A stretch of 42,920 nt of DNA from a bacterium. Its GTDB lineage: Bacteria > Hydrothermota > Tepidihabitantia > B3-TA06. The DNA lies in contig JAAYVC010000005.1 of the NCBI GenBank assembly GCA_012517375.1, positions 1 through 42,920 on the forward strand, read 5' to 3'. Each line of letters starts with the position of its first letter. Position 1 is the first letter of the stretch. The position numbers and the translations under genes were made by a program. Shown piece after piece: positions 1-42,920 of this stretch. The notes beneath the pieces were generated by a model that saw only the letters and a program-made list of their open reading frames with translations, made no database searches and was not told the origin of the DNA.

Positions 1-40
1 CCGATCGAAGTCAGGTTTGACAATACGAAGTCCAGAATCA

Positions 41-117
41 TGGACAAAAGCTGGTCAAAAGATGGTCAAATAATGGTCAAAAGGTAGTCAAAAGCTGGTC
101 AAAAATGAATCAAAATC
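41..117. repeat. Seven-unit 11-bp tandem repeat, consensus TGGTCAAAAGN
   Basis: Units begin at 41, 52, 63, 74, 85, 96 and 107, exactly 11 bp apart. The core TGGTCAAAA is kept in most units; the first has TGGAC, the fifth TAGTC and the last is degenerate (GAATCAAAA). Eleven is not a multiple of three, so the repeat is not a coding repeat. The short A-run recurs about once per helical turn, which could bend the DNA or place bound protein on one face. Function is unknown. Confidence 0.8.
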
Positions 118-127
118 GGGAGAAATA

Positions 128-169
128 GGGGTTTTTGGGGTAAAAAGGGGAAAATTTGGGTGAGGGGGG
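128..169 (+). other. G-run tract, potential G-quadruplex
   Basis: Five runs of three to six G lie at 128-131, 137-140, 147-150, 158-160 and 164-169, separated by A/T-rich loops of 3 to 7 bases. This fits the usual G-quadruplex pattern on the plus strand. More G-runs follow at about 193-216. No gene is visible here; the region lies between the 11-bp repeat and the TAC promoter. Confidence 0.55.
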
Positions 170-217
170 TGATCGGATACCCACTCCCCAGGTGGGAGGG
201 GTAAAGGGGGAGGGGGT

Positions 218-248
218 CCCAAAGAAACCGCTTCGCGATTTCTTTGGG
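218..248. repeat. Hairpin with 10-bp perfect stem
   Basis: CCCAAAGAAA (218-227) pairs perfectly with TTTCTTTGGG (239-248) around an 11-base loop. It is preceded by GGGGGT. The layout resembles the hairpin at 33004-33029, which also follows a GGGGT run. No T-tract follows on the plus strand, so it is not an obvious terminator for a gene in the window. It may be a dispersed palindromic element. Confidence 0.6.
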
Positions 249-423
249 TTGCAATAGTTGACAAAAAGAACGAGGTCAGGTTTCTATGGTGCCCGGCAGA
301 AGCAAGCTTATAATTGGTATTAGTCAGGGGAAGAGGTTTCTTACGGTTGACAAAAACTGTAATTTTTTGTAAACTCTTTACATGAGGGCAAGTTTGATGA
401 ACCTCTTTTTGACTTTTCACCCC

Positions 424-451
424 TTGACATTGTTAACTTTTAGGTTAATAT
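424..451 (+). promoter_or_regulatory. TAC operon promoter with inverted repeat
   Basis: The -35 TTGACA is at 424-429 and the -10 TAATAT at 446-451, with a 16-bp spacer. The inverted repeat TTAAC (433-437) / GTTAA (444-448), 6-bp spacer, lies across the spacer and -10, where a bound antitoxin would block RNA polymerase. The -10 ends 4 bp before the ATG at 456, so the transcript is probably leaderless. Operator function is inferred from autoregulation in HigBA systems. Confidence 0.65.
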
Positions 452-455
452 TCAG

Positions 456-842
456 ATGAGTGAAAATTCTTTGGAATATCTGGTTGCTTGCACAGGATGT
501 GAATGCCAAATCTTATTCCTCACAGAAGCTAATGAATTCATGGCCGAAATAAAAAAAGACTATCCTAAGGACCACTTAGAACTAATGAAGATAATAAAGC
601 ATCTTTCAGAGTCAGGAAAGGTGATAAACCGAGAGAAGATGGAGCATATGGCTGGATTTAAAAATATTTGGGAAATGAAATCAAACAAAACAAGGCCATC
701 GAGGTTGTATGGATTTACGGATAAAATGGGGGTTCATGTAATAACCCATGGGAGTGAAAGACGTGAAGGGCAAGCCAGACGAAATGCAGAATTTGCAAAA
801 ACACAGCGGTACAAGAATCGCTGGGAAAAGGAGCATTCATAA
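456..842 (+). CDS. HigB-like toxin of a toxin-antitoxin-chaperone module
   Basis: 128 aa. The layout fits the HigB/RelE-like mRNA-interferase fold: an N-terminal strand (about 18-22), a helix of the type EFMAEIKKDYP, a second helix, then the strand region WEMKSNKTRPSRLYGF and VHVITHGSERR, matching the family pattern of an iWElr core followed by a late hGf.Kk element. Such toxins cleave ribosome-associated mRNA. The stop overlaps the next ATG (TAATG), giving translational coupling, in the toxin-first order typical of HigBA. The ATG at 456 has no ribosome-binding site and sits 4 bp after the -10, so translation is probably leaderless. Family assignment comes from pattern and context, not a database search. 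Confidence 0.75.
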   Translation: MSENSLEYLVACTGCECQILFLTEANEFMAEIKKDYPKDHLELMKIIKHLSESGKVINREKMEHMAGFKNIWEMKSNKTRPSRLYGFTDKMGVHVITHGSERREGQARRNAEFAKTQRYKNRWEKEHS

Positions 843-1315
843 TGAATAAGGGCGATCTTCAAGCGAAGTTAAACCAAGATTACGAGGAACTTATTAATAA
901 TGTTGAGTTCCATGTGGAGGGATTGAAGTTCGACTTTGCGGAAGAAGTTTCCAAATATCTTGGAAATGAAGAGGGGAAAGTAACACGAGCAGAACTTGCT
1001 CGTAGAATGGAAAGCACACCTGCGTGGATAACCAAAATGCTCCGTACCAATTGGAATATGACCATGGAAACCATGGCGAAAATAGCGTTCGCCTTAGGTA
1101 TGAAGGTTGAAACAAAGTTAGTTCGGATTAATGATGTTTCTTCTCGATTAGTCTATCATGAAAAAGATAATTGGGCAAAAATCCCGGTGGAATCTTCGCA
1201 TAAAAAACCTCCCGTTATACCCAGAGAGAAACCATTGGAAGCGATTTTCCAACCATTAGTTGGAGAAGTGGATTTCGAGAATATGCCCAACTATGAGGAA
1301 GCTTTAGTAGCATGA
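842..1315 (+). CDS. XRE/HigA-like antitoxin with C-terminal extension
   Basis: 157 aa. A helix-turn-helix covers about residues 45-90 (TRAELARRMESTPAWITKML, then a MAKIAFALGMKVE recognition-helix tail), as in Cro/C1-type HigA antitoxins. It should bind DNA and neutralise the toxin at 456. About 65 residues follow the HTH, rich in Pro, Lys and aromatics, with Trp near residue 117. In the M. tuberculosis TAC system such an extension (ChAD) makes the antitoxin depend on its SecB-like chaperone, and the same role is inferred here. It overlaps the toxin by 1 bp and the chaperone by 4 bp (ATGA). Confidence 0.8.
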   Translation: MNKGDLQAKLNQDYEELINNVEFHVEGLKFDFAEEVSKYLGNEEGKVTRAELARRMESTPAWITKMLRTNWNMTMETMAKIAFALGMKVETKLVRINDVSSRLVYHEKDNWAKIPVESSHKKPPVIPREKPLEAIFQPLVGEVDFENMPNYEEALVA

Positions 1316-1809
1316 AGCGATCACCGTTACAAGTCGAAACTTACTTCCTGCACGAGCTTTCCTTTGAAGTTAGTGAAGAGTACGATGATAGAAAGCCCGT
1401 TAGTGATAACTCCACGAGTTTTCAATATTTTATGGATTTTGGGTGCCATGATGTCAAAAAACACAAGTGGTTTTGTGCTTTGGGTGTTCGGTTTAAACCT
1501 GAAGTGAATGATAATGCCCCCTATTCTTATAAAGTCGTCCTTATAGGTTATTTTAAGGTAGAGGGTAATATCCCAAGCAAGGAAGCTGAAGAAAAACTAG
1601 TTCACGCCAATGCGCCTGCCCTTCTATATACAGTAGCTCGTGAAATTCTTTCATCGGTTTCGGCCAGTGCACGCTGGGGTCGCATCATTTTGCCTACGGT
1701 TTATTTCCCTGCAGTAACCTCTGCGGAGCTGAATTCTCCAAAAAGCGAACGAACTACTTCCTCTTCCGCCAAGTCAAAATCTAAAGTTTTAAAGGCACAA
1801 AAGAGTTAG
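1312..1809 (+). CDS. SecB-like chaperone of TAC module
   Basis: 165 aa. The N-terminal stretch LQVETYFLHELSFE matches the opening strand of SecB (FQIQRIYTKDISFE in E. coli). Residues about 98-132 (ANAPALLYTVAREILSSVSA, then RIILPTVYFP) match the conserved SecB region CPNILFPYAREC...LAPVNF. The last 30 residues are a Ser/Lys-rich tail. SecB holds proteins unfolded. A solitary SecB-like protein overlapping a HigA-type gene is the arrangement of Rv1957 in the M. tuberculosis TAC operon, where it protects the antitoxin. No other Sec gene is nearby, which favours the TAC role over general export. Confidence in the SecB fold is good; the partner role is inferred. Confidence 0.82.
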   Translation: MKRSPLQVETYFLHELSFEVSEEYDDRKPVSDNSTSFQYFMDFGCHDVKKHKWFCALGVRFKPEVNDNAPYSYKVVLIGYFKVEGNIPSKEAEEKLVHANAPALLYTVAREILSSVSASARWGRIILPTVYFPAVTSAELNSPKSERTTSSSAKSKSKVLKAQKS

Positions 1810-1872
1810 CATTATACAACCGCCGTTAGCCTCCTTGACCTTTTGAATATCCCCCTCCTTTGCGCTGTATCC

Positions 1873-1900
1873 TTGACAAAAGGTTAAACTAACCTATTAT
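1873..1900 (+). promoter_or_regulatory. lemA promoter with palindromic operator-like site
   Basis: The -35 TTGACA is at 1873-1878 and the -10 TATTAT at 1895-1900, with a 16-bp spacer. A perfect inverted repeat AGGTTA-AAC-TAACCT fills 1881-1895, between the two boxes. The same AGGTTAA half-site occurs in the TAC promoter at 442-448. The TAC antitoxin might therefore also control lemA/htpX; this is inference. Confidence 0.65.
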
Positions 1901-1926
1901 CTAATACTACAGTGTAAGGAGGAAAA

Positions 1927-2496
1927 TTGGTAGCACTGATAATACTTGGAATAGTTATAGTAATCCTCGTGTTCGTTGTCATCGGCATTTACAACGGGCT
2001 GGTTGTAAAGCGCAACCGAACGCGCAACGCCTGGCATCAGATAGACGTACAGCTCAGACGCCGCTATGACCTTATCCCGAACCTCGTGGAGACGGTCAAA
2101 GGCTACGCCGCGCACGAGCGCCAGACGCTCGAGAACGTCATAGCCGCCCGAAACATGGGCGTGAACGCGAAGACGGTCGGTGAAGCCGCAAAGGCCAACA
2201 ACATGATCTCGGACACCCTCAAGTCCTTGTTCGCGGTCGCCGAGGCGTACCCGAACCTCAAGGCCAACGAGAACTTCATGGCGCTTCAGGAAGAGCTGCG
2301 CACGACCGAGGAGAAGATAGCGTTCGCCCGGCAGTTCTACAACGACTCGGTCATGGACTACAACAACGCGCGCGAGAAGTTCCCGGGCAACATCTTTGCA
2401 GGCATGTTCGGCTTCCAGCCCTTCGAGTACTGGGAGATTCCGGAAGAAGAGAAGGCGGCGCGCGAACCCGTCAAGGTGAGTTTCACTCAGCAGTAG
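1927..2496 (+). CDS. lemA: LemA family protein
   Basis: 189 aa. It has an N-terminal membrane helix (about 2-22), then the LemA signature: [42 protein letters not shown] and a late [22 protein letters not shown] segment. LemA proteins are membrane-anchored helical-bundle proteins of unclear biochemical role. They are often next to HtpX-type proteases, as here. The start is a TTG at 1927 with AAGGAGG (1916-1922) just upstream. Length and architecture are normal. Confidence 0.93.
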
Positions 2497-2588
2497 TCTG
2501 AAACACTAACCTTTTGACGTCGGTAAAGTGCTTGTCCTATCGCGGATGTTTGAAATCACGCCACCCGGCTTAAGCCAAGGAGGCTAGG

Positions 2589-3965
2589 ATGGCCCGCAGC
2601 AGCCTCTATTCCCTGATCGCAGGAAACAAGTGGAAGACGTTCGGATTCGTCTTCCTCTTTTCCATAATCGTCATCCTCATCGGACTTGCTATAGGCTGGT
2701 GGTTCGAATGGGGCATAGGCGCCTGGGCTATTTTCGGAATCGCCCTTATCGGATACAACCTCATATTCTACTTCGCGTCCAAGAAGATAGCGCTTTTCGC
2801 AAACGGTGCCAGGCGGGCGGACCCGGAGCAGTACAAGAAGCTTTACAACGTCGTTGAGGAGATGTCCATTGCGTCCGGTCAGCCAATGCCCGAGGTCTAC
2901 ATCGTAGATGACCCCTCGCCCAACGCGTTCGCGACAGGCCGCAATCCGAAGAACGCGGCCGTAGCGGTCACTACCGGTCTCTACGAGATGCTCGACCGCG
3001 CCGAGCTTCAGGGCGTCATCGCGCACGAGATGAGCCACATAAAGAACTACGACATCCTTCTAATGACAGTGATAGCCATAATGGTCGGGTTCATCGTGCT
3101 TGCGCGCGACGTGTTCTGGCGCTGGGGTTTCGTGTTCGGCGGAAGGGGCCGGCGCTCGTCCGGCGGAAAGGGAGGAGGCTACGCAATGCTCATCCTCCTC
3201 GCGGTTGGAATCGTCCTCGCAATCGTCGCGCCGCTTCTGGTAGCCCTTATCCGTGCCGCCATATCCAGGCAGCGCGAATACCTTGCCGACGCATCAGGCG
3301 CCATGATGACGCGCAACCCCGAGGGGCTTGCAAGCGCACTCGAAAAGATAGGCGGCGTATACCAGAAGGTCCAGCGCTCGTCGAGCGCGACCGCGCACCT
3401 CTTCATCGCCTCGCCCGCGTGCAAGGACAGATTGAATCCCGCTAAGCCTCAACGCCAGATAAAAGCCGGCGCTTTCGATACCCACCCGCCCATCCCGCTG
3501 CGCGTCGAGCGTCTGCGCCAGCTTACACTCGACGGCGAGTACGCACAGCAGTTTGCATGGGCAGCAGCCCAGCCCCAAACGTCTGCTGCGCAGCCGTTTG
3601 GGGACTCCTCTCTTAACCTCAAAAACTCGCAGAGCGACTTTTCGGGGACCCCATCTTTGTCGTCAAGCGCCATTCAATCAACTGCTCCTGTCCCGGCCGC
3701 CCACCCGAGTCCAACCCCCTCCACCTCCGCCGGGATTTCTCCTTCAACTCCAGCCGAACCCGCTCAGCCACAATCCCCTAACCGCGGCTCTGAACCGCCG
3801 TCTGCGCCAGCATCCAACCAGCCGCCTACCGCTCCTTCACAAAACGAGCCGCCCTCGCCTCAACCCCAAACGAATACTTCGCATTCGTCCGCGGACCCCA
3901 CTTCCTCGTCCTCCTCCTCCAAAAAAGAAGGCGACTGGCTGGACGACTATCTCAAGAAGACTTGA
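2589..3965 (+). CDS. htpX: HtpX-like M48 membrane metalloprotease with long Pro/Ser tail
   Basis: 458 aa, against about 280-300 for typical HtpX. It has two N-terminal membrane helices (about 15-40 and 45-63) and the zinc motif HEMSH (H146-E147...H150) followed by KNYD. A helix pair follows after about residue 155, and the third ligand region REYLADASGA is near 228-238. M48 proteases degrade misfolded membrane proteins. From about residue 325 the chain becomes a disordered Pro/Ser/Thr/Gln-rich tail of some 130 residues ending KKEGDWLDDYLKKT. An AAGGAGG box precedes the ATG. The 3' end overlaps the convergent restriction gene by 14 bp. Confidence 0.92.
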   Translation: MARSSLYSLIAGNKWKTFGFVFLFSIIVILIGLAIGWWFEWGIGAWAIFGIALIGYNLIFYFASKKIALFANGARRADPEQYKKLYNVVEEMSIASGQPMPEVYIVDDPSPNAFATGRNPKNAAVAVTTGLYEMLDRAELQGVIAHEMSHIKNYDILLMTVIAIMVGFIVLARDVFWRWGFVFGGRGRRSSGGKGGGYAMLILLAVGIVLAIVAPLLVALIRAAISRQREYLADASGAMMTRNPEGLASALEKIGGVYQKVQRSSSATAHLFIASPACKDRLNPAKPQRQIKAGAFDTHPPIPLRVERLRQLTLDGEYAQQFAWAAAQPQTSAAQPFGDSSLNLKNSQSDFSGTPSLSSSAIQSTAPVPAAHPSPTPSTSAGISPSTPAEPAQPQSPNRGSEPPSAPASNQPPTAPSQNEPPSPQPQTNTSHSSADPTSSSSSSKKEGDWLDDYLKKT

Positions 3966-5052
3966 GCAACTCTGCCCAGTCGCGGCGATCTTTAATTGTT
4001 GAATGGGAATCTAGAACTTTTCCTACCTCCTCAAGGAATTCCCTCCGACCCTTTTCCCCGAAAAGAGTCAATAAAACCGGGGCAAATTCCGTTAAGCTGA
4101 AGATGTATATGTTTTGACCGCTTGCAAACTCCTTGTCGCGCAGGGATTCGATTTTTGAAATATCCTCACCTGCAATGCCCTTTTGAGCAATGAACAATAA
4201 CTCCGAAACGCTATGAGACCGAACCTTGGGCATTTTTGCTTGTACCTGACTGATGGTCAATTGCTTATCCCGGACCTCGACCGCGAGAGCGATCTCGCCA
4301 TTCTTGTCAAGACATTCGATATCCGCAACAAGACCGGAGCTTGCGTCTGAAGCGTTTATATTCAACCGTCGTACTTCAGCATAGAGACTGAAGAGCTTAC
4401 CGGCAGTTCTTAAAAGAGCGGTCGTCAGGGACAGAACACGATCTCCGCCTGCTCCGTATCTAATGAAATTTTGGATTAAGTTATCAGCTTGAGCAAGACT
4501 TATTCGTTTGGGTACAGAATAGGTTACTTTGACCTGTGATAACCTCTGGTAAATTTCCGCAAGCACAGCCTGTAGCAATGCAAGAGTCAAAACCGGATCA
4601 TTCTTGGATTCAACCTCTTGAAGTATAAAAGAAAGGTCATCCCATCCGGCCTTGTCTTTTTGTTGGTGGCGGTACTTGCTTGTTACTTCTGGTCTACGCA
4701 GAGGGTTATTAACATAAGGTTCTGGGGATCCACCCAAAACGCATTCGTTTGCCTGATCGAATGGAACAACTACATCGTGGCATACAGAGCGTGCGTCAAA
4801 GGCACCTTTACCTCCCCGGCTTGCTTGCAAGCATTTACTGTCGAGGGATGAATCGGCTAATTTGGCTAAAAGTTGAGTAGGAAGGACATAGCGGTAACTC
4901 TTGGTGTCACTGTTTATTGCCCTTTTCACTGCTTCCTTAATTTTTTCGGGAAGGGTTATCTTTAAATGTCCCTCTGCCTTAACTACATGGTTCCACTCTT
5001 TATCCAGTATGGAACGACATTTTTCTTCGAATTCACTTAGAGTCGGGTTCAT
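3952..5052 (-). CDS. Putative type II restriction endonuclease, SacI family-like
   Basis: 366 aa. I recognise a resemblance to the SacI restriction endonuclease family, especially the central stretch FDARSVCHDVVVPFDQANE / GGSPEPYVNNPLRRPEV (about 87-122). A likely nuclease core follows: ADIECLDKNGEIALAVEVRD (about 245-263), a D...E-V-R strand pair resembling a PD-(D/E)xK site. The gene overlaps the upstream adenine methylase by 20 bp on the same strand, the standard restriction-modification layout. Specificity cannot be read from sequence. GAGCTC is present in the window (for example near 8884 and 11101), so there is no obvious avoidance of the SacI site. Family assignment is from memory of the motif. 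Confidence 0.68.
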   Translation of the reverse strand: MNPTLSEFEEKCRSILDKEWNHVVKAEGHLKITLPEKIKEAVKRAINSDTKSYRYVLPTQLLAKLADSSLDSKCLQASRGGKGAFDARSVCHDVVVPFDQANECVLGGSPEPYVNNPLRRPEVTSKYRHQQKDKAGWDDLSFILQEVESKNDPVLTLALLQAVLAEIYQRLSQVKVTYSVPKRISLAQADNLIQNFIRYGAGGDRVLSLTTALLRTAGKLFSLYAEVRRLNINASDASSGLVADIECLDKNGEIALAVEVRDKQLTISQVQAKMPKVRSHSVSELLFIAQKGIAGEDISKIESLRDKEFASGQNIYIFSLTEFAPVLLTLFGEKGRREFLEEVGKVLDSHSTIKDRRDWAELLKSS

Positions 5053-5905
5053 AGTTTGTCCAGAGGGCTTCCTGTCGGGGTTTCTTTATGGAGTGGCACA
5101 TTTTTTCCGGCGCATCCAAACGCCGCCACTCGACGTATAAATCATCCATAATCTCGCAGCGGTAGCCTGAGATGGCAACTTTTCCCTTGCACTTTTTGAG
5201 AACCTTCGCCAATGCAATATGGTCGGCGGTAGTCATCTCGAAACCATAGGCGTTAATATCGCCTCGGCTTTCGTGCGGATAAGGAGGGTCGCAGTAGAAA
5301 AGCGTATCTTTGCTATCGTAAAGCTGGATAACTTCTATCGCCGGTCGGTTTTCAATCTGTACTCTTAAAAGCCTTTCGGCAATATTCGGAAGGGCTTCAA
5401 CGCTTCCAAGCCACCGTGAAACAACACCTGACATCCCGGCACGACTTGTATTCTTGCAGTTTGCCCACCTGCCTATAGAAGCCTTCTGTGCAAGACCGGT
5501 TCTTACTTGCCGCGCACGGACGAAGAAGCGTCTTGCTCTTTCGAGGTCAGATAAGCCCTCTCTGGATTCGGATATAGCAAGAGCAAACTCCTCTCTTGAG
5601 AATGGTGTAAGGCCTATGGCTTCAATAAGGACGTCTTTCTGGTTGCGAAGAACGCGGAAAAAATTGACTACTTCGCCATCTATGTCGTTATACGTTTCAA
5701 CAGGGGATGGGGGGCGATTCAAGAGCACCGCCGCTGACCCGCCGAAAGGTTCGCAGTAGTGATGAACTTCCGGCAGGTGCGGGAGAAGCCAGTTAAGGTG
5801 GTTGAATTTACCGCCGTACCATCCGAACGCAATCATTTTTTTACCGTTGCGGCGAGTGGTTTGAGGTATAAGGATCCCTTTCGATATGGAAGTCTGACCC
5901 ATCAT
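5033..5905 (-). CDS. D12-class DNA N6-adenine methyltransferase
   Basis: 290 aa. Residues about 25-33 hold FGWYGGK, the Dam-type AdoMet-binding motif, followed by YCEPFGGSAAVLLNR (about 52-66). DTLFYCDPPYPHESR near 200 carries the DPPY catalytic motif. It should methylate adenine and protect host DNA from the overlapping restriction enzyme downstream. The ATG at 5905 lies 3 bp after a good -10, so either the message is leaderless or the start is the internal ATG at 5836, immediately before the conserved domain; neither has a ribosome-binding site. Dam-clade enzymes often modify GATC, but specificity here is unknown. Confidence 0.9.
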   Translation of the reverse strand: MMGQTSISKGILIPQTTRRNGKKMIAFGWYGGKFNHLNWLLPHLPEVHHYCEPFGGSAAVLLNRPPSPVETYNDIDGEVVNFFRVLRNQKDVLIEAIGLTPFSREEFALAISESREGLSDLERARRFFVRARQVRTGLAQKASIGRWANCKNTSRAGMSGVVSRWLGSVEALPNIAERLLRVQIENRPAIEVIQLYDSKDTLFYCDPPYPHESRGDINAYGFEMTTADHIALAKVLKKCKGKVAISGYRCEIMDDLYVEWRRLDAPEKMCHSIKKPRQEALWTNYEPDSK

Positions 5906-5908
5906 CTA

Positions 5909-5936
5909 ATAATAAGTGTTTACAATCTTAAGTCAA
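5909..5936 (-). promoter_or_regulatory. Promoter of restriction-modification operon
   Basis: Reading the minus strand, the -35 TTGACT is at 5936-5931 and the -10 TATTAT at 5914-5909, with a 16-bp spacer. Three bases then separate the -10 from the ATG at 5905. Confidence 0.65.
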
Positions 5937-5947
5937 GCGTTTACCTG

Positions 5948-5986
5948 ACCTCATCGCTTCCCAGGTGGCAGGGCAATTATCCCTGC
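5948..5986. repeat. 25-bp repeat copy with adjoining hairpin
   Basis: 5948-5972 matches 6887-6911 at 24 of 25 positions (core CGCTTCCCAGGTGGCAGG). The second copy lies inside the 3' end of the gene at 6843. GCAGGG (5968-5973) and CCCTGC (5981-5986) form a 6-bp stem that begins in the repeat and could end transcription from the lipoprotein gene upstream on the minus strand, though no T-tract follows. Read on the minus strand this copy encodes CPATWEAMR, resembling GPATWEAIR in the gene, so it may be a remnant of a duplicated 3' end. Confidence 0.55.
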
Positions 5987-6045
5987 GACTTAATCTTTTA
6001 CTTTAAGGGACCAGACCTTTTCAGGGTTGATGAGTGGGAGGACGC

Positions 6046-6813
6046 CTACTCGCCCTTGCCGGGGTAGCGAATAGAGTCGGGATTAATAGGGTATCGCGAC
6101 CAGTCGGGATGGGGTTCGTCCATCCACACCCAGTGAGCCTCGAGCCAGCGCCACCAGTCAGACGAGGGTCCCAAAAACTGGGGGCTGGTTCGGCATTTTG
6201 CCTTTATACGGTAGATAATGCCTTTGCGCTCGAAAAAGACTTCTGTCGCGTATTCCATCCACTGATTTGTTTCCTGGTATACGAGCATTGCGTACTGACA
6301 GAAGACCTTTGCAGGCAGTTCCCTGAAGGTCGCATCGAATGAAGTGTCCCACTGGGCTTCGCGAGAGAATCTGAACCACTCGCCTGCCGTATGCTGCACG
6401 GGTTTCCCAAGAGTATCCAGAGGAAGATGATACCAGAAGATGCTGATTGAACCATCGGGCATGAATTCGCCGGAAGGTACGTAATTAACCTCGTAGGTGA
6501 TTTCGCCTCTCGTAGAATCTCCTGCAATATCGGATGGTACAATAAAGGTGGTGGCCTTGAAATAGTCGTGGATTTCCATGTCTACGGGGTGAAGAATACC
6601 CAGGGTATCTGAATCCCTAATCCAGAATGGGCGCGAGTGCATGAAGTCATAGTTTTCTTTGTCGCCGGGGCATGGGTCGAACTCCTCGTAGAGAAATGTG
6701 GGATAAAATCTGCATCCCTCGTGAAACCCCTTCGTTAAAGCCTTTTGCGGCGGTTTGCAGCTAGCGGCGAGTAAAAGCATGAACACAACAAAGTAACCGC
6801 ATGTTTTCTTCAT
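6046..6813 (-). CDS. Hypothetical lipoprotein
   Basis: 255 aa of unrecognised family. A short signal peptide ends in the lipobox LAASC (Cys about 19), so the mature protein is probably a lipid-anchored envelope protein. The rest is rich in aromatic and acidic residues with no motif I can name (for example FYPTFLYEEFDPCPGD). The ATG at 6813 is 5 bp after a strong -10 and lacks a ribosome-binding site, suggesting leaderless translation. It lies downstream of the minus-strand gene at 6843 but has its own promoter. Confidence 0.8.
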   Translation of the reverse strand: MKKTCGYFVVFMLLLAASCKPPQKALTKGFHEGCRFYPTFLYEEFDPCPGDKENYDFMHSRPFWIRDSDTLGILHPVDMEIHDYFKATTFIVPSDIAGDSTRGEITYEVNYVPSGEFMPDGSISIFWYHLPLDTLGKPVQHTAGEWFRFSREAQWDTSFDATFRELPAKVFCQYAMLVYQETNQWMEYATEVFFERKGIIYRIKAKCRTSPQFLGPSSDWWRWLEAHWVWMDEPHPDWSRYPINPDSIRYPGKGE

Positions 6814-6818
6814 GCGTA

Positions 6819-6846
6819 ATGATAGCAGAAACGTTCAGCTTGTCAA
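6819..6846 (-). promoter_or_regulatory. Promoter of the lipoprotein at 6813
   Basis: On the minus strand TTGACA lies at 6846-6841 and TATCAT at 6824-6819, with a 16-bp spacer. The -10 is followed by 5 bp and then the ATG. The -35 overlaps the last codons of the upstream gene. Confidence 0.7.
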
Positions 6847-8183
6847 GTCGCTTTTGCCCATTTCTTATATAAATCGGGACAAAAAAACCTTATCGCTTCC
6901 CAGGTGGCAGGACCGCAGATGGCCTCGTGCTTTTCTTCCTTCATCTCAGCAAGGAGCGCTTTCTCTTTTTGCGCCCAGAGTTCGTCGTTCGTCCAGTCGT
7001 TCGGATTGGTTGTATAAAGTCTTCGGTAGTAATGCTTTGCATTGTCCTTATCATTCAGGTTTTTGATTGCATAGTCCTGAAAGTATCGCAGGAGACGGTG
7101 AACGGTGTCGTAGTCGAACACTCCCCACTGCGGTTCGGGTTCGGGACTTCCGCGCCATTCCCATAAAATACGCTGCATCTTCTCGACCCAGCCTGGCGTG
7201 TTGCGCCAGAGTGAGTGAACAACTTTTGTGTCGCGTGACGCAAAGTGAAGCTCGGGCGTTTCAAGCCTTGCCTCGCGCACTCTCGTCACCCTGCTGCGCT
7301 TGTATTTAATGTAGTCTACGCCCGGCCAGATGGTCACTGGAATCTCGGTTTTTGCCCCTGATGGTCCGCCGTGCATGTATGCCGTGAGCATGAAGAGCCT
7401 GTAGCGGTCGCAGGAACCTCCCTGGATGTTTATGCATCCTGTTGAGCCTCCGCCGACTATGGATGCGTTGCCCTTGTGGATGTTCGTGTATTTAAGGTTC
7501 TCCTTGACTTCGTTCTCATTGTATTCGCGCTGCGCTGCGGGCTTCCTCCATCCGTACGTTTGGTTTCCTTCTCTGGTTGTTGGCAGAAGAGCCGAGTATC
7601 TGGACGAGGTGCCGACATGTACGCCTCTCCTGTAGGCGTGCTGGCCGAAGCCAAGCTGAGCGGTGCCTTCCTTGTTATCGGAGTTCGAGCCGGGGTTGAC
7701 GGTTGCAGGAAAGACGTGCACGTGGTCGCCGGGCGTAAGAAAGTGGTTCTCCCATTTTTTTAAAACATCATCCGTGACGCCAAGGTTGGGATCAGATGTA
7801 ACCGGTTGAACGAGCGTGGGAACTAAAAGCCCAAGACGCTCTGCGCGGCTTTGCGATGCGTTGGCATCATATACGCTTACAGTATCTTGGGGTACTCTGT
7901 ATCGCAGTATCACCGAGTCGTCGAACTGACCGAACCTGTTCTCAACGAGCTTTATTTCTGCGCCCGCGCCCGAAAGATAGGCTTCCTTGTCCGCAACTTT
8001 TACCCCTTGCAGCGCCAGGATGTTTATGAAGTAGTCGTCGGTCGGATGGTAGGCTCCAATATAATCCATGAAGCCGTCAAAATACTCCGCGGTTATTGTG
8101 GATTCGTAGCCGAACCACAAGCCGTATACTCCGGGATCGAGCTGATTGTCTCCCAGGATGTTTTTGTCATTGTTTTCTGCCAT
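6843..8183 (-). CDS. Hypothetical protein with YkuD-like SxGCxN motif
   Basis: 446 aa. About residues 235-253 read NIHKGNASIVGGGSTGCINI. A His followed about 14 residues later by S-T-G-C-I-N resembles the H...S-x-G-C-x-N/R active site of L,D-transpeptidases (YkuD) and of phage-type DUF5675-like proteins. If so, the Cys would be catalytic in peptidoglycan cross-linking or hydrolysis. No signal peptide or membrane helix is visible, which is odd for a cell-wall enzyme and leaves a phage-like or injected-effector role possible. The C-terminus ends CGPATWEAIRFFCPDLY. The N-terminal 130 residues resemble nothing I know. The start ATG at 8183 follows a GATAAT-like -10 but no clear -35. Confidence 0.6.
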   Translation of the reverse strand: MAENNDKNILGDNQLDPGVYGLWFGYESTITAEYFDGFMDYIGAYHPTDDYFINILALQGVKVADKEAYLSGAGAEIKLVENRFGQFDDSVILRYRVPQDTVSVYDANASQSRAERLGLLVPTLVQPVTSDPNLGVTDDVLKKWENHFLTPGDHVHVFPATVNPGSNSDNKEGTAQLGFGQHAYRRGVHVGTSSRYSALLPTTREGNQTYGWRKPAAQREYNENEVKENLKYTNIHKGNASIVGGGSTGCINIQGGSCDRYRLFMLTAYMHGGPSGAKTEIPVTIWPGVDYIKYKRSRVTRVREARLETPELHFASRDTKVVHSLWRNTPGWVEKMQRILWEWRGSPEPEPQWGVFDYDTVHRLLRYFQDYAIKNLNDKDNAKHYYRRLYTTNPNDWTNDELWAQKEKALLAEMKEEKHEAICGPATWEAIRFFCPDLYKKWAKAT

Positions 8184-8265
8184 GCTGAGATTATCCGCAA
8201 AACCCTGACGCGAGCCATTGAAGACTGACTGATTAATTTTAACGGAATCCGGTTTGCACTACCCG

Positions 8266-8293
8266 TTGACTTGACATCCAAGGACGTTATACT
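8266..8293 (+). promoter_or_regulatory. metK operon promoter
   Basis: TTGACT (8266-8271) and TATACT (8288-8293) are separated by 16 bp. A leader of about 40 nt carries AAAGGAGG (8329-8336) before the TTG start at 8343. The leader is too short for an S-adenosylmethionine riboswitch and none is visible. Confidence 0.7.
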
Positions 8294-8342
8294 CCACGAA
8301 TATTTTTTATAAATGCCAATCCTCTTTGAAAGGAGGCAGTAA

Positions 8343-9506
8343 TTGGAGAAGATACTCCTTACTTCTGAGTCGGTGACCGAAGGACATCCGGATAAGGTCT
8401 GCGATCAGATTTCCGACTCGGTGCTTGATGCGGTTCTTACAGAGGATATAAAGGGTCGTGTTGCGTGCGAGACTTTCATCACGGTAGGGCTGGTCATTGT
8501 CGGCGGAGAGATTACAACATCCTGCTACGTCGATTTGCAGCCAATGGTTCGCGACCTTCTTGCGGATATAGGCTACACTAATCACAAGTACGGCTTCGAC
8601 AGCGCCACCTGCGCTATTCTCAACGCCATAGGCCGTCAGTCGCCCGATATCGCACAGGGCGTAGACGTTGGCGGCGCCGGCGACCAGGGCCTAATGATAG
8701 GCTACGCCTGCTCTGAGACCCCGGAACTTATGCCTCTTCCCATAATGCTTGCGCACAAGCTCACGCGCCGGCTTGCCGAGGTTCGCAAGCAGGGCATACT
8801 TGCATATCTCGGCCCTGACGGCAAGTCGCAGGTCACTGTGGAATACGTCTCGGGAAAGCCGAGCCGCATCGTGAACGTGGTACTGAGCTCCCAGCACACG
8901 GAGGAGATTCTCGATTCGTCCGGCCATCACATCACTCAGGAGGCGCGGCACGAGATCATAGAAAACGTCGCCAAGGTCGTCCTCCCTGTGGAGATGATAG
9001 ACGAGAAGACCCGCTACTACGTGAATCCAACGGGCAAGTTCGTGATAGGCGGACCCCAGTCGGATACAGGCATGACAGGACGCAAGATAATAGTCGACAC
9101 CTACGGCGGACTTGCCGCACACGGCGGCGGTGCGTTTTCGGGCAAAGACCCCACGAAGGTGGACCGCTCGGCCACATACTTCGCGCGCTACATCGCCAAG
9201 AACGTAGTCGGGGCAGGTCTTGCCGAGCGCATACAGGTAAACCTCGCGTACGTGATAGGCGAGCCCGATCCGGCGGCGGTATCAATCGAGACGCACGGCA
9301 CAGCAAAGCTCGACGAAGCAAAGCTCCTTGAAGTTATCAAGGCCGAGTTCGACTTCCGTCCCCGCGCGATAATCGAGAGGCTTAATCTTCTCAGACCCAT
9401 TTATCGAAAAACCGCCGCCTACGGACACTTCGGCCGTACCGAAGAAGAGTTCACCTGGGAGCGCCTTGACGCAGTCGACTCTCTCCGCAAGCGCGCCGGG
9501 GTCTGA
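8343..9506 (+). CDS. metK: S-adenosylmethionine synthase
   Basis: 387 aa, the usual length. It makes S-adenosylmethionine from methionine and ATP. The opening [20 protein letters not shown] (about 6-25) is the family hallmark. [13 protein letters not shown] (about 107-119) is the ATP-binding loop and [17 protein letters not shown] (about 261-277) the P-loop-like signature with catalytic Lys and Asp residues. The start is TTG with a strong AAAGGAGG. It heads a five-gene plus-strand run (8343-11883) containing ahcY, so synthesis of S-adenosylmethionine and removal of its product are linked. Confidence 0.97.
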
Positions 9507-9529
9507 TAAAAGACTCAAAAGAAGGAATA

Positions 9530-9877
9530 ATGGCTGCTAAAAAGGGAATAAAGGCTGAAAAGCCTGCGCTGACTCTTGATTTCGACAAGGAAGCGGCCGA
9601 AGACCTGGAATACATCGCAAGGCTTACTGGCCAGGATCCGGCTGATACCGTCAGCTTTGCTCTGGGTCTTTTAAAAAAAATCGCCGAGGAGAAACAAAGA
9701 GGACACAAAACCTATATTGAACTCGGCACAGGTCGAAGAGAAGAGATAATTTTAGAACTGCCTCAAATCCGTCAGGACTTGATGGACACTGTCAGGGATA
9801 TCGCCGCCAAAACCGGACGATCTGAATCGGATATAATAAAAGAATTAGCCGAAAAATTGTCGAGAGGTGAGCGATAA
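9530..9877 (+). CDS. Small protein with two ribbon-helix-helix-like segments
   Basis: 115 aa, family not recognised. Two segments look like ribbon-helix-helix units: ALTLDFDKEAAEDLEYIARL with GQDPADTVSFALGLLKKIAE (about 13-56), and EIILELPQIRQDLMDTVRDI with KTGRSESDIIKELAEKL (about 68-112). Each has a short strand, a helix, a turn with Gly/Asp/Ser and a second helix. A single chain with two such units could bind DNA as a pseudo-dimer. A GAAGGA box precedes the ATG. Its stop overlaps the next start (TAATG). The position between metK and ahcY suggests a link to S-adenosylmethionine metabolism or simple co-transcription. Confidence 0.7.
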   Translation: MAAKKGIKAEKPALTLDFDKEAAEDLEYIARLTGQDPADTVSFALGLLKKIAEEKQRGHKTYIELGTGRREEIILELPQIRQDLMDTVRDIAAKTGRSESDIIKELAEKLSRGER

Positions 9878-10170
9878 TGGCGGACGAAAACAAAGTAGAA
9901 GTAGGTAAAATCACCGGCAAAAGCGTTGTTCCTTCCACCAAACCTATCGAGGTAAAGCGCGAGAACACCGCCATGTGGCTATCCATTGCGACCGTGACGG
10001 TGTTCTGCCTCACTATCCTCGGTACGCTTGCCGCACTGCTCTGGGTTCATCCCTCAAGACTGCCGGGTCTTTTAGAATTCGTCAAGGTTCTTCTTCCCGC
10101 AGAGACCGCGCTTCTGGGAACCTGCTTCGGCTTCTACTTCTCTCAGTCGAGACTGAAGGGAAAAGATTGA
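9877..10170 (+). CDS. Small two-helix membrane protein
   Basis: 97 aa, family unknown. After a charged 30-residue N-terminus come two hydrophobic segments: about 33-55 (MWLSIATVTVFCLTILGTLA onward) and about 66-88 (VKVLLPAETALLGTCFGFYF). It ends in a short basic tail, SRLKGKD. The start overlaps the previous stop, so the two are probably translated together. Possible roles include a membrane partner for the preceding RHH-like protein or a holin-like protein; neither is supported by a motif. Confidence 0.65.
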   Translation: MADENKVEVGKITGKSVVPSTKPIEVKRENTAMWLSIATVTVFCLTILGTLAALLWVHPSRLPGLLEFVKVLLPAETALLGTCFGFYFSQSRLKGKD

Positions 10171-10182
10171 AAAACAATTTAA

Positions 10183-11448
<1,266 letters not shown>

Positions 11449-11457
11449 GGTCACCTT

Positions 11458-11883
11458 ATGTCCCCCGAACCCATTAAAGCGGTGGTTCAAAGAGTGACGG
11501 GCCTTACCCTGGCGGGTAAGGCTCGTACCGGTCACTGGACGATGATGGACACCTCCGTCGAAGTCGGAGGCAGCTCAGCGGCATCCACTCCCATGGAACT
11601 CGTACTCATGGCCCTGGGCGGGTGCACCGGGATGGACGTGCTCTCCATCCTCGCCAAGATGGGTCAGCCGGTTGAGGACTACCGCATCGAGCTCGAAGGC
11701 GAACGCTCCGAAGAACATCCCAAGGTCTACACCAAAATCCGCCTCACGCACGTCGTCAAGGGCAAGGTTGACCCCGAAAGACTCGCTCACGCTATAGAAC
11801 TCTCGGAAACCAAGTACTGCTCTGTCTCGGGGATGCTGAAAAAATCCGTAAATATAGAAACCAATTATCGGGTAGAACCTTGA
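11458..11883 (+). CDS. OsmC family protein
   Basis: 141 aa. OsmC/Ohr family proteins are thiol peroxidases acting on organic hydroperoxides. SSAASTPMELVLMALGGCTGMDV (about 38-60) contains the first conserved Cys, and ELSETKYCSVSGML (about 120-133) the second. This spacing fits the YhfA-like OsmC subgroup. It starts 10 bp after ahcY behind a CTGAGG box, so it is most likely the last gene of the metK operon. The link to methyl metabolism may be homocysteine/thiol chemistry, which is speculative. Confidence 0.9.
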   Translation: MSPEPIKAVVQRVTGLTLAGKARTGHWTMMDTSVEVGGSSAASTPMELVLMALGGCTGMDVLSILAKMGQPVEDYRIELEGERSEEHPKVYTKIRLTHVVKGKVDPERLAHAIELSETKYCSVSGMLKKSVNIETNYRVEP

Positions 11884-11942
11884 TAGAAAACCCTCACTCA
11901 ACTCTGCAAGATAATATAGGTTTGTTATGGTGAGATTCCCAG

Positions 11943-12599
11943 TCAGGTCTCGACCGGGTTTTGAGGTTTTTTGCCGTTCTTGTGGTTGTTATTGTTCCGC
12001 ACCCTTTGGATCTCGGTGCGAAAGAGCGACAGGAAAGTTTTCCATAGAATCTTCATGTCCAGCCCCATCGACCGGTTTTGTATATATAGCATGTTGAGGC
12101 GGAACTTCTCTGGTATTATCTCATCGATGTACTGCTCGTCGAACTTGTGGGGGTCCATGTGAGACTCGATATCCACATAATGGATCTGGGCAGGTCCAGT
12201 AATCCCCGGCTTCACGGAAAGGATAACCCGCTGACCTGCGGTGTAGTGCGAGACGTACTGCGGGTCTTCCGGCCGCGGTCCGACAAGGCTCATGTTTCCG
12301 AGGAAAACGTTGATAAACTGGGGAAGCTCATCTATCTTCAGTCTTCTAAGTATCAATCCTGTCTTTGTGATTCGGGGGTCGTTGCGGTAGGTAAGCTTGG
12401 GCCCGCACTTATCCGCCCCATCTATCATCGTTCGGAACTTGAAAATCTTAAAGGGCCTGCCGTCCTTGCCAACCCTCACTCCTCGATAGAACACAGGTCC
12501 CCTGGAGTCCATTTTTATTGCGAGAGCGACGAACGGAGTAATAAGTGCTACGCCTATAAGCGCAAAAATCGAAAGGACAATATCCAATGTTCTCTTCAT
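11943..12599 (-). CDS. Bacterial sugar transferase (undecaprenyl-phosphate phosphosugar transferase)
   Basis: 218 aa from the chosen start. It transfers a sugar-1-phosphate to undecaprenyl phosphate to begin surface polysaccharide synthesis. MKRTLDIVLSIFALIGVALI is the typical membrane-anchoring opening. FKIFKFRTMIDGAD (about 49-62), LPQFINVFLGNMSLVGPRP and the VKPGITGPAQIHY stretch are signature motifs. The short form without an N-terminal membrane domain resembles WcaJ/PglC-type enzymes. I chose ATG 12599 because AAGGAATCCG precedes it and the promoter at 12669-12696 gives a 5' UTR of about 60 nt. The GTG at 12665 would precede the transcription start. It is convergent with the OsmC gene. 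Confidence 0.92.
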   Translation of the reverse strand: MKRTLDIVLSIFALIGVALITPFVALAIKMDSRGPVFYRGVRVGKDGRPFKIFKFRTMIDGADKCGPKLTYRNDPRITKTGLILRRLKIDELPQFINVFLGNMSLVGPRPEDPQYVSHYTAGQRVILSVKPGITGPAQIHYVDIESHMDPHKFDEQYIDEIIPEKFRLNMLYIQNRSMGLDMKILWKTFLSLFRTEIQRVRNNNNHKNGKKPQNPVET

Positions 12600-12668
12600 C
12601 GGATTCCTTTTCCAGCTCGGTGCTCCAAGATTACGAAAACCCTGAGTGGAGTCTCTTCCATGCACGAG

Positions 12669-12696
12669 ATTATATCAAACTGTCAGGTTAAGTCAA
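12669..12696 (-). promoter_or_regulatory. Promoter of the sugar transferase
   Basis: On the minus strand TTGACT lies at 12696-12691 and a perfect TATAAT at 12674-12669, spacer 16 bp. The expected start is near 12662, giving an untranslated leader of about 60 nt. Confidence 0.75.
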
Positions 12697-12744
12697 TCGG
12701 GCAGAAATTCTCATCTGAAATCACGAATTAAAGGGTTTCGAGTT

Positions 12745-13905
12745 ATGATTTATTTGTCGATAATCTTTGGGGTTGCGGTTGTTTTGTTAACGTTTTCCTT
12801 TTTTGTATACCCGTTGTGTCTGGTTATAATAAGGGCGGTTTTCTTTAAGAAAAGAAAAGATTCGAAGTTCGACTCATTACCAAAGGTAATGTTCGTTTTT
12901 CCATGTTGCTGGGAAGGTCAGAGAATCAGAGCAAAAATAGAAAACACCCTTCTTCTTGATTACCCCAGAGATAAGATGGATGTAGTGGCTATCTCGGATG
13001 CCGCTTCACCAGAAACAATTTCCATCCTGGAAGAAGCAGAAAAAAAAGGAGGAATGAGGATAATCCGTAATTCAATTCGTTCTGGCAAAAGCGCAGCTCT
13101 GGCTAAAGCCTTAGATCAATGCGACGCTGAAGTATTCGTCGTTACGGATGCGGATGCGCTTTTGGAACCCTCGCATTTAAAAAAATTGGTTATGCCCTTT
13201 TCGGATTCACGTGTGGGAGCGGTTACAGGTACTATTCGTTACGAAAATGAAGCACAATCTGGTATAAGTAATAATGAAGGTTTGTATTGGAAGTTTGAGA
13301 TGGTAACAAGAAAGGCAGAGAGTCTTATAGGTATGCTTACTGGAGTTGTAGGAGCCGTCTATGCCATAAGACCGGAACTTTTCAAAATAACAGATCCGAG
13401 GCTCGATGCTGATTTTCTGGCCCCCTTGCTGGCGTTGGAGAAGAAGAAAATTGTTTTATTTCTCGATCATATTGTCGCCAAGGATTACTCTCCATCGAGT
13501 TCGGAAGCTTTGTTTGCAAGGAGATTGCGAACAATCAGCCTCGGCCTTTTAAGTCTATTCAAAAATTCTAGATTCCTTAACCCTTTCCGGTTTCCGATGC
13601 TCTCCTGGGAGCTATGGAGCCACAAGATTCTTAGATGGCTTCTCCCGGTTTTTATGCTTCTGATTTTCGTAAGCAACGCTTTTATGATCAATATTTCGGT
13701 TTTTTGGTTTATTCTATTTTGTGTTCAGGTTTTATTCTATCTTATGGGTATTATTGGGTGCATTATTGCAAAATTTAACAAAAAAGCAGGAATTTTGAGT
13801 TCCATATGGTATTTCATTCTTTCTTCGTATGCATCTATGGTTGCTTTTGTCAATGTCTTTACCGGCCGGGATTTCTCTGTATGGGGTGATACGGCTAGAC
13901 GATAG
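12745..13905 (+). CDS. Family 2 glycosyltransferase, membrane-anchored
   Basis: 386 aa. An N-terminal membrane helix (about 1-25) is followed by a GT-A domain: MFVFPCCWEGQRIRAKIENT, VAISDAASPETI, IRSGKSAALAKALDQ and the metal-binding VVTDADALLEP (about 129-139). Two or three membrane helices follow after about residue 290. This is the architecture of processive GT2 enzymes such as IcaA- or HAS-like synthases, though QxxRW is not evident. ATG 12745 was preferred to the upstream in-frame ATG at 12646 because AAAGGG precedes it and the protein then begins with the membrane helix. Codon use is AT-richer than in metK or ahcY, suggesting transfer. Confidence 0.88.
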   Translation: MIYLSIIFGVAVVLLTFSFFVYPLCLVIIRAVFFKKRKDSKFDSLPKVMFVFPCCWEGQRIRAKIENTLLLDYPRDKMDVVAISDAASPETISILEEAEKKGGMRIIRNSIRSGKSAALAKALDQCDAEVFVVTDADALLEPSHLKKLVMPFSDSRVGAVTGTIRYENEAQSGISNNEGLYWKFEMVTRKAESLIGMLTGVVGAVYAIRPELFKITDPRLDADFLAPLLALEKKKIVLFLDHIVAKDYSPSSSEALFARRLRTISLGLLSLFKNSRFLNPFRFPMLSWELWSHKILRWLLPVFMLLIFVSNAFMINISVFWFILFCVQVLFYLMGIIGCIIAKFNKKAGILSSIWYFILSSYASMVAFVNVFTGRDFSVWGDTARR

Positions 13906-14035
13906 AGCCAAGAAGCATAATGATAATAATTAATCTACTTTGAAATGTCCTGCAGAAGTTTAATAACGACAGGTTGGATTTCGAAGAAGCACAAAGAAAA
14001 AGGGTTAAAATTCCGAAAAGGGTATGTTTCTGGGC

Positions 14036-15250
14036 TCATTGAGTTCTTGAAAGCTTAAGAAAAGGAAAGTATTTGACAATTAAATCCTTAACCACTTTCG
14101 CTTGATTTTCAAAAGTAAGTGAGGCAACTTTCTTTAAGCCACCTAGAGCCAATCTATATCTTAAATCAGGATTAATTATTGCCTTTCTGAGCATCTCGCG
14201 CAACTCTTCCTCATCTCCGGGCGAAGCTAGGAGACCGTTAAGACCATGCGACACACGGTAAGGTACGCCACCCAACTTTGTGGCTACTACTGGCAAACCA
14301 GATGCCCATGCCTCAAGAATAACTCTCGGGAAACCTTCTCCGTAAAAATCAGAGGGTTGAACAAAAATATCGCAACCACGGTAAAGCTTCTTTAGGGTTT
14401 CACTTGGCGGGACAAACCCGAGAACATTAACATTCTTTTCCATGTTCAATCGTTTCACTGTATGTTTAACTTCATCAAGTAAAGGTCCAGACCCAGCAAT
14501 GAATAATTGAAGGTTCGGGAATTCGACTGTTAAATTCGTGAAAACCTTAAGGAGTAGATCGACACCTTTACCTTGAGCCAGTTGTCCTACAAAAAGTAAC
14601 TTGCGGGCCAAACCATGAGTTTTCTTTGGCAATACCAGATCTTTCTGAGTGATTCGTATATCATCAAGTAGATGAGCTATGTGTAGAGATGATGTGAAAA
14701 GATTATGCAGTTCACATCCCGTAACAAAAACCAGCGAGCCTCGACTCATCCATCTTGTTGAAAAGTGAATCAACCATCCCATTAGTTTGGCTATTACGAG
14801 CTTGATACCGCCGAATTTTTCTCTTCTGGCTGTTTTAAGAATATTTCCAGGGATGTGCAATATTACCGGAATCTTCCTTCGTCTAGCAAAGTAATAGAAA
14901 AAAGGGGCAACAACTGATGGGGTACGAAGCCAAATCAGATCAGATGAATTGCTCAACTCCCTTGCGCACCGAAGTATCGTTTTTAAGTGCTTAGGGAGAG
15001 ATAAGGCAGTACTAATAATACTTTCCCATCCAGGAAGAGGGAGGAGCCTGATACCAGAGTCTTCTATTATTATGGCACTTTTCTTAATTTCAGCTTCAGA
15101 ACTATGTTTTACCGCAACGGAGAGTGTTATTGTTTTTGCTATATTCAGTTTTCGAATGAAATTAATGGAATCTGAGTTTGCCCAGGTTATCTTTTCATTT
15201 TTCTTATACAGATCATGCAGGTAAATGCCTAATCGTAAGGACTTACTCAT
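14036..15250 (-). CDS. Family 4 glycosyltransferase
   Basis: 404 aa, GT-B fold. The C-terminal half has the hallmark series ARKLLFVGQLAQGKGVDLLL (about 209-228), LQLFIAGSGPLLDEVK, NVNVLGFVPPSETL, then DIFVQPSDFYGEGFPRVILEAWASGLPVVATKLGG with the E-x7-E-type donor site. The N-terminal acceptor domain is poorly conserved, as usual. It probably adds a hexose to a cell-surface glycan. It faces the GT2 gene convergently across 130 bp in which I see no gene or clear terminator. The sequence is AT-rich, like the GT2 gene. Confidence 0.92.
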   Translation of the reverse strand: MSKSLRLGIYLHDLYKKNEKITWANSDSINFIRKLNIAKTITLSVAVKHSSEAEIKKSAIIIEDSGIRLLPLPGWESIISTALSLPKHLKTILRCARELSNSSDLIWLRTPSVVAPFFYYFARRRKIPVILHIPGNILKTARREKFGGIKLVIAKLMGWLIHFSTRWMSRGSLVFVTGCELHNLFTSSLHIAHLLDDIRITQKDLVLPKKTHGLARKLLFVGQLAQGKGVDLLLKVFTNLTVEFPNLQLFIAGSGPLLDEVKHTVKRLNMEKNVNVLGFVPPSETLKKLYRGCDIFVQPSDFYGEGFPRVILEAWASGLPVVATKLGGVPYRVSHGLNGLLASPGDEEELREMLRKAIINPDLRYRLALGGLKKVASLTFENQAKVVKDLIVKYFPFLKLSRTQ

Positions 15251-15298
15251 AGTTGATGCAAATAAAGCAATGACAATATTCAGAATGACTAGTTGAGT

Positions 15299-16057
15299 CT
15301 ACGGCTGCCATGTGTGTTCAATCTTCAAGGTCTCAGAGGGATATGAGAGTATTGAATCACGGAAAGCGTAGACCATATAGTAGCGTGTATCGCCGTCGCG
15401 GGCGCAAAGAAATCTGTAAAACGAGGAATCCAGCTTAACCGGGCGGACGCCTTTTGAGCCTTCAGGATCCCAGGCATGCTGCCCAACCCCGTCGATGTTT
15501 TCGTAGTATGTCGTAAATTCAAGACTTGACGGAGCATAGAGCAGATAGTAAAGCCCGTCGCACGAATCGGGAGAACTCCAGTAAAGGTCAACAGTATCCT
15601 CGACGAGTGGATGCTTGTAGTTCAGACTCTCCGGCGCAGGCGGTCTAGGGTCCGCAAGGCCTTCCTCTGGAGTCACAGTCATGGTATCCGAGAAGCCTTC
15701 CGCTTCGGGGTTGGTGAAAATGGCGAATACCGCATGAACGAAATAGCGATACGTCTTTCCGTTCTGGACTGAAGTATCCGTTAAAGCCCATCCTGCCCTT
15801 ATGGGATTCAGTGGTCCGAGTTCGGCGACCTGCTCGAATTTCTTTCCTTCCTCCGAACGCATGAGTTTGAAATGCCCGAACATGCCCCCGTATTCCAAAA
15901 GCGTATTCTGGTTTATCCAGAATTGCACAGTGGCGCGGCTATCACCTGCGAACGCCTTGACCCACACAAAGGGTTCAATCTGATTGGGAGGGGGCGTACA
16001 GACCAGAAACGACAAAAGAATCGTCGTTGCTCCAAAAAGATTAACCGATTTTTTCAT
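15299..16057 (-). CDS. Hypothetical lipoprotein with fibronectin-like domain
   Basis: 252 aa from ATG 16057. The signal peptide ends in LSFLVC (Cys about 20). Two beta-rich segments look like Fn3/Ig domains: about 28-120 (FVWVKAFAGDSRATVQFWIN ... GKTYRYFVHAVF) and about 135-245 (VDLYWSSPDSCDGLYYLLYA ... TRYYMVYAFRDS). The longer reading from 16084 adds nine residues and lacks a start signal, whereas 16057 lies 6 bp after a TATCCT -10. Function unknown; the fold suggests binding at the cell envelope. Confidence 0.8.
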   Translation of the reverse strand: MKKSVNLFGATTILLSFLVCTPPPNQIEPFVWVKAFAGDSRATVQFWINQNTLLEYGGMFGHFKLMRSEEGKKFEQVAELGPLNPIRAGWALTDTSVQNGKTYRYFVHAVFAIFTNPEAEGFSDTMTVTPEEGLADPRPPAPESLNYKHPLVEDTVDLYWSSPDSCDGLYYLLYAPSSLEFTTYYENIDGVGQHAWDPEGSKGVRPVKLDSSFYRFLCARDGDTRYYMVYAFRDSILSYPSETLKIEHTWQP

Positions 16058-16063
16058 TATCGC

Positions 16064-16091
16064 AGGATACTCAATATTGCCCAAAGGTCAA
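16064..16091 (-). promoter_or_regulatory. Promoter of the Fn3-like lipoprotein
   Basis: On the minus strand TTGACC is at 16091-16086 and TATCCT at 16069-16064, with a 16-bp spacer. Six bases separate it from ATG 16057. Confidence 0.65.
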
Positions 16092-16151
16092 GCAGGTAAG
16101 ACCCTGAAAATCAAGGGATTATACCGAGGATTTTTTCTGAAATCTACCCTC

Positions 16152-16179
16152 TTGACAAGCGTTAAAACCGCTCTATACT
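16152..16179 (+). promoter_or_regulatory. Promoter of the outer-membrane operon
   Basis: TTGACA (16152-16157) and TATACT (16174-16179) are separated by 16 bp. The expected transcript start near 16186 gives a 5' leader of about 250 nt before the TonB-receptor start at 16439. Confidence 0.75.
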
Positions 16180-16185
16180 AATACG

Positions 16186-16438
16186 AGAAAAGGTTGCATG
16201 CGCGAGTCGGATCGTCTTACCTCCCGCATGCATCTCTTAAAGAAATTCGGGCTTTCTAGGGTAGCCCGTACAAAAACGGCAGGTTTAAGATGTGTGCTAG
16301 AAAAAAAGTCAAAGCGTGTCCTGTACAAAAAAGTGCATTATCCTCTGCAATGGAGTGTAGTGTTCATACATCTTTTCCCGAATGTCAAATCAATAATAAA
16401 ATAATAAACTCTCAGCCTAATAAGATAGGAGGTTGAGC
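16186..16438 (+). promoter_or_regulatory. Long structured 5' leader of the TonB-receptor operon
   Basis: About 250 nt without a convincing gene. Two perfect stems sit at the 5' end: TGCATGCG (16195-16202) with CGCATGCA (16225-16232), and CGGGCT (16248-16253) with AGCCCG (16263-16268). The rest is A-rich and ends in AGGAGG (16427-16432). No known riboswitch consensus, such as a B12 box, is apparent. A regulatory leader is plausible but unproven. Confidence 0.45.
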
Positions 16439-19400
16439 ATGAAAAACAATGTTAAAGGCGTTTGGCTCGTTCTGGCCATGCTTGCGATACCGTGTATGGT
16501 CTTTGCCGGCATCACGGGCAAGATTTCAGGACGAGTGACAGACGCGGATACACGTCAGCCGCTCCCCGGCGCTAACGTGATCGTCGTGGGAACGGACATG
16601 GGAACCGCCACTGGTACGGACGGTTCATACTCGCTCTCCAGCGTTCCTGTAGGAACCTACGATGTTGAGGTTTCCATGATGGGTTATCAGGCCAAGGTTA
16701 TAAAAGGCGTCAGCGTATCTGCGGATAAGGTTACCTCGCTTAACGTGCAGATAAAAGAGGGCAGCGGCATCGTTATGGGTACTGTCGAAGTAACCGCTCA
16801 GAAGGATATCGTTTCGAAGGACCCTAACGTGGGAAAGATAACCAAGGGTTCCGAAATAGTCAGGAGTGCGGGCGTCTCCAACTACAACGATGTCGTGGCG
16901 CTTCAGGCGGGAGCCACTGAGACTTCCGGCAACTCGGGCGGTCTTCACGTGCAGGGCGGACGCGCTAACGAGCTCGTATACGTCGTGGACGGCATCAATG
17001 CAAACGACCCCGTAACAGGCCAGTCCGGAGTCTACATCGACAACACGGCCATTCAGGAGATGACCATCAACACCGGCAGCTTTAACGCCGAATACGGCGA
17101 CGCAATGTCCGGAATCGTAAACATCGTCACCCGTGAAGGCTCGGAAAAGTTCAGGGCAGGCGTAGAGTATGAAACCGACGCCCACCTCAGGCTCAGCGAT
17201 AATCCTGTACAATATCCGAACCCCGATATGTGGCACAACAAGGTATCGCTTTTCGTGAGCGGTCCCTTCTGGGGTCAAGGCACGAAGATTAGCGCCCCCT
17301 CCTTCTACATATCCGGTAACCTCCTCGAGGACGAGGACAGGCTGCCCGCTAACGACAATCACCGCAAGAACGGAACGCTCAAGCTGACCTGGAGACCGGT
17401 TTTCGGCGGTCCTAAATTCACGCTCTCAGGCAACTACTCAGATCAGTGGTACCATGCTTATCTTCACGATTTCTCGAAGGGAATCTGGCTTGACGAGTTC
17501 GGGCCAAGAGTAAAGGCCGATAACTACCAGTTGAACCTTAAGGTCAGCGGACCCTTGGGCAGGGATTCCGCGCAAAGTCTTACGTACACGGTCAATGTCG
17601 GAACGTTCAACACCCACCGCAGCGTGTCTTATATGGACGGCGCCCAGATCAATGATTACCGGATGATAGGCCGGCAGCTGATGCCCTGGGTCGGCTGGGC
17701 ATACAATGAAACGTGGTGGGAGCCTAATCCTGAAGTTCCTGGCGATTCAATACTTCGCAGGCTCTACAACCCGGACTCAATGAATTTCTACATCCCTGAT
17801 TCCATGCTTGCCTACGTGGACGGCTCCGATTCGGTATACGTGGACGTCAATGAACGCTACAGCAAGATAACGAAGGACCCCGATTCCGCGGTCTGGCTTT
17901 TCTACAACGAGTTCATAGTCAAAAACGGCTACTTCTACGAGGGAGACAACAACTTCAACTGGTTCAGCTGGGAAGAGCAGCTTGAGGCCTACAACGAGAG
18001 ATGGTATTCCATAAACGAATGGCGGCCTACGGTAGACGCTAACGGCGACACAGTGGGTCTTCATTATCATATGTTCGATTTTGCGCGCTACCAGCATTAC
18101 TACGAGCTGTATAGAGAATGGAAGCCCGATACGACGGTGCCCGGCTGGGAAGAAGTTGAGAACCCGTACGAGGACAGTCTGGAAACTTCGGGCAATATGT
18201 ATGTAGTCCGCTACAACGACGACCCTGTGTTCCGTCGTTTCAATTATTACTTCAATCCCGTGTGGTCGGACCGCAATACAACGAAATACGTTGCGGATGC
18301 CTCAATAGACTGGTCCCCCAATAAGGAGCACTGGGCTAAATTCGGACTCATCGGCAATTACCACGTTCTGGATTATACAAGCATTCAGTTTATCAACGAA
18401 AATCCGTATACGGACATGTATCACAAGCAGCCGATAATCGCAGCCGCGTATGCGCAGGACAAGTTCCAGCTTGAAGACCTGCTCCTGAATTTCGGGCTCA
18501 GGTTCGACTACTTCGATCCCGCGTCGCAGTATTTTGTTAATCCCGAGTACGTCGATTCGGGAACGGCAGAAGCCAAGCCGAAGTTCCAGTTCAGCCCCAG
18601 GCTTTCAATATCCTTCTCGGTCTCAGATAAGTCGACAATGTATGCGTCCTACGGGCACTTCTTCCAGCCAATCGAGCTTCAGGAGCTTTACCAGAATCTA
18701 AATGGCGACCTCTCTTCGGGCGTACCCCTTCTCGGCAACCCCAACCTTCCTCCCTTAAAGACCGTCTTCTACCAGGCAGGCTATAATATCGCTTTGACGA
18801 GGTTCCTAGGTCTTGACCTGAAAGCCTACTACAAGGATCAGGAGAACCTTCTTGCGACCCGCAACGTAAATACGATTTACAAGGGCAAACTTGCCACCTA
18901 CACCATCTATACCATAGAAGACTTTGCAAAGATTAAGGGATTCGACATAACCGTAAACGGCGGAGAAGGATTAATCTCCGGTTCCGTGACCTACTCCTAC
19001 ATGGACGCCAAGGGTACGGGCTCATCCGGACGCGAATTCTACTATCGCTACCGCGGCTCCGCGCTGCAGCAGCCGAAATCCGAATACCCCTTGGAGTTCG
19101 ACATCACGCATTCAGTGAAGGCGAACGTCAACTTCTTCCTTCCCGACACCTTCGGCGTGAAGGTGTTGAGAAATACGAATCTCAATATACAGTTCAACTA
19201 CGCTTCAGGACCTCCTTACTGGGCGTCCGATTCCCGCGGCAACCCGCTTCCTCTGGGCAGCAAGCGTCAGCCTGGGACTAAGACCGTCGATATGAAGCTT
19301 GAGAAATGGTTCCCTCTCGGCAAGAACCAGAACCTCAACCTCGGGTTTTATATTGACGTAAGCAACGTCTTCAACTGGGCTAACGCAAGCTCGGTTTACG

Positions 19401-19606
19401 GCGCTACGGGTCTGCCCGATGACCCGGGTACAAGACCCGTATACCAGCAGGCAAACTACAGCACTTACGCGCAATACGGCTTTGCCGACGAATACGAATA
19501 CTGGCAGGCCGATGTGGCAGACTGGGAAAGATACTATGCACAGAATCCCGATATGTTCGGAGAACCGCGCCTAATAAACTTCGGGCTGCGCCTGAACTTC
19601 AACTAG
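16439..19606 (+). CDS. TonB-dependent receptor with N-terminal carboxypeptidase-like domain
   Basis: 1055 aa outer-membrane receptor. The signal peptide ends about residue 23 (MVFAGI). Residues 28-110 form a carboxypeptidase-regulatory-like domain (GKISGRVTDADTRQPLPGAN ... SLSSVPVGTYDVEVSMMGYQ). The plug follows (about 118-235: VTAQKD, then VQGGRANELVYVVDGINAND and FNAEYGDAMSGIVNIVTREG). The rest is a beta-barrel with many aromatic strands, ending LINFGLRLNFN. The layout is SusC-like, typical of FCB-group bacteria. Long Tyr/Trp/Asp-rich loops (about 420-610) may bind the ligand, which is unknown. ATG 16439 has AGGAGG six bases upstream. First gene of a three-gene operon. Confidence 0.93.
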   Translation: MKNNVKGVWLVLAMLAIPCMVFAGITGKISGRVTDADTRQPLPGANVIVVGTDMGTATGTDGSYSLSSVPVGTYDVEVSMMGYQAKVIKGVSVSADKVTSLNVQIKEGSGIVMGTVEVTAQKDIVSKDPNVGKITKGSEIVRSAGVSNYNDVVALQAGATETSGNSGGLHVQGGRANELVYVVDGINANDPVTGQSGVYIDNTAIQEMTINTGSFNAEYGDAMSGIVNIVTREGSEKFRAGVEYETDAHLRLSDNPVQYPNPDMWHNKVSLFVSGPFWGQGTKISAPSFYISGNLLEDEDRLPANDNHRKNGTLKLTWRPVFGGPKFTLSGNYSDQWYHAYLHDFSKGIWLDEFGPRVKADNYQLNLKVSGPLGRDSAQSLTYTVNVGTFNTHRSVSYMDGAQINDYRMIGRQLMPWVGWAYNETWWEPNPEVPGDSILRRLYNPDSMNFYIPDSMLAYVDGSDSVYVDVNERYSKITKDPDSAVWLFYNEFIVKNGYFYEGDNNFNWFSWEEQLEAYNERWYSINEWRPTVDANGDTVGLHYHMFDFARYQHYYELYREWKPDTTVPGWEEVENPYEDSLETSGNMYVVRYNDDPVFRRFNYYFNPVWSDRNTTKYVADASIDWSPNKEHWAKFGLIGNYHVLDYTSIQFINENPYTDMYHKQPIIAAAYAQDKFQLEDLLLNFGLRFDYFDPASQYFVNPEYVDSGTAEAKPKFQFSPRLSISFSVSDKSTMYASYGHFFQPIELQELYQNLNGDLSSGVPLLGNPNLPPLKTVFYQAGYNIALTRFLGLDLKAYYKDQENLLATRNVNTIYKGKLATYTIYTIEDFAKIKGFDITVNGGEGLISGSVTYSYMDAKGTGSSGREFYYRYRGSALQQPKSEYPLEFDITHSVKANVNFFLPDTFGVKVLRNTNLNIQFNYASGPPYWASDSRGNPLPLGSKRQPGTKTVDMKLEKWFPLGKNQNLNLGFYIDVSNVFNWANASSVYGATGLPDDPGTRPVYQQANYSTYAQYGFADEYEYWQADVADWERYYAQNPDMFGEPRLINFGLRLNFN

Positions 19607-19623
19607 GTCTAAGGAGGAATAAC

Positions 19624-22600
19624 ATGAAAACAAGACTGATAAAATTTGGTCTGGCGGCGCTTGCAGCGCTGGCCGTTCCTCTGCAGGCGGCGTGGAACAA
19701 CTCGAACGTGCAGGCTTCCACGCAGCAGAACCGCAACCGTCTCTTGACGACCGTAACCGACAAGCCAGCCATCTTCTGGACCGTCTGGTGGGTCGACGGC
19801 GGCGAGATATCAGACTGGGCAATAAGCAACACCTGTCAAGGCGGAGTATGGTCAAGACATCCTGTAGATGAGCGTCCCTACGACTGGACAATCTATCCCT
19901 CTCAATCCATAGGAATGACCAGAGGAAGCTGCGGCGAATATCCCAAAGGCTCGGAACAGTTCTACAACTACGCCTGGGGCCTCTGGGTTGGAAGCAAGTA
20001 CCCTACAGGCAAGGGCAAAAGCCCCAACGTCTCAAAGGGAGCTTATGCATGCGACATGGGCGCCATGGCTTGTTCTGAAATGTCTCAGGCCGGCGGCGCC
20101 GGCGACTTGAGCGGCGTTGGTCTTAACTTCAGCGACGGCGTAATACCCAAAGGCAGCAGCGCCGGAGTAGGCGCAAGGCTTTTTGCCGATCCAGGAACGA
20201 CCCCTCTTTCTTATCAGATGCTCTGGCCGTTTGCGGATACGAGCGTAAACAAGAAGAGACGGGCAATCGGAATGCCCACGCTCGACCCCAAGAACGGAGA
20301 CATAGTCTCCAATCAGGATACCTACGCATGCGCCGGCGACTGGATTCCGGTGGGCGACGCTGCATGCATATGGATTCTTCCCACAGGAGCATACGATGTC
20401 TGGGGTCAAGGTCTGCGCTGGGAGCAAAGAACCTACTGCTGGAACTACGACTACAACAACGCCATAATCTTCATCAACTACAAGATAAGAAACATGAACG
20501 ACTTTCCTCTTGATTCGGTGTATTTCTCCTTTTTCATGGATAACGACATTGGTCGAGGGGGACTCGCTGCAGGCGACGACGGCTACTGGGACGATCTCAT
20601 CGGTTTTGACGAAGGGCTTAACATGGGTTATACCTATGATGCCAATGGGTCGGAAGCCGGATGGGTAACCCCTGCCGGCTACATAGGCGCCATACTGCTT
20701 GAGACGCCAGGCAATAACGGCCTCACGGGGTTGGAGACGTGGCAGAACGCCGCTGACCAGCAGATAGACAATGACGGAACCGACAGCATAAAATACGTCT
20801 ACATGACATCCAAGGATTTCGTCACGTGGGACAGCCCGACGGATGTCAGGATGCTTATGAATTCAGGTCCGTATTTGCAGTTGAAGCCTAATGAGGAAGT
20901 AAGCTTTACTGTTGCAGTGATAGTAGCCTACTCCCTTGATCAACTCAAGGCCAGGGCAAAGATAGCTCAGATCCAGTATGAGAACGGCTACTTCGGATAC
21001 ACGCCTCCGCCCAATCCGCAGCTGAATGTGATAGCCGGAGACAGCACTGTGTATCTCTCCTGGTCGGCGGAGCCGGAAAAGTTCGTTGACCCCATGAGCA
21101 AGCAGCAGACGTTTGAAGGCTACAGGGTATACAGAAGCCTTTCCGGACTTTCAGGTACATGGCAGCTTCTGGCCGACTACGACCTCATGGAGTCCAAGCT
21201 TGCCGATACTTGCGTAGCCACTCACAGCGTAGGACCCAGCAAAACGGAGATCAAGTACGAAGGGCTTCTTGCCGGCGCCGACCTGGAGAAGCTTGGCTAC
21301 GGAAACAACACCTATACGATCACGTTCCAGCCGGATACATCTTACAAATACTACGTGGTTTACGACATAGCCGATCAGAAGGTGCTGAATTACAATCCGA
21401 ACGCACTAACAGAAGGCGGTTTCTGCATCCTGACCGGCAAGAACGGCAGTCCGAAGCCTCTGCCTGCAGACACATTTTACTACCCCTATCATTCAGGCGA
21501 TATCATCTTCATTGACGGAGCGCAGTTTTCCATAAGCGACGGAACATCCGGCGAGCCTGGCGCAATTCTTTCGCCTGTTCCTGGAGACCAGTATACAATT
21601 AAGACCTATGCATCCGAAAACATCGGCGGCCAGAACGGAATCAGGCACTACTACATAGACGAAGACGTGAAGAACGGGCAGATATATTACTACTCCGTTG
21701 CATCATACTCCAGACCGCAGCCTACCGAGAACGTCGGCTCTCTCGAGGGAGGCAAGTCCGGCCAGACATACTGGGCAGTACCCCGCTCTAATCCGATTGG
21801 ATGGCAGAATGCCTGGGTATCCAACGTTCAAAGAGTAGGGGGCAACGGAAACGCCCTCGTAAAAGACAGTGTTGTATCGCCTGATAAGGTTACAGGCCAC
21901 GAGTACGAAGTGGGATTCCGCGGCGTATACGATACAATAGTAAAGGACACAATCGTTACAGCGGCCTACTTTAAGGATGTGGATGAAGATTCGATTCTTT
22001 TAGATAACTTCAAGGTAAGATCCGGAGCGCTCAGCGGTCCGGTGATCGACGGAGTGCTTGTACAGGTTGCCGCCGTATCTATGGATACGCTTGACATGGA
22101 AACCCAGCTCGATACACTGAAGACAGGCTGGCTGGTCAAGACTTCCGGAACCAATTTGTCGTATTCCGTCGATTGGCCGGGTTCGCCTGGACCTATCAGC
22201 AAATCAAAGAGCATTGACGTTCTCGTCTCTGTCGTAGATGACGGAGCGGATGAATTCGGGAAATATTGTCGGGTAGCTGTCACACCCTACAATAACAGTG
22301 CGCCAGTTAAATTCGTTTATGGTCGCTCTAGCGAAGATACAACAGAGATATACGGCGGAGACAAAATTACTATCTACTCACCAAAGGTAACTGCAGCCGA
22401 TCAGATATTTACTCTTAACTTTAGTGATTCGGTAACCAAGATAGTAATGATAGTCGACTCGATGGTTACTCCCTGGGATACGACCTATGATACGCTAAAG
22501 CTTGTAAAGCGGCCTCAGACCGGCGACCAGCTCCTGATAAAGACCCTGAAACCCACGTCAATCAAGGACAGATTCCGCTTCAACACATTCAAGGCCGAGA

Positions 22601-22956
22601 TCTCCGATGCCAATTCAACACTGACTCTGGACGATATCAGGGTCGTTCCGAACCCCTATTATGTAAGGGCGCCCTGGGATAGAACCCAGTACGACAGGCA
22701 TGTAGTATTCCAGTATCTGCCTTTGAAATGCACAATACGAATATTCAATACATCGGGCTTGCTTATCCGCACCATAGAACATGACGGTACAGGACCGGCA
22801 AGTTCCGGCAGCATTACCCTCAATGGCAAAGGAGGTTCCGAGGAGTGGAATCTTCTGACCAATGAAGGTCTTGATTGTACAAGCGGATTGTACATCTGGC
22901 AGGTTGAAACCGAGGATGGCGAACGTGCCTGGGGCAAGTTTGCCATCGTAAGGTAA
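19624..22956 (+). CDS. Large secreted protein with Fn3 and T9SS/FlgD-like C-terminal domain
   Basis: 1110 aa. A signal peptide covers about residues 1-23 (LAALAALAVPLQAA). The N-terminal 450 residues are rich in Trp, Gly and Asp with no family I can name. A fibronectin-type segment lies near 460-560 (STVYLSWSAEPEKF, FEGYRVYRSLSG). The last 100 residues (DDIRVVPNPYYVRAPWD ... GLYIWQVETEDGERAWGKFA) resemble the FlgD-like/type IX secretion C-terminal domain. It begins 17 bp after the TonB receptor behind AGGAGG and is followed by a PorV-like gene. A secreted surface protein handled by the neighbouring barrel is the natural inference. Confidence 0.82.
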   Translation: MKTRLIKFGLAALAALAVPLQAAWNNSNVQASTQQNRNRLLTTVTDKPAIFWTVWWVDGGEISDWAISNTCQGGVWSRHPVDERPYDWTIYPSQSIGMTRGSCGEYPKGSEQFYNYAWGLWVGSKYPTGKGKSPNVSKGAYACDMGAMACSEMSQAGGAGDLSGVGLNFSDGVIPKGSSAGVGARLFADPGTTPLSYQMLWPFADTSVNKKRRAIGMPTLDPKNGDIVSNQDTYACAGDWIPVGDAACIWILPTGAYDVWGQGLRWEQRTYCWNYDYNNAIIFINYKIRNMNDFPLDSVYFSFFMDNDIGRGGLAAGDDGYWDDLIGFDEGLNMGYTYDANGSEAGWVTPAGYIGAILLETPGNNGLTGLETWQNAADQQIDNDGTDSIKYVYMTSKDFVTWDSPTDVRMLMNSGPYLQLKPNEEVSFTVAVIVAYSLDQLKARAKIAQIQYENGYFGYTPPPNPQLNVIAGDSTVYLSWSAEPEKFVDPMSKQQTFEGYRVYRSLSGLSGTWQLLADYDLMESKLADTCVATHSVGPSKTEIKYEGLLAGADLEKLGYGNNTYTITFQPDTSYKYYVVYDIADQKVLNYNPNALTEGGFCILTGKNGSPKPLPADTFYYPYHSGDIIFIDGAQFSISDGTSGEPGAILSPVPGDQYTIKTYASENIGGQNGIRHYYIDEDVKNGQIYYYSVASYSRPQPTENVGSLEGGKSGQTYWAVPRSNPIGWQNAWVSNVQRVGGNGNALVKDSVVSPDKVTGHEYEVGFRGVYDTIVKDTIVTAAYFKDVDEDSILLDNFKVRSGALSGPVIDGVLVQVAAVSMDTLDMETQLDTLKTGWLVKTSGTNLSYSVDWPGSPGPISKSKSIDVLVSVVDDGADEFGKYCRVAVTPYNNSAPVKFVYGRSSEDTTEIYGGDKITIYSPKVTAADQIFTLNFSDSVTKIVMIVDSMVTPWDTTYDTLKLVKRPQTGDQLLIKTLKPTSIKDRFRFNTFKAEISDANSTLTLDDIRVVPNPYYVRAPWDRTQYDRHVVFQYLPLKCTIRIFNTSGLLIRTIEHDGTGPASSGSITLNGKGGSEEWNLLTNEGLDCTSGLYIWQVETEDGERAWGKFAIVR

Positions 22957-22967
22957 AGGAGGAAACG

Positions 22968-24059
22968 ATGAAGCTCTATAAGCGACTCCTCATCATATCC
23001 ACCATTGGGCTAGCGGCTTTAATGACGCCAGTCTCTGCCCGGTTGGGAGGCGCGGGTTCGTCGGCCTCCTTCCTGACAATGGGCGGCGGAGCGCGTCCAA
23101 TAGCAATGGGCTGCGCCTATACCGCTCTGGCTGACGGTCCGGACGCCCTTTTCTGGAATCCGGCAGGAATAGCCAATGTGACATCGCCTCAGGTGTCCTT
23201 CGGACAGGCAATCCTGTTCGCCGGAATGCTTGAAGAGAACCTCGCCGGCGCTTTCCCGCTTGACGCTTCAAGCACGCTTGGAATTCAGATTCTCGCGCAT
23301 CTTTCAGGACCTATTGAAATCACGACTTATGACAAGCAGCAGGGAACCGGAAACTTCTATACGGCCAACAACTATGCAGTGGGAATTACATACTCCCGTC
23401 TGATGACCGAGAAATTCACCGCAGGCGTAACATTGAAGCTGATAGATCTAACTCTCCATGAAGTAGCGGCCGTCGGAATTGCATTTGACGCGGGCGCCAT
23501 CTACAGGATAGCAGAATTCAAGAATCTCAGGCTCGGTTTCTGCGTTCAGCATTTCGGTCCTGATATGCGCTACAGCGGCAATCCCCTACTCTTCAACACG
23601 CATAAAGACACGCTCCAGACCAATGATATACCGTCCACCTTCCTCTCGGAACCATTCCGTCTTCCCTTCACGTTTGCAGGAGGAGCGGCCATAGACCTTG
23701 TCGAGCCTGATAGCATGGGCAGCGGTTCCCGTCTGACGCTTGATGCGGACTTCTTCCATCTCGGAGATCAGTCCGCAAAGGGGTCGCTGGGACTCGAATA
23801 CGGCCTGAATGAGATGTTCTTTTTGAGGTTCGGGTTCGGCATTAACACGTCTCCCGATTTGGGAGATACAACCACAGCAGCTGCTGATGCAGGCACGATA
23901 CTTCGTGAAGTGCTTTCAAACCGCAACGACCGCGGGCCTTCGGCGGGCCTTGGCGTTAAAATCCCAATTGGCGACTTTAATGTCTCGGTAGATTACAGCT
24001 TTGAGTGGCACTGGTACCTCTCTCCCGTGCACCGGGCCTCTCTGGGCGTAGGCTTCTGA
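22968..24059 (+). CDS. PorV/PorQ-family outer-membrane barrel
   Basis: 363 aa. The signal peptide ends near SARLGGAG (about 25). FLTMGGGARPIAMGCAYTAL and DGPDALFWNPAGIANV (about 35-70) are the hallmark opening of the PorV/PorQ/UPF0164 family. A beta-barrel with alternating aromatic strands follows, ending HRASLGVGF. In Bacteroidetes PorV works in type IX secretion as a cargo shuttle. Here it starts 11 bp after a gene with a T9SS-like C-terminus, in the same operon. A perfect hairpin terminator follows. Confidence 0.9.
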   Translation: MKLYKRLLIISTIGLAALMTPVSARLGGAGSSASFLTMGGGARPIAMGCAYTALADGPDALFWNPAGIANVTSPQVSFGQAILFAGMLEENLAGAFPLDASSTLGIQILAHLSGPIEITTYDKQQGTGNFYTANNYAVGITYSRLMTEKFTAGVTLKLIDLTLHEVAAVGIAFDAGAIYRIAEFKNLRLGFCVQHFGPDMRYSGNPLLFNTHKDTLQTNDIPSTFLSEPFRLPFTFAGGAAIDLVEPDSMGSGSRLTLDADFFHLGDQSAKGSLGLEYGLNEMFFLRFGFGINTSPDLGDTTTAAADAGTILREVLSNRNDRGPSAGLGVKIPIGDFNVSVDYSFEWHWYLSPVHRASLGVGF

Positions 24060-24084
24060 ACCCGTTCGTTGCAACGAAAATTTT

Positions 24085-24108
24085 ACTGGGGGCCTTAAGG
24101 CCCCCAGT
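24085..24108 (+). terminator. Hairpin terminator after the PorV-like gene
   Basis: ACTGGGGGCC-TTAA-GGCCCCCAGT is a perfect 10-bp stem with a TTAA loop. Only a weak T-rich stretch (ATCTTCATT) follows, and AAAATTTT lies upstream, so it may act in both directions. Confidence 0.7.
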
Positions 24109-24239
24109 ATCTTCATTGCAAAGCTAATTCCATTTCAAAAAGGTGTTATGAATCAAAGAAAACCTTACGTTGACATCTTTGTGGAAACTTTTTAGTGAAT
24201 ATTTGCGTCGAATAAACAGTACATGTTGTAAAATAGCAA

Positions 24240-25571
24240 ATGGAAAACAAGGATTTAAACCTTCAGGTTTTAGCTGTGTCTAACGTATCAAAAGGAGTAG
24301 AAATCAGGATATTATCCAGAATCGGCTTAATTATATCCGTTATGCCCTTGGTTTTGACAGCCAGAAAAATATCCATCGAGGAAGCCGTCAATACGGCTTT
24401 AGAGGAGAGTATTACTGCAGATCAGGCTAGACTCCAAAAGATTCAGGGCGGAGAGGCCCTGGTTGAGGGGTTTGCCGGGTTTCTTCCTCGTGTATCCGCC
24501 TCAACCTCAAGCTCATCAACATCCCTGGACAGCCTTGGCTCGGGTTCATGGTCTTCCCAGGTCTCTTTGGCCCAGCCGGTCGTGGACGCCACAGCCATTA
24601 TCGGCCTGGTTTCTGGATTTAACCAGAACGCAATGTACCGCAAGCAGTCTGTACAGACGCTTTCAAAGCTTATTGTTGAGGTTGAGAAGTCCTACTACAA
24701 TCTGGCGAAGCGCGAATCGCTGATGAGGAGCGCCGAGAAGGCATATGAAAGGGCGCAGGAATCTGAAAAAGCCGTTAAGAAACGCTTTGAACTAGGCGAC
24801 GCAAGCAAAGCGGATGCGCTATCGGCTGAAGCAGCAACCTTGTCAGCCCAGATGCAGCTTACCCTTGCAGAGGGCCAGCTCAAAGACGCAAGAACGCATC
24901 TTTCCGATCTCATGCTGGGCAGGTATGAAGAGAGTTCCCTTGAGACCGAGGAGCTTGCAGATCCCGAGATGCCGGATTCGCTTCCCTCCACCATAGTATC
25001 GGATGAGTTATTGAAAGACAATCCTGATCTGGCTGTTCTAAAACGTCAGACGCGGTCCTCCAACATCTCGGTTTGGCAAGCCTGGGCGGCTCTATTGCCT
25101 TCGCTCTCGATAACGGCCGGCAAGAATTTTACTCAGGAAGGGGCGATTCCTGTTTTTTCGACATGGGATGATATTCCAACAGGATACGGTATATCAATAA
25201 GCGTTCCCTTTATAGATATTCCTTCGCGAGCTATAGGGATAAGCCGCGCACATATCGCCCGCAGACAAGCGCACCTTGCGCAGTCTGCGCAAGAGCTTAC
25301 GACAAAAGAGCTTCTCTCGACTCTTTTGTATACGCAGGACGTTGCATACAAAAGCTTTGAGTTTGCGAAAAAGAGTGAAGCTTTGGCAAGGGAAAAGTAC
25401 AATTTGACCATAAGAAGTTATGAGTTAGAAGCTTCTTCAATTGTTGAACTTATGCAAGCCCAGGCGGATCTGGCAGATGCGGAGCGTGCTCTCGCGGAAG
25501 CCAAGGCGAATTACTGGTCTAGCCGTGCAGACTTGAACTACGTTCTGGGTCGCTCACTGGAGGCAAGATGA
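24240..25571 (+). CDS. TolC-family outer-membrane efflux protein
   Basis: 443 aa. ISIEEAVNTALEESITADQA begins the TolC repeat, and long coiled-coil helices (AEKAYERAQESEKAVKKRFE, ELEASSIVELMQAQADLADA) fill both halves. It should form the outer-membrane channel of the pump encoded downstream. The start is uncertain. ATG 24240 has a TAAAAT box 5 bp upstream but leaves an odd 25-residue N-terminus before the signal-like hydrophobic stretch (LIISVMPLVLTA). AAAAGGAG at 24290-24297 sits inside the frame, and only non-standard codons (ATC, ATA) follow it at a suitable distance. The stop overlaps the next ATG by 4 bp. Confidence 0.88.
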   Translation: MENKDLNLQVLAVSNVSKGVEIRILSRIGLIISVMPLVLTARKISIEEAVNTALEESITADQARLQKIQGGEALVEGFAGFLPRVSASTSSSSTSLDSLGSGSWSSQVSLAQPVVDATAIIGLVSGFNQNAMYRKQSVQTLSKLIVEVEKSYYNLAKRESLMRSAEKAYERAQESEKAVKKRFELGDASKADALSAEAATLSAQMQLTLAEGQLKDARTHLSDLMLGRYEESSLETEELADPEMPDSLPSTIVSDELLKDNPDLAVLKRQTRSSNISVWQAWAALLPSLSITAGKNFTQEGAIPVFSTWDDIPTGYGISISVPFIDIPSRAIGISRAHIARRQAHLAQSAQELTTKELLSTLLYTQDVAYKSFEFAKKSEALAREKYNLTIRSYELEASSIVELMQAQADLADAERALAEAKANYWSSRADLNYVLGRSLEAR

Positions 25572-26764
25572 ACAAAAAGAGACGCAGGCTGGGACTCTGG
25601 ATAGGAATTTCGGCCGTGGTCGCAGTCGTCGCGCTTATAGTAATTCTCAACATCGTATCGAAAGGGAATAAGTCGCCTGAGGTCCAGACTCAAAAAGTTT
25701 CCTTCAGCCGTATTGTTTCCACAGTTTCGGCAACCGGCGAACTTAATGCTAAAAATCAGGTTGATATCTCAGCCGAGATTGTTGCACGAGTTCAGAAACT
25801 CTACGTAAAGGAGGGGGATGCAGTCAAGCGGGGTCAGCTTCTTTGCCAGCTCAACGACGCCAACGCAAGATCGAGTCTCGATTTGTCCGAAGCGCAATAC
25901 AAAAAGGCTCTGTCGGAATTCGAGCGGGGCAGGAAGCTTTACGCGGACAGCCTTATATCAACCGCCCAGTTCGAAAATCTCAAGACCGCCTATAGCGTTG
26001 CCCTTGCCCAGGTCAACCAGAGTCGCGATTCATACTCTAAAACAAGAATATACGCGCCTATCTCCGGGATTGTAGTCAGATTGAACGTCAAGGAGGGGGA
26101 GGCTGTAATGATGGGGACCATGAACAACGCCGGCACTGTGATGATGACTATCGCGGACCTTTCGGCGATGCAGGCAACCGTTAATGTAGACGAATCAGAC
26201 GTCGCGTCCATCAAGCTTGGTGATGATGCTTCAATAACCCTGGACGCCTTTCCTGATACGACTTTCAAAGCGAAGGTTTTTTCGATAGGCTACATGCCTA
26301 CGGCGACCACGACCGTTACGACGACGACAGGCGTAACGGATTTCGAGACCGTGCTCGATATCCTGGACGTGGATCCCCTGCAGCGTCCGGGCATGTCCGT
26401 ATCCGCCGATATAGTGGCGGCAGTTCGCGATTCGGCTCTCGTTTGCCCACTGCAGGCCATAGGCAGGCGCGACATAGAAGGACGCTCGGTGGAAACAGTC
26501 TTCATCGTTAAAAACGGAAAAGCGAAGCTTGTTGAGATTAAAACAGGCATATCGGACGGACGTTCGGCTGAGGTCCTGGATGGTCTGGAAGCGGGCCAGG
26601 CAGTGATAGTAGGGCCGTACAAGGTTCTTAGAACCCTGAATGACGGAGACGAGGTTAAAACAAAGAAAGAGGAACCGCAATGGCAGAAAGACCAAAGAGG
26701 ACCGCGACCGCAGCAAGGGCAAGAGTCAGGGCAGCGAAGCGTCCGCATCCGGGTCGGTCGCTGA
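25568..26764 (+). CDS. MacA-like periplasmic adaptor (membrane fusion protein)
   Basis: 398 aa. One N-terminal membrane helix (about 9-28) precedes a barrel-sandwich domain (IVSTVSATGELNAKNQVDIS, VQKLYVKEGDAVKRGQLLCQ), a helical hairpin (about 95-155), the second lipoyl half (TRIYAPISGIVVRLNVKEGE) and a beta-barrel domain. It should link the MacB-like transporter to the TolC-like channel. The C-terminal 25 residues are Gln/Arg-rich and are encoded in the 85-bp overlap with the ATPase gene. It overlaps tolC by 4 bp. Confidence 0.93.
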   Translation: MNKKRRRLGLWIGISAVVAVVALIVILNIVSKGNKSPEVQTQKVSFSRIVSTVSATGELNAKNQVDISAEIVARVQKLYVKEGDAVKRGQLLCQLNDANARSSLDLSEAQYKKALSEFERGRKLYADSLISTAQFENLKTAYSVALAQVNQSRDSYSKTRIYAPISGIVVRLNVKEGEAVMMGTMNNAGTVMMTIADLSAMQATVNVDESDVASIKLGDDASITLDAFPDTTFKAKVFSIGYMPTATTTVTTTTGVTDFETVLDILDVDPLQRPGMSVSADIVAAVRDSALVCPLQAIGRRDIEGRSVETVFIVKNGKAKLVEIKTGISDGRSAEVLDGLEAGQAVIVGPYKVLRTLNDGDEVKTKKEEPQWQKDQRGPRPQQGQESGQRSVRIRVGR

Positions 26765-27420
26765 TCCTCCTCGAAGATATCTCCAAGACCTATGACGGCG
26801 GTCATGTCGCCGTAAATGCACTTTCGGAGATAAATATCGATATCAATGAGGGTGAATACGTGGCGATAATGGGACCTTCGGGCTCCGGCAAGTCTACTCT
26901 TATGCATATCATAGGATGTCTTGACACTCCTTCTGCCGGGTTCTACTATCTCAAGGGGCAGGAGATATCAAAGTATAATAATGATCAGCTTGCACGCGTG
27001 CGCAACCGTGAAGTGGGATTCATCTTCCAGAGTTTCAATCTGCTTCCCCGCCTTAGTGCCTCTCAGAACGTTGAAATTCCCCTGCTTTATTCCTCCGTTC
27101 CTGTAGATGAAAGGGAAGAAAGGGTAGCCATGATGTTATCAAAAGTAGGGCTTGCCGACCGAGGGCACCACAGGCCGAATGAGCTTTCGGGCGGCGAATC
27201 GCAGAGGGTGGCAATAGCGAGGGCGCTGGCTAATAATCCTTCCATAATCCTCGCGGATGAGCCGACAGGGAATCTTGACTCAAAGACCGAGGAAGAAATC
27301 ATGAAGCTTCTTGACGATTTTAACAAGCAAGGGGTGACGGTAATCGTCGTTACGCACGACGAAAGTGTAGCGTCTCATGCCAAAAGAACCATTCGTCTGC
27401 GCGACGGGAAGATAATATGA
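26680..27420 (+). CDS. MacB-type ABC transporter ATP-binding protein
   Basis: 246 aa. Walker A GPSGSGKST lies at about 68-76, the signature LSGGESQRVAIARAL at about 167-181 and Walker B IILADEPTGNLDS at about 189-201. This matches the LolD/MacB ATPase subfamily. A basic 27-residue N-terminal extension (RPKRTATAARARVRAAKRPH) lies inside the overlap with macA; a later start would shorten the overlap, but AGAGGA precedes ATG 26680. The permease is a separate gene overlapping by 4 bp, unlike the fused E. coli MacB. Confidence 0.93.
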   Translation: MAERPKRTATAARARVRAAKRPHPGRSLILLEDISKTYDGGHVAVNALSEINIDINEGEYVAIMGPSGSGKSTLMHIIGCLDTPSAGFYYLKGQEISKYNNDQLARVRNREVGFIFQSFNLLPRLSASQNVEIPLLYSSVPVDEREERVAMMLSKVGLADRGHHRPNELSGGESQRVAIARALANNPSIILADEPTGNLDSKTEEEIMKLLDDFNKQGVTVIVVTHDESVASHAKRTIRLRDGKII

Positions 27421-28667
27421 ACTTCTTTTCCCAACTGAGAATGGCTGCTTTATCGCTGCGTTACAACAAGAGCCGTTCGTTTCTCACAACTCTCGGAATA
27501 ATCATCGGAGTCATGACCGTCATCGCCATTCTTTCCCTGCTGCAGGCGCTTAACCGCAAGATTACGAGCGAGTTTTCCGCACTCGGGACCAACACAATCT
27601 ACGTTCAAAAGATGGAATGGATGATGGGCGGGCCTGGAGGCAGACCCGACTTCGATGAGATTCGCAAGAGGCCGAATTTCACTATCGAGGATGCGGAAGC
27701 TCTTTCAGAGCTGCCGTCCGTGCAGGTAGCGGTGCCGGTAATATCAAGAAATGTAGGCACGCTAAAGCGGTTCGGGAAAGAGGCGGATAACTGCGAACTT
27801 GAGGGCACGACGGAGGGCGCTGATCTTACCGAGAATCTGGTAATTTCAGAGGGGCGTTTCATCAATCGCGACGACGCCGTTCACCGCAGAATGTTTTGCG
27901 TAATAGGCTCCTATATCGCAGACAATCTCTTCGGCACGGAGGATCCTGTAGGCAAGACGCTTGACGTTGATAATCACCGTTACCTGATAATAGGGGTTCT
28001 TGAGGCAAAGGGAGCGATGTTCGGCTCGAGCATGGACAACAGGGTTATAATTCCTATTACGACATACCTCAAATACAATCCACAGCCGCGCGGGTTTCAG
28101 GCGGTGTTCGGAGGCATATCTCTGGAAGTGCTTCCTAAAAAAGAAGTTTCCATGGAAAAAGCGTTGGAGGACGTTGAGTCGCAGATGAGGCTCATCAGGG
28201 GTCTTCACTACGACCAGGATAACGACTTCGGGCTCAATACCCAGCAGATGCTTCTCACGTCAATAAAAAGCATCACGAGCGTTGCATGGCTTGTAATGGT
28301 AGGCGTGGCGGCAATATCCCTTATAGTAGGCGGCATCGGAATAATGAACACAATGCTTGTCTCCGTCGCAGAGAGAACGAGGGAGATAGGAATCCGCAAA
28401 TCAGTCGGCGCAAGAGACGTGGACATCCTGTGGCAGTTTTTGCTTGAGTCGGTTTTGCTTTCCATGATAGGCGGAGCTATTGGCATAGTGCTCGGCCTGG
28501 GAATCGCTCTTCTTGCTTCGGGGCTCTTCAAGCTCGAGGCTGCGGCGCCCTGGTGGACGATAGTGCTCGGATTCGGCTTTTCTGCTGCCGTAGGAATATT
28601 CTTTGGAATCTACCCGGCGCAGAAGGCTGCAAAGCTTAATCCGATTAACGCAATCAGATACGAATAG
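27417..28667 (+). CDS. MacB-type ABC permease (FtsX family)
   Basis: 416 aa. One N-terminal membrane helix (about 21-43, FLTTLGIIIGVMTVIAILSL) is followed by a large periplasmic MacB_PCD domain (about 45-270) and three C-terminal helices of the FtsX domain. AERTREIGIRKSVGARDVDI is the coupling-helix motif. It ends KLNPINAIRYE, the standard C-terminus. Together with the three upstream genes it forms a complete MacAB-TolC-like pump for peptides, lipids or drugs; the substrate cannot be inferred. Confidence 0.95.
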   Translation: MNFFSQLRMAALSLRYNKSRSFLTTLGIIIGVMTVIAILSLLQALNRKITSEFSALGTNTIYVQKMEWMMGGPGGRPDFDEIRKRPNFTIEDAEALSELPSVQVAVPVISRNVGTLKRFGKEADNCELEGTTEGADLTENLVISEGRFINRDDAVHRRMFCVIGSYIADNLFGTEDPVGKTLDVDNHRYLIIGVLEAKGAMFGSSMDNRVIIPITTYLKYNPQPRGFQAVFGGISLEVLPKKEVSMEKALEDVESQMRLIRGLHYDQDNDFGLNTQQMLLTSIKSITSVAWLVMVGVAAISLIVGGIGIMNTMLVSVAERTREIGIRKSVGARDVDILWQFLLESVLLSMIGGAIGIVLGLGIALLASGLFKLEAAAPWWTIVLGFGFSAAVGIFFGIYPAQKAAKLNPINAIRYE

Positions 28668-28790
28668 ACAGTAACCAGTCGTAACGTTTCGGCCAAAACG
28701 GATCAGGTTAGCATCATATTATAAGATAATTCCGCTATACTATTCTCATCCGAGTAGTTTGAGGAATGGATTAAGGGATTAGTTAGATTA

Positions 28791-29693
28791 TCAGAACGCG
28801 AGTTTGGATTTCTTCTTCTCCACCGGCTGCACTTGTTTCTTTTCTTCCTGCTTCGGCTGCTCCCTTGCTTGAGTCTGGGCAGGTTTCTCCTCAACCTTTG
28901 GCTGAGGTTTAATCTCCTCCGCTTTTCTTTCGACCCTGGGCGGCTCACGATGAGATACAGGCTGCGTTTTTTGCGAGTCCGCAGGGGTCTCTCCGGATCT
29001 CAGGCGCTCTTCATTAATCTCAAGAATCTGACCTTCAAGCTCGTGTATGCGGCGCTCAAGCGCAGAAATCTTGGCTCCGGTAGCAGGGGAACGCTTAAGT
29101 TCGTCCCAGGTTTTTTGTTCAAGCTGACCTTCCATAGACTTTAATTCGTCCAGTTTCAGTTTTATTCTGTCCCTGTCCTCGCGAAGTTCCGCTATTTCAC
29201 GTTCAAGGTGCGTCTTTTCCTTTATAGCCATCTCCATTGCGGAATGTTCCCTGCGCAGGTATTCAAGCCTTTTATTTATATCCTGCTCCTCCCTTTCGAG
29301 AGTACGAAGCTTAGCCTCGGTCATAGAAAGCTCGCGGCGCCGCTTTTCAAGGGTTTCCTGTGAGATGTAGTCCGGGTGGTCCTTCGAGATCGAGCCTTCG
29401 GGAGGTTTAGTTCTTCTGATGACTTCCTGCTCAACCATATTCGCCTGAGGCTTCGCTTCATCTTTTGTTCCTCTGTCCATCTTTTCCCAAACGCTTGATG
29501 GTCCAGCGCCGGGTTTCTTATCCGCTTCCTTCCTCGGTTCGCCGGAACTCATTTTGCCGAACTTTTGTTCAAGCTCCTTGAGCTTTTCCAATTCCTCTGG
29601 CGAGGCTTGAGCGTCCTTCTTCTCCGCCTCGACTTGCTTCTCCGGTTTCTTCTCCGGTTGCTCCTTTTCGGATTTGGGTATAAATTTAGGCAT
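28791..29693 (-). CDS. Highly charged coiled-coil protein
   Basis: 300 aa, no recognised family. Residues 1-100 and 235-300 are low-complexity, rich in Lys, Glu, Pro and Gln. The middle (about 112-225) is a strong coiled coil (TLEKRRRELSMTEAKLRTLE, REEQDINKRLEYLRREHSAM). No signal peptide or membrane helix is visible, so it is probably cytoplasmic. The ends resemble linker or scaffold regions. ATG 29693 lies 6 bp after TATTCT without a ribosome-binding site. It is divergent from the MBL gene. Confidence 0.75.
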   Translation of the reverse strand: MPKFIPKSEKEQPEKKPEKQVEAEKKDAQASPEELEKLKELEQKFGKMSSGEPRKEADKKPGAGPSSVWEKMDRGTKDEAKPQANMVEQEVIRRTKPPEGSISKDHPDYISQETLEKRRRELSMTEAKLRTLEREEQDINKRLEYLRREHSAMEMAIKEKTHLEREIAELREDRDRIKLKLDELKSMEGQLEQKTWDELKRSPATGAKISALERRIHELEGQILEINEERLRSGETPADSQKTQPVSHREPPRVERKAEEIKPQPKVEEKPAQTQAREQPKQEEKKQVQPVEKKKSKLAF

Positions 29694-29699
29694 ACTAAT

Positions 29700-29727
29700 A
29701 GAATAGCTAGAAAAAAGAGATAGTCAA
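29700..29727 (-). promoter_or_regulatory. Promoter of the coiled-coil gene
   Basis: On the minus strand TTGACT lies at 29727-29722 and TATTCT at 29705-29700, spacer 16 bp. Six bases then lead to ATG 29693. Confidence 0.7.
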
Positions 29728-29756
29728 GGGGCAATCTGCCAATCATAGAAAATTTG

Positions 29757-29784
29757 TTGCAAGAGAATGTGTTTTATGTAAACT
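29757..29784 (+). promoter_or_regulatory. Promoter of the MBL-fold gene
   Basis: TTGCAA (29757-29762) and TAAACT (29779-29784) are separated by 16 bp, followed by 5 bp and ATG 29790. Both boxes are weaker than elsewhere in the window, but the spacing matches. Confidence 0.5.
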
Positions 29785-29789
29785 ACAAT

Positions 29790-31181
29790 ATGTCCATTGA
29801 ATTAAAGTTTCTTGGAGGTGCAAGGACGGTCACGGGATCCAAATTCACGCTTAAAACAAAGAAGGCGTCTATTCTTACCGAATTCGGGTTGTTTCAAGGC
29901 CACCGCAGACAGGCCTTTGAATTGAATACCCTGCTTCCGGATGAAATACTGGAAACGGATTCGATGCTTCTTTCCCACGCGCACATAGACCACGCTGGAA
30001 ACATACCCCGTCTGGTGGCGCACGGGTATGAAAATGACATTTACGCCACTTCCGCTACAATCGATTTAGCACGGATTATGCTTTTGGATTCGGCCGAGAT
30101 ACAGGTTCGCGATGCGGAATATGTCAACAAGAAGAATGCAAAAAAAGGCGAGCCACTCATAGAACCGCTTTACTCAATCGAGGAGGCCGAAGCCTCTATT
30201 AAGAACCTCAAACCGCTTGAATATCATTCTACACGTGAGGTTGCCGCAGGAATCAAAGCCACATTCTACGATGCAGGCCATATCCTTGGTTCTGCCCAGA
30301 TACTGTATGAAATTGACGGCTTGAGGATACTCTTTACGGGCGATCTTGGCCAGCCCGATCTCCCGGTTGTTCGCAATCCGGAACGCGTTCCTTCGCCTGA
30401 TATAATCGTGTGCGAGTCCACATACGGCGAAAGAAACCATCCGTCTCTCGATGAGGCGAAGCAAAGGCTTTCAGATATCCTTAAGAGCGCGTACGATAGA
30501 GGGGCAAAGATCCTCGTGCCTGCATTTGCGGTAGGCAGAACACAATCGCTTGTTCTCGTGATGCACCAGTTGATGGATGAAGGCCGGCTCCCTGCCATGC
30601 CCATATGGATTGATTCGCCTCTTTCCCTTGAGGCGACCGAGGTTTTCAAAAAGCATCCCGAATGTTACGACAGAGAGACGATGGAGTATCTTAAACGCGA
30701 CGAAGACCCATTCGGTTTCTTCCGCTTGCGCTACGTACAGACCGTTGAGGAATCAAAATCCCTCAACGAAGTCTCGGGTCCTTGCATGATTATTGCATCA
30801 TCAGGGATGTGCGAAGGTGGAAGGGTGGTTCATCATCTTAAGAACACTGTTGCCGATCCTAAAAACCTGGTCATTATTACAGGCTACCAAGCTGAAGGAA
30901 CGCTCGGAAAGCGCATCGTAGATGGCGTTAAATCAGTTAAGCTCTATGGGGAAGAATACCCCTTGAACTGTGGCGTCGAAGTGCTTAACGAATATTCCGC
31001 TCATGCAGACCGCAATGACCTGATAGAGCTTTTTAAGGGATATGATTCAAAAAAAGTCAAGGAAGTGTTTCTTGTGCATGGAGACTATGATCAGAGCAGG
31101 GCTTTAGGCGAGGCGGTGAATGGGCTCGGCTACTCATCAATAACAATTCCCGATGTGGGACAAAGCTTTGAAATCGGGTAA
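29790..31181 (+). CDS. MBL-fold beta-CASP RNA-processing exonuclease-like protein
   Basis: 463 aa from ATG 29790. The metal-binding motif SHAHIDHAG is at about 61-69. The opening IELKFLGGARTVTGSKFTLK, the GHILGSAQ stretch and the later His motifs (SGMCEGGRVVHHL, EYSAHADRNDL) fit the beta-CASP branch (YSH1/CPSF-type), which cleaves or trims RNA. An upstream in-frame TTG (29754) would add 12 residues, but ATG 29790 gives the family's normal N-terminus and follows a -10 by 5 bp. The 3' end overlaps the recombinase gene by 29 bp. Confidence 0.92.
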   Translation: MSIELKFLGGARTVTGSKFTLKTKKASILTEFGLFQGHRRQAFELNTLLPDEILETDSMLLSHAHIDHAGNIPRLVAHGYENDIYATSATIDLARIMLLDSAEIQVRDAEYVNKKNAKKGEPLIEPLYSIEEAEASIKNLKPLEYHSTREVAAGIKATFYDAGHILGSAQILYEIDGLRILFTGDLGQPDLPVVRNPERVPSPDIIVCESTYGERNHPSLDEAKQRLSDILKSAYDRGAKILVPAFAVGRTQSLVLVMHQLMDEGRLPAMPIWIDSPLSLEATEVFKKHPECYDRETMEYLKRDEDPFGFFRLRYVQTVEESKSLNEVSGPCMIIASSGMCEGGRVVHHLKNTVADPKNLVIITGYQAEGTLGKRIVDGVKSVKLYGEEYPLNCGVEVLNEYSAHADRNDLIELFKGYDSKKVKEVFLVHGDYDQSRALGEAVNGLGYSSITIPDVGQSFEIG

Positions 31182-32106
31182 TCCCTTAAAGCATCCGTTA
31201 ATCGACGAGTTTCTGACCTATCTTGTTGCTGAAAGGGGGCTGTCAGCCAACTCAGTAGACTCTTACTCTAGAGACCTTCTGCAGTTCGAGACTTATCTTT
31301 CGGCGCACGGAACGGAATACGTCAATCTGACTCCGGGAACGATAAGGGATTACCTCGGCAGGATGAGCGAAGCCGGGCTTCTTCCCCGTTCAATAGCGCG
31401 CAAGCTGTCGGCTATCAGGATGTTCTTAAGATACCTCAACGATACAGGCAGGGTTTCCCGAGACCCCGGTGAAAATGTTGCAGGGCCGAGACTTGGCAGA
31501 AAGCTTCCCGAGGTCCTCTCTGTAAAAGAAATCCAGGAAATTCTCTCCGCAGTTCAAAACACGCTGCGTTCAGCCCGGAGCGAGAAATCTGCAGCGCTTG
31601 CCTTGCGAGACAATGCAATGCTTGAGGTTCTTTACGGGGCAGGTCTCAGAATATCCGAGCTTATTTCTTTAAGGCTTGGAGACCTGTTTCTTGAGGAGGG
31701 ATTCCTCCGAGTTACCGGCAAGGGAGACAAGGAAAGGATAGTTCCTCTTGGCGAACCCGCTATCCGTTCCTTAAGGCGCTACATAGACTCCGGAAGATCC
31801 TCATTATACTCATCAAAAGCCATCATCAGGGATATTGTTTTCCTGAACGCTCGTGGTACAGGATTATCACGTATGGGCGCGTGGAAGATAATTCGTTTCT
31901 TCATCCAGGCAGCCGGGATCAAGTCTCGCGTAACACCGCATACATTCCGGCATTCCTTTGCAACCCACCTTCTTGAAGGCGGAGCCGACCTCCGGGCCGT
32001 ACAGGAGATGCTCGGGCACTCGAGTATCACTACTACTGAGATATACACTCACGTAGACCGCTCCTATCTGCGCGAGGTTTACAAAAGCTTCCATCCAAGG
32101 GCTTAA
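31153..32106 (+). CDS. XerC/XerD-type tyrosine recombinase
   Basis: 317 aa, close to the usual 295-310. The N-terminal SAM-like DNA-binding domain covers about 12-100 (FLTYLVAERGLSANSVDSYS). The catalytic residues are visible: Arg in GAGLRISEL (about 167), Lys in TGKGDKERIVPLG (about 196), HTFRHSFATHLLEGG (about 262-276), His in LGHSSITTT (about 288) and Tyr in EIYTHV (about 297). Xer enzymes resolve chromosome dimers. Overlap with the upstream MBL gene and the close downstream zincin gene suggest a housekeeping operon rather than a mobile integrase. Start codon choice is uncertain by a few residues. Confidence 0.93.
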   Translation: MWDKALKSGNPLKHPLIDEFLTYLVAERGLSANSVDSYSRDLLQFETYLSAHGTEYVNLTPGTIRDYLGRMSEAGLLPRSIARKLSAIRMFLRYLNDTGRVSRDPGENVAGPRLGRKLPEVLSVKEIQEILSAVQNTLRSARSEKSAALALRDNAMLEVLYGAGLRISELISLRLGDLFLEEGFLRVTGKGDKERIVPLGEPAIRSLRRYIDSGRSSLYSSKAIIRDIVFLNARGTGLSRMGAWKIIRFFIQAAGIKSRVTPHTFRHSFATHLLEGGADLRAVQEMLGHSSITTTEIYTHVDRSYLREVYKSFHPRA

Positions 32107-32109
32107 TAT

Positions 32110-32487
32110 ATGACAAAGAGATATCTGACGGATGAGGAGTTTGACGATATCGTCTCGGAAGTTATAGCGCAGCTTCCTCAAGAGTTCAGGAGAGAACTGG
32201 ATGAACGTAATGTCGTCATTTCCGTTAAGGATGCACCTGATGCATCCGATCCGCCCGATTTCGTGCGCGGCAGGGTTCTTGGATTCTATCACGGCGTTCC
32301 GTTAAGAAAACGAGGGGGTACAGGCCAGGCGATCTGGCCTGACAAGATTATAATATACAAATCGATAGTTGAACGTTACGTCTCATCCGCAGAGGAGGCA
32401 AAGGAGCTTCTAAAAAGAGTGGTTCTTCATGAGATAGGCCATTTTTTTGGACTTTCGGATGCCGAACTCCGGCGGCTCGGATACTGA
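32110..32487 (+). CDS. Zincin-like metallopeptidase (DUF1025-type)
   Basis: 125 aa. The C-terminal motif VVLHEIGHFFGLSDAELRRLGY (about 103-124) carries HExxHxxGLxD. It matches small zincin-like proteins of the DUF1025 family, which end exactly this way. The middle RGRVLGFYHGVPLRKRG and IIIYKSIVERY are also typical. The biological role of the family is unclear. It begins 3 bp after the recombinase stop, so the two are co-transcribed. Confidence 0.9.
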   Translation: MTKRYLTDEEFDDIVSEVIAQLPQEFRRELDERNVVISVKDAPDASDPPDFVRGRVLGFYHGVPLRKRGGTGQAIWPDKIIIYKSIVERYVSSAEEAKELLKRVVLHEIGHFFGLSDAELRRLGY

Positions 32488-32554
32488 GGATTTGGGTCGA
32501 CCCGACCACAGAAAATAGAATTGAAATAGGCTCGGATTCGCTCAGACGGAATTC

Positions 32555-32595
32555 AAAAAGTATTCCCGCGAATCAACAAAGCCGATTCGCGGGAA
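32555..32595 (-). terminator. Rho-independent terminator of the tRNA-Leu
   Basis: Perfect 12-bp stem TTCCCGCGAATC (32563-32574) / GATTCGCGGGAA (32584-32595) with a 9-base loop. On the minus strand it is followed by a T5 run (32559-32555). It lies directly downstream of the tRNA and could also slow plus-strand transcripts from the zincin gene. Confidence 0.85.
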
Positions 32596-32601
32596 CTTTG
32601 A

Positions 32602-32683
32602 TGCCGGGGGCGGGATTTGAACCCGCACGGAGTTACCCATACGCCCCTCAAACGTACGTGTCTGCCATTTTCACCACCCCGGC
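32602..32683 (-). tRNA. tRNA-Leu (anticodon GAG)
   Basis: 82 nt on the minus strand. The acceptor GCCGGGG (32683-32677) pairs with CCCCGGC, followed by discriminator A at 32602. The D-arm has the class II form with GGCAGAC. The anticodon stem TACGT/GCGTA holds loop TTGAGGG, reading GAG. A long variable arm (GGGTAACTCC) is diagnostic of leucine-type class II tRNA. The T-arm has GGTTCAAAT. The 3' CCA is not encoded. A -10 TATAGT ends 10 bp upstream. Confidence 0.95.
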
Positions 32684-32693
32684 AAAGTGGGTA

Positions 32694-32721
32694 ACTATAA
32701 CCAATCGAATTAAAAAGTCAA
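32694..32721 (-). promoter_or_regulatory. Promoter of tRNA-Leu
   Basis: On the minus strand TTGACT lies at 32721-32716 and TATAGT at 32699-32694 with a 16-bp spacer. A start 6-7 bp after the -10 would leave only about 4 nt before the mature tRNA 5' end. Confidence 0.75.
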
Positions 32722-32796
32722 GCCCGATGTCAGCGCATTAATCGCCTAAAGCGTGTCCATGGTCAATAGATTGTTAGCAGGTAAAGAGGGATTGAG

Positions 32797-33397
32797 TTAA
32801 TCGAGAAGGATGACAGGGAAGAGGAGGAAGTTATCATCGAGGTGATTGCAGCCGAGGGATTGTAGTTTGGCAAGCGGCGAGAGTCCGCCCATGCCCTTAC
32901 CGAAGTGCGGTCTTTTGAAGTTGCAGACATACTGCCATGCCTGGGCTGACTTGAGGAGTCGGTCTCTAACCCTTCTTTTGTCCGAAGGACAAAAGATAGG
33001 GGTCCCCATACGAGAAAGCTCGTATGGGGTAACTAGAACGGCTCCCCTACCTCCCACGCCCAGCGGGCAGGGTAGAACCTCGAACGAGGCCTGGCTTTCT
33101 TCTTCACACCCAACCTGCGTAGGATGTGCCTCACCGTGTCCTCCGACAGTCGGATGTTATAGTTCCTCCTCAGTATCCAGGCTAGTCGTCTGCGACCATA
33201 TCCTGTTTCTCTGCGAAGCTTACGGACAAGTATTTCTACCCTGGAAGCCCTATTGCAGGAATCACTTATGGACTTGCGGAATCCCTTCAGCCCATGCGGC
33301 ATCGAGCCGCTATGTCTCCTTTGGAGGCTACGCCTCGACCGCTTGCGAACCGTCGGATGGAAGATCCCAGCTTCCTTTAATATCCTCCTTCAAACCC
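32797..33397 (-). pseudogene. Remnant of an IS3/IS481-like transposase
   Basis: The minus strand holds two transposase pieces. From about 33397 to 33033 one frame encodes a helix-turn-helix region (VEILVRKLRRETGYGRRRLA, then ILRRNYNIRLSEDTVRHILR) ending at WAWEVGEPF, the point where the catalytic rve core normally begins. From about 32960 to 32797 another frame encodes a typical C-terminal end (AWQYVCNFKRPHFGKGMGGL SPLAKLQ, written here with a break). Nearly all of the D-D-E core is missing. In its place are two perfect hairpins (32974-33029). No terminal inverted repeats are evident, so the element is dead. Confidence 0.75.
32974..33029. repeat. Pair of perfect hairpins inside the transposase remnant
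   Basis: TCTTTTGTCC (32974-32983) pairs with GGACAAAAGA (32987-32996) across a GAA loop. CCCCATACGAG (33004-33014) pairs with CTCGTATGGGG (33019-33029) across AAAG. Seven bases, TAGGGGT with slight overlap of the second stem's flank, lie between. The second resembles the hairpin at 218-248 in being preceded by a GGGGTCC-type sequence. Confidence 0.75.
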
Positions 33398-33433
33398 TGG
33401 TAACTATCTCCTGGCGCACGAACTAAGCGCCCC

Positions 33434-33461
33434 TTGACAACCTTCTCAAGTGAAGTATGCT
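33434..33461 (+). promoter_or_regulatory. Promoter of the Ig-like lipoprotein
   Basis: TTGACA (33434-33439) and TATGCT (33456-33461), spacer 16 bp. The leader of about 45 nt ends in TTAGGAGGT before ATG 33514. Confidence 0.75.
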
Positions 33462-33513
33462 TTAGCATTAAGAATACAAATAAGGTTTAATCGAGCACGT
33501 TAGGAGGTGCACG

Positions 33514-34623
33514 ATGAAAAAAGCCTTTGTGGCGATACTAGGAATCGCGGGGATTTTGACGATCGGTCTTCTGGCAGGTCTTTCATGTCAGAAGGAAGAC
33601 GCAACTCCTCCGCAGATTACCAGGTTTGAAATAGCCGCAATCGACGGCAACGGGCCTTCCTATGTTTGGGCAGACAGCGTTAAAGGTTCCGTAGCCGTGA
33701 TTGTGGAAGCTACCGATAATGTAGGCGTAGATAAGTGCGTATTCTACATCAACGATACCATAGTCGACATGCCTCTGGCCGTTCCCCAGGATACTACTTC
33801 AAGCGTCCGGACTTACATATGGGACACTAAACTCATGCAGGACAGCGTACGCTACACTATTAATCTTCGCGTTTATGACGCCGCTGGGAACGAAGCGACA
33901 GGCACGGCCAAGAGCTACATTGTCAGAGCTCCTAACACACCGCCGGATACCGCAAAGATTCTTTCGCCCAAGGATGGAGCGACGTTGCTTGCCTGTTATG
34001 CCACATTCCAGTGGCAGGGCAGCGATCCGGATACTCTACCTGCACAGACCGAAGATCTTGTTTACGATGTCTACTTCGGAAAAACCAGCAATCCCTCAAA
34101 AGTGACGGAACAACCGATATCTCACAGGGATACCGTAACATGGGGAACAGGACAGCTCAATGAAGGCAAGTACTACCTTGAACCAGAGACTGATTATTAT
34201 TGGAAGGTCGTGACTATAGATAAGTACAAAAAACAGACGTCGACCAAGGTTTTAAAATTCAGCAGAGGTCAGAACCAGCTCCCCGGTTTTGGGACACCCT
34301 CCTCCCCCCCGGCCCCTGATTCAGTGAACTCTTATATTGAAAGACCTGCAGATAATAAAGTCCAGCTTAGATGGACTATCGGCGAACCCGATCAGGATCC
34401 TTTGACGTACGATTTATACTTTGGACCTCATCCGAGCCCCGACGATACGGGATTGGTTTATGTATCCGCCCTGCCAAAGATTGCATCCGCACTTGGAAAC
34501 AACTCTTACACGGTTCAATTCTCAGCCGACACGCTTTATCTCTGGAGAGCGGTCGCCAAGGATATCTGGGGCGGAACACGGAGCCCGGATTCGCTCAAAT
34601 GCTGGACTATTACCCTAAGATAG
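33514..34623 (+). CDS. Lipoprotein with tandem Ig/Fn3-like domains
   Basis: 369 aa. The signal peptide ends in the lipobox LAGLSC (Cys about 26). Three beta-sandwich segments follow: about 35-145 (VAVIVEATDNVGVDKCVFYI, YDAAGNEATG, a bacterial Ig-like signature), about 150-250 (SPKDGATLLACYATFQWQGS, YYWKVVTID) and about 275-368 (RPADNKVQLRWTIGEPDQDP, LYLWRAVAKD). This architecture suits binding or structural work at the cell surface; no catalytic motif is seen. It is monocistronic, with its own promoter and terminator. Confidence 0.85.
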   Translation: MKKAFVAILGIAGILTIGLLAGLSCQKEDATPPQITRFEIAAIDGNGPSYVWADSVKGSVAVIVEATDNVGVDKCVFYINDTIVDMPLAVPQDTTSSVRTYIWDTKLMQDSVRYTINLRVYDAAGNEATGTAKSYIVRAPNTPPDTAKILSPKDGATLLACYATFQWQGSDPDTLPAQTEDLVYDVYFGKTSNPSKVTEQPISHRDTVTWGTGQLNEGKYYLEPETDYYWKVVTIDKYKKQTSTKVLKFSRGQNQLPGFGTPSSPPAPDSVNSYIERPADNKVQLRWTIGEPDQDPLTYDLYFGPHPSPDDTGLVYVSALPKIASALGNNSYTVQFSADTLYLWRAVAKDIWGGTRSPDSLKCWTITLR

Positions 34624-34640
34624 AATTGCTAAAAACGAAA

Positions 34641-34670
34641 AGAGCGGCTCTTTTGAGCCGCTCTTTTTTT
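34641..34670. terminator. Bidirectional Rho-independent terminator
   Basis: AGAGCGGCTC-TTTT-GAGCCGCTCT is a perfect 10-bp stem followed by T7 on the plus strand and preceded by AAAA, which gives a T-tract on the minus strand. It sits between the convergent genes ending at 34623 and 34682. Confidence 0.93.
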
Positions 34671-34681
34671 ACAATCACTCA

Positions 34682-35155
34682 TTAAAAATAAAATCTGAAG
34701 CCTATGCCTCCACCGAAACCGAAGTCCGGTTGAGGATAGAGCAAGACAAGAGGTTCAACCTCTGCAAAAAAGCTTATAGGGTTGAAAATATACTCTAATC
34801 CAAGAGGAACTCTTGCCGCAAAGCTGACTCGGCTTTGAAGAGGGTCATTTGAAAAATCCGCAAAAAGAATACCTCCGGCTCCAATGTACGCAGCGAGTGA
34901 GCCTTTTGACACCCCGCGTATTTGAAAGTGATGAAGATACCCCAACTGAGCAACCATCCAGTTGTAAGTAAATTGCCAGCCCAGCAATGCGTCTATCGCC
35001 CCGGAGTTAGATATCCAGAATTTGCCTGAGATACCCGCAGGTTCGCCGAGCACGACTCCGATTCCGAATCTGCCGTGAGGGGCGTCATAAGCCTCGGTGG
35101 TTGATGCAAAAATAACCAGCGCTAACGTAAAAACCACAAAAAATTTGTGTGTCAT
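34682..35155 (-). CDS. Small outer-membrane beta-barrel protein
   Basis: 157 aa. The signal peptide ends about residue 22 (ASTTEAYD). The mature part has alternating Gly/aromatic strands (RFGIGVVLGEPAGISGKFWI, AAYIGAGGILFADF, SFAARVPLGLEYIF) and ends FGFGGGIGFRFYF with a C-terminal Phe, as expected of a small 8-strand barrel. No more specific family is recognised. TTTTTGGAGG precedes ATG 35155. Confidence 0.82.
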   Translation of the reverse strand: MTHKFFVVFTLALVIFASTTEAYDAPHGRFGIGVVLGEPAGISGKFWISNSGAIDALLGWQFTYNWMVAQLGYLHHFQIRGVSKGSLAAYIGAGGILFADFSNDPLQSRVSFAARVPLGLEYIFNPISFFAEVEPLVLLYPQPDFGFGGGIGFRFYF

Positions 35156-35178
35156 CGAACCTCCAAAAAGATTTATTT

Positions 35179-35206
35179 AGAATAATCCAAGTTCTATGGT
35201 TGTCAA
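35179..35206 (-). promoter_or_regulatory. Promoter of the small barrel protein
   Basis: On the minus strand TTGACA at 35206-35201 and TATTCT at 35184-35179 with a 16-bp spacer. A short leader with GGAGG follows. Confidence 0.7.
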
Positions 35207-35247
35207 TAGCAGCAAAAGTTCGTGTTCCTTGAATTAACTAGTCGAGC

Positions 35248-35275
35248 TTGACAAGCAATCAACGTCGAGTATGCT
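35248..35275 (+). promoter_or_regulatory. Promoter of the cyclase gene
   Basis: TTGACA (35248-35253) and TATGCT (35270-35275), 16-bp spacer, with 6 bp to ATG 35282, so the mRNA is probably leaderless. It is divergent from the promoter at 35179. Confidence 0.75.
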
Positions 35276-35281
35276 AAGGCT

Positions 35282-36604
35282 ATGAGAAAGCAAGGTTTGG
35301 GACTTGCAGGCAAGCTCATAATAATCTTCAGTATTCTCTACGGAGTGCTTCTTGCGGGCGTCCTCGGAATATCAATACATTTTTTTGTCGTCGCAAAACA
35401 AAACGACGCCAGGTACAGAATAGTCGACGTAATAAACTCAATTCATCTTGCGCGAAAGCGTATGGGGGATGCGGAACTCAAGGACTACCTTACCGAGCTT
35501 TTCTCAACGCGATTCAGGGCAGAAGGATACGATCTTGATATTCTTGATATATCCATACATGAAGGCAACAAGGTTCTTCGCTCGAGAAGAGCGGACATTC
35601 AAGCGGACAAAACCCAGCGATTTCACACCGAGATACGCGATCCGGAATCGAAAAGAATAGTCTACACAATAGACTTATCATACTCTCTCCTGAATCTGGA
35701 AAAAGGCATTTGGAATCTTGTGTGGCAGGTTGCAGCGGTAGGCGCGGCCGCATTCATCGCTGGATTGGCGCTGATACTCTATTTCGCAAGAAGGAGCACG
35801 TCGCATCTTCGAACTCTCGCGGACGCCATGCAGCAGGCCGGCTCCGGAAACATGGGTGCAAGGGTTGAAATACAATCATCCGATGAGGTGGGTGTTCTTG
35901 GCGATACCTTCAACTGGATGATGAAGGGTCTTGAGGAGGGTGAGTTTGTGAAAAACATCTTCAAGAGATACGTCACGAGACAGGTAGCTGAGAAGATACT
36001 CGCCGAAAAGGATATGGTTCATCTTGCGGGAGACAGGCTTGAGGTGTCGATTCTCTTCGCGGACATTCGCGGATTCACGCGTCTTTCGCAGACGATGCCC
36101 CCCGAGGAGATAATAGGGCTTCTTAATCACTACTTTACGCCGATAATAGACGTGATTATAGAAAACGAGGGCGTTCTGGATAAATTCATAGGCGACGGGT
36201 TTCTTGCCTTCTGGAACGCTCCCTTGCCGCAGAAAGACCATGCTCTTAGAGCCTGCAAGGCAGCTATCGAGATACAGAATGTGATAACGAAATTGAATCT
36301 CGCACGGGAGAACCTTGGGAAAATAAGCATCAAAATGGGTATGGGGATTCATTCAGGCGCCGCCATAGCAGGCAGCATCGGCTCGGCGCGAAGGATGGAA
36401 TACACAATCATAGGCGAGAGCGTTAACTTCGCTGAAAGGCTTGAGGAGGCTGCAGAACATGGAGAGGTTCTTGTCTCGAAAAGAGTCAAGGAGCTTATCG
36501 CGGAGAGGATGCCTTTGAAGGAAAGGCGCATTAAAATACAAGATTACGGAGAACAGGAGATAGAAGTGTTCGAACTGCTTATTCCGAAGGAGGCTTTGCA
36601 ATGA
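35282..36604 (+). CDS. Membrane-bound class III adenylate/guanylate cyclase with HAMP domain
   Basis: 440 aa. Two membrane helices (about 10-36 and 146-170) flank a periplasmic sensor of about 110 residues. A HAMP linker follows (about 170-225, TSHLRTLADAMQQAGSGNMG), then the cyclase domain (about 245-425). The metal-binding aspartates are in FADIRGF (about 260) and FIGDGF (about 304), the base-contacting Lys precedes the latter (LDKF), and the transition-state Asn and Arg are in VNFAERLE. The usual IGD before VN reads IGES here. It should make cAMP or cGMP in response to an envelope signal. It overlaps the next gene by 4 bp. Confidence 0.92.
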   Translation: MRKQGLGLAGKLIIIFSILYGVLLAGVLGISIHFFVVAKQNDARYRIVDVINSIHLARKRMGDAELKDYLTELFSTRFRAEGYDLDILDISIHEGNKVLRSRRADIQADKTQRFHTEIRDPESKRIVYTIDLSYSLLNLEKGIWNLVWQVAAVGAAAFIAGLALILYFARRSTSHLRTLADAMQQAGSGNMGARVEIQSSDEVGVLGDTFNWMMKGLEEGEFVKNIFKRYVTRQVAEKILAEKDMVHLAGDRLEVSILFADIRGFTRLSQTMPPEEIIGLLNHYFTPIIDVIIENEGVLDKFIGDGFLAFWNAPLPQKDHALRACKAAIEIQNVITKLNLARENLGKISIKMGMGIHSGAAIAGSIGSARRMEYTIIGESVNFAERLEEAAEHGEVLVSKRVKELIAERMPLKERRIKIQDYGEQEIEVFELLIPKEALQ

Positions 36605-37116
36605 GGAGGTTTTTTTTGGGGTTTGCAACAGTAGCATTGCCGTTCATAATCGCAAGCTGCGACGGAACGGGCCGGAAAGATGAAGCAATAGTCGTAATAA
36701 TAGAAGACGCGACTATTACGGATTCAGGAAATACCGAACCGCGCGATACGTCGAGAAACATCCAAGACGACATAAAACCGGATACAACCTCGTCCAGACA
36801 TCAGCCCGTGAAACGTGAGATGTCAATTTCAGGCGCGGTATCGCTTCTTAAGCTTGACTTAGATAGAAAAGATATTGCTCGTCTTACCCGTCATACCGAA
36901 TCCCTGATTCAATCCGTCGATAAGCAGCTGGAGAAGCCGCTTTCGAGCGAGCTTAAACGTGCGCTCAATCTTTTTTCTTTGAAGCTGTCAAGCTTCAAGA
37001 GAGAAATCGCGTTTCTTAAGGACAAAGAAGATATCCCTTCAACAAAGATCGCCTTGCTTACTGAGAAACTCGAAGAACTCGAAGAAGTCGCAAAACGTGT
37101 AGAAAACAGAAAATGA
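36601..37116 (+). CDS. Hypothetical lipoprotein co-transcribed with the cyclase
   Basis: 171 aa, family unknown. The signal peptide ends in FIIASC (Cys about 20). A polar, Thr/Asp-rich linker (about 21-75) is followed by a helical part rich in Lys, Glu and Leu (about 75-170; LKLDLDRKDIARLTRHTESL, TEKLEELEEVAKRVENRK), likely a coiled coil. The start overlaps the cyclase stop (ATGA), so the two are translationally coupled. It may be an envelope partner of the cyclase sensor; this is inferred from position only. Confidence 0.78.
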   Translation: MRRFFLGFATVALPFIIASCDGTGRKDEAIVVIIEDATITDSGNTEPRDTSRNIQDDIKPDTTSSRHQPVKREMSISGAVSLLKLDLDRKDIARLTRHTESLIQSVDKQLEKPLSSELKRALNLFSLKLSSFKREIAFLKDKEDIPSTKIALLTEKLEELEEVAKRVENRK

Positions 37117-37198
37117 CAATCGCTTTTCAAGGATAGATTTATCCCTGTTTTTATTCCGCCCTATACTTCTTTTAGGTTAGTATAGTCAAATCCTGACG

Positions 37199-38245
37199 TT
37201 ATTTCCCCTTTGGAGCCTGGGAAATAAGATTTTCGAGAATTGCTTTTACATCCCAGACTTTCAGAGTGCGGTCGTCGCCGCCCGTATATAGCTTCGAGCC
37301 GTCGTTCGAGACAGCGATGCTCCTCACTGCTCCATCGTGGGCCTTGAATCTTCCAAGCTCGGATAGACCTACGGTGAATATGCCCTTGGTTTCTACCGTA
37401 TCGCTTGGGCTGGTGATCTTCAGAAATACCACTGTACCCGCCCGGTCTGAAGCAATCAAGGTGGCATTATCCGGCAGGAATGCGATTCCAAGCACGTCCA
37501 TAAGATTACTCTGATACCAGCCAATGGATGTCAGAGGCTCCGTTTTCCAGAGTTTGACCAGGTCATTGGTTCCTCCAGCTGCGAATAGGGTGCCGTCTTT
37601 AGAAAAAGCAAGAGCGTTGATATAACCCGAAGACTCTTTTGTCTTAAATGAAACGGTATCATCCACGTCGGCGATAAAAAGAAGGCTGTCGCGGCCGGCG
37701 GTATACAGAATGTGACTCAAGGGTCTGAACTTAAGCGCTGTAACAACGCCTTCATGACCTTTGAACTCGCCCGATTGTTCCCTTTTCTGGACGTCCCATA
37801 TCTCTACGAACTTGTCGGCGAAACCTACGGCCAAAAGGGTTCCATCTGAAGAATAATCTACGCTCGTTACGGGTCCTTCAAACATCACTACAGAATCAAT
37901 AAGCTGTCCTGTTTTGGCGTTAGTTATCGTGAAAACCTCATCGCCGCTCGCAGCCGCAAGAAGGCTTCCATCAGGCGAAAAGGCTACGCTGTTGATTATA
38001 TGGCGGTGTTTTTGTATCTTTCTAACGGGCTTATGCTCGATGGGATACCACAGCATCACCAGGCTATCCGAAAAACCAAGAGCGAGTGTCGTATTATCCG
38101 GACTAACGGCAATTGCCGTGACGCGTCCGCTGAAAGTGTCGACTGAAACTGGCGCTCCATTGTAGATTACGTGTGTGGGATTGCTGCCGCAACCCGCCAC
38201 TGAAAGGACGCTCGCGATTACCGCGAAAAACATAATCTTTTTCAT
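37199..38245 (-). CDS. WD40-repeat lipoprotein
   Basis: 348 aa. The signal peptide ends in LSVAGC (Cys about 19). About seven WD40 blades follow, with recurring VTAIAVSPDNTTLALGFSD, INSVAFSPDGSLLAAASGDE, VTSVDYSSDGTLLAVGFADK and a final VRSIAVSNDGSKLYTGGDDR ahead of TLKVWDVK. A beta-propeller anchored in the envelope should be a protein-binding scaffold. It starts 14 bp after lptG behind CCGGAGG on the same strand, so it appears to be the third gene of an lptF-lptG operon. Confidence 0.9.
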   Translation of the reverse strand: MKKIMFFAVIASVLSVAGCGSNPTHVIYNGAPVSVDTFSGRVTAIAVSPDNTTLALGFSDSLVMLWYPIEHKPVRKIQKHRHIINSVAFSPDGSLLAAASGDEVFTITNAKTGQLIDSVVMFEGPVTSVDYSSDGTLLAVGFADKFVEIWDVQKREQSGEFKGHEGVVTALKFRPLSHILYTAGRDSLLFIADVDDTVSFKTKESSGYINALAFSKDGTLFAAGGTNDLVKLWKTEPLTSIGWYQSNLMDVLGIAFLPDNATLIASDRAGTVVFLKITSPSDTVETKGIFTVGLSELGRFKAHDGAVRSIAVSNDGSKLYTGGDDRTLKVWDVKAILENLISQAPKGK

Positions 38246-38258
38246 AATATGCCTCCGG

Positions 38259-39341
38259 CTAACGTTTAATCTTAGTTAATAATACTAATGAAACTCCCAA
38301 AAACAAGATGTTGGGCAGCCATGCAGCCAGCCAACCGGGGATATCGGAGTTGTACCCGAATGCTCTGAACGCCTGTATTGAACCCCAGTAGATAAAACTC
38401 AGAAGAAGTCCGAGTCCGATGCCCAGCGTGATGTTGCTTTTTCGCAGAAGACTCGCCGCAGAGATGGAAATAAGCGTCACTATTAATATTATTAAAGGTC
38501 CGGAGAAACGGAAATGGAATTCTGTAATCTCCTCGGATGCATCGATTCCGGCGTTTGTTCTGCGTTTTATGTATTGAGCGAGTTCTATAAAGGTCATCTC
38601 GTCAACCTGCTTTATTCTCCCTCCGATCTCACCCGGGGTTTCCTTTATTTCCGGAACTATTCCATTATTGATTTTCTCAAATCCTACTTCATCCCCATCG
38701 AATGATGTTATTTCAATATTATCGCCTCGCCAGCCTTCCTTTTGCGAGTAGTTGGCGTGTTCTATCCTCAAAGTCCGCTTGATGGAACGTTTTGGCCCGA
38801 ATTCCCATATCATCCAGCCCGATGCCGTACTGTCTCTAATATTCAGTTGATGTATGGAGTATAGCCTCCCGGTCTCGGAAAGATAAGTAGTTTCGTATAT
38901 TACAATAGTTCTGTTTGATGAACGTTTTTCTATGTTTGCCTCCTTGTATTCGATGAAACGGGTTTTGGATTTGGTTGCAACCAGCTCGTTGAAAGAAAAA
39001 GCCGCCAACGTAATAACGGAAGCCGTTACCAGAAAAGTAGCAAATATTCTTAAAATATCCACCCCTGAGGCAAGAAGCGGAACGAGCTCGTTGGAGCGTA
39101 TGAGTCTGCCGAAGGTCAGGAAGATGCCCATAGCGCAGCCGACGGGAAGGAGAAGTCCTGTTGCGGCAGGAAGTTCGTAAAAGTAATATGCAAGAATCTG
39201 AAGGAGTGTAGCTTTGTATCGCAGAAAATAGTTCATGAGGTCTATAAGCCGAATCAAGTCGTATATGATAACGATTGTTATAAGCCCAAGAAGTGAAAAA
39301 AGCAGGAATTCGGAAACCAGGAATCTGTCAAAGCGTTTCAC
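38259..39341 (-). CDS. lptG: LptG-like permease (YjgP/YjgQ family)
   Basis: 360 aa. Three membrane helices near the N-terminus (about 10-32, 55-75, 98-120) and three near the C-terminus (about 275-295, 302-320, 332-355) flank a periplasmic beta-jellyroll domain. RFLVSEFLLFSLLGLITIVI and SNELVPLLASGVDILRI are family motifs. With LptF it forms the inner-membrane part of the LptB2FG lipopolysaccharide extractor. It overlaps lptF by 4 bp. LptF and LptG are paralogous; I call this one LptG by gene order only. Confidence 0.88.
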   Translation of the reverse strand: MKRFDRFLVSEFLLFSLLGLITIVIIYDLIRLIDLMNYFLRYKATLLQILAYYFYELPAATGLLLPVGCAMGIFLTFGRLIRSNELVPLLASGVDILRIFATFLVTASVITLAAFSFNELVATKSKTRFIEYKEANIEKRSSNRTIVIYETTYLSETGRLYSIHQLNIRDSTASGWMIWEFGPKRSIKRTLRIEHANYSQKEGWRGDNIEITSFDGDEVGFEKINNGIVPEIKETPGEIGGRIKQVDEMTFIELAQYIKRRTNAGIDASEEITEFHFRFSGPLIILIVTLISISAASLLRKSNITLGIGLGLLLSFIYWGSIQAFRAFGYNSDIPGWLAAWLPNILFLGVSLVLLTKIKR

Positions 39342-40531
39342 AGTCTGAGCTTCTTCAAGATAAGGGAGTTTTCAAAGAAAACCTCGCTGAATATCTCTAC
39401 AGTAAACGGAATCATAATCAGATTAGGAAGCCACATTGCGAGCCATGCGGACATCTTTCCGGTTTTGGCGAATTTTTCTCCGCCTATGACTAAGATGTAA
39501 TAAAAAGCAAAGAAGATAAGACTCAAAACAATTGCAAGTCCTATGCCGCCCTTCCTCAATTTCCCTCCCAGGGCAGCGCCAAAAAACAAAAAAAGCACCG
39601 CGGCTACAGAAAAAGCGATGGATTTGTGAATCTCAACGTTAAGAACATTGATTCTGCTTTCCAGACTCTTTATTCTCCTTTCGAGTTCCTGCTTTCTAAG
39701 CTGATTCGTAGTTTTCGCCAGGTCGCTTCTGCTGGATACTATCTGTTTCTTGTTCGAATCTATCTCCTTTAAGAGTAATGGAAGGGTCATTTCCTTTTCC
39801 GACCGGTAGGTTCGTTCGCGTCTTATCAGCTCGGTGTTAAGCTCAAGATTGATTATCTGCGTATCCGAGCGGATTCTGCGGTAGCTTGTTCCCACAAGTT
39901 CGTGCGTTTCAGCGCCATAAAGAGTCATGACTATGTATCTCTCGTCGGGTGTCACGACAAGCGAACCTTCAGGGGCTGTAATCAATGCGCTATTTCTTAC
40001 GGAAACCATGACATCATAGATTTTGGAGTTGCGTTCGTCCTTGGAGCCTATGAAAATCGTGTATCCTGGGAATCCCTCATTGAAAAGTCCTTCATCAAGT
40101 CTTACCGAAGGCTTTTTGCTTGAAACGTCTGCAAGCATGTTGCGTTCTCTGTGGTTCGATTCGGGGAGAACGTAGAGGTTAAAAAACACCATCAATATAG
40201 AGAGGATAACGGTGAATACGAAAACAGGAACAAATGTATCAACCAATCGGACACCAGCTGAACGGAGTGCGACGATTTCATTATCTTGCGCAAGTCTTCC
40301 AAAGGTCATCATGGAACCTGACATGGTTGCGAGGGGGACTGACATAGCCATTACAAAGGGGATTGCGTATAGCAGTATCTCTAGAACGTACCTTACCTCA
40401 ATACCTTTTGTAATAACCAGATTGAATAAAAGGAACAACTGGTCCATAAGGAATATACCGGTTAAAACGGCCCAGGAAAGCGCAAGGGGAACGGCAAACT
40501 GGCTCAGAATGTAGCGCGAAAATATACGCAT
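39338..40531 (-). CDS. lptF: LptF-like permease (YjgP/YjgQ family)
   Basis: 397 aa from ATG 40531. The opening MRIFSRYILSQFAVPLALSW is typical of LptF. QDNEIVALRSAGVRLVDTFV (about 87-106) is the coupling motif. The periplasmic domain contains a long charged helical stretch (about 250-300: LLLKEIDSNKKQIVSSRSDL onward) before the last three membrane helices. An upstream in-frame ATG at 40564 overlaps the -35 box, whereas 40531 is 5 bp after TATCAT, so 40531 is preferred. The gene is divergent from wecB. Confidence 0.9.
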   Translation of the reverse strand: MRIFSRYILSQFAVPLALSWAVLTGIFLMDQLFLLFNLVITKGIEVRYVLEILLYAIPFVMAMSVPLATMSGSMMTFGRLAQDNEIVALRSAGVRLVDTFVPVFVFTVILSILMVFFNLYVLPESNHRERNMLADVSSKKPSVRLDEGLFNEGFPGYTIFIGSKDERNSKIYDVMVSVRNSALITAPEGSLVVTPDERYIVMTLYGAETHELVGTSYRRIRSDTQIINLELNTELIRRERTYRSEKEMTLPLLLKEIDSNKKQIVSSRSDLAKTTNQLRKQELERRIKSLESRINVLNVEIHKSIAFSVAAVLFLFFGAALGGKLRKGGIGLAIVLSLIFFAFYYILVIGGEKFAKTGKMSAWLAMWLPNLIMIPFTVEIFSEVFFENSLILKKLRL

Positions 40532-40536
40532 GAATA

Positions 40537-40564
40537 ATGATAACGAGGCAATGCAATATGTCAA
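40537..40564 (-). promoter_or_regulatory. lptF operon promoter
   Basis: On the minus strand TTGACA at 40564-40559 and TATCAT at 40542-40537, spacer 16 bp, then 5 bp to ATG 40531. Its -35 lies 9 bp from the -35 of the divergent wecB promoter. Confidence 0.75.
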
Positions 40565-40573
40565 TGAGATCCG

Positions 40574-40601
40574 TTGACATAATGATACAGGTCTATAAAA
40601 T
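40574..40601 (+). promoter_or_regulatory. wecB promoter
   Basis: TTGACA (40574-40579) and TAAAAT (40596-40601), spacer 16 bp. The leader of about 45 nt contains the short reading frame at 40627-40650. Confidence 0.65.
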
Positions 40602-40626
40602 CAAATATGTTTTTCTTCAAAGGGAA

Positions 40627-40650
40627 ATGAACTTGACGGATTGTTCTTGA
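40627..40650 (+). other. Possible seven-codon upstream reading frame
   Basis: ATG AAC TTG ACG GAT TGT TCT TGA follows AAAGGGA at a suitable distance and stops 3 bp before the wecB ATG. wecB has no ribosome-binding site of its own, so translation may reach it by re-initiation. Alternatively the AAAGGGA is chance and wecB translation is weak. Confidence 0.35.
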
Positions 40651-40653
40651 AAA

Positions 40654-41739
40654 ATGAGAAAAAAGATACTATCGATTGTCGGAGCAAGACCTCAATTTAT
40701 TAAGGCGGCCATGCTCTCAAGGTCGCTGAACAAAGAAAAGGGTATCCAGCATATCCAGCTTCATACAGGCCAGCATTACAGCTCAGAAATGGCTGAAGTT
40801 TTTTTTAAGGAACTTAATTACCGTCCAGACTACGATTTAGGAATCGGATCAGGAAGTCACGCGGTTCAAACCGGCAAGTCGATGATAGGTATTGAAGAAG
40901 TTCTTATTGAAGAAAACCCTGATTTAGTGATAGTATATGGAGATACGAATGCGACCCTTGCGGGCTCTCTGGCAGCTGCAAAGCTCCATATCTCCATAGC
41001 TCATGTCGAAGCGGGACTACGGAGTTTCAACCGGAGGATGCCGGAGGAGATAAATCGTCTTGTTGCGGATACCCTCTCGGAAATCCTTTTGTGTCCGACA
41101 TCGACCGCGGTCATGAATCTTGCAAGTGAAGGTCGGACAAAAGGAGTAATAAATACCGGCGATATCCTTCTTGATACCTTGAATCTTTTCCTTCCTGCGG
41201 CCAGGAAATCTTCATCTATACTCCAGCAACTATCCATAAATGGCGGATCGTACTGGCTTCTGACAATGCACAGACCGTCAAATGTGGATGATGAAGAAAT
41301 ATTGAGAGGCGTCATTTCCGCCTTAGCTTCTATTGATCACCCGCAAATCATCTTTCCGTGTCATCCGAGAACGGCACAGACACTTGAACGAATGACCAGT
41401 CAGGAAAAAGATCATATTCGAATCATCAAGCCTGTTTCATATCTGGATATGCTGATTCTTGAGGAGAATGCCGAACTAATACTCACAGACTCAGGAGGCG
41501 TTCAAAGAGAAGCGTACTTTCTTGCCTGTCCGTGCATCACTCTCCGCGATGAAACTGAGTGGCCTGAAACCCTCGAAGGCGGATGGAATCGTTTGACAGG
41601 CTCGGATCCGGTGCAAATTTCAGAATCAATACTAAAAGCTCAACAACCAGCTTCACCCCCAAATCTTAGCGCTTTCGGGTTCGGAAAGGCTACTCAAAAT
41701 ATCTCTGATGCTATCCTTGATAATACATTTCGAAAGTAA
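40654..41739 (+). CDS. wecB: UDP-N-acetylglucosamine 2-epimerase (non-hydrolysing)
   Basis: 361 aa. It converts UDP-GlcNAc to UDP-ManNAc for surface polysaccharide. SIVGARPQFIKAAMLSRSL (about 7-25), LHTGQHYSSEM, VYGDTNATLAGSLAA (about 94-108), AHVEAGLRSFNRRMPEEINR (about 115-134) and LTDSGGVQREAYFL (about 277-290) are the family motifs, including the catalytic Asp, Glu and His positions. Length is normal. A flippase gene begins 3 bp downstream, so it likely opens a polysaccharide cluster that continues beyond the window. Confidence 0.95.
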   Translation: MRKKILSIVGARPQFIKAAMLSRSLNKEKGIQHIQLHTGQHYSSEMAEVFFKELNYRPDYDLGIGSGSHAVQTGKSMIGIEEVLIEENPDLVIVYGDTNATLAGSLAAAKLHISIAHVEAGLRSFNRRMPEEINRLVADTLSEILLCPTSTAVMNLASEGRTKGVINTGDILLDTLNLFLPAARKSSSILQQLSINGGSYWLLTMHRPSNVDDEEILRGVISALASIDHPQIIFPCHPRTAQTLERMTSQEKDHIRIIKPVSYLDMLILEENAELILTDSGGVQREAYFLACPCITLRDETEWPETLEGGWNRLTGSDPVQISESILKAQQPASPPNLSAFGFGKATQNISDAILDNTFRK

Positions 41740-41742
41740 TTG

Positions 41743-42920
41743 ATGGCCCTGAAGGATTTCAAAGTTCTTTCTAAAGACACACTTATATACGGTATAGGAA
41801 ATGCGGCCGACAGAATGATACAGATAGTTCTTCTTCCTTTATTTGCCGCTTATCTTTCGATTGACAAATACGGAATTCGCAGTCTTACAATACCTGCTTA
41901 CGAATTCCTCAAAATAATAATCCTCTTGTGTATTGATCAAGCAGTAATTGCCGATTACTTTAAGGTTAAGACTGAAGCGGAACAAAGAAATGTTATTTCA
42001 ACAGGATTCACATTTAGTGTCGTCACTTCTATAGCAGTAGGAGTATTAGGATACTTTTTTGCAGGTCCTTTCGTTAAAGCTATCAAATTTGTCGCACCTG
42101 AGTCAGTATTGATCCTCAAATTTTTTTCTATTTTTACTGCGTTTAGTTGTCCAAGTTTTGTATTTCTTTCTTTCTTGAGATGTGAAAGAAAACCATGGGC
42201 TTATATGTTTTTTACCATAATAAAGGCAATAGTGAAGGTAGGACTGATTGTATTCTTCCTTGCTTTTTTAAAGAAGGATCTTTTAGGAATTTACGTAGTG
42301 GATGCAATCTTGGCGGTGTTGACATTCTTTCCAGTAAGTGTTTGGATATATGTCTACTCTAAAGGGATTAAGTTTTCGTTTCGAAGTCTTAAAAGTATGT
42401 TTTTATATTCTCTTCCACTTGTACCTAACATGGCTTTTTACTGGATGCGAACTATGCTTGACAGGTGGATAATTTTGCCTATGTTAGGAAAAGGAGCAGT
42501 TGGAGTATTTGGATTTGCGATTACAATATCAAGTGTGGTATCATTCCTGCTTTTGGCGACAGTTAATCTTGCGTGGACACCTTATGCTTTTTCGATTAAG
42601 GATAAGCCCGATCTTCACAGAATTACCTCAAGGTTGCTGACCTATGTGCTTTTTCTTGTGGGCTGGGCGCTTATTGTGCTTGGCGGAGGGGCAAATGAGT
42701 TGCTTCACGTGATAACAAAAAAACCTGAATATTGGAGCGCAGCGCCCTTGGTTCCGATTCTTCTTGTTGCAATGGGGTTTATGGGTGTTTTCAATATAGT
42801 AGGTACTCCATGCCAGATTGCGAGGAAAACGATATATTTCACTATTACATCAATTGTTGGAGCTATTATAGTTGTTGCGATGAATATTTTTCTGATCCCC
42901 TTGATGGGGCTTTATGCTTC
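41743..42920 (+). CDS. Polysaccharide flippase (Wzx/MATE-like), 3' end outside window
   Basis: 392 codons open to the window end with no stop. The protein is very hydrophobic, with about ten membrane helices visible. It opens ALKDFKVLSKDTLIYGIGNA, typical of O-antigen/lipopolysaccharide flippases, and has SLPLVPNMAFYWMRTMLDRW near 222-241, the conserved Wzx segment. It should move lipid-linked oligosaccharide across the inner membrane. ATG 41743 is 3 bp after the wecB stop. The gene is AT-rich, as is common in polysaccharide clusters. Confidence 0.88.
   Translation, partial: MALKDFKVLSKDTLIYGIGNAADRMIQIVLLPLFAAYLSIDKYGIRSLTIPAYEFLKIIILLCIDQAVIADYFKVKTEAEQRNVISTGFTFSVVTSIAVGVLGYFFAGPFVKAIKFVAPESVLILKFFSIFTAFSCPSFVFLSFLRCERKPWAYMFFTIIKAIVKVGLIVFFLAFLKKDLLGIYVVDAILAVLTFFPVSVWIYVYSKGIKFSFRSLKSMFLYSLPLVPNMAFYWMRTMLDRWIILPMLGKGAVGVFGFAITISSVVSFLLLATVNLAWTPYAFSIKDKPDLHRITSRLLTYVLFLVGWALIVLGGGANELLHVITKKPEYWSAAPLVPILLVAMGFMGVFNIVGTPCQIARKTIYFTITSIVGAIIVVAMNIFLIPLMGLYA

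Follow-up and report, generated by a model that had tools for sequence, protein, structure and literature searches.

Type II restriction-modification (R-M) genes are usually regarded as a matched pair. EcoT38I, an endonuclease of known structure (PDB 7e8r and 7edb), has the site GRGCYC, and its R-M system is said to have its home in a P2 prophage. SacI belongs to the endonuclease family PF09566 and has the site GAGCTC, on which M.SacI acts as a cytosine-5 methylase (PMC4725820); the preliminary description of the present locus had likewise paired SacI with a cytosine methylase. Here, we analyzed a SacI-like locus in a 42,920-nucleotide stretch of DNA (the window) from a bacterium of an uncultured phylum, related to candidate division WOR-3, where an open reading frame check recovered both genes in the places previously assigned to them (Table 1). 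The endonuclease shares its family with SacI, whereas its methylase is a D12 adenine enzyme encoded upstream, on the same strand and overlapping.

Table 1. Features of the R-M locus in the window (window coordinates) and catalytic residues of the endonuclease
Feature	Position	Strand	Remarks
Promoter-like site TTGACT-16-TATTAT	5909..5936	(-)	ends 3 nt before annotated methylase ATG
D12 methylase gene	5033..5905	(-)	290 aa; upstream member of pair
SacI-family endonuclease gene	3952..5052	(-)	366 aa; downstream member of pair
Overlap, methylase 3' end and endonuclease start	5033..5052	(-)	20 nt; two-gene operon
htpX-metK stretch	3966..8342		contains the R-M pair plus two genes lacking a Pfam match
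Catalytic residues of window endonuclease	D244...E259-V-R261-D-K263		alignment columns

The endonuclease had a sole Pfam match, RE_SacI (PF09566; 4.7e-38; 132.1 bits, cut-off 19.3), which spanned positions 12 to 274 of the 276-position profile, and PADLOC classed it as a type II REase (2.1e-17). EcoT38I was its sole relative in a PDB sequence search with the single protein (2.3e-15), and scored 8.3e-27 with the clade profile of the window enzyme. An AlphaFold model built from 14 relatives (pLDDT 89.1; pTM 0.68) again returned EcoT38I first, both by Foldseek against the PDB (7edb; 2.6e-16, with a TM of only 0.40 to 0.45) and by VIA-align (Z of 26.1; 338 residues; 21% identity; rmsd of 15.8). 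LlaBIII, FokI, and MspJI, and also RNA polymerase subunits, followed in VIA-align at Z below 10 over approximately residues 183 to 350, where the model predicts a C-terminal PD-(D/E)XK domain. By profile match and predicted fold, the window protein is a SacI-family type II restriction endonuclease with an EcoT38I-like structure; the assignment proposed earlier stands, and the profile search of the gene led to no other family. The likeness to EcoT38I extends over the full length of the predicted fold and includes the D...E catalytic positions; however, EcoT38I reads EVKDK where the window enzyme reads EVRDK.

The methylase matched MethyltransfD12 (PF02086; 1.5e-23; 84.3 bits, cut-off 22) and no C5 family, so that the C5 partner expected of a SacI-type system is absent from the window pair. 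It carries the motif FYCDPPY, was classed by PADLOC as MTase_II (1.2e-54), and matched PHROG 56 (1e-66); matches to D12 proteins in the PDB were weak by sequence (best 2.3e-6). The D12 profile and DPPY motif are shared with Dam and DpnM-type methylases, although the protein falls below the NCBIfam Dam cut-off (70 versus 115 bits). On these sequence features, the product is a D12/DPPY-class N6-adenine DNA methyltransferase. Both halves of the earlier claim, an adenine-specific partner and an overlapping endonuclease-methylase pair, were thus confirmed by the reading frames and Pfam.

The preliminary description had also placed the operon promoter directly at the methylase start. A promoter-like site does lie immediately upstream of the annotated ATG (Table 1); however, three such sites in the window promoter region against 1.6 ± 1.4 in shuffled sequence is a count that does not by itself exceed chance. 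In the nearest relative (locus L041), TTGACT-16-TATGAT ends 6 nt before the methylase ATG, and in 19 of 67 loci the 200 nt that precede the conserved WYGGK motif include a site matching at least 9 of 12 positions, compared to 6.7 expected from first-order shuffles. This arrangement suggests that the WOR-3 pair has a methylase mRNA with little or no leader; for the window methylase, we infer either a leaderless transcript or a downstream start. "Methylase first" is, as read from the DNA, the gene order in one apparent operon.

In the window, htpX is followed by the R-M pair, two genes that match no Pfam family, and metK (identified by eye), and the stretch between htpX and metK measures 4.4 kb with the pair included. 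This place for the pair is absent from some relatives: htpX and metK are direct neighbors in three of seven relatives of the family (G005, G006, and G007), and other genes lie between them in the remaining four (G001, G002, G003, and G004). The nearest relative, G001 (candidate division WOR-3), has the same pair (endonuclease 59% and methylase 81% identical to those of the window) on the opposite side of its lemA-htpX genes, which fits insertion into one neighborhood on different sides or, alternatively, rearrangement.

A scan of a genome collection with the methylase alignment confirmed at least 539 relatives, of which the best 80 were used as the nearest loci. In 56 of these 80, the methylase was followed immediately, on its own strand, by an intact SacI-family endonuclease (gaps of -115 to +32 nt), a conserved linkage as in type II R-M pairing. 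Among the rest, the endonuclease was partial or broken in 10 and on the opposite strand in 3 (13 together); 9 had room but none, and 2 met sequence ends. Carriers among these best 80 of at least 539 included Acidobacteriota, Planctomycetota, Chloroflexota, Bacillota, Pseudomonadota, Cyanobacteriota, Armatimonadota, Nitrospirota, Zixibacteria, and a micrarchaeon. In viral contigs, the endonuclease stood beside the methylase in 8 of 27 loci (8 of 17 where the methylase was at least 56% identical). A Halorussus caseinilyticus plasmid (NZ_CP119811.1) has the same pair in the same order, annotated as a DNA adenine methylase and a "restriction endonuclease, SacI family," but its endonuclease is only 26% identical to that of the window.

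Searches seeded with the endonuclease returned both kinds of partner. Of 147 genomes from the window's phylum, 4 matched, three of them next to a D12 gene and the fourth interrupted by a contig end. Among 292 genomes from the Nostoc phylum there were 3 matches, two with C5 (one being a fragment) and one with D12, and among 398 from the Nitrosospira phylum there were 4, one with C5, two with D12, and one without a visible partner. Two plasmid records matched, one D12 and one C5, as did seven viral contigs; a convergent C5 gene lay alongside in five of the latter, and two had no visible partner. A search of 50,697 phage records returned no match to the window endonuclease. Family sizes counted with Pfam alone are lower bounds: of the endonuclease clades W, B, and C described below, RE_SacI at E ≤ 0.01 fails to detect 6 of the 28 B and 12 of the 26 C enzymes, and the C enzyme of genome G007 also escapes it. 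The endonuclease profile of the locus survey was built iteratively from its own hits; in independent checks, all 14 W enzymes match by Pfam, and profile comparison gave 99.9% for W-B and 96.9% for W-C; the tie of clade C to PF09566 is weak (14 of 26 match at E ≤ 0.01). The pair is a widespread R-M type, a SacI-family variant defined by its adenine methylase and already visible to automatic annotation. Among the open-access papers listed, we saw no account of a SacI-family enzyme paired with a D12 methylase, although one may exist elsewhere.

In an endonuclease tree of 80 rows, which includes neither EcoT38I nor SacI, three deep D12-linked clades were recovered: W, which holds the window enzyme (14 rows; support 98/99), B (28 rows; 98/93), and C (26 rows; 100/100). 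Sulfobacillus thermotolerans Kr1 has a W enzyme, Nitrosospira multiformis Nl18 a B enzyme, and Nostoc flagelliforme a C enzyme. The W fork also takes in the long row L108, which was excluded from the clade counts together with L119, both having very long branches. A separate C5-linked clade consists of viral contigs and two genomes; C5 partners were called by motifs and confirmed by Pfam in L006, L007, L010, L221, and L224, while L222 is a fragment and L008 lacks a visible partner. Two haloarchaeal endonucleases are sisters (100/99; 46% identical), that of Halorussus lying beside a D12 gene and that of Haladaptatus beside a C5 gene. Because these sisters differ in partner and the D12 label needs two changes on the tree, the family, judged from this phylogeny, has switched from one type of protective methylation to the other at least once besides the deep split.

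The preliminary description had considered that the window system might carry a swapped modification subunit, which is taken here as a recent local replacement of a cytosine by an adenine methylase. C5 methylases do stand beside other SacI-family endonucleases, and one partner swap within the haloarchaea is clear. At the window locus, a swap is contradicted by the recurrence of the same pair in most of the nearest loci, in viral contigs, and on the Halorussus plasmid, as well as by the sister pair in the nearest relative. Furthermore, every clade W endonuclease found, across several phyla, lies beside a D12 methylase, although 12 of the 14 were reached via the methylase alone, so that C5-linked W members could be missed. 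We regard a recent swap in this genome as highly improbable.

The window enzyme departs from its clade in one catalytic column. D244 and E259 are invariant across 79 labelled endonuclease rows, and position 261, the lysine of the ExK motif, is Lys in 13 of 14 clade W enzymes, Arg being unique to the window member. Lys is likewise found in 26 of 26 clade C and 7 of 8 C5-linked rows, while clade B has Thr in 28 of 28; the model of a B enzyme keeps the EcoT38I fold (pLDDT 89.8; PDB match 1.4e-13). The Arg of the window enzyme makes the activity of the window endonuclease uncertain; the enzyme may be impaired, or a neighboring basic residue may serve instead. A dead or weakened endonuclease would leave a methylase-only system, and endonuclease loss does look common, given the nearest methylase loci with room but no detectable endonuclease and those with only partial pieces (at least two of the latter near a sequence end). 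Nevertheless, the window frame is intact, the invariant acidic residues are kept, and a basic residue occupies position 263 throughout the 77 rows of W, B, C, the haloarchaea, and the C5-linked group, with Gln in one of the two long rows set apart from the clades. In addition, the C5-linked L224 also reads EVRDK, and clade B is conserved despite its Thr. We therefore consider it unlikely that the endonuclease of the window is dead or weakened and the locus a methylase-only system.

Clade labels were taken from the endonuclease tree before a methylase tree of 71 rows was built. On the latter, the labels required 10 changes, compared to a minimum of 2 and a shuffled mean of 30.5, so they remain clustered. 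Mean identity between clades was 67 to 72% for the methylase and 16 to 22% for the endonuclease (43 to 54% within endonuclease clades). Within the window's phylum, close methylases (at least 67% identical) stand beside W endonucleases in G000 and G001, a B endonuclease in G119, and C endonucleases in G007 and G043, the last split between two contig ends. In the window's own family, G007, with a methylase 69% identical, has a clade C endonuclease, and G000 and G001 have clade W.

These data are best explained, at the level of sequence comparison, by exchange of the nuclease gene across the three clades while the methylase next to it was conserved. Alternatively, there may have been no exchange: the endonuclease may simply evolve much faster, with the methylase tree mixed through poor resolution. 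Support is indeed weak over much of that tree (of 68 inner branches, 25 were starred and 24 open, and the bootstrap had not settled), and clade C as a single methylase clade was not rejected (AU P = 0.184). Fast evolution does not account well for the remaining observations, since W as a single methylase clade was rejected (AU P = 0.00039) and two Terriglobia W methylases grouped with four acidobacterial B methylases at 99/96. Moreover, W and B methylases are on average 71.9% identical, close to the means inside each clade (73.0% for W and 72.7% for B), whereas the W-B mean of the endonucleases is 21.4%, compared to 42.6% within W and 46.7% within B. We judge a history without exchange to be rather improbable. 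Replacement is thus the preferred reading, with the number of exchanges unsure because of the poor resolution of the methylase tree and the result for clade C. From the conservation of the methylase, we infer that the W, B, and C endonucleases share a specificity.

The preliminary description had raised the possibility of a new specificity. With an adenine methylase as partner, the recognition site has to include an adenine that is obligatory; GAGCTC would be compatible with the window pair, and GRGCYC would not. In a 299-kb sample of the window genome, GAGCTC occurred at 0.80 of expectation. It was below expectation in 8 of 9 genome samples (0 to 0.81), as were many other palindromes, heading the hexamer list in G147 only and exceeding expectation (1.28) in Sulfobacillus G148, which is of clade W like the window. 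Pooled DNA of the 59 loci with an endonuclease frame of at least 250 aa had CTCGAG at 0.41 of expectation; we rejected it as the site, given a nearly equal value (0.52) in the other 21 loci and no single common motif in the nine genome samples. Over whole genomes, 16 of 20 carriers had GAGCTC less often than CTCGAG, its reversed control, but many WOR-3 genomes without the methylase were alike. Counts in genus g3 favor GAGCTC for the methylase carrier G007, with 74 sites compared to 378 to 614 in four relatives without a match (286 compared to 381 to 484 for the control CTCGAG). Against this site, GAGCTC was equally scarce in G003 (no methylase detected; 81% complete) and its congener G001 (267 in 2.5 Mb and 319 in 3.3 Mb, respectively) and was not depleted in carriers G043 and G119 relative to their genus. 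Across locus DNA, genome samples, and whole genomes, the avoidance of GAGCTC and other palindromes was mixed, and no motif was consistently avoided.

We consider it likely that the window holds a mobile type II R-M operon and that its D12 methylase lineage has been coupled to at least three diverged SacI-family endonuclease clades by nuclease replacement; the lineage with these clades spans bacteria, archaea, and viral contigs. In this operon, the D12 methylase would mark an adenine in both strands of one, probably palindromic, site, and the overlapping SacI-fold PD-(D/E)XK endonuclease would cut that site in unmethylated incoming DNA, the host being protected by m6A at a specificity presumably common to both enzymes. 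With the methylase conserved, the host would stay protected throughout such a replacement of the nuclease. More tentatively, with a confidence slightly short of even, we propose that the conserved adenine methylase acts as a fixed chassis for deeply diverged SacI-fold nucleases of one specificity, which replace one another repeatedly and among which are those of clade B, where Thr in place of the ExK Lys, followed by a conserved Arg, would constitute an altered PD-(D/E)XK site.

The pattern of nuclease exchange is of more interest than the window pair itself. If this reading is true, R-M operons evolve by nuclease swaps behind a fixed methylation mark, and this family has in addition switched the chemistry of the mark, from m5C to m6A or back. 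The family offers a large natural set in which one methylase occurs with three types of nuclease, and one type of nuclease with two methylation chemistries, so that the survival of specificity and self-protection through a change of partner becomes directly testable. The m6A-partnered SacI relatives also form a broad, uncharacterized group of candidate enzymes, the catalytic motif being altered in some of them.

Clade B, one of three D12-linked clades of SacI-family endonucleases, carries E-V-T-E-R instead of ExK (residues 252-256 of the sampled locus L054), and Thr254 and Arg256 (L054 numbering) are invariant across the aligned clade B rows (25 of 25). At the sampled locus L004, a UPF0758 N-terminal domain (7.3e-20), which we take to be RadC-type, lies ahead of the D12 methylase in one fusion, with a clade B endonuclease directly downstream. 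Besides the methylase of the pair, the window's genome encodes another, distant D12 enzyme, which shares 31% identity with it. On the Halorussus caseinilyticus plasmid (NZ_CP119811.1), two places resembled the endonuclease by tblastn, i.e., one beyond the first.

Further features near the pair and elsewhere
Feature	Position	Strand	Basis
Three-gene group, adjacent or overlapping	window 456-1809	+	Pfam and by eye
htpX-metK stretch, shorter gene	window 6046-6813	-	no Pfam match
htpX-metK stretch, longer gene	window 6843-8183	-	no Pfam match
UPF0758-D12 methylase fusion	L004 334-1479		
Second D12 methylase	G000:C19 4303-4905		

The longer htpX-metK gene contains an STGCI motif that, by eye, recalls L,D-transpeptidases. 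The three-gene group looks like a toxin-antitoxin-chaperone module, judging from its predicted proteins: a Cro/C1-type HTH protein (2.5e-5), a SecB-like protein (1.1e-8), and a 128-aa protein that had no Pfam match. The last was RelE/HigB-like by eye. ORFs similar by eye to the HTH and SecB-like ones were also observed near htpX in some relatives.

GATC was strongly under-represented in a 299-kb sample of the window's genome (L121-L140), at 0.43 of expected, which may reflect the action of a different R-M system.
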